From positions 1 to 36,417 of the forward strand of contig CAIRGO010000132.1 in NCBI GenBank assembly GCA_903878115.1: a stretch of 36,417 bases of DNA. Direction: 5' to 3'. This document shows, piece after piece, positions 1 to 36,417 of this stretch. Positions within the stretch are counted from its first letter, which is position 1. Each line of letters opens with the position of its first letter. The translations under genes and the position numbers were made by a program. This DNA is from Akkermansiaceae bacterium. GTDB taxonomy: Bacteria > Verrucomicrobiota > Verrucomicrobiia > Verrucomicrobiales > Akkermansiaceae. Below the pieces are notes generated by a model. That model was not told the origin of the DNA. It made no database searches and saw nothing but the letters and a program-made list of their open reading frames with translations.

Positions 1-60
1 CAGTAACCACCCCCGCGAAATGGTTTCTGCGAGCAAAAGCCGAATGATGCCTCGATGCGA

Positions 61-486
61 TTAAAACCAAGGTTTACGACCAGTCATGTAGATGCGCTCA
101 AACTCTGCATCCGTGTTGGTGAGGTAAGTAATGCCTTCAATCAGACCAACAATCGCCACGACCAATGTAGGAATGCCGCAGAGGAAATATCCCACAACAC
201 CCACGACACACATGATGATGCCCTCATTTTTATAACCAAGTAGGAATTTGTGAATCCCCAACCAACCAATTACGATCGCGAGAATGCCGCAGAGTATTTT
301 TTTGTCCTTGGGGTTTTCGCCTGAACTTGCCTCCGGAGCTGGTGCCGGTGGTGGTGTTTCCACTGCTGCTGGCGGCGGCGGTGGCGGTGGCGATTCCGCT
401 GGGGCTGCTGATGGCGCTGGTGGTGGCGTCTCATTCATCGCAGACGTTGCATCGTTTTCTTCATTTGATGATTGTTCAGTGGACAT
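61..486 (-). CDS. TM2 domain-containing membrane protein
   Basis: A 141-residue protein. Residues 1-60 are a low-complexity, Pro/Ala/Glu-rich tail, including seven prolines in a row near residue 33. Residues 61-125 form a TM2 domain: two hydrophobic helices around an IGWLGIHKFLLGYKNEG stretch, which carries the usual G-x-H-x-F-x-L-G-x-x pattern. The family is an integral inner-membrane protein of unknown biochemical role. The proline-rich tail is probably cytoplasmic and may bind partners; that is inference. The gene is divergent from the methyltransferase-fold gene to its right, and the two share a short promoter interval. The family call is secure; the function is not. Confidence 0.85.
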   Translation of the reverse strand: MSTEQSSNEENDATSAMNETPPPAPSAAPAESPPPPPPPAAVETPPPAPAPEASSGENPKDKKILCGILAIVIGWLGIHKFLLGYKNEGIIMCVVGVVGYFLCGIPTLVVAIVGLIEGITYLTNTDAEFERIYMTGRKPWF

Positions 487-536
487 AGTGAATGTCTATT
501 ACTACTATTACCTCGCCAAGGCAACCACAAAAGCAC

Positions 537-1214
537 ATGAAACCACGCATTATTCTTTCTCATACCACATTGCCAGACGGCGGAACGCTCGAACTCCATG
601 AGCATGATGGCAATCATTACCTGCATGTTCATGGACAGCAATTGGCCGGCCCAGCCACGCGAATTTCCGAAGATGAATTGGCAAAACTAGGCACTCATCC
701 CTTTCGTCCAGCGCGCCAGCCGAAAATTCTTTTGTTAGGATTGGGACTTGGTGGCTTGCTCAATGCGGTCTGCGCGGCTGTTCCACAAAAGCGCGCCACA
801 TTTTCCGTCTACGAACCGATGTGGGATCTCATCTATTGGCAAAAGAAATTTTTTCCTGAAGGTGCTGCGATGAAAGATTCTCGAGTAAAAATGCTCGATG
901 CGCTCTCCCCTTCTCTACTGGCCAAGGAAAATGGCACACTCCACGCAATCCTGATGCATGCGGATACTGCGCCCACCATCAAAAATAAAACGATCATCGA
1001 AGATAAACGTTGGCTCGGTGCGGCACGTGATGCGTTGCAAAACGGCGGCCTACTGGGGATCACCGCCATGCGACCGATCCCTAGTTTATTTGGACTGCTC
1101 AAACGCCATGGATTCGATGTGGCAGAGCATTTCGTGGAGGGCAACACCAATGCCAAAAAACCACGACGCTATCCAATCTGGTTGGCGCGAAAAGGCAGCC
1201 CAGAAGAAAAATAA
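537..1214 (+). CDS. Spermidine synthase-like SAM-fold protein
   Basis: About 225 residues with a Rossmann-type SAM-binding core: an LLLGLGLGG loop at about residues 65-73, followed by a YEP strand end (the acidic ribose-binding position), as in spermidine-synthase-like methyltransferase folds. The aspartate-rich active-site loop of true aminopropyltransferases is not evident, so polyamine synthesis should not be assumed. I chose the ATG at 537. The upstream in-frame ATG at 492 would leave only 5 bases to the divergent TM2 gene, and homology-like sequence begins after 537. It is the first gene of a same-strand series with the HlyD-like adaptor 60 bases downstream. Fold assignment is good; substrate unknown. 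Confidence 0.7.
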   Translation: MKPRIILSHTTLPDGGTLELHEHDGNHYLHVHGQQLAGPATRISEDELAKLGTHPFRPARQPKILLLGLGLGGLLNAVCAAVPQKRATFSVYEPMWDLIYWQKKFFPEGAAMKDSRVKMLDALSPSLLAKENGTLHAILMHADTAPTIKNKTIIEDKRWLGAARDALQNGGLLGITAMRPIPSLFGLLKRHGFDVAEHFVEGNTNAKKPRRYPIWLARKGSPEEK

Positions 1215-1274
1215 TTGAACAAAAATCCTGCATTACCACGTTATATCGGTTCATCCACCACCTTAATCAATTAC

Positions 1275-2669
1275 ATGAATTACCGCGCTTTCCCTTTGTT
1301 ATTGTCACTCATTCCTTCGTCCATCATCGCCGCTGAGGCGAAAGTAGAGATGGGCAAATTTTCTGTCCGTCCCACATTGTCTGCTACCATACTTCCTGAG
1401 ACCTGCTTGCCACTCTCCGTTGATGCTGAGGAGTGGTCCTCTTTTGCGATTGAAGAAATTCTGCCACACGGATCATTGGTGAAAAAAGGTGATTTGTTGG
1501 TGCGCTTCGACTCAGAAAACTACGACAAAAAAATCCGCGATGCGGAGTCAGCCGCAGCAGCGGGAAAACTATCACTCGCCAACGCAGAAGCAGATTTTGC
1601 TTCAGCAGAAGTATATTTTCCCATGCAGATGCAGGATGCCAAACTGAAACATGAAGTTGCACGCGAAGCATGGGATCATTTCCAAAAAATCGGCCGTGAT
1701 TCAGAAGTAAAAGAAGCCAATATTGCTCTACGTCGCGCCGAACTTAGCTTCGATAGCGAAAAAGAAGAACTCAATCAGTTAGAAAAAATGTATAAAGCGG
1801 ATGACCTCACGGAGAACACCGAGGAAATCATTCTCAAACGCCAGCGCGAGACAGTCAAAGCTGCCGCGACAATTCTCGAGCTCAACAAGTTAGCACACAA
1901 GCGCACCATGGAAATCACCCTACCGCGCACGGCGACTGACCTAGAGCGCGCCGCGAAAAGTGCAGATATTTCACTCAAGGAAAACGAACAGAATATTCCT
2001 CGCAATCTAGAACTGAAACGAATTGCCATGGAAGATGCGCGCATCTCCGCGAAACGCGAAATCGAAGGCCTAGAGAAACTCAAAGCAGACAAAGACCGTT
2101 TCAAAATCACCGCACCAGCCGATGGTTATTTCTACTACGGCAGCATCGAAGACGGACGCTGGACCACGGGTGATGCGGTGAAAGGCCTCGTCGTTCATGG
2201 AGCGGTGATGGTGAAAAAAACATTCGCCGTAATCATTCCTAGCACCTCGAAGATGACCTTAGAATCATTTGTCGATGAACCGACGATGCGCTTGATCAAG
2301 CAAGATTTGACTGGCTTCGCTTCTTTCTCAGGACGTGCCGACGTGACCTTTCCTGCAAAAATTGCTGAAGTGGCAAATGTGCCCGGCACCGATGGACGTT
2401 ATCACGTTTCGATGACGGCTCAATACCCAGCAGAACTGCCAGCCATCGCTGGGACGAGTGCCAGTGTCAACATTACTGCTTACGAAAAAGCTAACGCCAT
2501 CATCATTCCCGCTAATGCCTTGAAATCTACGCTCAACGGCACTTGGGAAGTAGAAGTCAAAAAAGGAGAAGGCACCGAGAAAGTCACCGTCACTCGCGGA
2601 CTCACGTCTGGCGAAAAAGTCGAAATTCTTTCAGGCCTCACCAAAGATCAAACGATCATCACACCGTGA
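1275..2669 (+). CDS. HlyD/RND-type periplasmic adaptor protein
   Basis: A 464-residue exported protein. The ATG at 1275 begins a signal peptide (MNYRAFPLLL then a hydrophobic run ending SIIAAEA); an in-frame TTG at 1215 would put 20 polar residues before it, so I rejected it. Domain order follows membrane-fusion proteins: a first half lipoyl/barrel segment with ILPHGSLVKKGDLLVRFD, a long Glu/Lys/Ala-rich coiled-coil hairpin (about residues 80-270), a second half lipoyl segment (KITAPADGYFYYG), then beta-barrel and membrane-proximal segments with a typical GLTSGEKVEILSGL ending. Such proteins bridge an inner-membrane pump to an outer-membrane channel, but no pump or TolC-like gene lies in the window. 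The next gene starts 11 bases downstream. Confidence 0.85.
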   Translation: MNYRAFPLLLSLIPSSIIAAEAKVEMGKFSVRPTLSATILPETCLPLSVDAEEWSSFAIEEILPHGSLVKKGDLLVRFDSENYDKKIRDAESAAAAGKLSLANAEADFASAEVYFPMQMQDAKLKHEVAREAWDHFQKIGRDSEVKEANIALRRAELSFDSEKEELNQLEKMYKADDLTENTEEIILKRQRETVKAAATILELNKLAHKRTMEITLPRTATDLERAAKSADISLKENEQNIPRNLELKRIAMEDARISAKREIEGLEKLKADKDRFKITAPADGYFYYGSIEDGRWTTGDAVKGLVVHGAVMVKKTFAVIIPSTSKMTLESFVDEPTMRLIKQDLTGFASFSGRADVTFPAKIAEVANVPGTDGRYHVSMTAQYPAELPAIAGTSASVNITAYEKANAIIIPANALKSTLNGTWEVEVKKGEGTEKVTVTRGLTSGEKVEILSGLTKDQTIITP

Positions 2670-2680
2670 TCACTACCTCC

Positions 2681-3862
2681 ATGCGCCTAATTGCCACTCT
2701 ATTCTGCTGTGCTGCGCTCGGCGCGGAAGAAGTGGACACGATGGTTCTTATTCCTAAGGAGCAAGTGACTGCTCAAGCAGTGCAAGCATCGATCACCCGC
2801 GGGGTGGATTATTTGATCCAGAAACAAAACAAAAATGGATCGTGGGGCGGACCTACCAGAACAAAAGGATTGAACATCTACGCGCCATTGCCCGGTGCTC
2901 ATGATGCGTTTCTCGCAGGCGCCAGTGGTCTTGCTCTGGCAGGTTTGATTGATGCCCATGATCCACGACCAGAAGCAGAGCAGGCCATCAATAAAGGCCA
3001 GCAATGGATGGCGGAGAAACTCCCTAAGCTAAGACGCGCCGATGTCACCACTACTTACAATGCGTGGGGTCATGCCTATGGCCTACGGGCTCTCACAAGA
3101 CTCTACCAACGCGCAGCCAATGACCCAGCCCAACAATCGGTCATTAAAATTCTGGCCCAAGAACAAGTGGATCTCGCGAACCGTTATGAAGACTTGAATG
3201 GTGGTTGGGGATACCTCGATGTTTTCGATGAGATTCGCACCCAGATCCCTAGCGGTATCACCACCTCGTTCACCTCCGCGACAGTATTGCTCGCGATGCA
3301 TGAAGCTCGGGAAGTGATGGGCGTGACACTGAAGCAAAAAGCCATTGATTCCACTCTGGCATCAATTCGCCAACAACGTTTCCCAGACTTTACCTATGCC
3401 TACTCCTACGGTCATCACATGCATCCAGAAGGAGTGATCAATCGTCGCAATGGTTCACTCGCTCGCTCACAAGCATGCAATGCCATACTACGTGCCTTTG
3501 GTGATGAAAAAGTTACCGATGCCGTTTTATCCACGTGGGGAGATAACTTTATTGAGTTTGAGAAATGGTTAGATCACGGCCGCAAAAAGCCAGTCCCTCA
3601 TGAATCCACTTTCAAAATTTCGGGTTATTTCTATTACTACGGTGTGTATTACTTTACCGAATCGGCAAAATTTTTGCCAATCGAAAAACAACGTGAACTC
3701 GCCAAAGGTCTAGCGCGTATTATTCTTACCCGACAAGAGAAAGACGGATCTTGGTGGGATTACCCACTCTACGATTACCATCAACCGTACGGCACTGGTT
3801 ATTCGCTGATGGCACTCAAGTGGTGCCGCTCGGTGATGTCTCCTGCCGCTGCGAGCAACTAA
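2681..3862 (+). CDS. Secreted alpha/alpha-toroid protein, squalene-cyclase-like repeats
   Basis: A 393-residue protein starting with a short signal peptide (MRLIATLFCCAALGA). Repeats of the terpene cyclase/prenyltransferase toroid are visible: GVDYLIQKQNKNGSWGG near the start, a LNGGWGYLD segment mid-way, and ILTRQEKDGSWWDYP near the end. These carry the QxxxGSW-type signature of squalene-hopene cyclase repeats. I do not see a DxDD protonation motif, so it is unlikely to be an active hopene cyclase, and the signal peptide puts it outside the cytoplasm. Similar exported toroid proteins are common in planctomycetes and verrucomicrobia, with unknown function. A GTG at 2666 overlapping the previous stop is an alternative start. 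It is probably cotranscribed with the adaptor upstream. Confidence 0.75.
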   Translation: MRLIATLFCCAALGAEEVDTMVLIPKEQVTAQAVQASITRGVDYLIQKQNKNGSWGGPTRTKGLNIYAPLPGAHDAFLAGASGLALAGLIDAHDPRPEAEQAINKGQQWMAEKLPKLRRADVTTTYNAWGHAYGLRALTRLYQRAANDPAQQSVIKILAQEQVDLANRYEDLNGGWGYLDVFDEIRTQIPSGITTSFTSATVLLAMHEAREVMGVTLKQKAIDSTLASIRQQRFPDFTYAYSYGHHMHPEGVINRRNGSLARSQACNAILRAFGDEKVTDAVLSTWGDNFIEFEKWLDHGRKKPVPHESTFKISGYFYYYGVYYFTESAKFLPIEKQRELAKGLARIILTRQEKDGSWWDYPLYDYHQPYGTGYSLMALKWCRSVMSPAAASN

Positions 3863-3887
3863 GTTTCCTTAACTGCAGCATTTTCTG

Positions 3888-4601
3888 ATGATTGTATTGT
3901 TCGATTTTGATGGCACCATTCTTCCATGGGATACGCAGAAACTTTTCTGCCATCACGTGCTGCGCGCATACCCCTGGCGACGGATGTTTTTGCTCGCCTA
4001 TTTGCCACTGCTGCCATTTGCGAGTATTTTAGGGTCAGAAGGATTGAAGCGCGTATTTCTCTCGTTTCTATGGCGCTTGCCCGATGAAGAAGTGGCACGA
4101 CTCGCAAAAGGCTTTGCAGAAGCATGGATTCCCAGCAGAGCATGGCCTGAAATGCTGGCCACCATTCGCCGACATCGTCATGCTGGTGACTACCTCATCT
4201 TAGTATCCGCCAGTCCTGAAATCTATGTGAAAGAAGTCGGGCGCATCCTTGGATTTGATCTAAGCCTCGGCACAGAAATGGGGCTAGTAGATCATCAACG
4301 ATTGCTATTTCCTGATCTCATCAATAATAAAGGGCATAACAAAGTGGAGCGATTGCGCAAAGTACTAGATTCATCGTACTTTAACAAATCTGGTCAAATC
4401 ACCAATGCTCACGGCTATACAGATAGTTGTGCTGATTTGCCGATGTTAACTCTTTGCCAGACCGCGACAGTGATCAATCCCAACAAAAAGCTTCTTGCGA
4501 TTGCCGAATCAAACCAATGGGAAGTGCGCTACTACCCGCGGCCATGGAAGAACACATTGCATCGCTACCTGATGCGTGCCAAATATGTGTTAGGCCTCTG
4601 A
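3888..4601 (+). CDS. HAD-superfamily IB phosphatase (SerB-like)
   Basis: A 237-residue cytoplasmic protein with the full HAD motif set: DFDGTIL at residues 6-12 (nucleophile Asp and general acid Asp), VSASPE as motif II, KVERL-type lysine region as motif III, and YTDSCADLPML as the magnesium-binding motif IV. The long helical cap between motifs I and II is typical of subfamily IB, the group of phosphoserine phosphatase-like enzymes. Substrate cannot be told; phosphoserine, phospholipid-type and small phosphometabolite phosphatases share this pattern. It lies 25 bases after the toroid gene, probably the last gene of that series. Its 3' end overlaps by 12 bases the end of the convergent transporter/peptidase gene. 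Confidence 0.85.
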   Translation: MIVLFDFDGTILPWDTQKLFCHHVLRAYPWRRMFLLAYLPLLPFASILGSEGLKRVFLSFLWRLPDEEVARLAKGFAEAWIPSRAWPEMLATIRRHRHAGDYLILVSASPEIYVKEVGRILGFDLSLGTEMGLVDHQRLLFPDLINNKGHNKVERLRKVLDSSYFNKSGQITNAHGYTDSCADLPMLTLCQTATVINPNKKLLAIAESNQWEVRYYPRPWKNTLHRYLMRAKYVLGL

Positions 4602-6791
4602 GCGGTAGTCAAGTAACACCGCCGTGATCGCTTGCTGATTTGCCAGATGCACTCGTATTTCCGTGATGCCACGCTTAGCTTGTAGTTTACTATTGATGCT
4701 CCATGCACCGTTACGCGGCAATTGTTTTTCTGTGCCATCTAGCACCGCCAATACCGTCAAAACATCTGTCGTCGCACTCATGCGGTAACGATAATCGACT
4801 TTGTATAAGCCCCTAAATGGTTCAATCACCTCTTTCAACCAACGCTGCGGCGAAGGTTGATACGGCAATGAACTCACCACATCGTTCCAGTTCACGGCAT
4901 CACCATCAACACAAGGAACTCGCGCAATGCCGGCAGCCATCCATGAAAGAATGCTGCGATGGTCGCCACTAAAATCAATCGCGTAAAATACACCATCCGA
5001 AACAAAAGCCGTCAATCGTGCATCGGTCAGAGAAGAAACAAACCGATAACGACCATTTTCGTCAAAATCCATCGTTACTGTTTCCTCCTGTACATCACCA
5101 TGTTGATCCGTTATTTGATAGCGATACAATCCCGGAAGCCAATGGTAAAAAATTTCGCTCCACAGTGGCAAGGGTAAGACAGATTCAACTACACTCTGCT
5201 CTTCCGGTATGCCCGATGTGAGAAACTGCTGTTTCTTTCCGTTCTCTGATGTTAGCGAAAAATGCTTCAGGCAAAACGCACGTGTCGGCGACCCCAAGGA
5301 AGCAGTTGACTGAATCTGCATATGCAAATGCGGCACTGGTGAGCGACCACTATTGCCAACCTCACCAATGAAGGTTCCCACCAAAACCCGCTGACCTAAC
5401 GAAACCGCGACCGTGCCTTTTTTGAAATGCGCCAGCATCACGGTATAACCTATATCACTTTTGATCATCACATAGTTACCCCAATTTTCGTCTGGATTAT
5501 TGCCACCAGGAGTATTGTCCACCACGTGATTGACTACCGCAGTAATCCACCCATTGCAGGGGGCAAGAACCGCAGTGCCGAAGCTATAAAAATCTTCGAG
5601 ATTGATTCCTTGGCCAACATATTTTTGCCCATCCACTTCGGTTTCAAAATCTAACGCATATCTCCATGCGCCACGGTGAGTGAGTGGTCCAGAAAACGCT
5701 TGAGTCACCGTTCTTTTGCCCACGAATGGCAAATACAAACCAGGCATGGCAAGATGCGGAAAACGCTTTTTATCTAACAATATCTTTTGCGCCGCTGACT
5801 CGGGAAGCATGCCAGGCGCGGGCGATGGCACCAAGGAACCCGCCGTGCGTCGCTGGCGCAGCGCATAGACGGTGCCTAAGACTACCACATTATAAGGCAA
5901 TGCACTTACCGGCAAACGAAAGGTACCTAACAGAACAGAAAGCGCTATTGCCATGAAGGCGCACATCGTAGAACCTGCACAGACTAACAGAACACTTGAT
6001 TTCGAAGTGATGTAATACCCTGCGCCGAGGGCAATGCCGCACAGCAGAAAATTAAAACTACACCACGCCATCGAACTAGGTTCTATTGCATAGCCAAACA
6101 TCGATAAGGTAAAAACTCCCACAGAAATCGAGATCGTCGCCATGGTGGTACTCAGGGGTGAGACCATCATCAATGAAAGAAAGACCAACACGCCAGGAAG
6201 TGCGTGGGCCTGAAAAATCATCGCTCCAAAAGCTTGGAAAATCACCCGTACCATCGCAGGCAGCATCGGTAATTCTAACCACGAGGGAGTAGAGGACGCT
6301 ATGGTATAGGGCAATCCATACGCCAACATCACCGAGAGACTAACCACATAAGATGTCAGCACCGCTGGAATACTGTGAGCTGATAATCCCCATTGCGACG
6401 ACATCCATGTTTGCAAGGTCACCGTGATGAAAAAACCACCTACTATGGACGTAGTAAAATACAGCAACAGCATGCCTGCGGAAAAATGGTAATTTTGATG
6501 CAAGTAGGCGATGGAAAACGAGATCAGCAAGGAATTAAACAGCAAAAAACCATTGCGAATATTGGTGCGATCATAACCCAGCCACCAAGCCAGCAAGGCC
6601 GTGCTGAGAGCACCAAACAGTCCTATGCTACCGATGATTGGCGTAAACATGCTTATCGCCAATAACATCCAACCTAAGCGCGGATTGTTAGAAAAAAACA
6701 ATACTGCATAAGCACGTGGAATCCCGTGCATGAGAACATTTCCTAACGGAATGTTCTCATGAGGAGTATCATGATCTGCAATCGGAATCAT
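4590..6791 (-). CDS. Urea-transporter-like membrane domain fused to M23 peptidase
   Basis: A 733-residue, three-part protein. Residues 1-310 are hydrophobic with about ten membrane segments and match the urea transporter (UT) family, including the IRNGFLLFNS stretch (the I/L-RNGLxGFN signature of UT half repeats). Residues 350-500 are an M23 (lysostaphin-type) zinc endopeptidase domain: HRGAWRYALDF gives His372 and Asp381, and PHLHMQIQ gives the His488-x-His490 pair. Residues 510-733 form a beta-rich domain I do not recognise. The peptidase half should face the periplasm and cut peptidoglycan or peptide cross-links; that is family-based. It is the last gene of a five-gene operon, 16 bases after the decarboxylase. 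All expected zinc ligands are present. Whether the membrane half still moves urea is unknown. Confidence 0.8.
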   Translation of the reverse strand: MIPIADHDTPHENIPLGNVLMHGIPRAYAVLFFSNNPRLGWMLLAISMFTPIIGSIGLFGALSTALLAWWLGYDRTNIRNGFLLFNSLLISFSIAYLHQNYHFSAGMLLLYFTTSIVGGFFITVTLQTWMSSQWGLSAHSIPAVLTSYVVSLSVMLAYGLPYTIASSTPSWLELPMLPAMVRVIFQAFGAMIFQAHALPGVLVFLSLMMVSPLSTTMATISISVGVFTLSMFGYAIEPSSMAWCSFNFLLCGIALGAGYYITSKSSVLLVCAGSTMCAFMAIALSVLLGTFRLPVSALPYNVVVLGTVYALRQRRTAGSLVPSPAPGMLPESAAQKILLDKKRFPHLAMPGLYLPFVGKRTVTQAFSGPLTHRGAWRYALDFETEVDGQKYVGQGINLEDFYSFGTAVLAPCNGWITAVVNHVVDNTPGGNNPDENWGNYVMIKSDIGYTVMLAHFKKGTVAVSLGQRVLVGTFIGEVGNSGRSPVPHLHMQIQSTASLGSPTRAFCLKHFSLTSENGKKQQFLTSGIPEEQSVVESVLPLPLWSEIFYHWLPGLYRYQITDQHGDVQEETVTMDFDENGRYRFVSSLTDARLTAFVSDGVFYAIDFSGDHRSILSWMAAGIARVPCVDGDAVNWNDVVSSLPYQPSPQRWLKEVIEPFRGLYKVDYRYRMSATTDVLTVLAVLDGTEKQLPRNGAWSINSKLQAKRGITEIRVHLANQQAITAVLLDYRSEA

Positions 6792-6807
6792 AAAGTTACA
6801 ATAGATT

Positions 6808-8223
6808 TTAAGCCAAATGCGAAGGCACCAATTCTAGCTCTTGAACGTAAGACAAATCCTCGCGTTTTTTAATCACATGCACCTGTTGGTCTTCGCCGAT
6901 CAGCACCACCGCTGGGCGGTAAGTGATAAACTGCATCGATTGCGTGACGTTATAGGCACCCACTGGATGCATCACCACGCGGTCGCCAGTGGTCAACGAT
7001 GGCAATGGCGCTTCTTCGCGAATGACATCAATATTCATGCACAAACAACCATAAACTGTAGTCGCTGTGGGAGCATCCAAACAAGGGCGAGCAGGTAAAA
7101 TCCGTGGCTGATACCATGTCGCCGTATAAAGCAAATTCACGCCCGCATCCAAGACTAACGCATTTTTGCTGCTGGCCGCAATTGTCACTGCGCCACCACC
7201 TTTGCCATAGGCCGACATCGCGGTATGGATGGTGCTTGCTTCGGTATGACGTTTTTTCACCGCCACTACGCTGGAGATTAAATAACCCGCATCGTCCACC
7301 AATGCTCGTCCTGTTTCTAGATAGAGTTTGGGCAATGTCCGCCCCGCTGGCCAGAGCTGCGTGATCGTATCACAGATCGCCTCGGCATAACGATCTAACG
7401 AGGGCGTAGAATGCTCTGCCGCTAAGTACTGCAAATGCAATCGCGCATGAGAAGCAAATCCTCCACCCATGTTCAAATAGCGAATCGGCGGTGCACCCAG
7501 CGATTCTGCTTCAAGCGCGAGCCCGACCATTTTTTTCGCGGCGATGCGATAGAAGTCAGGCTCCAAGATAAATGTCCCGATGTGACAATGAAGCCCCTGC
7601 AAACGCAACTGCGGGGTGGCAATAATACGTCGTACTACTTGCATCACTTCACCATTGTCACCATTGAATCCAAACTTCGACCACACAGTATGATCACCGG
7701 TGCTGAGAAAGACGCGCAGTGCGATGGCTACTGGTTCACTTCTCCCTTTCGCTAAATTGGTGATCGTCAGCAACTCATCCAAGTTATCAACCTGAATCAT
7801 CGCCTGCTCATCAATCGCGCGTTGCAGTTCGTGCAGTTGTTTATACGGACCATTAAAAATAATCTGATTCCCAGGAATGCCATTGCCGCGCGCTTTTTCA
7901 TATTCAAATCCAGAAACAACTTCAGCAATGGAACCTTCTTGATGAAATACATGGCAAATCGCATTCAAATAATTTGTTTTGTACGACCACGCGAACTGCA
8001 CATCAGGATAACGACGACTAAAGGCTCGATGCGCTTCACGATATTTTTCGCGCAAGGCTTTTTCGGAAAATACAAACAAAGGGCTACCAAAATCATTGGC
8101 TAACGATTCTACGGAAACTCCATCAATCTCCGAGCAACTGGGAGAAGTTCCTAGACGAAACGGATTGACCGGACCCGCATTCAAGCGTTGCACAGTAGGA
8201 CGTGTGTAGGGAAGTCGTGACAT
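6808..8223 (-). CDS. Group III PLP-dependent decarboxylase (DapDC/ODC-like)
   Basis: A 471-residue enzyme of the alanine-racemase-fold decarboxylases, a family that includes diaminopimelate, ornithine, arginine and carboxynorspermidine decarboxylases. PLP lysine is in FAWSYKTNYL (Lys82); other marks are the HCHIGT strand, NMGGGF phosphate loop, ETGRALV (E-x-GR) and a CLCMNID segment where the active-site Cys and Asp of the family sit. I chose the ATG at 8223, 4 bases after the previous stop; an in-frame start at 8265 would overlap that gene. Its place between an ATP-grasp ligase and an M23 membrane peptidase, away from lysine genes, argues against housekeeping LysA. Substrate is unknown; a basic amino acid or diaminopimelate-type compound is the natural guess. 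Confidence 0.8.
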   Translation of the reverse strand: MSRLPYTRPTVQRLNAGPVNPFRLGTSPSCSEIDGVSVESLANDFGSPLFVFSEKALREKYREAHRAFSRRYPDVQFAWSYKTNYLNAICHVFHQEGSIAEVVSGFEYEKARGNGIPGNQIIFNGPYKQLHELQRAIDEQAMIQVDNLDELLTITNLAKGRSEPVAIALRVFLSTGDHTVWSKFGFNGDNGEVMQVVRRIIATPQLRLQGLHCHIGTFILEPDFYRIAAKKMVGLALEAESLGAPPIRYLNMGGGFASHARLHLQYLAAEHSTPSLDRYAEAICDTITQLWPAGRTLPKLYLETGRALVDDAGYLISSVVAVKKRHTEASTIHTAMSAYGKGGGAVTIAASSKNALVLDAGVNLLYTATWYQPRILPARPCLDAPTATTVYGCLCMNIDVIREEAPLPSLTTGDRVVMHPVGAYNVTQSMQFITYRPAVVLIGEDQQVHVIKKREDLSYVQELELVPSHLA

Positions 8224-8227
8224 AAAA

Positions 8228-9301
8228 TTAAATGAGTTGTTTTTTGTTAGATGAAAAATCCGCACTGGTTGCTAGCTCAGCAAGTTGATTGATGTGACCT
8301 AACACTTCAATCTGGTGCCGCACATAAAAATGCCCCGCTGGGCATGGCGGAAGTTTGATCGAAATGTTGTCATCGATCATGATCCTAATTAGCGCAGAGG
8401 CGAAATTGACACCAAATTGAGCCGGAAAATCCACCCATGCAGGGAATCGTGGATTGATTTCGATCAACGAATACTTTTGATCTGCTTCATCTAACATTAC
8501 TTCTACTTCAAATGGACCGCGCCATTTTAGTGCGGCAATGAGTTTCTCGCACATCGCCTGCAATGCGCTGTCGTGAATCGTGATCGCGCCACTGCCTTTG
8601 CCTTTTTCACTGATGATCGTTTTGCGGATGCAGCACAGTCCGATGATGCCACCTAGGCCGTCACCGATGCCCATGGCGTTGAATTCGCCCCCGCTGATGC
8701 ATTCTTGAATGATCGCTGGCGCACCCCATTCCGCAAGAAGTTTATTCATCGCCGCAATCAACTCATGGTCATTGAAAACTTTTTTGGCATCGTAGTATTG
8801 TCCTTTAACCATCACCGGATATCCAAACTCACGCGCTGCTTGCACGGCAGTGGCGGTGTCATAGACTGCTTCTGTTAGAGGGACTTTTAACTCGCATGCT
8901 TTGACAAGTGATTCCAGATGATTTTTTGCACGACGGTGCAAGGATTCCATTTCTGGCAAAAATGTTTTCCAGCCGTTTTTCGTGAGACGGTCTTCGACAT
9001 AAACTAACAACTCAATCTCCGCATCCAATGTCGGAAGAAAATAATCAAATGGCGACAGCGCATGAATTTCCTCCAAACGTTGCAAGTACAAATCTGCCCC
9101 TGCACTCGGGTATGGCATGGTATAAACCACATCTGGTCCACCTTCGACATAGATGCCACTCTCTAACGCATCATACACTAGCCCTACGATAAATGCGTTT
9201 GGATAGGAGCGTCGAATGCTACGAATGATGCTCGCGCCTGGTTGCGGATTATCGCCGCGGTGCAGACCGCTCACGGCGATGCGTAATGGTTCTTGATTCA
9301 T
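8228..9301 (-). CDS. ATP-grasp ligase (carbamoyl-phosphate-synthase-like)
   Basis: A 357-residue protein. The N-terminal third is a pre-ATP-grasp Rossmann-like domain (IAVSGLHRG, then IVGLVYDALESG). The rest is an ATP-grasp fold: GYPVMVKGQYYDAKKV supplies an ATP-binding lysine, IIQECISGGEFNAMGIGD the glycine-rich region, and FEVEVMLDEADQKYSLIEIN the metal-binding Glu/Asn strand (IEINPRFPAW). Stand-alone ligases of this type form amide or peptide bonds through acyl-phosphate intermediates. The ATG at 9301 overlaps the stop of the PqqD-like gene as ATGA, a sign of translational coupling; the start at 9310 is less convincing. Likely works directly with the PqqD-like protein and the decarboxylase; substrates cannot be read from sequence. 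Confidence 0.82.
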   Translation of the reverse strand: MNQEPLRIAVSGLHRGDNPQPGASIIRSIRRSYPNAFIVGLVYDALESGIYVEGGPDVVYTMPYPSAGADLYLQRLEEIHALSPFDYFLPTLDAEIELLVYVEDRLTKNGWKTFLPEMESLHRRAKNHLESLVKACELKVPLTEAVYDTATAVQAAREFGYPVMVKGQYYDAKKVFNDHELIAAMNKLLAEWGAPAIIQECISGGEFNAMGIGDGLGGIIGLCCIRKTIISEKGKGSGAITIHDSALQAMCEKLIAALKWRGPFEVEVMLDEADQKYSLIEINPRFPAWVDFPAQFGVNFASALIRIMIDDNISIKLPPCPAGHFYVRHQIEVLGHINQLAELATSADFSSNKKQLI

Positions 9302-9540
9302 GCTTTCCATCCGATGGTTTCTAGTTCGTCAAAAAATCCTTCAAGATCACGACGTGCGGTGTTTTCATCCACTTCGTATTTTTCCTGCATCGCCTCAAGA
9401 ATTTGTGCCTCGGTCATGCCAGTTTGCAACATTTTCACCAACACTAATCCAGTGGTGTTCAGTTGATACGTCTCACCGCGCACCGGATCAAAGGCGAAAC
9501 CACGGTCATTGAGCAACAAATCAGATAATTGTGTTTTCAT
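9298..9540 (-). CDS. PqqD-like peptide-binding protein
   Basis: An 80-residue protein of the PqqD type. It shows the family pattern of FDPVRGETYQLNTTG, then a helix, then a C-terminal winged-helix-like half ending DLEGFFDELETIGWKA. PqqD and its relatives (RiPP recognition elements) bind a precursor peptide and present it to a modifying enzyme. No radical SAM partner is present here; instead the stop codon overlaps the start of an ATP-grasp ligase, which suggests the ligase is its partner. I looked for a short precursor gene upstream, in and around 10259-10580, and found none that is convincing. The peptide or small molecule it binds may be encoded elsewhere. Confidence 0.8.
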   Translation of the reverse strand: MKTQLSDLLLNDRGFAFDPVRGETYQLNTTGLVLVKMLQTGMTEAQILEAMQEKYEVDENTARRDLEGFFDELETIGWKA

Positions 9541-9553
9541 TACGAGTGGTTGT

Positions 9554-10258
9554 TTATTTTGCTTTTTTGCCCGCTAACAAATCATAGCCTTCTTGGGCAT
9601 ATTGATACGTTGGTTGCAATGCGAGGATTTTGCTAAACCCTTGCATGGCTTCACGTTTGTTACCGACATAAAAATCGGACCACGCCGCACCACTCATCGC
9701 ATCAATGTCATCGGGATAGAAGGAAAGAATTCGTTTATACATCGACAAAGATTTGCGATAGTCCCTAGTTGCATAAGCCTGCGCCGCCAGCACCATGGAT
9801 GCACGATAGTTACTGGGAACAAGTCGCACCAATCCTTCTGCAGCTCGTTTGATTTTCACCTCGTCTTTCACACCCTGCGCCACATCAAGCAGACCGATCG
9901 CACAATTGATCGATGATGGTTCAATTTTTTGCGCCGCGAGATACGTCTCCTCTGCTTTGATGTAATCATTTTTCAGATACGATAGCCATGCGTAGCGAAT
10001 CAAACTAAGAAATTTGTCGCCATCGGTTTTTTGATACATGACCAAATTTTTGATTGCTTCATCGTATTCTTTGTTAGTTTCCGCAGTCTTCGATGCCTCC
10101 CAATATTCAGCACTCGTTTTGGTCGGTTTTTCTTCTGGCTTTTGCGGTTCTGCAACGCCCGTAAGCATCAACAATCCAGGCAAGATAAGCGGGATCGAAC
10201 GACGAAGCCAAACAACAGGTGAGAACAAATGCGCGAGGGTTGTGTTTTTATTTTTCAT
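9554..10258 (-). CDS. Exported or membrane-anchored TPR protein
   Basis: A 234-residue protein starting at the ATG at 10258. An in-frame GTG at 10300 and ATG at 10294 would add a polar extension before the hydrophobic segment. Residues 15-30 are hydrophobic (SIPLILPGLLMLTGVA) and act as a signal peptide or anchor, followed by a Pro/Glu/Lys-rich linker. From about residue 50 the rest is tetratricopeptide repeats, with recognisable helices such as AEETYLAAQKIEP, SLSMYKRILSFYPDD and AMQGFSKILALQPT. It is the first gene of the operon, 13 bases before the PqqD-like gene. A periplasmic scaffold role for the downstream membrane peptidase is plausible but is inference. Confidence 0.78.
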   Translation of the reverse strand: MKNKNTTLAHLFSPVVWLRRSIPLILPGLLMLTGVAEPQKPEEKPTKTSAEYWEASKTAETNKEYDEAIKNLVMYQKTDGDKFLSLIRYAWLSYLKNDYIKAEETYLAAQKIEPSSINCAIGLLDVAQGVKDEVKIKRAAEGLVRLVPSNYRASMVLAAQAYATRDYRKSLSMYKRILSFYPDDIDAMSGAAWSDFYVGNKREAMQGFSKILALQPTYQYAQEGYDLLAGKKAK

Positions 10259-10325
10259 ATCGGTAGTGCTTGCGTTACGAGTGAAGTAAACCATCCCCAC
10301 GTAAAGATATGATGTGAATAATGAT

Positions 10326-10361
10326 TTTTTTTGTAAAGAGTTTGTTAAGCTTATGGCTTCT
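10326..10361 (+). repeat. Imperfect direct repeat, copy A
   Basis: Starts with a T run, then GTAAAGAGTTTGTTAAG and ATGGCTTCT. It matches the copy at 10546-10581 at about 30 of 36 positions by hand alignment. The copies are 220 bases apart. Confidence 0.6.
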
Positions 10362-10383
10362 ATGAAAGACCGCTCGCAGCCCT

Positions 10384-10392
10384 TGTTATAAT
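10384..10392 (+). promoter_or_regulatory. Extended -10 promoter element
   Basis: TGTTATAAT is a perfect extended -10 sequence (TGnTATAAT). No good -35 hexamer lies 17 bases upstream, which extended -10 promoters can tolerate. It points right into a gene-free interval, so a transcript would be non-coding or antisense to the gene at 10581-11345. Confidence 0.4.
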
Positions 10393-10398
10393 GACGGC

Positions 10399-10552
10399 AT
10401 CACAATTTGTGAAAATGATGCTATGCATTTGAATGCGTTTTCGCAGTAACCGGAATTTTGAGTGGTGGAATTCTTTTTCTCTAAAAACGCACCAAAGGTG
10501 CAAGCGCTCCAGAGCCTCATGGACGTGCTATGGGAAGACTGTGAGTTTTTTT
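10399..10552 (+). ncRNA. Possible small structured RNA
   Basis: Tentative. It lies downstream of an extended -10 box. Perfect 7-base arms GCGTTTT (10435-10441) and AAAACGC (10484-10490) enclose a second pair GAATT/AATTC, and an immediately following hairpin GCACC-AAA-GGTGC lies at 10489-10501. A run of seven T ends the region at 10546-10552, although no strong GC-rich stem sits right before it. I recognise no known RNA family. Confidence 0.25.
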
Positions 10553-10581
10553 GTAGAGAGTTTGATAAGATGATGGCCTCT
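10546..10581 (+). repeat. Imperfect direct repeat, copy B
   Basis: Starts with seven T residues, then GTAGAGAGTTTGATAAG and ATGGCCTCT. It reaches the last base of the stop codon of the neighbouring minus-strand gene. The partner copy is at 10326-10361. Confidence 0.6.
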
Positions 10582-11345
10582 CAAACACTCAACAGAAACT
10601 GATCTTCGTTCTTCAACTCACCGATCAAGCGCATGCGATAGACGTGCTTGGCGGGGTCGATGAATCCTTGCGATAGACCCGCTTGTGAGAACACCACTGC
10701 ATTCCCATCCGATTCTTCCCAGTGTAGCAATGCTCTGCCGCCTGGGTTCACACATTGCGCATATAAGTTGTGATCAAACTCTTCTTTTTCATGCACTTCT
10801 CCATCGTGAATATGGACCGTAGGAAAATACAAACGATCAGCAAGTCGAGTAGGAAAAGTCATCGCCATGGGATGAATTTTTTGCCGTCCTAGTTTGAACT
10901 TGAATACGGCAAAGCCATAATCTTTATAAATGCCTATTTTTTCCAACGCTCCTTCTGGCAAACGAAAGCGCTGATCCAGACGAGAAAAATCTGCCATCTG
11001 CGGCACAAATGATGCCTCAAAGGAACCCACTTGATGCACTTTGAGTTCGCCCAGCGGAGCGGGTGCCGGACCACCAAATGGATCAGCACCCGAATCGCTT
11101 CTAGTAAAACCTCTATCGAGCGATGAGAAAAAATTTGGGAACTTACTTAGGTCGATAAATTTAACCGCATCTTCTGCCGAGCCGATAACCACAGGCAAGG
11201 GTAACACCATCGCCACCTCGGTAGGCGTATCAACATTCATCGCGTACACCAAACCTTGTCGCGCGGCAGCCACCATACGAGCAAAAATTCGTGTATTGCT
11301 GACCTCACTCACTTTTCCCGAAAACATGCACATGACAATGCCCAT
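10581..11345 (-). CDS. Conserved-looking protein of unknown function
   Basis: A 254-residue protein that I cannot assign. It has no signal peptide or membrane segment and begins MGIVMCMFSGKVSEVSNTRI; an in-frame TTG at 11354 is an alternative start. The N-terminal part has a long regular alpha/beta pattern (ARMVAAARQGLVYAMNV, then VAMVLPLPVV). A Pro/Gly-rich linker follows (DPFGGPAPAPLG), and the C-terminal half is rich in aromatic and charged residues with a histidine cluster (FPTVHIHDGEVHEKEEFDH). The histidines could bind metal, but that is a guess. It is transcribed alone, and its stop overlaps repeat copy B. It is likely real because of its length, codon use and protein-like composition. 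Confidence 0.6.
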   Translation of the reverse strand: MGIVMCMFSGKVSEVSNTRIFARMVAAARQGLVYAMNVDTPTEVAMVLPLPVVIGSAEDAVKFIDLSKFPNFFSSLDRGFTRSDSGADPFGGPAPAPLGELKVHQVGSFEASFVPQMADFSRLDQRFRLPEGALEKIGIYKDYGFAVFKFKLGRQKIHPMAMTFPTRLADRLYFPTVHIHDGEVHEKEEFDHNLYAQCVNPGGRALLHWEESDGNAVVFSQAGLSQGFIDPAKHVYRMRLIGELKNEDQFLLSV

Positions 11346-11469
11346 ATTAGTCAAAATTTCTGAGTTGTCATGACAATAACAGCGCTGGTCAATGGATCAG
11401 ATCAATTTTCATTGGCTCCGCCACGGGATGTTTGATTGACGTATGGTAACGTATCGATAGCATCAGGGA

Positions 11470-12528
11470 ATGAATGCAGCCTATCGACAATTACTTCTGG
11501 TTACGGGAGTTTGTCTAGGATTGTCGTCTTTTTCATCGGCGGATGAGCCGAAAGATTGGCGCACCGAATTACTGGCAGCAGAGAAAATCCCCACCGATAC
11601 GGATTCGCTCAAAGCATTGAGTCAGAAGTTTCATCTCTCTAGTGATCAATTTGAAAATGCAGTGCAGCGGCTGAGTGCAGACCAATTCGCCAAGCGTCAA
11701 CAAGCGCAAAGTGAGATGTTACTGATGGGCCGGGATGTGTTGCCGCTGATCCGCAAATTGCCTGATTCAGGCAGTCCTGAAGTGCGAGGCCGGCTTGCGG
11801 AAATTGTGCGGATTCTAGAAACGAACGACCGCTGTAGCAAAGATGAAATGTTGCGTTTGGCCGTGACTGGGTTGCTGCAACAGCGGGAAAATCCCAATGC
11901 GGTGCACGAATCTCAAAAAATGTTTGTCGAGATGTTTTCTGAACCCGCTGGGTCGCTGACAAAGGGCTATCGACGCATGAATTTTGTGGCATCGCCAGGC
12001 AAGGACGGCAAGGTGGAAAATGGCATGGCCCAGTTTTGGGGAAGTAAAAATCAGGACGAAGGAGACCAGCGATTGGTGCTGGATGCGAAGTCCGTCACTG
12101 GTGAAGCCGAGTTTCCAAAAAAGTTTCACATCGAGGTCAAAATTAGTGGACTAGCCGGAGGCGAGGGAGCCTATCATGTGGGGGTTTCTGTGGGCAATGT
12201 GCGCGCTCTATTTCATCCTGGATTTACCGATGGCGGCTTTCGTATCGAACGAGTGGACAATCATCAAGTCTTAGTCCCTAACATGAACATGGGGTTTGAT
12301 CCACCAGTGGATAAGTTGCTGCGCATGCAAGTGAAGGTCGAACGACTAAACAACTTGCAAGCAAAAATGGAGGTAGTGATCATCAGTGGCAAAGATCAAT
12401 TTCACAACAGTGCGACACTGCGCCTAAGTGATGTAGGAAAGTTCGACAAGATCAGCCTCGATCGCAGTGGTAGGACAGGCGGCGATGCCATCTTTGATGA
12501 TCTACTGGTCGATTTTTCTGGCAACTAG
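11470..12528 (+). CDS. Secreted protein of unknown function, jelly-roll-like C-terminus
   Basis: A 352-residue exported protein with a signal peptide (MNAAYRQLLLVTGVCLGLSS ending near SSADEP). Residues 30-150 are helical and look like a HEAT-type segment (KRQQAQSEMLLMGRDVLPLI, then SPEVRGRLAEIVRIL). Residues 170-350 are beta-rich with a closing FDDLLVDF strand, as in the concanavalin/LamG-like domains that planctomycetes and verrucomicrobia attach to secreted proteins. The biochemical role is unknown; carbohydrate or surface binding is a guess. It is monocistronic, convergent with alanine racemase 32 bases downstream. Confidence 0.6.
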   Translation: MNAAYRQLLLVTGVCLGLSSFSSADEPKDWRTELLAAEKIPTDTDSLKALSQKFHLSSDQFENAVQRLSADQFAKRQQAQSEMLLMGRDVLPLIRKLPDSGSPEVRGRLAEIVRILETNDRCSKDEMLRLAVTGLLQQRENPNAVHESQKMFVEMFSEPAGSLTKGYRRMNFVASPGKDGKVENGMAQFWGSKNQDEGDQRLVLDAKSVTGEAEFPKKFHIEVKISGLAGGEGAYHVGVSVGNVRALFHPGFTDGGFRIERVDNHQVLVPNMNMGFDPPVDKLLRMQVKVERLNNLQAKMEVVIISGKDQFHNSATLRLSDVGKFDKISLDRSGRTGGDAIFDDLLVDFSGN

Positions 12529-12560
12529 ATATTGGCAATAAAATCATCACGCCGACGAAT

Positions 12561-13688
12561 TTATCCATCAATGTAGATCCGCGAGACGCGTGGTGTGATG
12601 CCGGTAAAAATATGCCACGGGATGGTATCGGCTTTTGCCGCGACTTCGCTAACGGGAATGTGCGGCCCGAAGAGTTCTACTTCATCACCTTCGCAGACAT
12701 CGGCGGCATCGGTGACATCGATCATCATTTGATCCATGGTAACACGACCGAGGATAGGAAAATATTTTCCTCTCACAAAAACCCGTGCTGCATGACCTGA
12801 TACGTGACGTGGATAACCATCACCGTAACCGATGCCAATGGTGGCAACAACAGTAGGACGTTGCGTAACAAATTCCCTGCCGTAAGAAACACCATGTCCT
12901 GCGGGCAATTCACGGATCAAAGTGACACGTGATTTCAGGCTCATCACGGTGCGCAATTTTTTCTGAAACTCTGGCAACGGTGATACTCCGTATAACATCA
13001 GCCCCGGTCGCGATAGATTACATTCTAACGGATCATAACCTAACAACCCTGCACTATTCGCCAAATGCCGCCACTTGAATGCCGCAGGACCTCCGAGATC
13101 ATCGATGATTTTTGCAAAACGCAGGAATTGTTTTTTGGTAAATTCTTCATCTTCATCAGCCGACGGTAAATGCGAGCCGATGCCCTCTACTTCCAGCCCC
13201 GTGAAGGTGCGCAGCGTGGCAAGAACTTCTGGTAAATGATCTGCCACAAAACCACCGCGACCCATCCCGGTATCGACGGCTAGGTGCACGCGCAAGCATT
13301 TCCCCTGCTCACGGGCAATCTGATCAAACGAGCGTGCTTCGGCTATCGATGAAATACAGGGCGTCCAGTCATGTTCGACAATCTCTCTCCGCTCTTCCGA
13401 CCATGTAGCGCCTAACAAATAAATCCGTATCGTGATGCCTGCGCGATGAATCCGCCGCGCTTCACCCACATTCGCAACGCCGAGAAAGGTCACACCTTGC
13501 TTGGCGAAAATCGCAGCGATGTCCTCTAATCCATGGCCATAGGCACCCGCTTTGACCACTGCCATCATTGCAATATTGGGCCAAACTTCATGGGCCACAC
13601 GCAAATTATGTTGCAATGCTGAGGTGTTAATTTCCGCCCAAGCGCGTGGTGGCGAGATCGATTCTGTGGGTTCCACGTGTGTGATCAT
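12561..13688 (-). CDS. alr: Alanine racemase
   Basis: A 375-residue PLP enzyme that converts L-alanine to D-alanine for peptidoglycan. The PLP lysine lies in AVVKAGAYGHG (Lys46), the second catalytic residue is the tyrosine in HGVSYGREF, and GIGYGDGYPR and the RPGLMLYG stretch match the family closely. Length is normal (about 360-375). It has a hydrophilic N-terminus and no signal peptide, so it is cytoplasmic. The glycoside hydrolase gene ends 30 bases upstream on the same strand, so the two may be cotranscribed, although no functional link is evident. Confidence 0.95.
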   Translation of the reverse strand: MITHVEPTESISPPRAWAEINTSALQHNLRVAHEVWPNIAMMAVVKAGAYGHGLEDIAAIFAKQGVTFLGVANVGEARRIHRAGITIRIYLLGATWSEERREIVEHDWTPCISSIAEARSFDQIAREQGKCLRVHLAVDTGMGRGGFVADHLPEVLATLRTFTGLEVEGIGSHLPSADEDEEFTKKQFLRFAKIIDDLGGPAAFKWRHLANSAGLLGYDPLECNLSRPGLMLYGVSPLPEFQKKLRTVMSLKSRVTLIRELPAGHGVSYGREFVTQRPTVVATIGIGYGDGYPRHVSGHAARVFVRGKYFPILGRVTMDQMMIDVTDAADVCEGDEVELFGPHIPVSEVAAKADTIPWHIFTGITPRVSRIYIDG

Positions 13689-13718
13689 AACGTGCTCAAG
13701 TACGGTGGCAAGTGTTGT

Positions 13719-14963
13719 TTAGGGCTCTACGCGAAATGGCACGTTGGCCGTGGCCGCATGGCCTTTGCCATCGGTGACGAAAACAAATAATCGATAACTG
13801 CCAGGCTTTGCGGGAGCATGCATACAAATAGCCGCCGTATTGGGAAGATGCGCCGAAGTAGCGAGCATCGTTGGTTTGATTTCACGATTGTCTTTATCTT
13901 TGCGAATGTCGTCGCCATAGAGTTCCCATCGATAGCTTAAGCTGTCACCATCGGGATCTTTCGCCGTCACACTAGCAGTGATGTTGCTACCGATTTTTAC
14001 GATTTTTTTATTCGCGTCACAAAGCATTGGCAAGATGTGCGGCGCGGCGTTCGGCACTTTTTTTCCTGTCCAAAAATTACGTAATTCATCAACACTCGCT
14101 GTGGTCTCACCTGTAGGAGTGCGCAGGCCAAACCAAGTAAAAGTGGCCTCTTGTTTTTGCCCCCATAAAAACGCATACGATCCGAAACAACGACCACTAG
14201 GTTTGATTGTTTTTTCGTACGCATTGCGCAACGTTTCAGCTTTTTCCGTGCTCGTCTGCTCCACTGGTCTGCCCCATGATGTTTTGGGACGCTCCCAATA
14301 TCCAGCAGGGCCGAATTCGGTGACAACCCATGGTTTTTTCCATTGCGATTTTTCTAAATATCCCCTTAGCGCATGGAGACCTTGATAGGTATTGATGCCG
14401 ATAATATCGAGATCAGGACAATTTTCTGCGACACCCTTTGCCTTTGCCGCCGAGAGCCCTGCCACAGCATTGATCGAAGGATGATTCGGATCGACCTCTT
14501 TCGCCATTTTGCATAGCGCATTAAGTTGCTTCCAGTAGTCCACATTCGTGCCATCACCTTCCGCTTCGTTGCCGATGTTCCAAAGCAATAATGCCGGCGC
14601 ATCACGAAAGGTTTCGATGGTCTTACGCACCCGCGCTAACTGTCGCGCGCAGTGCTCTGGGTTGCGATAACTAAACCACGAGCATTCGCTCTCGATCCAA
14701 ATCCCTGCGCATACCGTAAGTCCGAGTTTTTCCGCTTCTTCTAACAATTCTTTCAACCCATTCTCCGACCATGTTCGCACCGAATTTCCCCCAAGTTGAG
14801 AAAATAATGTTAGATCCTGGTCGCCACCGACTCCTTTGATAAAATACGGCACTCCGCCGCGTTGCAAACCAGTGTCGGTGATCGTAACGGGAATCGGTGC
14901 CGCGGAAGCTAACGCCACCATGATCAAGAAAATCGGCGCGATTTTTGTTAGGAGAGCGTTCAT
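13719..14963 (-). CDS. Secreted TIM-barrel glycoside hydrolase
   Basis: A 414-residue protein. The ATG at 14963 starts a clear signal peptide (hydrophobic IFLIMVALASAA), so I prefer it to the start at 14999. The catalytic barrel fits the GH2/GH5-like clan A pattern: FIKGVGGDQDLTLFSQLGGNSVRTW at the start, WNIGNEAEG with the acid/base glutamate and WVVTEFGPAGYW with the nucleophile glutamate. A C-terminal Ig/PKD-like domain follows (VTAKDPDGDSLSYRWELYGDD to the end FRVEP), probably for substrate or cell-surface contact. Substrate is not readable; beta-glucan or another beta-linked glycan is likely for the clan. Confidence 0.82.
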   Translation of the reverse strand: MNALLTKIAPIFLIMVALASAAPIPVTITDTGLQRGGVPYFIKGVGGDQDLTLFSQLGGNSVRTWSENGLKELLEEAEKLGLTVCAGIWIESECSWFSYRNPEHCARQLARVRKTIETFRDAPALLLWNIGNEAEGDGTNVDYWKQLNALCKMAKEVDPNHPSINAVAGLSAAKAKGVAENCPDLDIIGINTYQGLHALRGYLEKSQWKKPWVVTEFGPAGYWERPKTSWGRPVEQTSTEKAETLRNAYEKTIKPSGRCFGSYAFLWGQKQEATFTWFGLRTPTGETTASVDELRNFWTGKKVPNAAPHILPMLCDANKKIVKIGSNITASVTAKDPDGDSLSYRWELYGDDIRKDKDNREIKPTMLATSAHLPNTAAICMHAPAKPGSYRLFVFVTDGKGHAATANVPFRVEP

Positions 14964-15099
14964 CCACCTCACGATGCTATTGCCCGGCGCAAATGTCAAC
15001 CAGTTGTGCTAGGCACATCCAAGAATATTCAATGTCCTCAGTTAATGGTAAGAGTGTTAGGGATGGTCAACGAATGCGCACAAGAAGAATCTTATGAGA

Positions 15100-16215
15100 T
15101 TACGGTGCGTTACCACTAATGGTGTATTGACCAATGCTAGAGTAGTTTGAATAGCCATCGGCTAGAATATCCCCACGTCCCACACCTGAAACACGCAGGA
15201 AGTAATTGCCAGCGGTCAGAGTCGCAGCAACGGAAGCGTCGGTGAGGGTATCGGGATTGGCGGAAGTAACCACTGCGCCAGTCTCATCAAGGATTTCTAA
15301 GAGCACATCAACGTTTTGGCCGTCGGCATCACCAAGAGCAGAGAACGAGCAAGAGCCGCCAATCGTACTGAAGCTGAAAACATCCTGATCGCCAGTCATT
15401 TCCAAAATACCACTGGCCGAGCGAGATCCGCTGCTGCCGCTCAATGAGGTGGCACTGACGATGCTGTTACTGACCTGATCAACTCGATAGCCGAAGCCGT
15501 TGAGGGTGGTGATTTTATTTAGATCGTTTTCTGTGTTGTTAGCGCTGAGATACTCGCCGCGCGACCATTGCACCAGTAGCTTGTAGTAGCCTACACCCAT
15601 GATGGGGGCCCATCCTACTTCGCCAGTGCCATGCCCTTGATAGTAGGCTTCTGAAGGTGAAATACGTCCGTCGTGAGCTAGGGAAAGCGTATGACCGATT
15701 TCATGTGAAGTGGCCTCGGCAATGTAGCGTGGAACATTGGACAATTGATCCGAAAATACCCAGCAAGGAGTGTCGCCAGTCCAGGTAAACGAGTTTAGGT
15801 AAGCTACGCCACCAGCGGTGCCAAACCATTCATTGTCCGGAGTGATGATGCAACGAATGCGACGATTGGAAGGCGCGGCCAAAAAGACGCTTTCTTCGGT
15901 GGTGACATTGATTTGGAAGGGAGAGTAGTCCTCAGCCGTGCGACGGCAAACTTCCAGCATTTGCGCATTGGTCAGAGTGCCCACGACGCCAGTAGCAGTG
16001 ATTGTACCGCCTCCAGCCCACTGTGTTCCAGAAACTACTTGACCGTCCATGTCCAAATAAGCAACGGCGACCGCACCTGGCAAGCTGTTGAATACAGGAA
16101 CAGTGCTAGGGGGAGAATCGTCGTTGATGATCGAGCCCACCGCTTGAGAATCACTGCGCATTGAGCCAAATAGAATGACACTAGAGAAAGCCTCACAGGA
16201 CAGGGTAACAAACAT
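15100..16215 (-). CDS. Metzincin-like zinc metallopeptidase, probably 5'-truncated
   Basis: A 371-residue protein. HEIGHTLSLAHD (HExxHxxxxxHD) is a metzincin zinc site, in which Ser replaces the usual Gly before the third ligand pair. A later IMGVGY fits the Met-turn. The last 110 residues are a pre-peptidase C-terminal (PPC)-type beta domain (DQDVFSFSTIGGSCSFSAL, later GNYFLRVSGVG). The start is odd: there is no proper signal peptide, and residues 24-34 (AVGSIINDDSP) resemble the last strand of a Calx-beta domain. A stop codon lies just upstream in frame, and only 156 bases separate it from the divergent gene. The simplest reading is loss of the 5' part; an alternative is an unusual leader. 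Confidence 0.65.
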   Translation of the reverse strand: MFVTLSCEAFSSVILFGSMRSDSQAVGSIINDDSPPSTVPVFNSLPGAVAVAYLDMDGQVVSGTQWAGGGTITATGVVGTLTNAQMLEVCRRTAEDYSPFQINVTTEESVFLAAPSNRRIRCIITPDNEWFGTAGGVAYLNSFTWTGDTPCWVFSDQLSNVPRYIAEATSHEIGHTLSLAHDGRISPSEAYYQGHGTGEVGWAPIMGVGYYKLLVQWSRGEYLSANNTENDLNKITTLNGFGYRVDQVSNSIVSATSLSGSSGSRSASGILEMTGDQDVFSFSTIGGSCSFSALGDADGQNVDVLLEILDETGAVVTSANPDTLTDASVAATLTAGNYFLRVSGVGRGDILADGYSNYSSIGQYTISGNAP

Positions 16216-16371
16216 AATATCTCAAAACAAACGATTCCACCTGCCACAAAGTGACAATAAGTTTTCAATGGAAAAAATGCACAAACTGACATATATTTTT
16301 CTAAGGAAAATTGCCAAGGCGTGTCATATTCTACAGCAGCTCATAAGAGATCTTTAATACGAAACAAAAAT

Positions 16372-17058
16372 ATGAAAATTCAGACTTCGACTCATCCCTT
16401 GTCGCGCACCATTGTAGCCATGATCATGGTCACGGCGTTCACTTTATCTTGCGCTGTTTCTAGGGCTGCGATGTTGGCACCAGAGGACGGCGGGCCTACA
16501 GGCCCCAAAGACTGGCCAGTGGATGCCACGAAACATGTGGTCGTGATCAAGCGCGATGCGGCCGATGAGAAACAATCAGCGATAATTGCTGCTGCCGAAG
16601 CTACTCTGGCTTCTCAGCAGGCAATACAAAAAGCAGCGGAGGAGTCAAAAAAAGCCGATCCCGCTGCGGCAGCTATTCCGCAGGACGACAAGACTTGGTG
16701 GTATGAGGAAAAACTCGGCACCCGCATTCCTTATGCCATCACCAACGAGGCGATCACGTACTATGCAGAGTTCGTAAACAATCTCGGTAAAAAAGCATTC
16801 AAAAGTTACGCGCAGCCTTCCAGCAGTCTGGATTATCATGCGAGTGTGACGTCGCTTATCGCATTCTCGATAGATGAAAAAACATTTAAGGACGTGAATG
16901 TGGTGACGATGAATCTTACCTTTTCCGCAAACTTCACCGCAGAGGCGACATCCGGATTGGGATTCTCGAAAACGCGGGTCGTGGTATTGGATGCCTCGAA
17001 CAAAGTGCTGCACATTTCTGGAGACGGGCCCACGGAAGCCGCGATCTTGATGCTTTGA
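16372..17058 (+). CDS. Exported protein of unknown function
   Basis: A 228-residue protein with a signal peptide (TIVAMIMVTAFTLSCAVSRAA); a cysteine at the end of the hydrophobic run raises the possibility of a lipoprotein, but the lipobox is poor. The middle has an alanine/lysine-rich helix (about residues 65-100), and the C-terminal half is mixed alpha/beta (WWYEEKLGTRIPYAIT, then VVTMNLTFSANFTAEA). No family recognised. Its end is 8 bases from the stop of the convergent cupin gene. A GTG at 16321 would add a polar extension before the signal peptide. Confidence 0.6.
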   Translation: MKIQTSTHPLSRTIVAMIMVTAFTLSCAVSRAAMLAPEDGGPTGPKDWPVDATKHVVVIKRDAADEKQSAIIAAAEATLASQQAIQKAAEESKKADPAAAAIPQDDKTWWYEEKLGTRIPYAITNEAITYYAEFVNNLGKKAFKSYAQPSSSLDYHASVTSLIAFSIDEKTFKDVNVVTMNLTFSANFTAEATSGLGFSKTRVVVLDASNKVLHISGDGPTEAAILML

Positions 17059-17066
17059 ATGGGCGA

Positions 17067-17528
17067 TTAATCTTTTGGCGGCCAAACGACGTCGCCTAGT
17101 TCATCAGGTAGTTGGGTAGGATCCACCGGATAGATTAGAGAGAGGTCCATCTGCGATTGCGAGCCTTGAAGAAATTCCAGTTCTTCCGGCGCACCGATGA
17201 TGAGTCATAGCACTTCTTCCTCTGTATCATTGAATACTTGTCGGAGTTGATCGGGACCAACCAACACGCCACCATATTTCGACAGAGTAAGAGTTTCTTC
17301 ACCGATTCTGATTCGGTCCGTACCTTCGAGCACAAAATAAAATTCCTCTGCTCGTATGCGTTTATGGAGGATGTTGGCACTTTGGGGAGGCAATCTCCAC
17401 AGACGCGCGCCCATATTTTCGCTGCCAGTCCGCTCGAGATATTCGGCATTGGGGATTTTCATCAAGTGGGACACTCGCCAACAGAGATCCTCTGGCGTGA
17501 TGAGATGATATCCTGTGACAGCTTTCAT
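17067..17528 (-). pseudogene. Cupin-domain protein interrupted by in-frame TGA
   Basis: From the ATG at 17528 the frame encodes a cupin: GARLWRLPPQSANILHKRIR, then EEFYFVLEGTDRIRIGEE, then YGGVLVGPDQLRQVFND. At 17207-17205 a TGA stops it after 107 residues. Beyond it the same frame stays open for 45 more residues (LIIGAPEELEFLQ through WPPKD) to a TAA at 17069-17067. Those residues are the expected C-terminal strand and tail of such cupins, where a tryptophan (TGG) would often sit at the stop position. One base change explains the break. It is either a recent nonsense mutation, a base-call error, or readthrough; small cupins tolerate tail loss, so the short form may also be functional. Confidence 0.75.
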
Positions 17529-17601
17529 AATGGTGGTTGATTCTATAATCATTCATCGCGTTCCTGACAAATAGTTTTGCAATGGCGGCCACGATTGCAC
17601 A

Positions 17602-17630
17602 TTGACAACTGAGCAAGATGATCATATTAG
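17602..17630 (+). promoter_or_regulatory. Sigma-70-type promoter for the thioredoxin-like gene
   Basis: TTGACA (17602-17607, perfect -35), a 17-base spacer, then TATTAG (17625-17630, 4 of 6 to TATAAT). The gene start is 22 bases further on, a suitable leader length. Confidence 0.6.
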
Positions 17631-17652
17631 AAGGACGAAACAAATAACTGTC

Positions 17653-18288
17653 ATGAAAATACATCGCACATTTTGCCTTCTCTCCGTGGTATCTCTCGGC
17701 GTTCTGACTTCGCTCGATGCGAGAACCTGGAAAGAGGCCGGTTCTGATCGGACAGTAGAGGGTGAGTATGTGCGAATGGAGGGTGACCAGGTGGTAATCG
17801 TGCGCAGGAGCGGTCAATCTTTGAAAATACCGTTGGAGAAATTGACGGATGAAGATAAAAAATTCATCGAAGAAAAGTCTGCCACCAAGCCAGATGCAGC
17901 AGCCACTGAAGTGTTCAAGTGGGAAACAGATTTCGAAGTCGCCAAGAAACGCGCCAAGGACGAGAACAAGACAATTCTAGCAGATTTTACAGGTTCAGAT
18001 TGGTGCGGTTGGTGCATCAAGCTCAAGAAGGAGGTTTTTGATCAGGCTGCATTTCAAGAATACGCGAAGAAAAATCTGATCATGCTTGAGCTAGATTTTC
18101 CCCACAATAAGAAGCTGCCAGCCAAGGAGCAAAAGCAAAACAATGCACTAAACGAGGAATTCAAGGTGCAAGGTTTTCCTACCATCTTACTGCTCGACGC
18201 GGATGGCAAGGAGGTCGGACGCACTGGTTATCAACCAGGCGGTCCAGAAAAATACATTGAGCACGTAAAGGGCTTACTGAAAAAGTAA
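17653..18288 (+). CDS. Exported SHD1-thioredoxin fusion protein
   Basis: A 211-residue protein starting with a signal peptide (MKIHRTFCLLSVVSLGVLTS). Residues 24-75 form an SLA1 homology domain 1 (RTWKEAGSDRTVEGEYVRM to the end DEDKKFIEE), which in planctomycetes and verrucomicrobia is often attached to secreted enzymes. Residues 88-211 are a thioredoxin-like fold with the redox site SDWCGWCIKL (Cys118 and Cys121) and a cis-Pro loop in GFPTILLLDADG. It should act as a periplasmic disulfide reductase or isomerase. A short in-frame start at 17602 is excluded because it would overlap the promoter. It is preceded by a good promoter. Confidence 0.85.
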   Translation: MKIHRTFCLLSVVSLGVLTSLDARTWKEAGSDRTVEGEYVRMEGDQVVIVRRSGQSLKIPLEKLTDEDKKFIEEKSATKPDAAATEVFKWETDFEVAKKRAKDENKTILADFTGSDWCGWCIKLKKEVFDQAAFQEYAKKNLIMLELDFPHNKKLPAKEQKQNNALNEEFKVQGFPTILLLDADGKEVGRTGYQPGGPEKYIEHVKGLLKK

Positions 18289-18336
18289 GCATTCATCTGC
18301 TGGCGGTGATGTAAGTGAAGCCCTCGCAGCATAGGG

Positions 18337-19872
18337 TCACGAGAATAATTTTCGATCTAAGCTGCGGTATTGAATGGCTTCTAAAATATGCTGCGACTGG
18401 ATCGAGCTCGAGCCATCAAGATCGGCGATGGTGCGGGCGACTTTGAGAATGCGGTCGTGGGCGCGGGCAGAAAAGTTCATGCTTTCCATGGCCTGCTCCA
18501 AGTACTGAGAACTGGTGTGATCGAGTTGACAATGTTCTTTCACCAGACGCGCTGACATCGCGGCATTGGTATTGGTGCCTTTGTTCTTGGTGAAACGCTG
18601 CGTTTGGATTTGTCTCGCTACCGCCACCCGTTCCCGGATAGTGGCTGAATTTTCTCCTGAGCTAATCGATGAGAGTTCTTTGAAATCAACCAATGGCACC
18701 TCGACATGGATATCGATTCGATCCAACAAAGGGCCAGAAATTTTTTGCCGATATTTTTCAATCGTCCGCGAGCCACAGCGGCACTCGCGTTTGGGATCGC
18801 CGTAGTAACCACACGGGCATGGATTCATCGCCGCGACTAACATAAAACGAGAGGGAAATGTCAACGAGCCTGCGGCACGGGAGATGGTGACGTGACCATC
18901 TTCTAACGGTTGGCGCATCACTTCTAAGGTTTGCCGACGAAACTCAGGAAGTTCATCCAAAAATAGCAGTCCATTGTGCGATAGTGATACCTCGCCAGGT
19001 CCAGGATTGCTGCCACCGCCTAGCAAGCCCGCATCGGAAATGGTGTGATGCGGCGCGCGATACGGACGCGTGGTGATGAATGAGCGTTTGGTATCGAGAA
19101 AGCCAGCTATGGAATGTATTTTCGTAGTTTCGATCGCCTCGTCTTCGCTCATATCGGGCAAAATACTGGGCAGCCGTTTTGCCAACATCGATTTCCCCGT
19201 TCCTGGTGGACCGACCATCAAAATGTTATGTCCGCCGGTGGCTGCTACTTCGAGTGCGCGTTTGACTTGATATTGTCCTTTGACCTCATCGAAATCGACA
19301 TCGTAATGACGATGCGCATCAAAAAACGCCACGCGGTCCAATCGGTGCGGCGCTATCGTTTCCGTGCCCAATAAATAATCCCATGTTTGGCGCAAGTTGG
19401 TCACGCCGATTACGTCGATGCCATCGACGATCGCTGCTTCTGCGGCATTTGCCTCAGGTACGATCAATCGCCGCTTTCCGCGTGCTTTGGCTTCTAGCGC
19501 GATCGATAGCGCACCTTTGATCGAACGCACAGTGCCATCGAGTGCTAACTCTCCAACCACATAAACATCATCCGCCGGCAAGGTGAGCTCTGCGCACGCA
19601 GAAGCCATGGCAAGGGCGATTGGCAAATCAAATGATGGCCCCTCTTTCTTCAAATCCGCAGGAGCTAGATTCACCGTCTTGCTGCCGTCGCTCAAGGTCA
19701 TCGCGGAGGCAAGGATCGCCGAGGTTACACGCTGAATGGATTCACGCACCGCAGCATCGGGTAAACCGACGACAAAAATCTGCGGTTTTTCTGAACCCCA
19801 GGCATTCACCTCTACTTCTACTTCTTGCGCATCAACACCGCGCAATGCTGCTGAATAAATACGAGTAATCAT
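18337..19872 (-). CDS. YifB/ComM-family magnesium-chelatase-like AAA+ ATPase
   Basis: A 511-residue protein with the ComM order: an N-terminal Lon-protease-like S5 fold ([26 protein letters not shown]-like repeats), a central AAA+ module with Walker A GPPGTGKS (221-228), Walker [11 protein letters not shown], a [11 protein letters not shown] cysteine cluster, and a C-terminal helical Mg-chelatase C domain. In naturally transformable bacteria ComM is a hexameric helicase that promotes branch migration in recombination. I start at the ATG at 19872, which gives the conserved [10 protein letters not shown] beginning. It faces away from the sigma factor gene, with a palindrome-rich interval between. 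Confidence 0.9.
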
Positions 19873-19946
19873 CTGAACAGTTCTCAGCAAAATAAATTTT
19901 CTGCCAACTGGCAACAGAAATCTGTTTGCTTAGAAATTATTTCATC

Positions 19947-19963
19947 CATGAAAAAGTTTCATG
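19947..19963. promoter_or_regulatory. 17-base palindrome, possible operator
   Basis: CATGAAA-AAG-TTTCATG has perfect 7-base arms. It lies 75 bases upstream of the comM-like start and about 260 bases upstream of the sigma factor gene. Confidence 0.4.
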
Positions 19964-20091
19964 TATGCGACAATTTGGCACAGTTGCGACACAATGCATC
20001 GGTCATTTTGGTAAATGCAATAGGCAAGAGAAACAGCAACCTTATATCTAACAAGCATCGCAGCGAATTGCAAGCTAGGGGCATGAATCAT

Positions 20092-20108
20092 GCTAAACTA
20101 AGTTTAGC
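20092..20108. promoter_or_regulatory. 17-base palindrome, possible operator of sigma factor gene
   Basis: GCTAAACT-A-AGTTTAGC has perfect 8-base arms around one base. A one-base loop suits a DNA-binding dimer better than an RNA hairpin. It is about 115 bases before the sigma factor start. Confidence 0.45.
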
Positions 20109-20207
20109 TGACTATTTTTCTAAAAAAAAGAACGGTCGTCAGTTGCAGACGCAAAAATTTAGACTACATTGATTTGCGCTGGCGTTATTACATTAGCAAC
20201 ACAAACG

Positions 20208-20213
20208 AAGGAG
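20208..20213 (+). promoter_or_regulatory. Strong ribosome binding site of sigma factor gene
   Basis: AAGGAG is a near-perfect Shine-Dalgarno sequence 8 bases before the ATG at 20222. It fixes the start; most other genes in this window lack such a clear site. Confidence 0.8.
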
Positions 20214-20221
20214 ACAATATT

Positions 20222-21085
20222 ATGGCATCAGAATTTGATAGTAGCATGAAAGCATACATGAAGGAGATCGCAAGAACTCCTCTTCTCACCCCCGAGGATG
20301 AAATTAAGCTAGCGAAAAAAATCAAAAAGGGCGACCAGGCAGCGCGCAATTTGATGATTCAGGCCAACTTGCGTCTGGTGGTGAAAATCGCCCAAGATTA
20401 CTCTGGTTACGGCATGCCCGTAGCTGATTTGATCTCAGAAGGAAATATCGGCTTGATGAAAGCTGTCGATCGTTTCGAGCCAGTCAAAGGTGGCAAACTC
20501 AGCACCTACGCAGCATGGTGGATCAAGCAATCGATCAAACGCGCTCTTGCCAACCAAAGCAAAACGATTCGTCTTCCCGTCCACATGGTGGACAAAATCG
20601 CTAAACTGCGTCGCATCACTGCGATGCTAACAGAGGCTTATGGCCGTGAACCGACCGATGAGGAGCTAGCCGAGGAAACAGGTATCCCGCGCAAAAAGAT
20701 CGCGATGCTGAAACAAGCTTCGCAGCGCCCAACCTCACTTGATGCTCCGATCAACGAAGGTGAATCAACTGCCTATGGCGAAATCATCGGCGATGAAAAA
20801 GCATCGAATCCGTTAGATTTGCTAACTGACAAAAATCTCCACGACAACCTTGACGGCCTGCTCACCATGCTCGATAGCCGTGAACGTGCGATCATCGATG
20901 AGCGCTTCGGTCTCACCGGCAAACGCCCGCTGACCTTAGAAGAAGTTGGACGTGAATTTGGCGTCACCCGCGAGCGGATTCGCCAGTTGCAAAACAGCGC
21001 GCTCACCAAAATGCGCAATGCTCTTCGCAGAAAAGACAAATCAACCGTTGCCGAACAAGACGGTGATTGGGCAGACGCCTATTGA
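20222..21085 (+). CDS. Sigma-70 family RNA polymerase sigma factor
   Basis: A 287-residue sigma factor with regions 1.2 (MKAYMKEIARTPLLTPEDE), 2 (NLRLVVKIAQDYSGYGMP, then LISEGNIGLMKAVDRFEP and STYAAWWIKQSIKRAL), 3 and 4 (LTLEEVGREFGVTRERIRQL, the -35-binding helix-turn-helix). It lacks the long region 1.1 and the non-conserved insert of primary RpoD, so it is a short RpoD-like or group 2 factor; in some verrucomicrobia such short forms are the only close sigma-70 relatives. The start is set by a strong ribosome site. An intrinsic terminator lies 22 bases after the stop. It may serve as a housekeeping or stress factor; which one is not decidable here. Confidence 0.92.
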   Translation: MASEFDSSMKAYMKEIARTPLLTPEDEIKLAKKIKKGDQAARNLMIQANLRLVVKIAQDYSGYGMPVADLISEGNIGLMKAVDRFEPVKGGKLSTYAAWWIKQSIKRALANQSKTIRLPVHMVDKIAKLRRITAMLTEAYGREPTDEELAEETGIPRKKIAMLKQASQRPTSLDAPINEGESTAYGEIIGDEKASNPLDLLTDKNLHDNLDGLLTMLDSRERAIIDERFGLTGKRPLTLEEVGREFGVTRERIRQLQNSALTKMRNALRRKDKSTVAEQDGDWADAY

Positions 21086-21107
21086 TTTGTTAGACTCACC
21101 CACTCAC

Positions 21108-21144
21108 AAAAAATCCTGACTTCTCACGAGGTCAGGATTTTTTT
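21108..21144. terminator. Bidirectional intrinsic terminator
   Basis: Perfect 8-base stem ATCCTGAC/GTCAGGAT with a ten-base loop, extended by an A run on one side and seven T on the other. It ends the sigma factor transcript and, read on the other strand, can also end fabV. Confidence 0.9.
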
Positions 21145-21161
21145 AATGGGGAATTTTCTTG

Positions 21162-22364
21162 TTACGCTAACGATGGCACGCTCACCGCGGTGTTGGTGTC
21201 AGCTTCATAATCCACACCATCGAGACCGAAGCCGAACAGACGGAGGAAGCTTGATTGATAACCAGCGAAATCTGCCATGCTGAGGAAATTTTCTGTGTTC
21301 ACCTGTTGCCAACGCTCACCGACTAATGCCTGCACGCTGGGATTCATTTCCCAATCATCAATGCGGATTCGCCCAGCTTCGTCAGGCTGTGGATTGCCAC
21401 TATAGAGTCGATCACGGAACAATCGATCCATTTGCTCGATGGTGTCTTCATGGGTGCCATCTGCTTTCATCACTTTGTAAAGTAATGAAATATAGAGCGG
21501 CACTACGGGAATCGCTGAGCTCGCTTGAGTCACGAGCGCTTTGTTCACCGAGACCCAGGCTTTTCCACCTAGCGGGGCAAGTTTTTCATCTAACGCTTTT
21601 TGCACACGTTCTAAATCTTCCTTTGCGCGACCAATGGTGCCGTTTTTATAAATCGGCCACGTTACTTCTGGTCCGATGTAGGAATACGCCACCGTCTGTG
21701 TGCCAGGAGCAATCACTCCAGCGGCCAATAGATCATCGATCCAGAATTCCCAATCTTCGCCGCCCATGACCGCCACTGTCTGCGCGATATCGTCGCCCTC
21801 AGCAGCGGGTAGCGTTACCTCATCAACAACACCGGTAGTGGTGTTGAGGTTTTTGTTCGTGAATGATTGGCCGATGGGCTTGAGCACGGATTTAAAAACT
21901 TCGCCCGTCGTTGGATGAGTGCGTCGCGGTGATGCTAAGCTGTAGATCACGCAGTCCACTTGGCCCAAATCAGCTTTAATAGCGGCGATTACTTCAGCTT
22001 TCATGGCCGAGGAAAAGGCATCGCCATTGAATGACCGCGCATAGAGTCCAGCAGCAGAAGCTTCGCGTTCGAACGCCGCCGAGTTATACCAACCAGCTGT
22101 GCCACAACGATCTGCTTCGCTCGGTTTTTCGAAAAATACGCCTATGGTGGCAGCGTTGCCGCCGAATGCCGCTGCAATGCGCGAGGAAAGGCCATACCCC
22201 GTAGAGGAGCCGATCACTAATACTTTTTTCGGCGCACCCGCGATGAGTCCGCGCTTTTTGACAACAGCAATTTGCTCTGCCACGTGTTTCGCGCATCCCT
22301 CAGGATGAGCAGTAGTGCAAATGAATCCACGAATTTTTGGAACAACGATCATAACGGCGTTCAT
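21162..22364 (-). CDS. fabV: Trans-2-enoyl-CoA/ACP reductase FabV
   Basis: About 400 residues, the usual FabV length. It starts MNAVMIVVPKIRGFICTTAHPEG with the conserved N-terminal IRGFICTT motif. The NADH-binding loop is GSSTGYG (52-58), an extended Rossmann variant of the family. The active-site pair has the FabV spacing Tyr-x8-Lys in IYKNGTIGRAK. It catalyses the last step of fatty acid elongation, reducing enoyl-ACP or enoyl-CoA with NADH. I use the ATG at 22364, since a weak GGA ribosome site lies before it; ATG 22352 matches other FabV starts too. It converges with the sigma factor gene across the shared terminator. FabV enzymes are naturally insensitive to triclosan (family knowledge). 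Confidence 0.95.
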   Translation of the reverse strand: MNAVMIVVPKIRGFICTTAHPEGCAKHVAEQIAVVKKRGLIAGAPKKVLVIGSSTGYGLSSRIAAAFGGNAATIGVFFEKPSEADRCGTAGWYNSAAFEREASAAGLYARSFNGDAFSSAMKAEVIAAIKADLGQVDCVIYSLASPRRTHPTTGEVFKSVLKPIGQSFTNKNLNTTTGVVDEVTLPAAEGDDIAQTVAVMGGEDWEFWIDDLLAAGVIAPGTQTVAYSYIGPEVTWPIYKNGTIGRAKEDLERVQKALDEKLAPLGGKAWVSVNKALVTQASSAIPVVPLYISLLYKVMKADGTHEDTIEQMDRLFRDRLYSGNPQPDEAGRIRIDDWEMNPSVQALVGERWQQVNTENFLSMADFAGYQSSFLRLFGFGLDGVDYEADTNTAVSVPSLA

Positions 22365-22415
22365 GTTAATCCGCAAACCGACGATGGCAACACTGTTTTT
22401 TTATCTAGCATCGAT

Positions 22416-22436
22416 GGAGCGCGGACTTTAGTCCGC
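22416..22436 (+). repeat. REP-like palindrome 1
   Basis: GGAG followed by CGC and the dyad GCGGACT-TT-AGTCCGC. Facing copy at 22488-22508; the two are an inverted pair upstream of the transposase. Confidence 0.85.
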
Positions 22437-22487
22437 TTCAAAGAATCATGCTCTACCGCACTCATTATGCTATTCATTTTTCAAGAT

Positions 22488-22508
22488 GCGGACTAAAGTC
22501 CGCGCTCC
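22488..22508 (-). repeat. REP-like palindrome 2
   Basis: Reverse-complement copy of REP 1, ending in CGCTCC just 2 bases before the transposase ATG at 22511. Confidence 0.85.
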
Positions 22509-22510
22509 AC

Positions 22511-23092
22511 ATGAACAAGGGAATCTATAATCGTGGATACCTGCCACACTGGGATTTTCCTCGTGCTCTGCAAGTGGTAAATTTTCGACTAGCGGATTCC
22601 GTGCCCGCATCGGTGATTGAGAATTGGAAGAAGGAATTAGAAAAGATCACTGACGATGATGAACGTCATCGTCAACTGCATCGGAATATAGCTCATTATG
22701 AAGATGTTGGTTATGGCTCGGCCATTTTTCGTGACACGAGATGCGCTGAAATTGTTAAAGACGAACTGCTCAGACACGCGGGCAGTATGTATCAACTTCA
22801 TGCATGGTGTGTGATGCCGAATCATGTGCATGTATTGACGATGCTTTCCGAGCATCAAGTCCTGTCTGATGTCGTGAAACAATGGAAAGGTGCAACGTCG
22901 ATCAAGTTGAACCGCCTACTCGGGCAATCGGGCCGCTTGTGGCAGCCAGATTATTATGATCGCTATGTTCGTGATATGGATCACTTCTACAACTGCCGCA
23001 GTTATATCCGCAACAATCCGGTGAAAGCTGAGCTGTGTGAAAGACCAGAAGATTGGCAATATTCCTCAGCTGGGATGGAGCGCGGACTTTAG
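22511..23092 (+). CDS. REP-associated tyrosine transposase (RAYT, Y1 family)
   Basis: A 193-residue HUH nuclease-type transposase. The metal-binding pair is in MPNHVHVLT (His105 and His107). The C-terminal SYIRNNPVKAELCE motif is characteristic of RAYTs and holds the expected catalytic tyrosine, and RPEDWQYSS matches the usual ending. RAYTs are single-copy domesticated relatives of IS200/IS605 transposases that nick REP palindromes. The ATG at 22511 comes right after REP 2; an upstream in-frame start at 22448 would translate the REP and was rejected. The final codons ATG GAG CGC GGA CTT TAG are part of REP 3, so the gene and its repeat overlap. No intact insertion sequence ends are needed for this call. 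Confidence 0.92.
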   Translation: MNKGIYNRGYLPHWDFPRALQVVNFRLADSVPASVIENWKKELEKITDDDERHRQLHRNIAHYEDVGYGSAIFRDTRCAEIVKDELLRHAGSMYQLHAWCVMPNHVHVLTMLSEHQVLSDVVKQWKGATSIKLNRLLGQSGRLWQPDYYDRYVRDMDHFYNCRSYIRNNPVKAELCERPEDWQYSSAGMERGL

Positions 23093-23097
23093 TCCGC
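23077..23097 (+). repeat. REP-like palindrome 3, containing RAYT stop codon
   Basis: Same 21-base unit as REP 1, direct orientation. The transposase TAG at 23090-23092 lies in the centre of the dyad. Confidence 0.85.
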
Positions 23098-23120
23098 TTC
23101 AATAAATCGTGTTACAAGAT

Positions 23121-23141
23121 GCGGACTAAAGTCCGCGCTCC
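23121..23141 (-). repeat. REP-like palindrome 4
   Basis: Reverse-complement unit, the partner of REP 3, with a 23-base AT-rich spacer. Confidence 0.85.
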
Positions 23142-23234
23142 CAATTTGTGTTTTATTTCCTTAACCATTTCATTTACAGAAGTGCTTAGGACAGTATGAT
23201 GAGTGTATTGAAATAACAAACTATAGACATAGTA

Positions 23235-23805
23235 ATAAAAATCCTGCTGACATGTCTTGTCGGCATAGCTCACGCGGTGTCAGAAATTGCTTGGCCAGCA
23301 AATACTCCACCGCAAATTCAATCGATGTTAGTAACGGCGATGAAAACACACGATGAGCACCCTGCCCTACCCTATAAATTTGGTGGCAATTCACCCGAGG
23401 AAGGTGGCATGGATTGCTCTGGGGCGGTGACATTTATTCTGAAACAAGGTGGCATCACGCCGCCGCGCACGGCAGCAGCACAGCACGAGTGGCTAAAAAA
23501 ACTACTACATTTATCGTAGTTCCCGCAAGCGCCAGAAGCATGGATGATGAGATTTATCAAAAGCTCCGCCCTGGGGATCTGATATTTTGGGCTTCAGATA
23601 CGCCAGGAGTTGATACTCATCCTCACATGTGCACATGTATTTGGGCAAAGAAAAAACCGATGGGTTGCGCGTGATGATTGGCGCTAGCGATGGCAGATCA
23701 TATCGGGGAAAAAAGTTGATCGGCTTTGGTATTGTCGATTTCAAAGTGCCGAAAGTGGGCAGCAAAACTCGAATCATCGGTTTTGGCCCCGTGCCACTTC
23801 CTTGA
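23235..23805 (+). pseudogene. NlpC/P60 cell-wall peptidase, broken by frameshifts
   Basis: Three reading frames in order make one NlpC/P60 protein. Frame one gives a signal peptide (IKILLTCLVGIAHAV), PYKFGGNSPEEGG and the catalytic MDCSGAVTF (Cys). At a run of seven A near 23494-23500 the frame must slip back one base to give TTTFIVVPASARSMDDEIYQ and LRPGDLIFW. Near 23624-23627 a CA doublet breaks the frame again; reading from CAT at 23626 gives HVHMYLGKEKT (catalytic His) to GPVPLP and a TGA. The expected start codon is ATA (23235-23237) instead of ATG. Three lesions point to a decaying gene that once cut peptidoglycan stem peptides. Sequencing error at the A run is the alternative for that lesion only. 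Confidence 0.85.
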
Positions 23806-23890
23806 GTCGGGGTATATCGTCAGGGGCTAAAAGGTCATTTGTTTGTTTCACCTGCGTTCGTGGGTGCCTGCTCTACTTTGTCGATTATTC

Positions 23891-23919
23891 TTGACTTGTT
23901 AGGGGGAAATCGTTTTAAC
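23891..23919 (+). promoter_or_regulatory. Sigma-70-type promoter for the Verru_Chthon A-type gene
   Basis: TTGACT (5 of 6 to the -35 consensus), 17-base spacer, TTTAAC (4 of 6). The start codon follows 20 bases later. Confidence 0.45.
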
Positions 23920-23938
23920 GGAATTCGAGATTATCTGA

Positions 23939-26900
23939 ATGAATAGCACCAATCCACATAGTCGCTACAGAATGCATTCTGCTTACTGCGTGAAGGCCTT
24001 TTTACGCAATGGTTTTAGGCGTTTATTTTATTTCCCATTATTTTCACATCATAGTTCCTCGCGCTCGCACGGTAGATTCTGCGGACGATTCATCGGCAAA
24101 AATTTACATTTTTTTGCGAAGCCAGGTTTTACTTTAGTGGTGACGATTTCATTGCTAGTATTGCTAACCATGCTAGTGGTGGGGTTATTGAGTCTATCGA
24201 CGCTGACCTTGCGTCGAGCCTCAGCGGATGCGGCGAATGCAGAGGCGCAGTCAAATGCGCGGATGGCGATGATGCTGGCGTTGGGGGAACTTCAGAAAAA
24301 TCTTGGTAGAGATCAGGCGATCAGTGCGCCGGCAAGTCTGTTAGATAGAGAACCGAATACCCCAGAATTGAATGATGTGCAGAATCCACTGCTGACAGGA
24401 GTCTGGACGTCGCGGCGAGACGCTCTCGGCAGCCGACCGAATTATGACCGCGCTACTTCGTTCCGACGCTGGCTAGCATCAGATAGCAATAGTAATGCGA
24501 TGGCACGGATGGATTTTGCACAGTCTGGTTCGTTTACCGAGCCAGTGACGATGGTCAAGGCGCCAACGGGAGTGGAGGCAAGTGCGACTGGTGTGGCGCG
24601 GGCAGGGCGGGTGAGAACCCCTCGTGGTGCTTATGCTTGGTGGGTAGGAGACGAAAACTGCAAAGCATACATCGGTATGCGCGACGATCTAAACCGCAAT
24701 GATACCGCCACAGTTGCCGACCGTTTGGCCTCTGCGGCGACACCTGGCGCTCATGGCATTCGGGCGTTGGAGGGGTTTGAAGGGTTTCCCTCGAACACGA
24801 CCACGAGCGATAAGTTGGTCACGAGGGCGGAGATAGATCTCGCGCAGTTTGGTAACAATCGTCCAGCAGCGATGTTTCATGACATTACACCGTTCTCTGA
24901 AAGTGTCATTGCGGATGTCAGCAGCGGTGGATTGCGACAGGACCTAAGCTTGTATCTGGATCGGCAGGACATCGACTGGCTTGAGGAATGGGGCTGGGCC
25001 GGAGGCAAATCAGGCATACCGACCGGTCCGCGCGGTCCTAATAATGATTATGCACTGAGTAATGCTCAGCAATATGATGTTTTGTCGTGGAAATCCCTGC
25101 ATCACTGGTATAGCATGCACCGGCGGCAGTTATCAACGTCTGCGGGACTGCCGCTCACAGCGATGAGAAATTATGTTGACTACGACCCGGTAAGCAATGC
25201 GAAGTGGAATTCCAACGTCATGCGGATCAGCCCGGTGATGGTGAGGATGCAGATGATTATTTCTTATGGCGTTCGCCAGACCGCTGCGGCAACGGGCACA
25301 GATGGTCGTGTTACTTACGATCTTTTGATGTATAGTTATCCTGTATTGACTTTGTGGAATCCATACAGCGTGCCTCTTCAAGTGGATCAGTGGAGTGTGT
25401 TCCTGCATACTCTTCCACTTGAGCAAACCGTCTATCATAATGGTGTAAAAGTTAATCTCACCGGCGGGGGAACGCGCAATGGCAACTACAATTGGGGCTG
25501 GCCACACGGTAATATGGTCATGCGCTTTGGCGAAGGCACCCCTGCGGTCAGTTTGGCACCTGGCGAGGCAAAAATTTTAACCTACACGACATCGCAAGCT
25601 GGGGGCTTTAATGCACATGACATGGTGGAAGAGTTTCGTCCATGGCTGCCACCAGGAGCTGCGAATCCACGTGGTCAGATGGGGCAGGAGCGAAATCTCG
25701 GAACCATCACTGGCGCGCCTGGCGACCGGATTTCGATAGAAACCACGGGCTCAAGTTGGCATACATCGGCGAATTCTTACAGCAATTTCCAGACGACTTT
25801 CTGTTATCGGACTGAGTCCAAAGCGGTGCACCGCGGCCATCCAGTACAGTTCAAACAGCAGATGTTTACGGGGCAGGTAGCCTGGCGGGTTGAGTCGGAT
25901 GCGGGCAATCCGATTCCTGATGTGATTTCGCGCACCAATTTTCCGAGCATGACGCTTGGGCAGTTGAATAATAGTGGATCACCGTTTCTTCATCTGGATG
26001 TGCGCCTCAAGACTCTCGATGAGGTCAGGCTGCCAAATAAAACATGGCTACACAATATTCCGCAGCACCCCTATGTGTCAGCCACATCGACCCAAAAGCA
26101 TGGCAGCGAGGTGGACGCCGCGACTCTATTTTTCGCGCATCCATATACGTTATCATTCGAGCAGATCAACGGCATCGAAGGAGTGATTCAGAATCGTCCA
26201 TTCTTTGGTTCCAGCAATCGTCCGGGTGGTCGCGGCACCATCATTGCTCAGGACATTCCGCTGGCTCCGCTGACATCGTTAGCACAGCTCCAAAACTTAC
26301 CACAACTGCCGATGGAGGCATTGAACTGGAGCGGTTATTATTTTCAAAACCAAGCGATAGGCAATTCCTACGCATCGCCTGGGTTGCCACCGCAAAGCAT
26401 TAAAGAACGTTCATTTCCCTTTTATTTGGGAGAATATTTTGCCTGGCAGGGCGGCGATATTGCTGGCAATTTTTACAATGATTGGACCTGGTTCAATAAC
26501 TCCGATTATGAGGTCGCAAGCGCGCCTGCTGCTGTGATTGATCGTAGTTATGCGGCGAATCAGTTGTTGTTCGACTCCTATTTTTTCTCATCTCTCGCCG
26601 GCCAGCAGGGTGATATTTTCAGTCGCTACGGACGGCAACGGCAAACGCGTCAAGTGCTTCAGGACTTTTTTGATGGCACGCAATCGGCACCCAATGCGGC
26701 TTACCGCAGGAATCTTGGTTCGGCTACTCCGGCAAGCGTAGTGGCGTCGCTTTTCTCTGGCCGAGTGACTGCTACTGCGCATCAACGTGTGGCAGCGAAT
26801 TTGATGGCGACTGGTGGGTTCAACGTGAACTCGACGTCGGTGGCCGCTTGGACGGCGATGTTGGCATCATCTCACTTGAAGCGTCCAGTAACACTCAGCA

Positions 26901-27613
26901 ATCGGGGAGTTTTGCAAACACAAGCTCAGGCACGCTATGTGATATCCCGTTTCAGCGCTCCTCTTGGTGGCACAGCAGATAGTAAGCCGGCGTCGGAAAA
27001 CAATCGCTGGCTGGGTTATCGCGAGCTGACTGAGGTCGAGATACGCGAGTTGGCAGTGGCGATTGTGAAGCAAGTGAAAAAGCGCGGGCCGTTCCGCTCT
27101 TTGGGCGAGTTTGTCAACCGGCGTCTGACGACGGATCGTGAACTGGCATTGTATGGTGCGCTGCAAGCGGCTCTGGAAGATCCGGCGGTGAGCATTAACT
27201 CGGCCTATCGTGGGCAAACGATTACAAAATCTGATCTTTCGCGCAAGTATGTGGCTCGCTACAAATTCGAGGAAGCGGCGCTGGGTTCAAGGTTTCAGGG
27301 CACGCCGGCCTACATTTCGCAGGCGGACATTCTCACCCCGATTGCACCCATTCTCAATGCTCGTTCTGATTGTTTTGTGATTCGTGGTTACGGCGAAGCT
27401 CGTTCGGCTGATGCGCAGACTGTCACGGCGCGGGCATGGTGTGAAGCTGTGGTGCAGCGAGTACCCGAATACGTGGATGCATTGGATGCGGCCCATGTCG
27501 CCCCTACTGCTCTAAGATCGGCCCTAAATCGCGCCTTCGGTCGTCGCTTTTTCATCAAATCATTCCGCTGGCTTCCTCGCGCAGAAATTGAACCCGTAAC
27601 CGCTACTTCATGA
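23939..27613 (+). CDS. Verru_Chthon cassette protein A-type large pilin-like protein
   Basis: A 1224-residue protein. Residues 61-88 carry a type IV prepilin-like N-methylation signal, KPG|FTLVVTISLL, cut between Gly63 and Phe64, followed by a hydrophobic helix (LLVLLTMLVVGLLSLSTLTLRR). Then come NARMAMMLALGELQKNLG and a very long, Asn/Pro/Gly-rich exported body. This matches the Verru_Chthon cassette protein A family, found in verrucomicrobia such as Verrucomicrobium and Chthoniobacter. The family probably works with type II secretion or type IV pilus-like machinery as a pseudopilin-anchored protein; the substrate is unknown. The leader before the cleavage site is unusually long (63 residues), so an alternative start may exist. 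The end overlaps the next gene as ATGA. Confidence 0.85.
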   Translation: MNSTNPHSRYRMHSAYCVKAFLRNGFRRLFYFPLFSHHSSSRSHGRFCGRFIGKNLHFFAKPGFTLVVTISLLVLLTMLVVGLLSLSTLTLRRASADAANAEAQSNARMAMMLALGELQKNLGRDQAISAPASLLDREPNTPELNDVQNPLLTGVWTSRRDALGSRPNYDRATSFRRWLASDSNSNAMARMDFAQSGSFTEPVTMVKAPTGVEASATGVARAGRVRTPRGAYAWWVGDENCKAYIGMRDDLNRNDTATVADRLASAATPGAHGIRALEGFEGFPSNTTTSDKLVTRAEIDLAQFGNNRPAAMFHDITPFSESVIADVSSGGLRQDLSLYLDRQDIDWLEEWGWAGGKSGIPTGPRGPNNDYALSNAQQYDVLSWKSLHHWYSMHRRQLSTSAGLPLTAMRNYVDYDPVSNAKWNSNVMRISPVMVRMQMIISYGVRQTAAATGTDGRVTYDLLMYSYPVLTLWNPYSVPLQVDQWSVFLHTLPLEQTVYHNGVKVNLTGGGTRNGNYNWGWPHGNMVMRFGEGTPAVSLAPGEAKILTYTTSQAGGFNAHDMVEEFRPWLPPGAANPRGQMGQERNLGTITGAPGDRISIETTGSSWHTSANSYSNFQTTFCYRTESKAVHRGHPVQFKQQMFTGQVAWRVESDAGNPIPDVISRTNFPSMTLGQLNNSGSPFLHLDVRLKTLDEVRLPNKTWLHNIPQHPYVSATSTQKHGSEVDAATLFFAHPYTLSFEQINGIEGVIQNRPFFGSSNRPGGRGTIIAQDIPLAPLTSLAQLQNLPQLPMEALNWSGYYFQNQAIGNSYASPGLPPQSIKERSFPFYLGEYFAWQGGDIAGNFYNDWTWFNNSDYEVASAPAAVIDRSYAANQLLFDSYFFSSLAGQQGDIFSRYGRQRQTRQVLQDFFDGTQSAPNAAYRRNLGSATPASVVASLFSGRVTATAHQRVAANLMATGGFNVNSTSVAAWTAMLASSHLKRPVTLSNRGVLQTQAQARYVISRFSAPLGGTADSKPASENNRWLGYRELTEVEIRELAVAIVKQVKKRGPFRSLGEFVNRRLTTDRELALYGALQAALEDPAVSINSAYRGQTITKSDLSRKYVARYKFEEAALGSRFQGTPAYISQADILTPIAPILNARSDCFVIRGYGEARSADAQTVTARAWCEAVVQRVPEYVDALDAAHVAPTALRSALNRAFGRRFFIKSFRWLPRAEIEPVTATS

Positions 27614-28275
27614 TCCGTTTCCTCGTTTTCATTTTCGTCGCCCTCTCGTCATTTCTGTTGATTGCACAGGAACCTGCAAAAGAGTCGGCGCGAGTTGAAT
27701 TTCGCGTGACCCGCTTTGATCCGGGTGACGAGCCACCACCGAAGTTTAAGGTCGGCACTGGTGGCGGACAAGTGGAGTTGACCGTGCCACTGACGTTCAT
27801 CGATGGACCTCACAAGGCTAGTCTGCGCGAGGATCGCTACTTAGACTTTTGGCGCGGTGATGGAGAGAAACCTGAGTTTTCCGTAGCGATCGAAGCCAAT
27901 CAACGCAAGGATCTACTGATGATTTTTTTTCCGGTAGGCAGAAGTTTCAAAGTCATTAAAGTAGTAACGCCCGTGACGCAATTGCGCGGGACCGACCGCT
28001 ATCTCGTGAATGCATCGAAGGATCAGATTGCAGTGAAAATAGGTAATGGCCAGCAAATAGTAATTGATTCGGGCAAATCCGGCATATTGAAGGGGCCTGG
28101 TGGGAGTGATGTGGTGAGTTTACCAGTGTTGATCAGTCAGCGGCAGGGTGAAGAATGGAAAACTGCGAGCACGGAAAACTGGTACTTTGATCCGCGATCC
28201 CGGGCATATCTTTTTGCTTACACGTCGGAGAGGACTGGGCATCTAACATTTCATGTGATCACCGAGCGTCTCTGA
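27610..28275 (+). CDS. Secreted partner of the Verru_Chthon A-type protein
   Basis: A 221-residue protein with a signal peptide (MIRFLVFIFVALSSFLLIAQ). It is beta-rich with no family I recognise; visible stretches are VEFRVTRFDPGDEPPPKFK, an LDFWRG segment and a C-terminal TGHLTFHVITERL. It starts inside the last codon of the preceding gene (ATGA overlap), so it is translationally coupled to the large protein and probably acts with it in the periplasm or at the surface. No other cassette members (B, C or D) lie adjacent. Confidence 0.7.
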   Translation: MIRFLVFIFVALSSFLLIAQEPAKESARVEFRVTRFDPGDEPPPKFKVGTGGGQVELTVPLTFIDGPHKASLREDRYLDFWRGDGEKPEFSVAIEANQRKDLLMIFFPVGRSFKVIKVVTPVTQLRGTDRYLVNASKDQIAVKIGNGQQIVIDSGKSGILKGPGGSDVVSLPVLISQRQGEEWKTASTENWYFDPRSRAYLFAYTSERTGHLTFHVITERL

Positions 28276-28431
28276 ATGATTTACGACATCGTTGGCGCGT
28301 CAGACGGGCAGCAGTGCTAGAATGCTGATAAAATCTATTCAAAAATATAGCCTTGTCCACAAATTGGATTCGCTGCGGAATCACAAATCAAGGTTGACAA
28401 CTCAGGGACGTGTGGCAGTTTCTGCGTCGAA

Positions 28432-29529
28432 ATGTCAGACACTTTACTTCACACGCCACTCGAAGCAGCACACATTGAGCTAGGTGCTAAAATGGTGCCT
28501 TTTGGCGGTTGGTATATGCCAGTGCAATATACTTCGATCCTTGATGAACATGCCGCAGTACGAAATAACTGTGGTGTTTTTGATATTTCGCACATGGGTC
28601 AAGTGGTGATTGAGGGCGAGCAGGCTGAGTTTTGGTTGAACAAGATGCTGGCTAATAATGTGGCGGTTTTGCCAGCGGGTGGTGGTCAGTATTCATTTTT
28701 GCTGAATGAAAATGGTGGCGTGATCGATGACCTGATTATCTATCGCGAAAGTGCGACAAAATTTTTCGCAGTGATCAATGCATCGCGCATCAAGGAAGAT
28801 ATGGCACAGCTCAGTACTCATTTGCCAACCGATGTAGTGCTGACAAACGAGAGCGATCTGTGGGCCGGCCTAGCGGTTCAAGGGCCTCAAGCAAGCGCCG
28901 TATTTGCGCACATTTTCCCTAACGTAACATTGCCGCCGCGCAATGGTATTTTGCGATTCATGGAACAAGGTCAGGAATTAGTGGTCTGCCGCACTGGTTA
29001 CACTGGTGAAGATGGTTTTGAATTTTTTAGCCCTGCGGAACATGGTGGCACATGGATGCACACATTCATCAAACACGGTGCTAAACCATGTGGTCTGGGA
29101 GCGCGTGATAGCCTGCGTTTGGAAATGGGCTACCCGCTGAATGGCAATGATCTATCTGAAGAACTCACTCCGCTTGAGGCTGGCTTGGGATTTTTTGTGG
29201 ATCTCAATAAAGGCGATTTCATTGGTCGTGACGTGCTAGCGCGTCAAAAAACCGATGGCATCACCCGCAAATTAGTAGGCCTGCAATACAACGAAAAAGG
29301 CGCGCCGCCACGCGCTCATTATACCGTCGAAACACCCAGTGGCGAAGTGATTGGTGAACTCAGTAGTGGAGTGCATTCACCGAGTTTGCAAACCGGCATT
29401 GGCATGGCCTACGTGCCGATCGCCTATAGCAAGCTTGGCACGGATTTGTGTATCGACGTCAGAGGTAGAAAATTTTCTGCCAAAGTCGTGAAAAAACCAT
29501 TTTACAAAACTGCTAACAAAGGAGCATAA
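28432..29529 (+). CDS. gcvT: Aminomethyltransferase, glycine cleavage T protein
   Basis: A 365-residue folate-dependent enzyme. [13 protein letters not shown] and VFDISHMGQ at the N-terminus, [13 protein letters not shown] in the middle (folate/substrate region) and [20 protein letters not shown] are the standard T-protein motifs. It takes the aminomethyl group from lipoylated H protein, releases ammonia and forms 5,10-methylene-THF. Length is normal. gcvH follows after 12 bases. No clear Shine-Dalgarno site precedes the ATG, and I see no glycine-riboswitch-like sequence in the 156-base gap upstream. Confidence 0.96.
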
Positions 29530-29541
29530 CTATCTCACACC

Positions 29542-29919
29542 ATGAATATTCCATCTGATCTTCGTTACAATAGTTCACACGAATGGGTTCGCCTCGAAGG
29601 TGACATCATCACCGTAGGCATCACCGATCACGCCCAAGCTGAGCTAACAGATGTAGTATTCGTCGAACTTCCCGCTGTGGGCAGAAAAGTCGATCACGGC
29701 GATCCAACTGCCGTGGTAGAATCAGTCAAAGCCGCAAGTGATATTTATGCGCCGCTCTCAGGTGAAATCACCGAGGCCAATCCGGAAGTAGAAGCAGATC
29801 CTGCGCTCGTTAATACCGATCCTTATGGGAAGGGATGGATTTTCAAAATGCGTCTGAACGATGCCGCTTCAGTAAGCCAACTAATGGATGCCGCTGCCTA
29901 CGCTGCGATGATTCATTGA
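29542..29919 (+). CDS. gcvH: Glycine cleavage H protein
   Basis: A 125-residue lipoyl carrier. [10 protein letters not shown] at the start, [18 protein letters not shown], and [15 protein letters not shown] with the lipoylated lysine Lys63, are typical. It shuttles the aminomethyl and reduced lipoyl groups between P, T and L proteins. It is cotranscribed with gcvT. gcvP does not follow; nadK does. Confidence 0.97.
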
Positions 29920-29987
29920 TCTTTACTTGCGGAGCGGGACAAAGAAAACAATTGCCAGCACCCTAAAAATCAACGATACATGAACCC

Positions 29988-30839
29988 ATGAAAGTCGGAA
30001 TCATGGTCAATGAGCGCAAGCCCGATGCGAGAGCTACGGTGCGGGCCTTGATGAATGTGCTCGTAGCGAGAAAAATCTCCGTCTTACTGCATCAACCTGC
30101 TGCGGCATTGATCGGCGCGAATGAATCTTACAGTGCTCAGGAACTAGCGCATGTGGCCGATGTGATTGCGGTATTAGGTGGTGATGGCACCATGTTGGCC
30201 GCGATGGAAAAACTTGGTGCTACTGATATTCCTGTAGCGGGCATCAACATCGGCACCTTAGGTTTTTTAACCAGTTGTACCGATGCTGAGCTAGAATTTT
30301 TCGCAGACTCACTTTTGAAAAATGATTACTCCACCAGTGAGCGATCGCTACTTCATTCGACGATCTTTCATGCAGATGGAAGCTATTCTGATTATACGGC
30401 ATTGAATGAAATTGTGTTAGCTCGTGGACAAACGGGAAAACTCATTAGCTTACAAGCGATGATCAATGGCGAGTTGCTCAACCACTACCGCGCCGATGGA
30501 TTGATCGTAGCAACTCCCACGGGTTCCACTGCCTACTCACTTTCTGCTGGTGGACCCTTGGTCAGTCCCGATGCAAAAGTATTTGTCATCACACCCATTT
30601 GCCCGCATTCATTGAGCTATCGCTCCTTAGTCATCAACGATAACTCAGAAGTGGAAATTATTCCTCAAGGGACCGTTGATGAGCCAATGTTTTTCACTGT
30701 TGATGGGCGCGACATCGTACCCATCTCCGCTGGTAGTTCGATTCGCGTAAAAAAATCACAACGATCATTCCGCCTGATCCGTCTAACAAATCTTTCCTAT
30801 TACGAAGCGCTTCGTCAAAAGCTCGACTGGAAAGGGTAA
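29988..30839 (+). CDS. nadK: NAD kinase
   Basis: A 283-residue kinase that phosphorylates NAD to NADP. Conserved marks are GGDGTMLAA (GGDGT at 64-68), INIGTLGFLT, the ATPTGSTAYSLSAGGP substrate loop, and a C-terminal FFTVDGRD. Start at the ATG at 29988. It lies 68 bases downstream of gcvH on the same strand, so it may be cotranscribed. The pathway link may be only that both feed reducing-cofactor and one-carbon metabolism. Confidence 0.96.
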   Translation: MKVGIMVNERKPDARATVRALMNVLVARKISVLLHQPAAALIGANESYSAQELAHVADVIAVLGGDGTMLAAMEKLGATDIPVAGINIGTLGFLTSCTDAELEFFADSLLKNDYSTSERSLLHSTIFHADGSYSDYTALNEIVLARGQTGKLISLQAMINGELLNHYRADGLIVATPTGSTAYSLSAGGPLVSPDAKVFVITPICPHSLSYRSLVINDNSEVEIIPQGTVDEPMFFTVDGRDIVPISAGSSIRVKKSQRSFRLIRLTNLSYYEALRQKLDWKG

Positions 30840-30924
30840 TGGGAGATTTCGTAGTGCTGGCGTAAAGCAGCGCCACCGCAGTAGAGCTAGATCAGTGGTA
30901 ATTTGATACTGCTTATCTAGTAAT

Positions 30925-31398
30925 TCAAAGTGCCGCCAACACTTGTGCCAAATGCTCTGCAGGTTTTACTTTTGCTAGGATTGATTTGATCGTGCCATCA
31001 GGATTGATAATCGCGGTGGTTCTTTCCGTGCCGAAGTAGGTTTTGCCATACATGCTTTTTTCTACCCATACGCCATAGGCATCGGCAATTCGATGATCTT
31101 CATCACTGAGGATCGGAAAAGGTAGAGAATGTTTTTTGATGAACTTTTCGTGGCTTTTGATCGAATCAATGCTCACACCAAAAACCTTAGCTTTGGCAGA
31201 AATACTGTCCCATCCATCGCGCAAGGCGCACGCTTGCGTGGTGCAACCGGGCGTATCATCTTTCGGATAGAAATACAGAACGACCGTTTGTCCGAAAAAA
31301 TCAACAAGCGATACGATCGTCGGTTCGATGTATTCTCCGCCGATGACAGGTGCGGTAAACGACGGGGCTGGGCTGCCAGCTTCTGGGTGGGTACTCAT
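30925..31398 (-). CDS. bcp: Peroxiredoxin, BCP/PrxQ type
   Basis: A 157-residue thiol peroxidase. YFYPKDDTPGCTTQACALRD holds the peroxidatic Cys52 and a resolving Cys57 five residues later, the signature of atypical BCP/PrxQ enzymes. No signal peptide, so it is a cytoplasmic peroxide reductase. It is the last gene of a minus-strand series after dnaX, ybaB and a CAP-domain protein, 43 bases behind the latter. Confidence 0.95.
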   Translation of the reverse strand: MSTHPEAGSPAPSFTAPVIGGEYIEPTIVSLVDFFGQTVVLYFYPKDDTPGCTTQACALRDGWDSISAKAKVFGVSIDSIKSHEKFIKKHSLPFPILSDEDHRIADAYGVWVEKSMYGKTYFGTERTTAIINPDGTIKSILAKVKPAEHLAQVLAAL

Positions 31399-31441
31399 GT
31401 GATAAAATAAAATGTTGTTAGATGGTCGAGGCTAAAAATCA

Positions 31442-32515
31442 TTACCAGCCTTTTTTGCTGCCGACCATCATTGTCCAATGGATGCCTGCGATACCGATGC
31501 CGGTGCAGTTCGGCCCATCGCTAAACATGATAAAGCGATGTCCGTCTGAACCAAACCAACCGTTGTAAGCGGCTTGAAAATCTGTCGATCCCATAAAGAT
31601 GTTTTCTCCAGAGGCATTGCCGTCAAATTGCGCGAGCGCTGCGCGATCCCAAGGAGTTTTTTTGTTAGGAACGGGAGATTCGTGAGCGAAAAACCCCTTA
31701 GATGCCATGTCGGAACTGTGTCCCGTGGCAGCATCGCTCAGTTTTTCTTCGATGCGCAGAGCGCGTAGGCCGATGACAGTGCGTTCGTAATTCACCACAG
31801 TGGCAAAGGATTTCATCGAGGATGTGCACCATGACTTGTTGTCGGCATTGAGTTTTTCCACTTCGGCTAACGAGGCAATTTCTTTGCGGGTTTTTTGCAA
31901 GGACGCGAGCAATTGCACCACGTGGTCAGCTTCAAGACTGTCCTTGATGATCCGTTCGCGCAACTCATCTGCATCGAGACTTTTTGTATCGAGTTCAGGA
32001 TCGAGTTTTTCTAATTCACGCGCGATCTCGCAAAGTGCATCGACGGAAGAATTCAATGAGTTTTCAATCACGGCGGTATCTCCTTTGGCAAACTTTGTGG
32101 TCTTATTGTAAAGATCCATCAAGCTGGTCATCTCCTCACGCAGCATTTGCACTTTTTTCGGCTCCTTATGATAATCGGTGAGAATGAGCGGCATCACTCG
32201 TTCGCGCTCCGTATGCAGTTGTCGAGCGATATCATCATGTTCCGTGAGGATGTTTTTTGATTTGTCGACTTGGACGATGCGATCAAGATGCACTTTTTGC
32301 GAAGCTAGCAACGCGGTTTTGTAATGCACCAATGCCTCTGGTCCCATCATCAAGAAAGTGCGGCTAGCAGCTTTGCGTTTTGATGCCTCTGGGCTATTCA
32401 ACCATTGGGCCGCAGTGCGAATCGCGGTCATGTTGGTAGATGATTCCTCGGCATGGATTTGGCTAGCAAATCCGATAATCAAGGAACTAATGGCGGTAAA
32501 AAGGAGCTGCTTCAT
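31442..32515 (-). CDS. Exported CAP-domain (SCP/PR-1-like) protein
   Basis: A 357-residue protein with a signal peptide (MKQLLFTAISSLIIGFASQIHA). Residues 30-225 are helical and charged, with likely coiled-coil content. Residues 240-355 are a CAP domain: VNYERTVIGLRAL, then GHSSDMASKGFFAHESP (His266 and His278), SGENIFMG (Glu) and the GSDGHRFIMF stretch. The cluster of histidines and a glutamate forms the family cavity. CAP proteins bind lipids or small ligands; roles in bacteria are poorly known. It lies 31 bases behind ybaB, and its own upstream sequence shows no clear promoter, so cotranscription with dnaX-ybaB is likely. Confidence 0.85.
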   Translation of the reverse strand: MKQLLFTAISSLIIGFASQIHAEESSTNMTAIRTAAQWLNSPEASKRKAASRTFLMMGPEALVHYKTALLASQKVHLDRIVQVDKSKNILTEHDDIARQLHTERERVMPLILTDYHKEPKKVQMLREEMTSLMDLYNKTTKFAKGDTAVIENSLNSSVDALCEIARELEKLDPELDTKSLDADELRERIIKDSLEADHVVQLLASLQKTRKEIASLAEVEKLNADNKSWCTSSMKSFATVVNYERTVIGLRALRIEEKLSDAATGHSSDMASKGFFAHESPVPNKKTPWDRAALAQFDGNASGENIFMGSTDFQAAYNGWFGSDGHRFIMFSDGPNCTGIGIAGIHWTMMVGSKKGW

Positions 32516-32546
32516 GGGGTTCGAGGTGAGTGGTGGTGCCGAAAAT

Positions 32547-32852
32547 TTACATGCCAGGAAGGGAAAGTCCTCCGGTGTGTTTCTTCATCTCGGAGGCGGA
32601 AATTTCACGACCTTTGGCAATCGCATCTTGCACGGCTTTAAGAATTAACTCTTGAAGGAAATCAACATCTGAGGGATCAACCACCGATGGGTCGATGTGA
32701 AGCGCGGTGACATCACCAGCGCAGGTGGCAGTGACGGTGACTTTGCCGTTGGCAACAGAGCTCTCGACGCTGCGTTTGGCAAGTTCTTCTTGCGCAGTGG
32801 CAAGACCAGCTTGCATTTTTTGCGCTTGTTGCATGAGTTTAGCGATATTCAT
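32547..32852 (-). CDS. ybaB: YbaB/EbfC nucleoid-associated protein
   Basis: A 101-residue protein: MNIAKLMQQAQKMQAGLATA at the start, a V-T-V-TATCAGDVTALHIDP strand pair, then FLQELILKAVQDAIAKGRE and MKKHTGGLSLPGM. This is the YbaB/EbfC DNA-binding dimer fold. The gene commonly lies between dnaX and recR; here dnaX is upstream but recR is absent, with the CAP gene in its place. The ATG at 32852 matches the family start; a longer frame upstream overlaps dnaX and was rejected. Confidence 0.94.
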   Translation of the reverse strand: MNIAKLMQQAQKMQAGLATAQEELAKRSVESSVANGKVTVTATCAGDVTALHIDPSVVDPSDVDFLQELILKAVQDAIAKGREISASEMKKHTGGLSLPGM

Positions 32853-32871
32853 AAATGGATGATTGGAATAG

Positions 32872-34377
32872 TTAGGCGGTGATGATTTTCCCGGCAAAAA
32901 TTTCCAGGGCTTTCTGAATGAGTGGATCGTTGTGGAAATCCACCACGCGTGGGGTCTCGGTTTTTTCTGCTGGTTCTGGCTTGGCGGCAAATGGTTTTGG
33001 GGCGGCTATGGGCGGTGCTTCAAAAGCCGGCTGCGGTTCGTCAGTGGCGTTTTCGATCATCGAATCGAGCGCGGCATAAGCATCAATAATCGGCTTTTTT
33101 TCTTGAGGGGGAATAATCGCGACTGGTGGCGCTGCGACGACTGGCTTTTCACTGAGCACAATTTCCGGCTGAGCTGTTTCTTCTACTATATTTGTAGTAA
33201 CTTGCTGCTGTGGCGGTGTGCTCACAACTTGCTCAGGGAAATTGCCAGCAGCACCTGCCAGCACGTTGATGATATCTGAAATGCGAGATTCGCCAATGGT
33301 TTGGATCGCTTTGATAATCCCTAATTCAAGGTGTAATTTGCGATTGGTAGCCCATTTCATGCGGCCTTCGGTTTCGGCAAATACTTCAATCACTGCCAAC
33401 AAGCGGTCAGTTTTGCAGGTCTTGGTGACGTTGAGCAGTTGTTGCCAAATTTCGTTAGGTATGCCTTCGTTCGGAGCATTGGGATCTACTTTAGCGACGA
33501 TGATCGCGCGCAATGCACCGATGAGCTCGTTGAGCAATTGTGACACATCTCGCCCAGTCGCTGATTCGCGCTGAATGATCTGCAATGCAGCGGCAGTATT
33601 TTTTTGGAATAGCGCATCACAGAGCGAGGCAATGGTTTCGCGCGAGGTAAAACCAAAAATGTTCAGCACGTCAGGCTCGGTGATTTGCGATCCGCAAAAT
33701 GCGACGAGCTGGTCGAGCATCGATTGCGCGTCGCGCATGCCGCCATCTGCGCCTTTGGCAATCGCCCAAGCTGCGGCTTGATCAAGAGTGACGTTTTCCA
33801 GCGAGGCAATGTGCAGCAGATGCTGCGCAATGGTTTCCGTGGGAATCGGCCGCAAGTCAAAACGCTGGCAGCGCGAAAGAATCGTCGGCAAAATTTTATG
33901 CACCTCGGTTGTGGCAAAAATAAATTTCGCATGAGCCGGTGGCTCTTCGAGGGTCTTAAGCAGCGCATTGAAGGCTTGATTGGTGAGCATGTGAACCTCA
34001 TCAATGTAATAAATTTTATACTGCCCATTCATCGGCGGGTAGTTCACCGCCTCGCGAAGTGAACGCACTTCATCGACGCCGTTGTTCGAGGCTCCGTCGA
34101 TCTCGATGACGTCGAGCGAATTTCCTTCAGCAATTTGGACGCAAACTGGATCGAGTGGGTCAAAATCGACTTTAGGACCTCCGGGGCAGTTGAGTGCCTT
34201 GGCAAAAATCCGAGCCGTGGATGTTTTTCCCGTGCCCCGTGGACCGACGAAAAGATAGGCGTGTGCGAGACGATTTTGCGAAATGGCATTTTTTAATGTG
34301 CGGACAACATGGTCCTGACCCAACACGTCATCAAACGTGGTCGGTCGGTATTTTCTCGCAAAGACTTGGTAGCTCAC
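32872..34377 (-). CDS. dnaX: DNA polymerase III tau/gamma subunit
   Basis: A 501-residue clamp-loader ATPase. It has MSYQVFARKYRPTTFDDVLG, Walker A GPRGTGKT (45-52), YIDEVHML as Walker B, and SRCQRFDL as sensor. The usual four-cysteine zinc cluster has only Cys64 and Cys79 left, so metal binding is probably lost. Residues 370-470 are a Pro/Ala-rich linker, and the tail (DPLIQKALEIFAG) is short beside longer tau proteins. At codons 426-428 (GAA AAA AAG, minus strand 33102-33094) lies the in-phase heptamer A AAA AAG. A -1 slip there gives Ala-Asp-Tyr then TGA, a 431-residue product. ybaB follows after 19 bases. Confidence 0.95.
   Translation of the reverse strand: MSYQVFARKYRPTTFDDVLGQDHVVRTLKNAISQNRLAHAYLFVGPRGTGKTSTARIFAKALNCPGGPKVDFDPLDPVCVQIAEGNSLDVIEIDGASNNGVDEVRSLREAVNYPPMNGQYKIYYIDEVHMLTNQAFNALLKTLEEPPAHAKFIFATTEVHKILPTILSRCQRFDLRPIPTETIAQHLLHIASLENVTLDQAAAWAIAKGADGGMRDAQSMLDQLVAFCGSQITEPDVLNIFGFTSRETIASLCDALFQKNTAAALQIIQRESATGRDVSQLLNELIGALRAIIVAKVDPNAPNEGIPNEIWQQLLNVTKTCKTDRLLAVIEVFAETEGRMKWATNRKLHLELGIIKAIQTIGESRISDIINVLAGAAGNFPEQVVSTPPQQQVTTNIVEETAQPEIVLSEKPVVAAPPVAIIPPQEKKPIIDAYAALDSMIENATDEPQPAFEAPPIAAPKPFAAKPEPAEKTETPRVVDFHNDPLIQKALEIFAGKIITA
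33094..33102 (-). promoter_or_regulatory. Possible programmed -1 frameshift site in dnaX
   Basis: GAAAAAAAG read in frame as GAA AAA AAG contains A AAA AAG in the X XXY YYZ phase, the same heptamer as the known E. coli dnaX site. No upstream Shine-Dalgarno-like stimulator is evident; a weak stem TCGAT/ATCGA lies about 30 bases downstream. Confidence 0.45.
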
Positions 34378-34456
34378 AAGGCACAGTGTAATGCAACTGC
34401 GGCGAACGACAATCTGATTTTATCGCGAAAATAGGATTTCTCCGCTAAAAACTCGA

Positions 34457-35572
34457 TTATTTCCATTCCATAAAAGTGATCGCTAGCTCGTTTTCTAATG
34501 AATCGATTTTAGCTCGTTCACGTGGGTCGATCAAAACCAAGGAAATTCCTTTTTTCCCCGCCCGTCCGGTCCTGCCGCTGCGGTGAGTGTAATACTCGAT
34601 CTGCTCAGGAAGTTGATGATGAATCACAAACGAGAGAGCATCTATATCAATCCCGCGAGCGGCGACATCAGTGGCGATGAGAAACTGTGCGCGGTTCTTC
34701 TTGAAGGCCCGCATTGCTTTGTCGCGCTCCTTTTGCATCAGGTCTCCATGGATCAGATCGATGGGGAAATTCCGCAGTGTTAGTTGCTTCGCCAACTCAA
34801 TCGCGCCAGCACGAGTGCGGCAAAAAATGATGCCTCGATTGTCGAGTTGTTTGGTGAGAAAACTTGCAATAATATCAATTTTTTCATCGCGAGCACAGGC
34901 GATGTAGCGGTGGGAAATATCACGATTGACGACATGAGCGCGGTCAATTTTCAACGTTTGTGCCTGCGTGGACATGTATTCTTTGATCAGCCCCTGAATT
35001 CCATCAGGAATAGTCGCAGAAAATAACCATGTGCTGCGGCGATCGCGGGTGAGAGCGAGAATTTGTTCTAACTCTTTTTTGAAGCCCATGCTCAGCATTT
35101 CGTCTGCTTCATCGAGCACCACATATTTTACAGCAGCAAGTGTAAGCGCCTTGCGTTTGAATAAATCCATCAAGCGTCCCGGCGTTGCCACTACAATATG
35201 AGTAGGTCGCTTCAGCGCATTGATTTGTCGATCCATATCTTCACCACCGCACAGGGCCTCGGTGAAAATTTTCTCCGTATGCTTGGTGAAACGAAAGAGT
35301 TGCTTCGCGATTTGCTTGGCAAGTTCGCGCGTCGGAGCGAGCACTAGCGCTTGAATCTCCGGCAATTGCGGATTGATTTTCGTGAGTAATGGCAAACCAA
35401 ATGCCGCCGTTTTTCCGGTGCCTGTTTGTGCCTGCAAGATAAGATCGCTGCCCTTCTCTAACAAAAATGGAATTGCCTCCTCCTGCACCCGTGTGGGTGT
35501 GATAATCCCTAGTTCCTCTAGACCCTTGAGGTATTGCGGCGCAATCCCTAATTCTTGAAAAGTTTTCGACAT
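34457..35572 (-). CDS. DEAD-box RNA helicase
   Basis: A 371-residue helicase core with almost no C-terminal tail. Motifs: Q-motif region FQELGI with TPTRVQEEAIP, motif I AQTGTGKTAA (GTGKT 51-55), Ia PTRELAKQ, Ib TPGRLMD, II VLDEADEML, III SATIPD, IV IIFCRTRAG, V TDVAARGIDID, VI HRSGRTGRAGKKG. It unwinds short RNA duplexes using ATP, as in ribosome assembly or RNA decay; which RhlE/CsdA/SrmB-like role cannot be told. ATG 35572 matches the family start; a start at 35623 would only add an unrelated segment. It lies 79 bases upstream of dnaX on the same strand. Confidence 0.93.
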   Translation of the reverse strand: MSKTFQELGIAPQYLKGLEELGIITPTRVQEEAIPFLLEKGSDLILQAQTGTGKTAAFGLPLLTKINPQLPEIQALVLAPTRELAKQIAKQLFRFTKHTEKIFTEALCGGEDMDRQINALKRPTHIVVATPGRLMDLFKRKALTLAAVKYVVLDEADEMLSMGFKKELEQILALTRDRRSTWLFSATIPDGIQGLIKEYMSTQAQTLKIDRAHVVNRDISHRYIACARDEKIDIIASFLTKQLDNRGIIFCRTRAGAIELAKQLTLRNFPIDLIHGDLMQKERDKAMRAFKKNRAQFLIATDVAARGIDIDALSFVIHHQLPEQIEYYTHRSGRTGRAGKKGISLVLIDPRERAKIDSLENELAITFMEWK

Positions 35573-35660
35573 AGTATATTCGAGTGAAAAAATCACCATG
35601 CAGTGAAGATCACAGAATAGCAAGGAATGATTGCATTTACCTCATGGTAGCAATAACATA

Positions 35661-36320
35661 ATGCCATGGCAACGCAGGGCAATTAGGAGAAGCACATACG
35701 AAGCGCGAGGTAATGAAATAGCGCGCGCATTTTTTGGCAACGATGGCCAACCCATTGGAATTGATTATGGCCTCCATCGCTGGGCGGCGATTTACGATGA
35801 TCGTGGGAATACGTTAGAGAAAATGGGCTTTGGGATCGATGGGAAACCGATAGCTGGCTCCGATGGTAGTCATAGAACTGTAGTATCGTATGATGATAAA
35901 AACAATTTGCTGAGTTCTTCTTATTTTGGCGTCAATGGCGAAGCGATTCTATGGAATAAACAATATCATCACGAGGAATATACCTATGATGAGTATGATC
36001 GGGAAGTGACGCATGCTTTTTTTGGCACCTCGCGTGAACCGATCAATGGTCCAGATGACTATCATAAAACAGAAAGTCAATTTGATGAAAGTGGTCACTT
36101 GCTGTTAGTGACCCTATCGGGCCCAGATGGCAAACAACCAGAAAAATTGGGCATTCGCTCGGTGAAATTTACCTACTATCAGAATTCGAATCAGGTAGAA
36201 ACCAAATCATACCTTGATGATAAAAATCAAGTCAGGCAAGAGTTGAAGTATGACGAGGAAGGTAATGAAATCAAATCACAGCCGTCCCATAGCCTAAGCA
36301 CGGTGCGTCCTAGGCCTTGA
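35661..36320 (+). CDS. Repeat protein with five ~32-residue YD-like repeats
   Basis: A 219-residue protein built of tandem repeats of about 32 residues, each of the form F-G-x-D-G-x-P-I, a few residues, then H-R/K, and YD-x-x-x-N-x-L. Examples are FFGNDGQPIGIDYGLHR, MGFGIDGKPIAGSDG and YDDRGNTLEK. The last unit is degenerate. The pattern recalls YD/RHS-like or similar beta-rich surface repeats common in verrucomicrobia and planctomycetes. No signal peptide is visible, and the ATG at 35661 (or TTG at 35631) leads directly into repeats. The gene may therefore be a fragment of a longer protein. It diverges from the helicase. Confidence 0.6.
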   Translation: MPWQRRAIRRSTYEARGNEIARAFFGNDGQPIGIDYGLHRWAAIYDDRGNTLEKMGFGIDGKPIAGSDGSHRTVVSYDDKNNLLSSSYFGVNGEAILWNKQYHHEEYTYDEYDREVTHAFFGTSREPINGPDDYHKTESQFDESGHLLLVTLSGPDGKQPEKLGIRSVKFTYYQNSNQVETKSYLDDKNQVRQELKYDEEGNEIKSQPSHSLSTVRPRP

Positions 36321-36417
36321 TTCTACGTGGCCCTGAGAGGTTTTTTTGAGGAATGCCGATTGCGAATTTTTACGGTAAGGTCGATAGATCGTTGAGATTG
36401 CGCGCCGATGCTGTCCC

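Follow-up and report, generated by a model that had tools for sequence, protein, structure and literature searches.

Our analysis of the window, the whole 36,417-nucleotide stretch of Akkermansiaceae DNA studied here (contig CAIRGO010000132.1), confirms five nearly gapless minus-strand genes at positions 4590-10258; all coordinates given below for these genes and their parts are on the minus strand. In order they encode a TPR protein (9554..10258, 234 amino acids), a PqqD-like protein (9298..9540, 80 amino acids), an ATP-grasp protein (8228..9310), a PLP decarboxylase of the alanine-racemase fold (6808..8223, 471 amino acids) and a membrane protein, UT-M23, in which a urea transporter (UT) is fused to an M23 peptidase (4590..6791, 733 amino acids). 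The intergenic gaps are 13, -4, 4 and 16 bases, so the same-strand operon described in an earlier note made from the sequence alone is borne out; the PqqD-like/ATP-grasp overlap is -4 if the ATP-grasp gene starts at 9301 (ATGA) and -13 if it starts at the upstream ATG, at 9310. All five proteins have Pfam matches above cut-off: TPR_2 (35.6 bits), PqqD (PF05402, 52.3 bits), CPSase_L_D2 (29.4 bits), Orn_Arg_deC_N and Orn_DAP_Arg_deC in the decarboxylase (104.8 and 42.8 bits), and UT and Peptidase_M23 in the fusion protein (119.8 and 50.7 bits), the UT match giving an identity to what had been called simply a transporter. The next gene downstream, a HAD gene on the opposite strand (3888-4601), shares 12 bases with the stop end of the UT-M23 gene.

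Conservation and linkage of the genes

Loci were gathered by ATP-grasp searches alone, and the 86 that were read are labelled from 11 phyla (another 490 ATP-grasp relatives lie outside this count, as do L038-L041, which have the ATP-grasp gene without the cassette, and the variant L037). Carriers of the cassette include Chthoniobacter flavus Ellin428 (L042) and Prolixibacter bellariivorans (L074). The last four genes are complete in 75 of the 86 loci and keep their order on a single strand in all 75, which confirms the earlier view that the genes form one unit. Taken singly, the PqqD-like gene is present in 85, the decarboxylase gene in 84 and the UT-M23 gene in 76 of the 86, and the missing genes are mostly explained by contig ends. 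No UT-M23 gene turned up in L096 or L122, despite 6.5 and 6.0 kb of sequence past the ATP-grasp gene, and the TPR family was not recognised in 25 of the 86 loci, so these two members are not strictly obligatory. In the reverse direction, among 387 genomes from the window's own phylum, the six that have full-length UT-M23 are also the six that have the cassette ATP-grasp. A fortuitous neighbourhood of unrelated genes might be suspected from the lack of a cassette-type ATP-grasp in the 56 close relatives searched (11 of which gave only partial, weak matches), but is refuted by the constant gene order across phyla and by the exact co-occurrence in the 387 genomes; the loss of linkage in relatives that the earlier note had named as evidence against its own reading is not what we see. 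Plasmid carriage was rejected: in tblastn searches of plasmids the ATP-grasp protein matched 2 records, at <30% identity, and for UT-M23, among 32 records, the 20 matches listed cover only the M23 part. Comparison across loci shows that the four core genes, for a predicted RRE (a leader-recognising protein, see below), the ATP-grasp protein, a FigC-like decarboxylase and UT-M23, are inherited together in fixed order. The operon is apparently one copy of a widely shared and undescribed bacterial gene cassette; no paper describing it was found in the literature searched. A role as a defence system was rejected, as none of the five proteins matched a family of the PADLOC anti-phage models at E 0.001.

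The TPR family was recognised in 61 of the 86 loci, and in 52 of the 60 loci with both genes it follows UT-M23; the window, where the TPR gene comes first, is atypical in this respect. R88, Y106 and P182 of the TPR protein are kept in 62/62 rows, and it is probably exported, since its N-terminus has a hydrophobic, signal-like stretch (judged by eye). About a third of the copies have a further TPR protein that looks outer-membrane barrel-like by eye; when eight such barrel-like neighbours of UT-M23 were compared with NCBIfam, five had no match and three matched TPR models only.

The PqqD-like protein and the tail of the decarboxylase

The PqqD-like protein appears, by its sequence and by the covariation described below, to be a discrete RRE of the kind that recognises leaders in RiPP clusters. 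Its nearest solved chains are the lasso B1 RREs TfuB1 (1.5e-13) and TbiB1 (2.5e-12), with the PqqD of PQQ biosynthesis far below them at only 0.0017. Residues D65, F69 and N28 match the spacing of RRE pocket residues (the mapping onto LppB D70/F74/N33 and PbaB1 Q79/F83 was made by spacing and by HMMER alignment to TfuB1), and residue 65 (codon 9346..9348) stands at the place that bonds Tyr or Trp in solved RRE complexes. PQQ biosynthesis was rejected because the PqqD chains score low and the five proteins contain no radical SAM domain; in addition, no PQQ-named NCBIfam model is among the matches of the PqqD-like protein (P0002). It matches HPr-rel-A (TIGR04353, PqqD_rel_X) at 36.9 bits (cut-off 35); no HPr-kinase-like partner was found among the five genes, the recurrent neighbours having been viewed by eye only.

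The first 25 amino acids of the decarboxylase form a motif-bearing tail (8149..8223), in which YTRPTV (8191..8208) fits the YxxPx[I/L/V]-type motif bound by lasso-peptide RREs, as described in PMC13381572, and is the predicted RRE-binding site. The motif [YFWL]xxPx[ILV] is found at the decarboxylase N-terminus in 83 of 85 rows, and 7 LysA rows show no such motif at their true N-terminus. In all 82 loci with an ATP-grasp gene, a PqqD-like gene and a readable tail, the first tail residue pairs with PqqD residue 65: a Y/W tail goes with D/N/E (64/64) and an F/L tail with Y/S/A/G (18/18). Position 65 is also first of the 80 PqqD positions in mutual information with the tail (0.76, against 0.33 for the next), and on the tree 5 of 5 switches of the tail and of residue 65 share branches (162 branches, hypergeometric p 1.1e-9, a value that treats all branches alike and is a guide only). 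For this count Trp was moved to the Tyr group after the initial result had been seen, on the basis of published Trp hydrogen bonds; the initial grouping (Trp with Phe, and one tail, the YSPPTI of L056, misread) gave 8 tail changes and 5 PqqD changes, of which 4 coincided (p 1.2e-5). Three loci outside the table, L037 among them, agree with the pairing. The tail motif, the lasso-RRE relatives and the covariation together argue that the decarboxylase is docked by the RRE. It seems, with strong support, that the RRE binds the YxxPx[I/V/L] tail as lasso RREs bind a leader, with a predicted bond between D65 and the tail Tyr, so that the "leader" would here tag a pathway enzyme.

It had been supposed instead that the PqqD-like protein holds a separate peptide which is modified there, with a search for a conserved short open frame next to the cluster suggested as a check. 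This was not supported: the 971 small frames lying up to 3 kb from the core in 87 loci (those with no more than 30% overlap with larger genes) contain no convincing family in at least 3 loci, looser clustering settings gave one three-locus group whose frames are unlike one another, and it is the decarboxylase that bears the leader-like element, as its N-terminus. Only the variant L037 offers a candidate for a ribosomally made precursor peptide within the cluster; it has a tail-less decarboxylase and a separate 70-amino-acid YEKPMV frame between two ATP-grasp genes. This frame, the leader-type motif beside an RRE, and a second conserved stretch, GxxNKFG, that follows the motif (G at position 11 in 68/83 and K at position 15 in 61/83) would fit a true RiPP or scaffold peptide, in which the decarboxylase tail (YxxP leader plus GxxNKFG) or an unlinked peptide is the precursor, modified by the ligase and the decarboxylase and cut by the M23 domain. 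We think this unlikely, because the surroundings of the cassette hold no recurrent separate small frame, the window (NPFR) and the Prosthecobacter-type rows do not conserve NKFG, and the consumption of an enzyme's N-terminus as substrate would be costly.

The ligase, the decarboxylase and the membrane fusion

Among the solved folds near the AlphaFold model of the ATP-grasp protein (pLDDT 92.4), 2pn1 ranks first and the L-amino acid ligases 3vot and 4wd3 also appear; the protein's K169, E268, E270, E284 and N286 are kept in 86/86 rows. The fold and these nucleotide/metal residues predict a carboxylate-amine ligase, that is, an amide ligase belonging to the carbamoyl-phosphate-synthase/L-amino-acid-ligase type. 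Among solved structures, the decarboxylase is closest to the N-citrylornithine decarboxylase FigC/FslC, to which the family profile gives 326 bits, against 238 for DAP decarboxylase and 169 for BtrK. This preference comes from the family profile and the solved structures, not from the NCBIfam scores of the window's own protein, where the LysA model (215.9 bits, cut-off 297.9) stands slightly above the FslC model NF041039 (205.9 bits, cut-off 500). K82, C395, M396, I398 and D399 are kept in 82/82 rows; in the alignment to 7kh2, C395-M396 shows the FigC feature of a Met after the catalytic Cys, a Met that takes the place of the acid which binds a free side-chain amine (PMC7857480). The citrate-binding H357 and R387 of FigC are replaced here by I398 and Q428 (both 82/82), which makes citrate an unlikely acyl group. 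As already proposed in the earlier note, a ligase that forms an amide and a decarboxylase that acts after it are kept as the best chemical reading.

The likeness to FigC also suggests a metallophore (metal chelator) pathway, in which the ATP-grasp protein replaces the rhizoferrin NIS synthetase, the FigC-like decarboxylase completes the acylated diamine and the exported product serves in metal handling. The clade of FigC leans towards specialised metabolites, siderophores among them (PMC7857480); of the Bacteroidota/Chlorobiota loci that have an AraC regulator, 14/17 have it at most 285 bases from the PqqD-like gene; the regulator of L100 matches the copper ion binding protein model TIGR00003 (3e-5, below cut-off); and RND pumps lie at most 2.6 kb from the core in 6/86 loci. 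On the other hand, the residues that bind citrate are not conserved, only 6/17 of the AraC regulators keep a CxxC-like motif, RND pumps are few and the L120 pump alone was shown to exceed the CusA/CzcA cut-off, the recurrent neighbour families include neither a siderophore receptor nor an NIS synthetase, and neither AraC nor RND context is present at the window. We consider a metallophore doubtful.

The decarboxylase does not group tightly with housekeeping LysA, as the earlier note had allowed that it might. Over the matched part it shares 27% identity with the LysA of the same genome, its active-site signature is CMNID where LysA has CESGD, and a FastTree tree (wrong-strand frames L125, L126 and L130 excluded) places the 82 cassette rows on one side and 7 LysA rows on the other; a LysA paralogue was rejected on these grounds and on the score below cut-off. 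A cell-wall or lysine pathway, in which a paralogue of DAP decarboxylase and an endopeptidase of the M23 type act on peptidoglycan peptides, would be in keeping with LysA as the top NCBIfam model and with an M23 fold whose zinc site is intact, but the shortfall from the LysA cut-off, the CMNID signature, the separate LysA gene and the predicted cytoplasmic position of the M23 domain make it very improbable.

The AlphaFold model of UT-M23 (pLDDT 91.8, pTM 0.88) predicts a complete UT fold (about amino acids 8-342, 5766..6770), which aligns over 310-327 residues with human, zebrafish and bovine entries (Z 36.2-36.7), and an M23/LytM metallopeptidase domain (about amino acids 349-527, 5211..5747) resembling the EnpA, LytM and Csd1-Csd2 entries (Z 14.4-14.6). 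The zinc ligands and catalytic His are intact (H372, D381, H455, H488 and H490, kept in 72/72 rows). Urea transporters canonically have their termini inside; for this protein the orientation rests on loop charges, the segment after the UT part carrying 6.6 K+R per sequence. Because of these charges and the complete UT fold the M23 domain is predicted to be on the cytoplasmic side, and the earlier idea that the peptidase trims the product at the envelope is unlikely. Against a cytoplasmic M23 domain are the faintly positive charge (+0.2) of loop 290-297, which is expected outside, weak matches of the model to LolA, a periplasmic fold (E 6e-5), and the fact that M23 domains are otherwise known as exported domains.

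A proposed pathway and its known relatives

We favour, with a probability of roughly 0.6, a conserved biosynthetic cassette in which an RRE-docked, tailed decarboxylase works with the ligase, and UT-M23 serves release and export. Most likely, the cassette produces a small amide or amine at the inner membrane face, which then exits by way of the UT channel. The RRE would grip the decarboxylase tail and so dock the enzyme, probably beside the ligase (the ligase gene overlaps the RRE gene); the ligase would form an amide on an amino acid side chain (or on a small acyl donor), and the decarboxylase would strip the alpha-carboxylate from the acylated amino acid. The M23 domain would then cut a peptide or amide bond at the inner membrane face to free the product, the UT channel would let this small product out, and periplasmic and outer-membrane partners would pass it on. 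Such RRE-guided biosynthesis lacking a conventional precursor would be a variant not previously known. More tentatively, RREs may have a second role outside RiPPs, the gripping of leader tails on metabolic enzymes, and here the tagged decarboxylase, RRE and ATP-grasp protein might assemble on the cytoplasmic face of the channel-peptidase fusion as one envelope-spanning machine, common to many phyla, in which a small amide is made, cut and exported. RRE domains serve to find RiPP clusters; an enzyme-binding RRE, if real, would explain PqqD-like genes that have no precursor, and would give genome miners the rule of seeking leader tails on enzymes. A cytoplasmic M23 domain joined to a urea-type channel would likewise be an unusual coupling of release and export.

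Several known systems share parts of this arrangement. The lasso RREs (TfuB1/FusB1, TbiB1 and PbaB1) and the LPP RRE LppB belong to the same fold family as the PqqD-like protein and have in common with the cassette the motif [Y/W]xxPx[L/V/I/F/A] and the Asp/Phe/Asn pocket spacing; in LppB the Asp bonds the motif Tyr, as predicted for D65. Lasso pathways carry the motif on the precursor peptide, however, whereas the cassette carries it on a pathway enzyme, and no lasso B2 protease or C cyclase is among the core genes. Scaffold-peptide (PEARL) pathways follow a similar logic, in that a small product is built with leader recognition and freed by a peptidase, but the five genes include no recognised tRNA-dependent ligase, and a free scaffold peptide was not found in the cassette. 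The butirosin pathway has an acyl carrier protein where the cassette has its RRE, and is not known to include a transporter-peptidase fusion. In the butirosin set BtrI/BtrJ/BtrK, the ATP-grasp protein is in the same broad clade as that of the cassette (PMC4431377), and BtrK is the related decarboxylase scored above; the butirosin decarboxylase acts on a carrier-bound amino acid, according to PMC7857480. The FigA/FigC (FslA/FslC) rhizoferrin pathway likewise uses an amide synthetase and then a decarboxylase of the alanine-racemase fold that acts on an N-acylated amino acid, with the Cys-Met active-site pair in common, but its synthetase is of the NIS type where the cassette has an ATP-grasp protein, the cassette decarboxylase lacks the citrate-binding residues, the FigC alignment starts after its tail, and the RRE and UT-M23 are additions. 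Finally, the complete UT fold is shared with the urea transporters dvUT, UT-A and UT-B and the complete M23 site with the M23/LytM peptidases; the cassette fuses both in one chain with the peptidase predicted to be cytoplasmic.

The cassette in the window and in other genomes

The operon at 4590–10258 of the window is best read as a conserved RRE-guided cassette whose leader is carried on the decarboxylase; gene order, protein families, decarboxylase tail and tail-RRE covariation are shown by sequence comparison. The five genes recognised in the earlier note are indeed all present there, all on the minus strand, and encode a TPR protein with a signal-like N-terminus, a PqqD-like protein (PF05402, 52.3 bits; the putative RRE), an ATP-grasp protein of the carbamoyl-phosphate-synthase-like group, an Orn/DAP/Arg-type PLP decarboxylase, and a membrane fusion (UT-M23) of a urea-transporter domain with an M23 peptidase. 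The genome carries its own LysA elsewhere (27% identical to the cassette decarboxylase over the matched part), and the window holds its only PqqD-domain match and, apart from a half-length UT match on contig C317, its only UT-M23 match.

No comparable ATP-grasp was found in the 56 close relatives searched, 11 of which gave partial matches (E 1.8e-9 or weaker, 23–32% identity). In a set of 387 phylum genomes that includes the window's own, strong full-length relatives are present in five others (E 6.1e-49 or better, 33–37% identity); the gene order is the same in all five loci, and four or five genes are recognised in each except L034, whose PqqD was detected by the family profile only. A sixth genome with an ATP-grasp relative has a variant cluster, L037, and two further phylum genomes (loci L172 and L173) also have the cassette. 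In the reverse test with the UT-M23 alignment, where two UT-M23 candidates and up to five ATP-grasp candidates were scored per genome, full-length fusions (>560 bits) occur in exactly six of the same 387 genomes, and these are exactly the six with the strongest ATP-grasp matches (>400 bits). The other nine UT-M23 matches score 181 bits or less and are each confined to either the UT or the M23 portion; the L037 genome, next-ranked for ATP-grasp, has no UT-M23 match at E 1e-20.

A species-genome collection scanned with the ATP-grasp alignment alone gave at least 570 relatives, and the best 80 of these, one viral-collection contig and the five phylum loci make up a set of 86 loci. PqqD and ATP-grasp are each found in 85 of them (the one locus lacking ATP-grasp, L114, has masked sequence at that place); the counts are 84 for the decarboxylase, 76 for UT-M23 and 61 for the TPR family. 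The contig ends at the single PqqD miss (L089) and at both decarboxylase misses (L073, L094). Eight of the ten loci without a scored UT-M23 end within 2.5 kb past ATP-grasp (L114 within the decarboxylase), a stub is visible in L093, one of the ten, and UT-M23 was not found in L096 and the viral-collection contig L122 despite at least 6 kb of available sequence. The PqqD-like, ATP-grasp and decarboxylase genes, whose co-occurrence across genomes the earlier note had left to be searched, are linked in fixed order wherever the four-gene core is complete (75 of the 86 loci), with all four genes on one strand in 75/75. Median gaps are -4 bases for PqqD/ATP-grasp (84 pairs), 14 for ATP-grasp/decarboxylase (83 pairs) and 11 for decarboxylase/UT-M23 (76 pairs). 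The loci carry 11 phylum labels, individual ones of which may be wrong as most loci are metagenome bins: Bacteroidota, Chlorobiota, Ignavibacteriota, Cloacimonadota, Myxococcota, Pseudomonadota, Caldifarciminota, Aquificota, Armatimonadota, Planctomycetota and Verrucomicrobiota. A literature search, with subscription journals mostly outside its coverage, found no published description of the cassette.

Neighbouring genes and variants

In 17 Bacteroidota/Chlorobiota loci PqqD has an AraC regulator in its vicinity (12–285 bases away in 13, farther in three, and 175 bases away on the other strand in L080). The N-terminal domain of these regulators resembles metal-binding ones, and six of the 17 have a CxxC-like motif. 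In six of the 86 loci RND pumps occur no more than 2.6 kb from the core, and in 28 the gene immediately after UT-M23 belongs to a family of about 445 amino acids, with a TPR start and then barrel-like by eye. These features hint at metal regulation and export; none of the three is present at the window cassette. On the other strand of the window, 2–4 kb past the operon, are a spermidine-synthase-like gene judged by eye (492–1214) and an RND periplasmic adaptor-like gene (1215–2669; TIGR01730, 64.3 bits, under cut-off). An IS200-like Y1 transposase gene, REP-associated in type by eye, lies at 22448–23092.

A Ser/Thr kinase with a TPR tail is encoded upstream of PqqD in L034, L035, L036 and L173 (by Pfam for L035, the others by eye), in L035 and L036 with a small FHA-like frame as well (by eye), which suggests phospho-regulation in this lineage. 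Contig C317 of the window's own genome (L176, 4965–7576) carries two overlapping genes, one related to phenylacetate-CoA ligases (424 aa, scoring below the cut-offs of the models) and one of UT-TPR-UT type (446 aa). In L045, L051, L056 and L057 both have homologues immediately downstream of the cassette, and in L050 and L052–L054 the UT-TPR gene alone does; the pair is a possible unlinked partner module. The IMG/VR contig L122 has PqqD-like, ATP-grasp and decarboxylase genes (3444–5922) without UT-M23, and also a family A DNA polymerase; its cassette genes are possibly phage-borne. L037 (7456–12582) has PqqD, two ATP-grasps flanking a 70-aa YxxP frame, and a tail-less decarboxylase, followed by a gene resembling the RaSEA radical SAM protein (narrowly below cut-off); it looks like a RiPP-type relative.

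The decarboxylase tail and its probable RRE

The conserved short open frame that had been looked for beside the cluster did not emerge: no convincing recurrent family was seen among 971 small frames, lying largely clear of larger genes, from the 3 kb around the core in 87 loci. With the PqqD-like profile, two lasso RREs, TfuB1 (E 1.5e-13) and TbiB1 (2.5e-12), score far better than the PqqD of PQQ (0.0017). Passages of PMC13381572 give [Y/W]xxPx[L/V/I/F/A] as the recognition motif of discrete lasso RREs, and YxxP-to-LxxP variation is on record in part of PMC12710340. The motif [YFWL]xxPx[ILV] stands at the start of 83 of 85 cassette decarboxylases (YTRPTV, residues 6–11, in the window), the exceptions being L114 (masked letters) and L122 (YNRQTV at the same place). 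Its first residue is Y in 61, F in 17, W in 4 and L in 1, the Pro is invariant (83/83), and the last position is I in 73, L in 7 and V in 3; a basic residue follows two past the motif in 73/83 and a Gly at position 11 in 68/83, often with NKFG. The motif is absent from frame residues 1–45 in six of seven LysA rows; in the seventh (L137) it is matched by chance, ahead of the probable start. Within the first 40 residues, a stricter form of the motif is found in 66 cassette decarboxylases and, among 14,551 frames checked, in 91 others; these 91 include the decarboxylase of the window itself, read there from a start further upstream.

In the solved RRE-leader complexes described in parts of PMC13381572, LppB D70 bonds the motif Tyr, and PbaB1 Q79 and E75 the motif Trp; a Phe four residues further (F74, F83) lines or divides the pocket, and LppB N33, 37 residues ahead of D70, fixes the motif Pro. 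Cassette PqqD-like residues D65, F69 and N28 have the same spacings, with F69 in 80/86 rows, N28 in 69/86, and D 51, N 13, Y 9, S 7, E 3 and others at position 65. In an 82-row table, Tyr/Trp tails pair with D/N/E at position 65 in 64/64 cases and Phe/Leu tails with Y/S/A/G in 18/18. Mapped onto a tree built from two other cassette proteins, tail residue and position 65 each show five switches, and the branches coincide every time; two are single-tip switches in opposite directions (L032, L093). Position 65 ranks first of 80 positions in mutual information with the tail (0.76; next 0.33). With Trp grouped instead with Phe (and the L056 tail misread), there are 8 tail changes and 5 PqqD changes, of which four coincide. 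Three loci that are not in the table fit the pattern: L172 has Tyr with D, L173 Phe with Y, and L037 D at position 65 with YEKPMV on its separate 70-aa operon frame, which is one of three with the loose motif on that strand of the stretch and alone of these in filling a gap between operon genes. Taken together, this is strong comparative evidence that the PqqD-like protein binds the decarboxylase tail directly, and such binding would serve a docking function.

Membrane fusion, ligase and decarboxylase compared with known proteins

The AlphaFold model of UT-M23 (pLDDT 91.8, pTM 0.88) matches whole UT structures over residues 4–346 (Z about 36) and M23 domains over about 349–527 (Z up to 14.6). 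With helices 16–30 and 179–190 assumed non-crossing, there are ten crossings; K+R minus D+E is positive in all loops expected inside (+0.4 to +1.0; +3.2 past the last helix) and negative in those expected outside except 290–297 (+0.2). The canonical UT orientation places the termini inside, and the loop charges combined with it predict a cytoplasmic M23 domain; weak LolA-like matches of the model are mildly against this. The AlphaFold model of the ATP-grasp protein (mean pLDDT 92.4) is closest to the CPS-like protein 2pn1, CPSases, biotin carboxylases and the L-amino acid ligases 3vot and 4wd3, and its nucleotide/metal-type residues are invariant across the cassette rows. The proposed pathway would run from amide formation to decarboxylation, with M23 then cutting in the cytoplasm before product export.

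Against solved structures, the decarboxylase profile scores 326 bits with the N-citrylornithine decarboxylase FigC/FslC (7kh2), 238 with the best DAP decarboxylase and 169 with BtrK, although the window protein alone scores LysA 215.9 and FslC 205.9 bits in NCBIfam (both under cut-off), which runs against a FigC preference. According to passages of PMC7857480, FigC Met355 follows the catalytic Cys354 and takes the place of an acid by which other family members hold the side-chain amine, and the corresponding pair C395-M396 is present in 82/82 cassette rows. In the profile alignment (whose printed chain numbering runs 19 above the paper's) the specificity-helix residues T327 and Y331 of FigC are T367 and Y371 of the cassette enzyme, T330 is W370, and the citrate-binding H357 and R387 are I398 and Q428. 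Since the Cys-Met pair matches FigC and the citrate-binding residues do not, the substrate, judged from these residues, likely has an acylated side chain as in FigC, with a citryl group unlikely as its acyl part.
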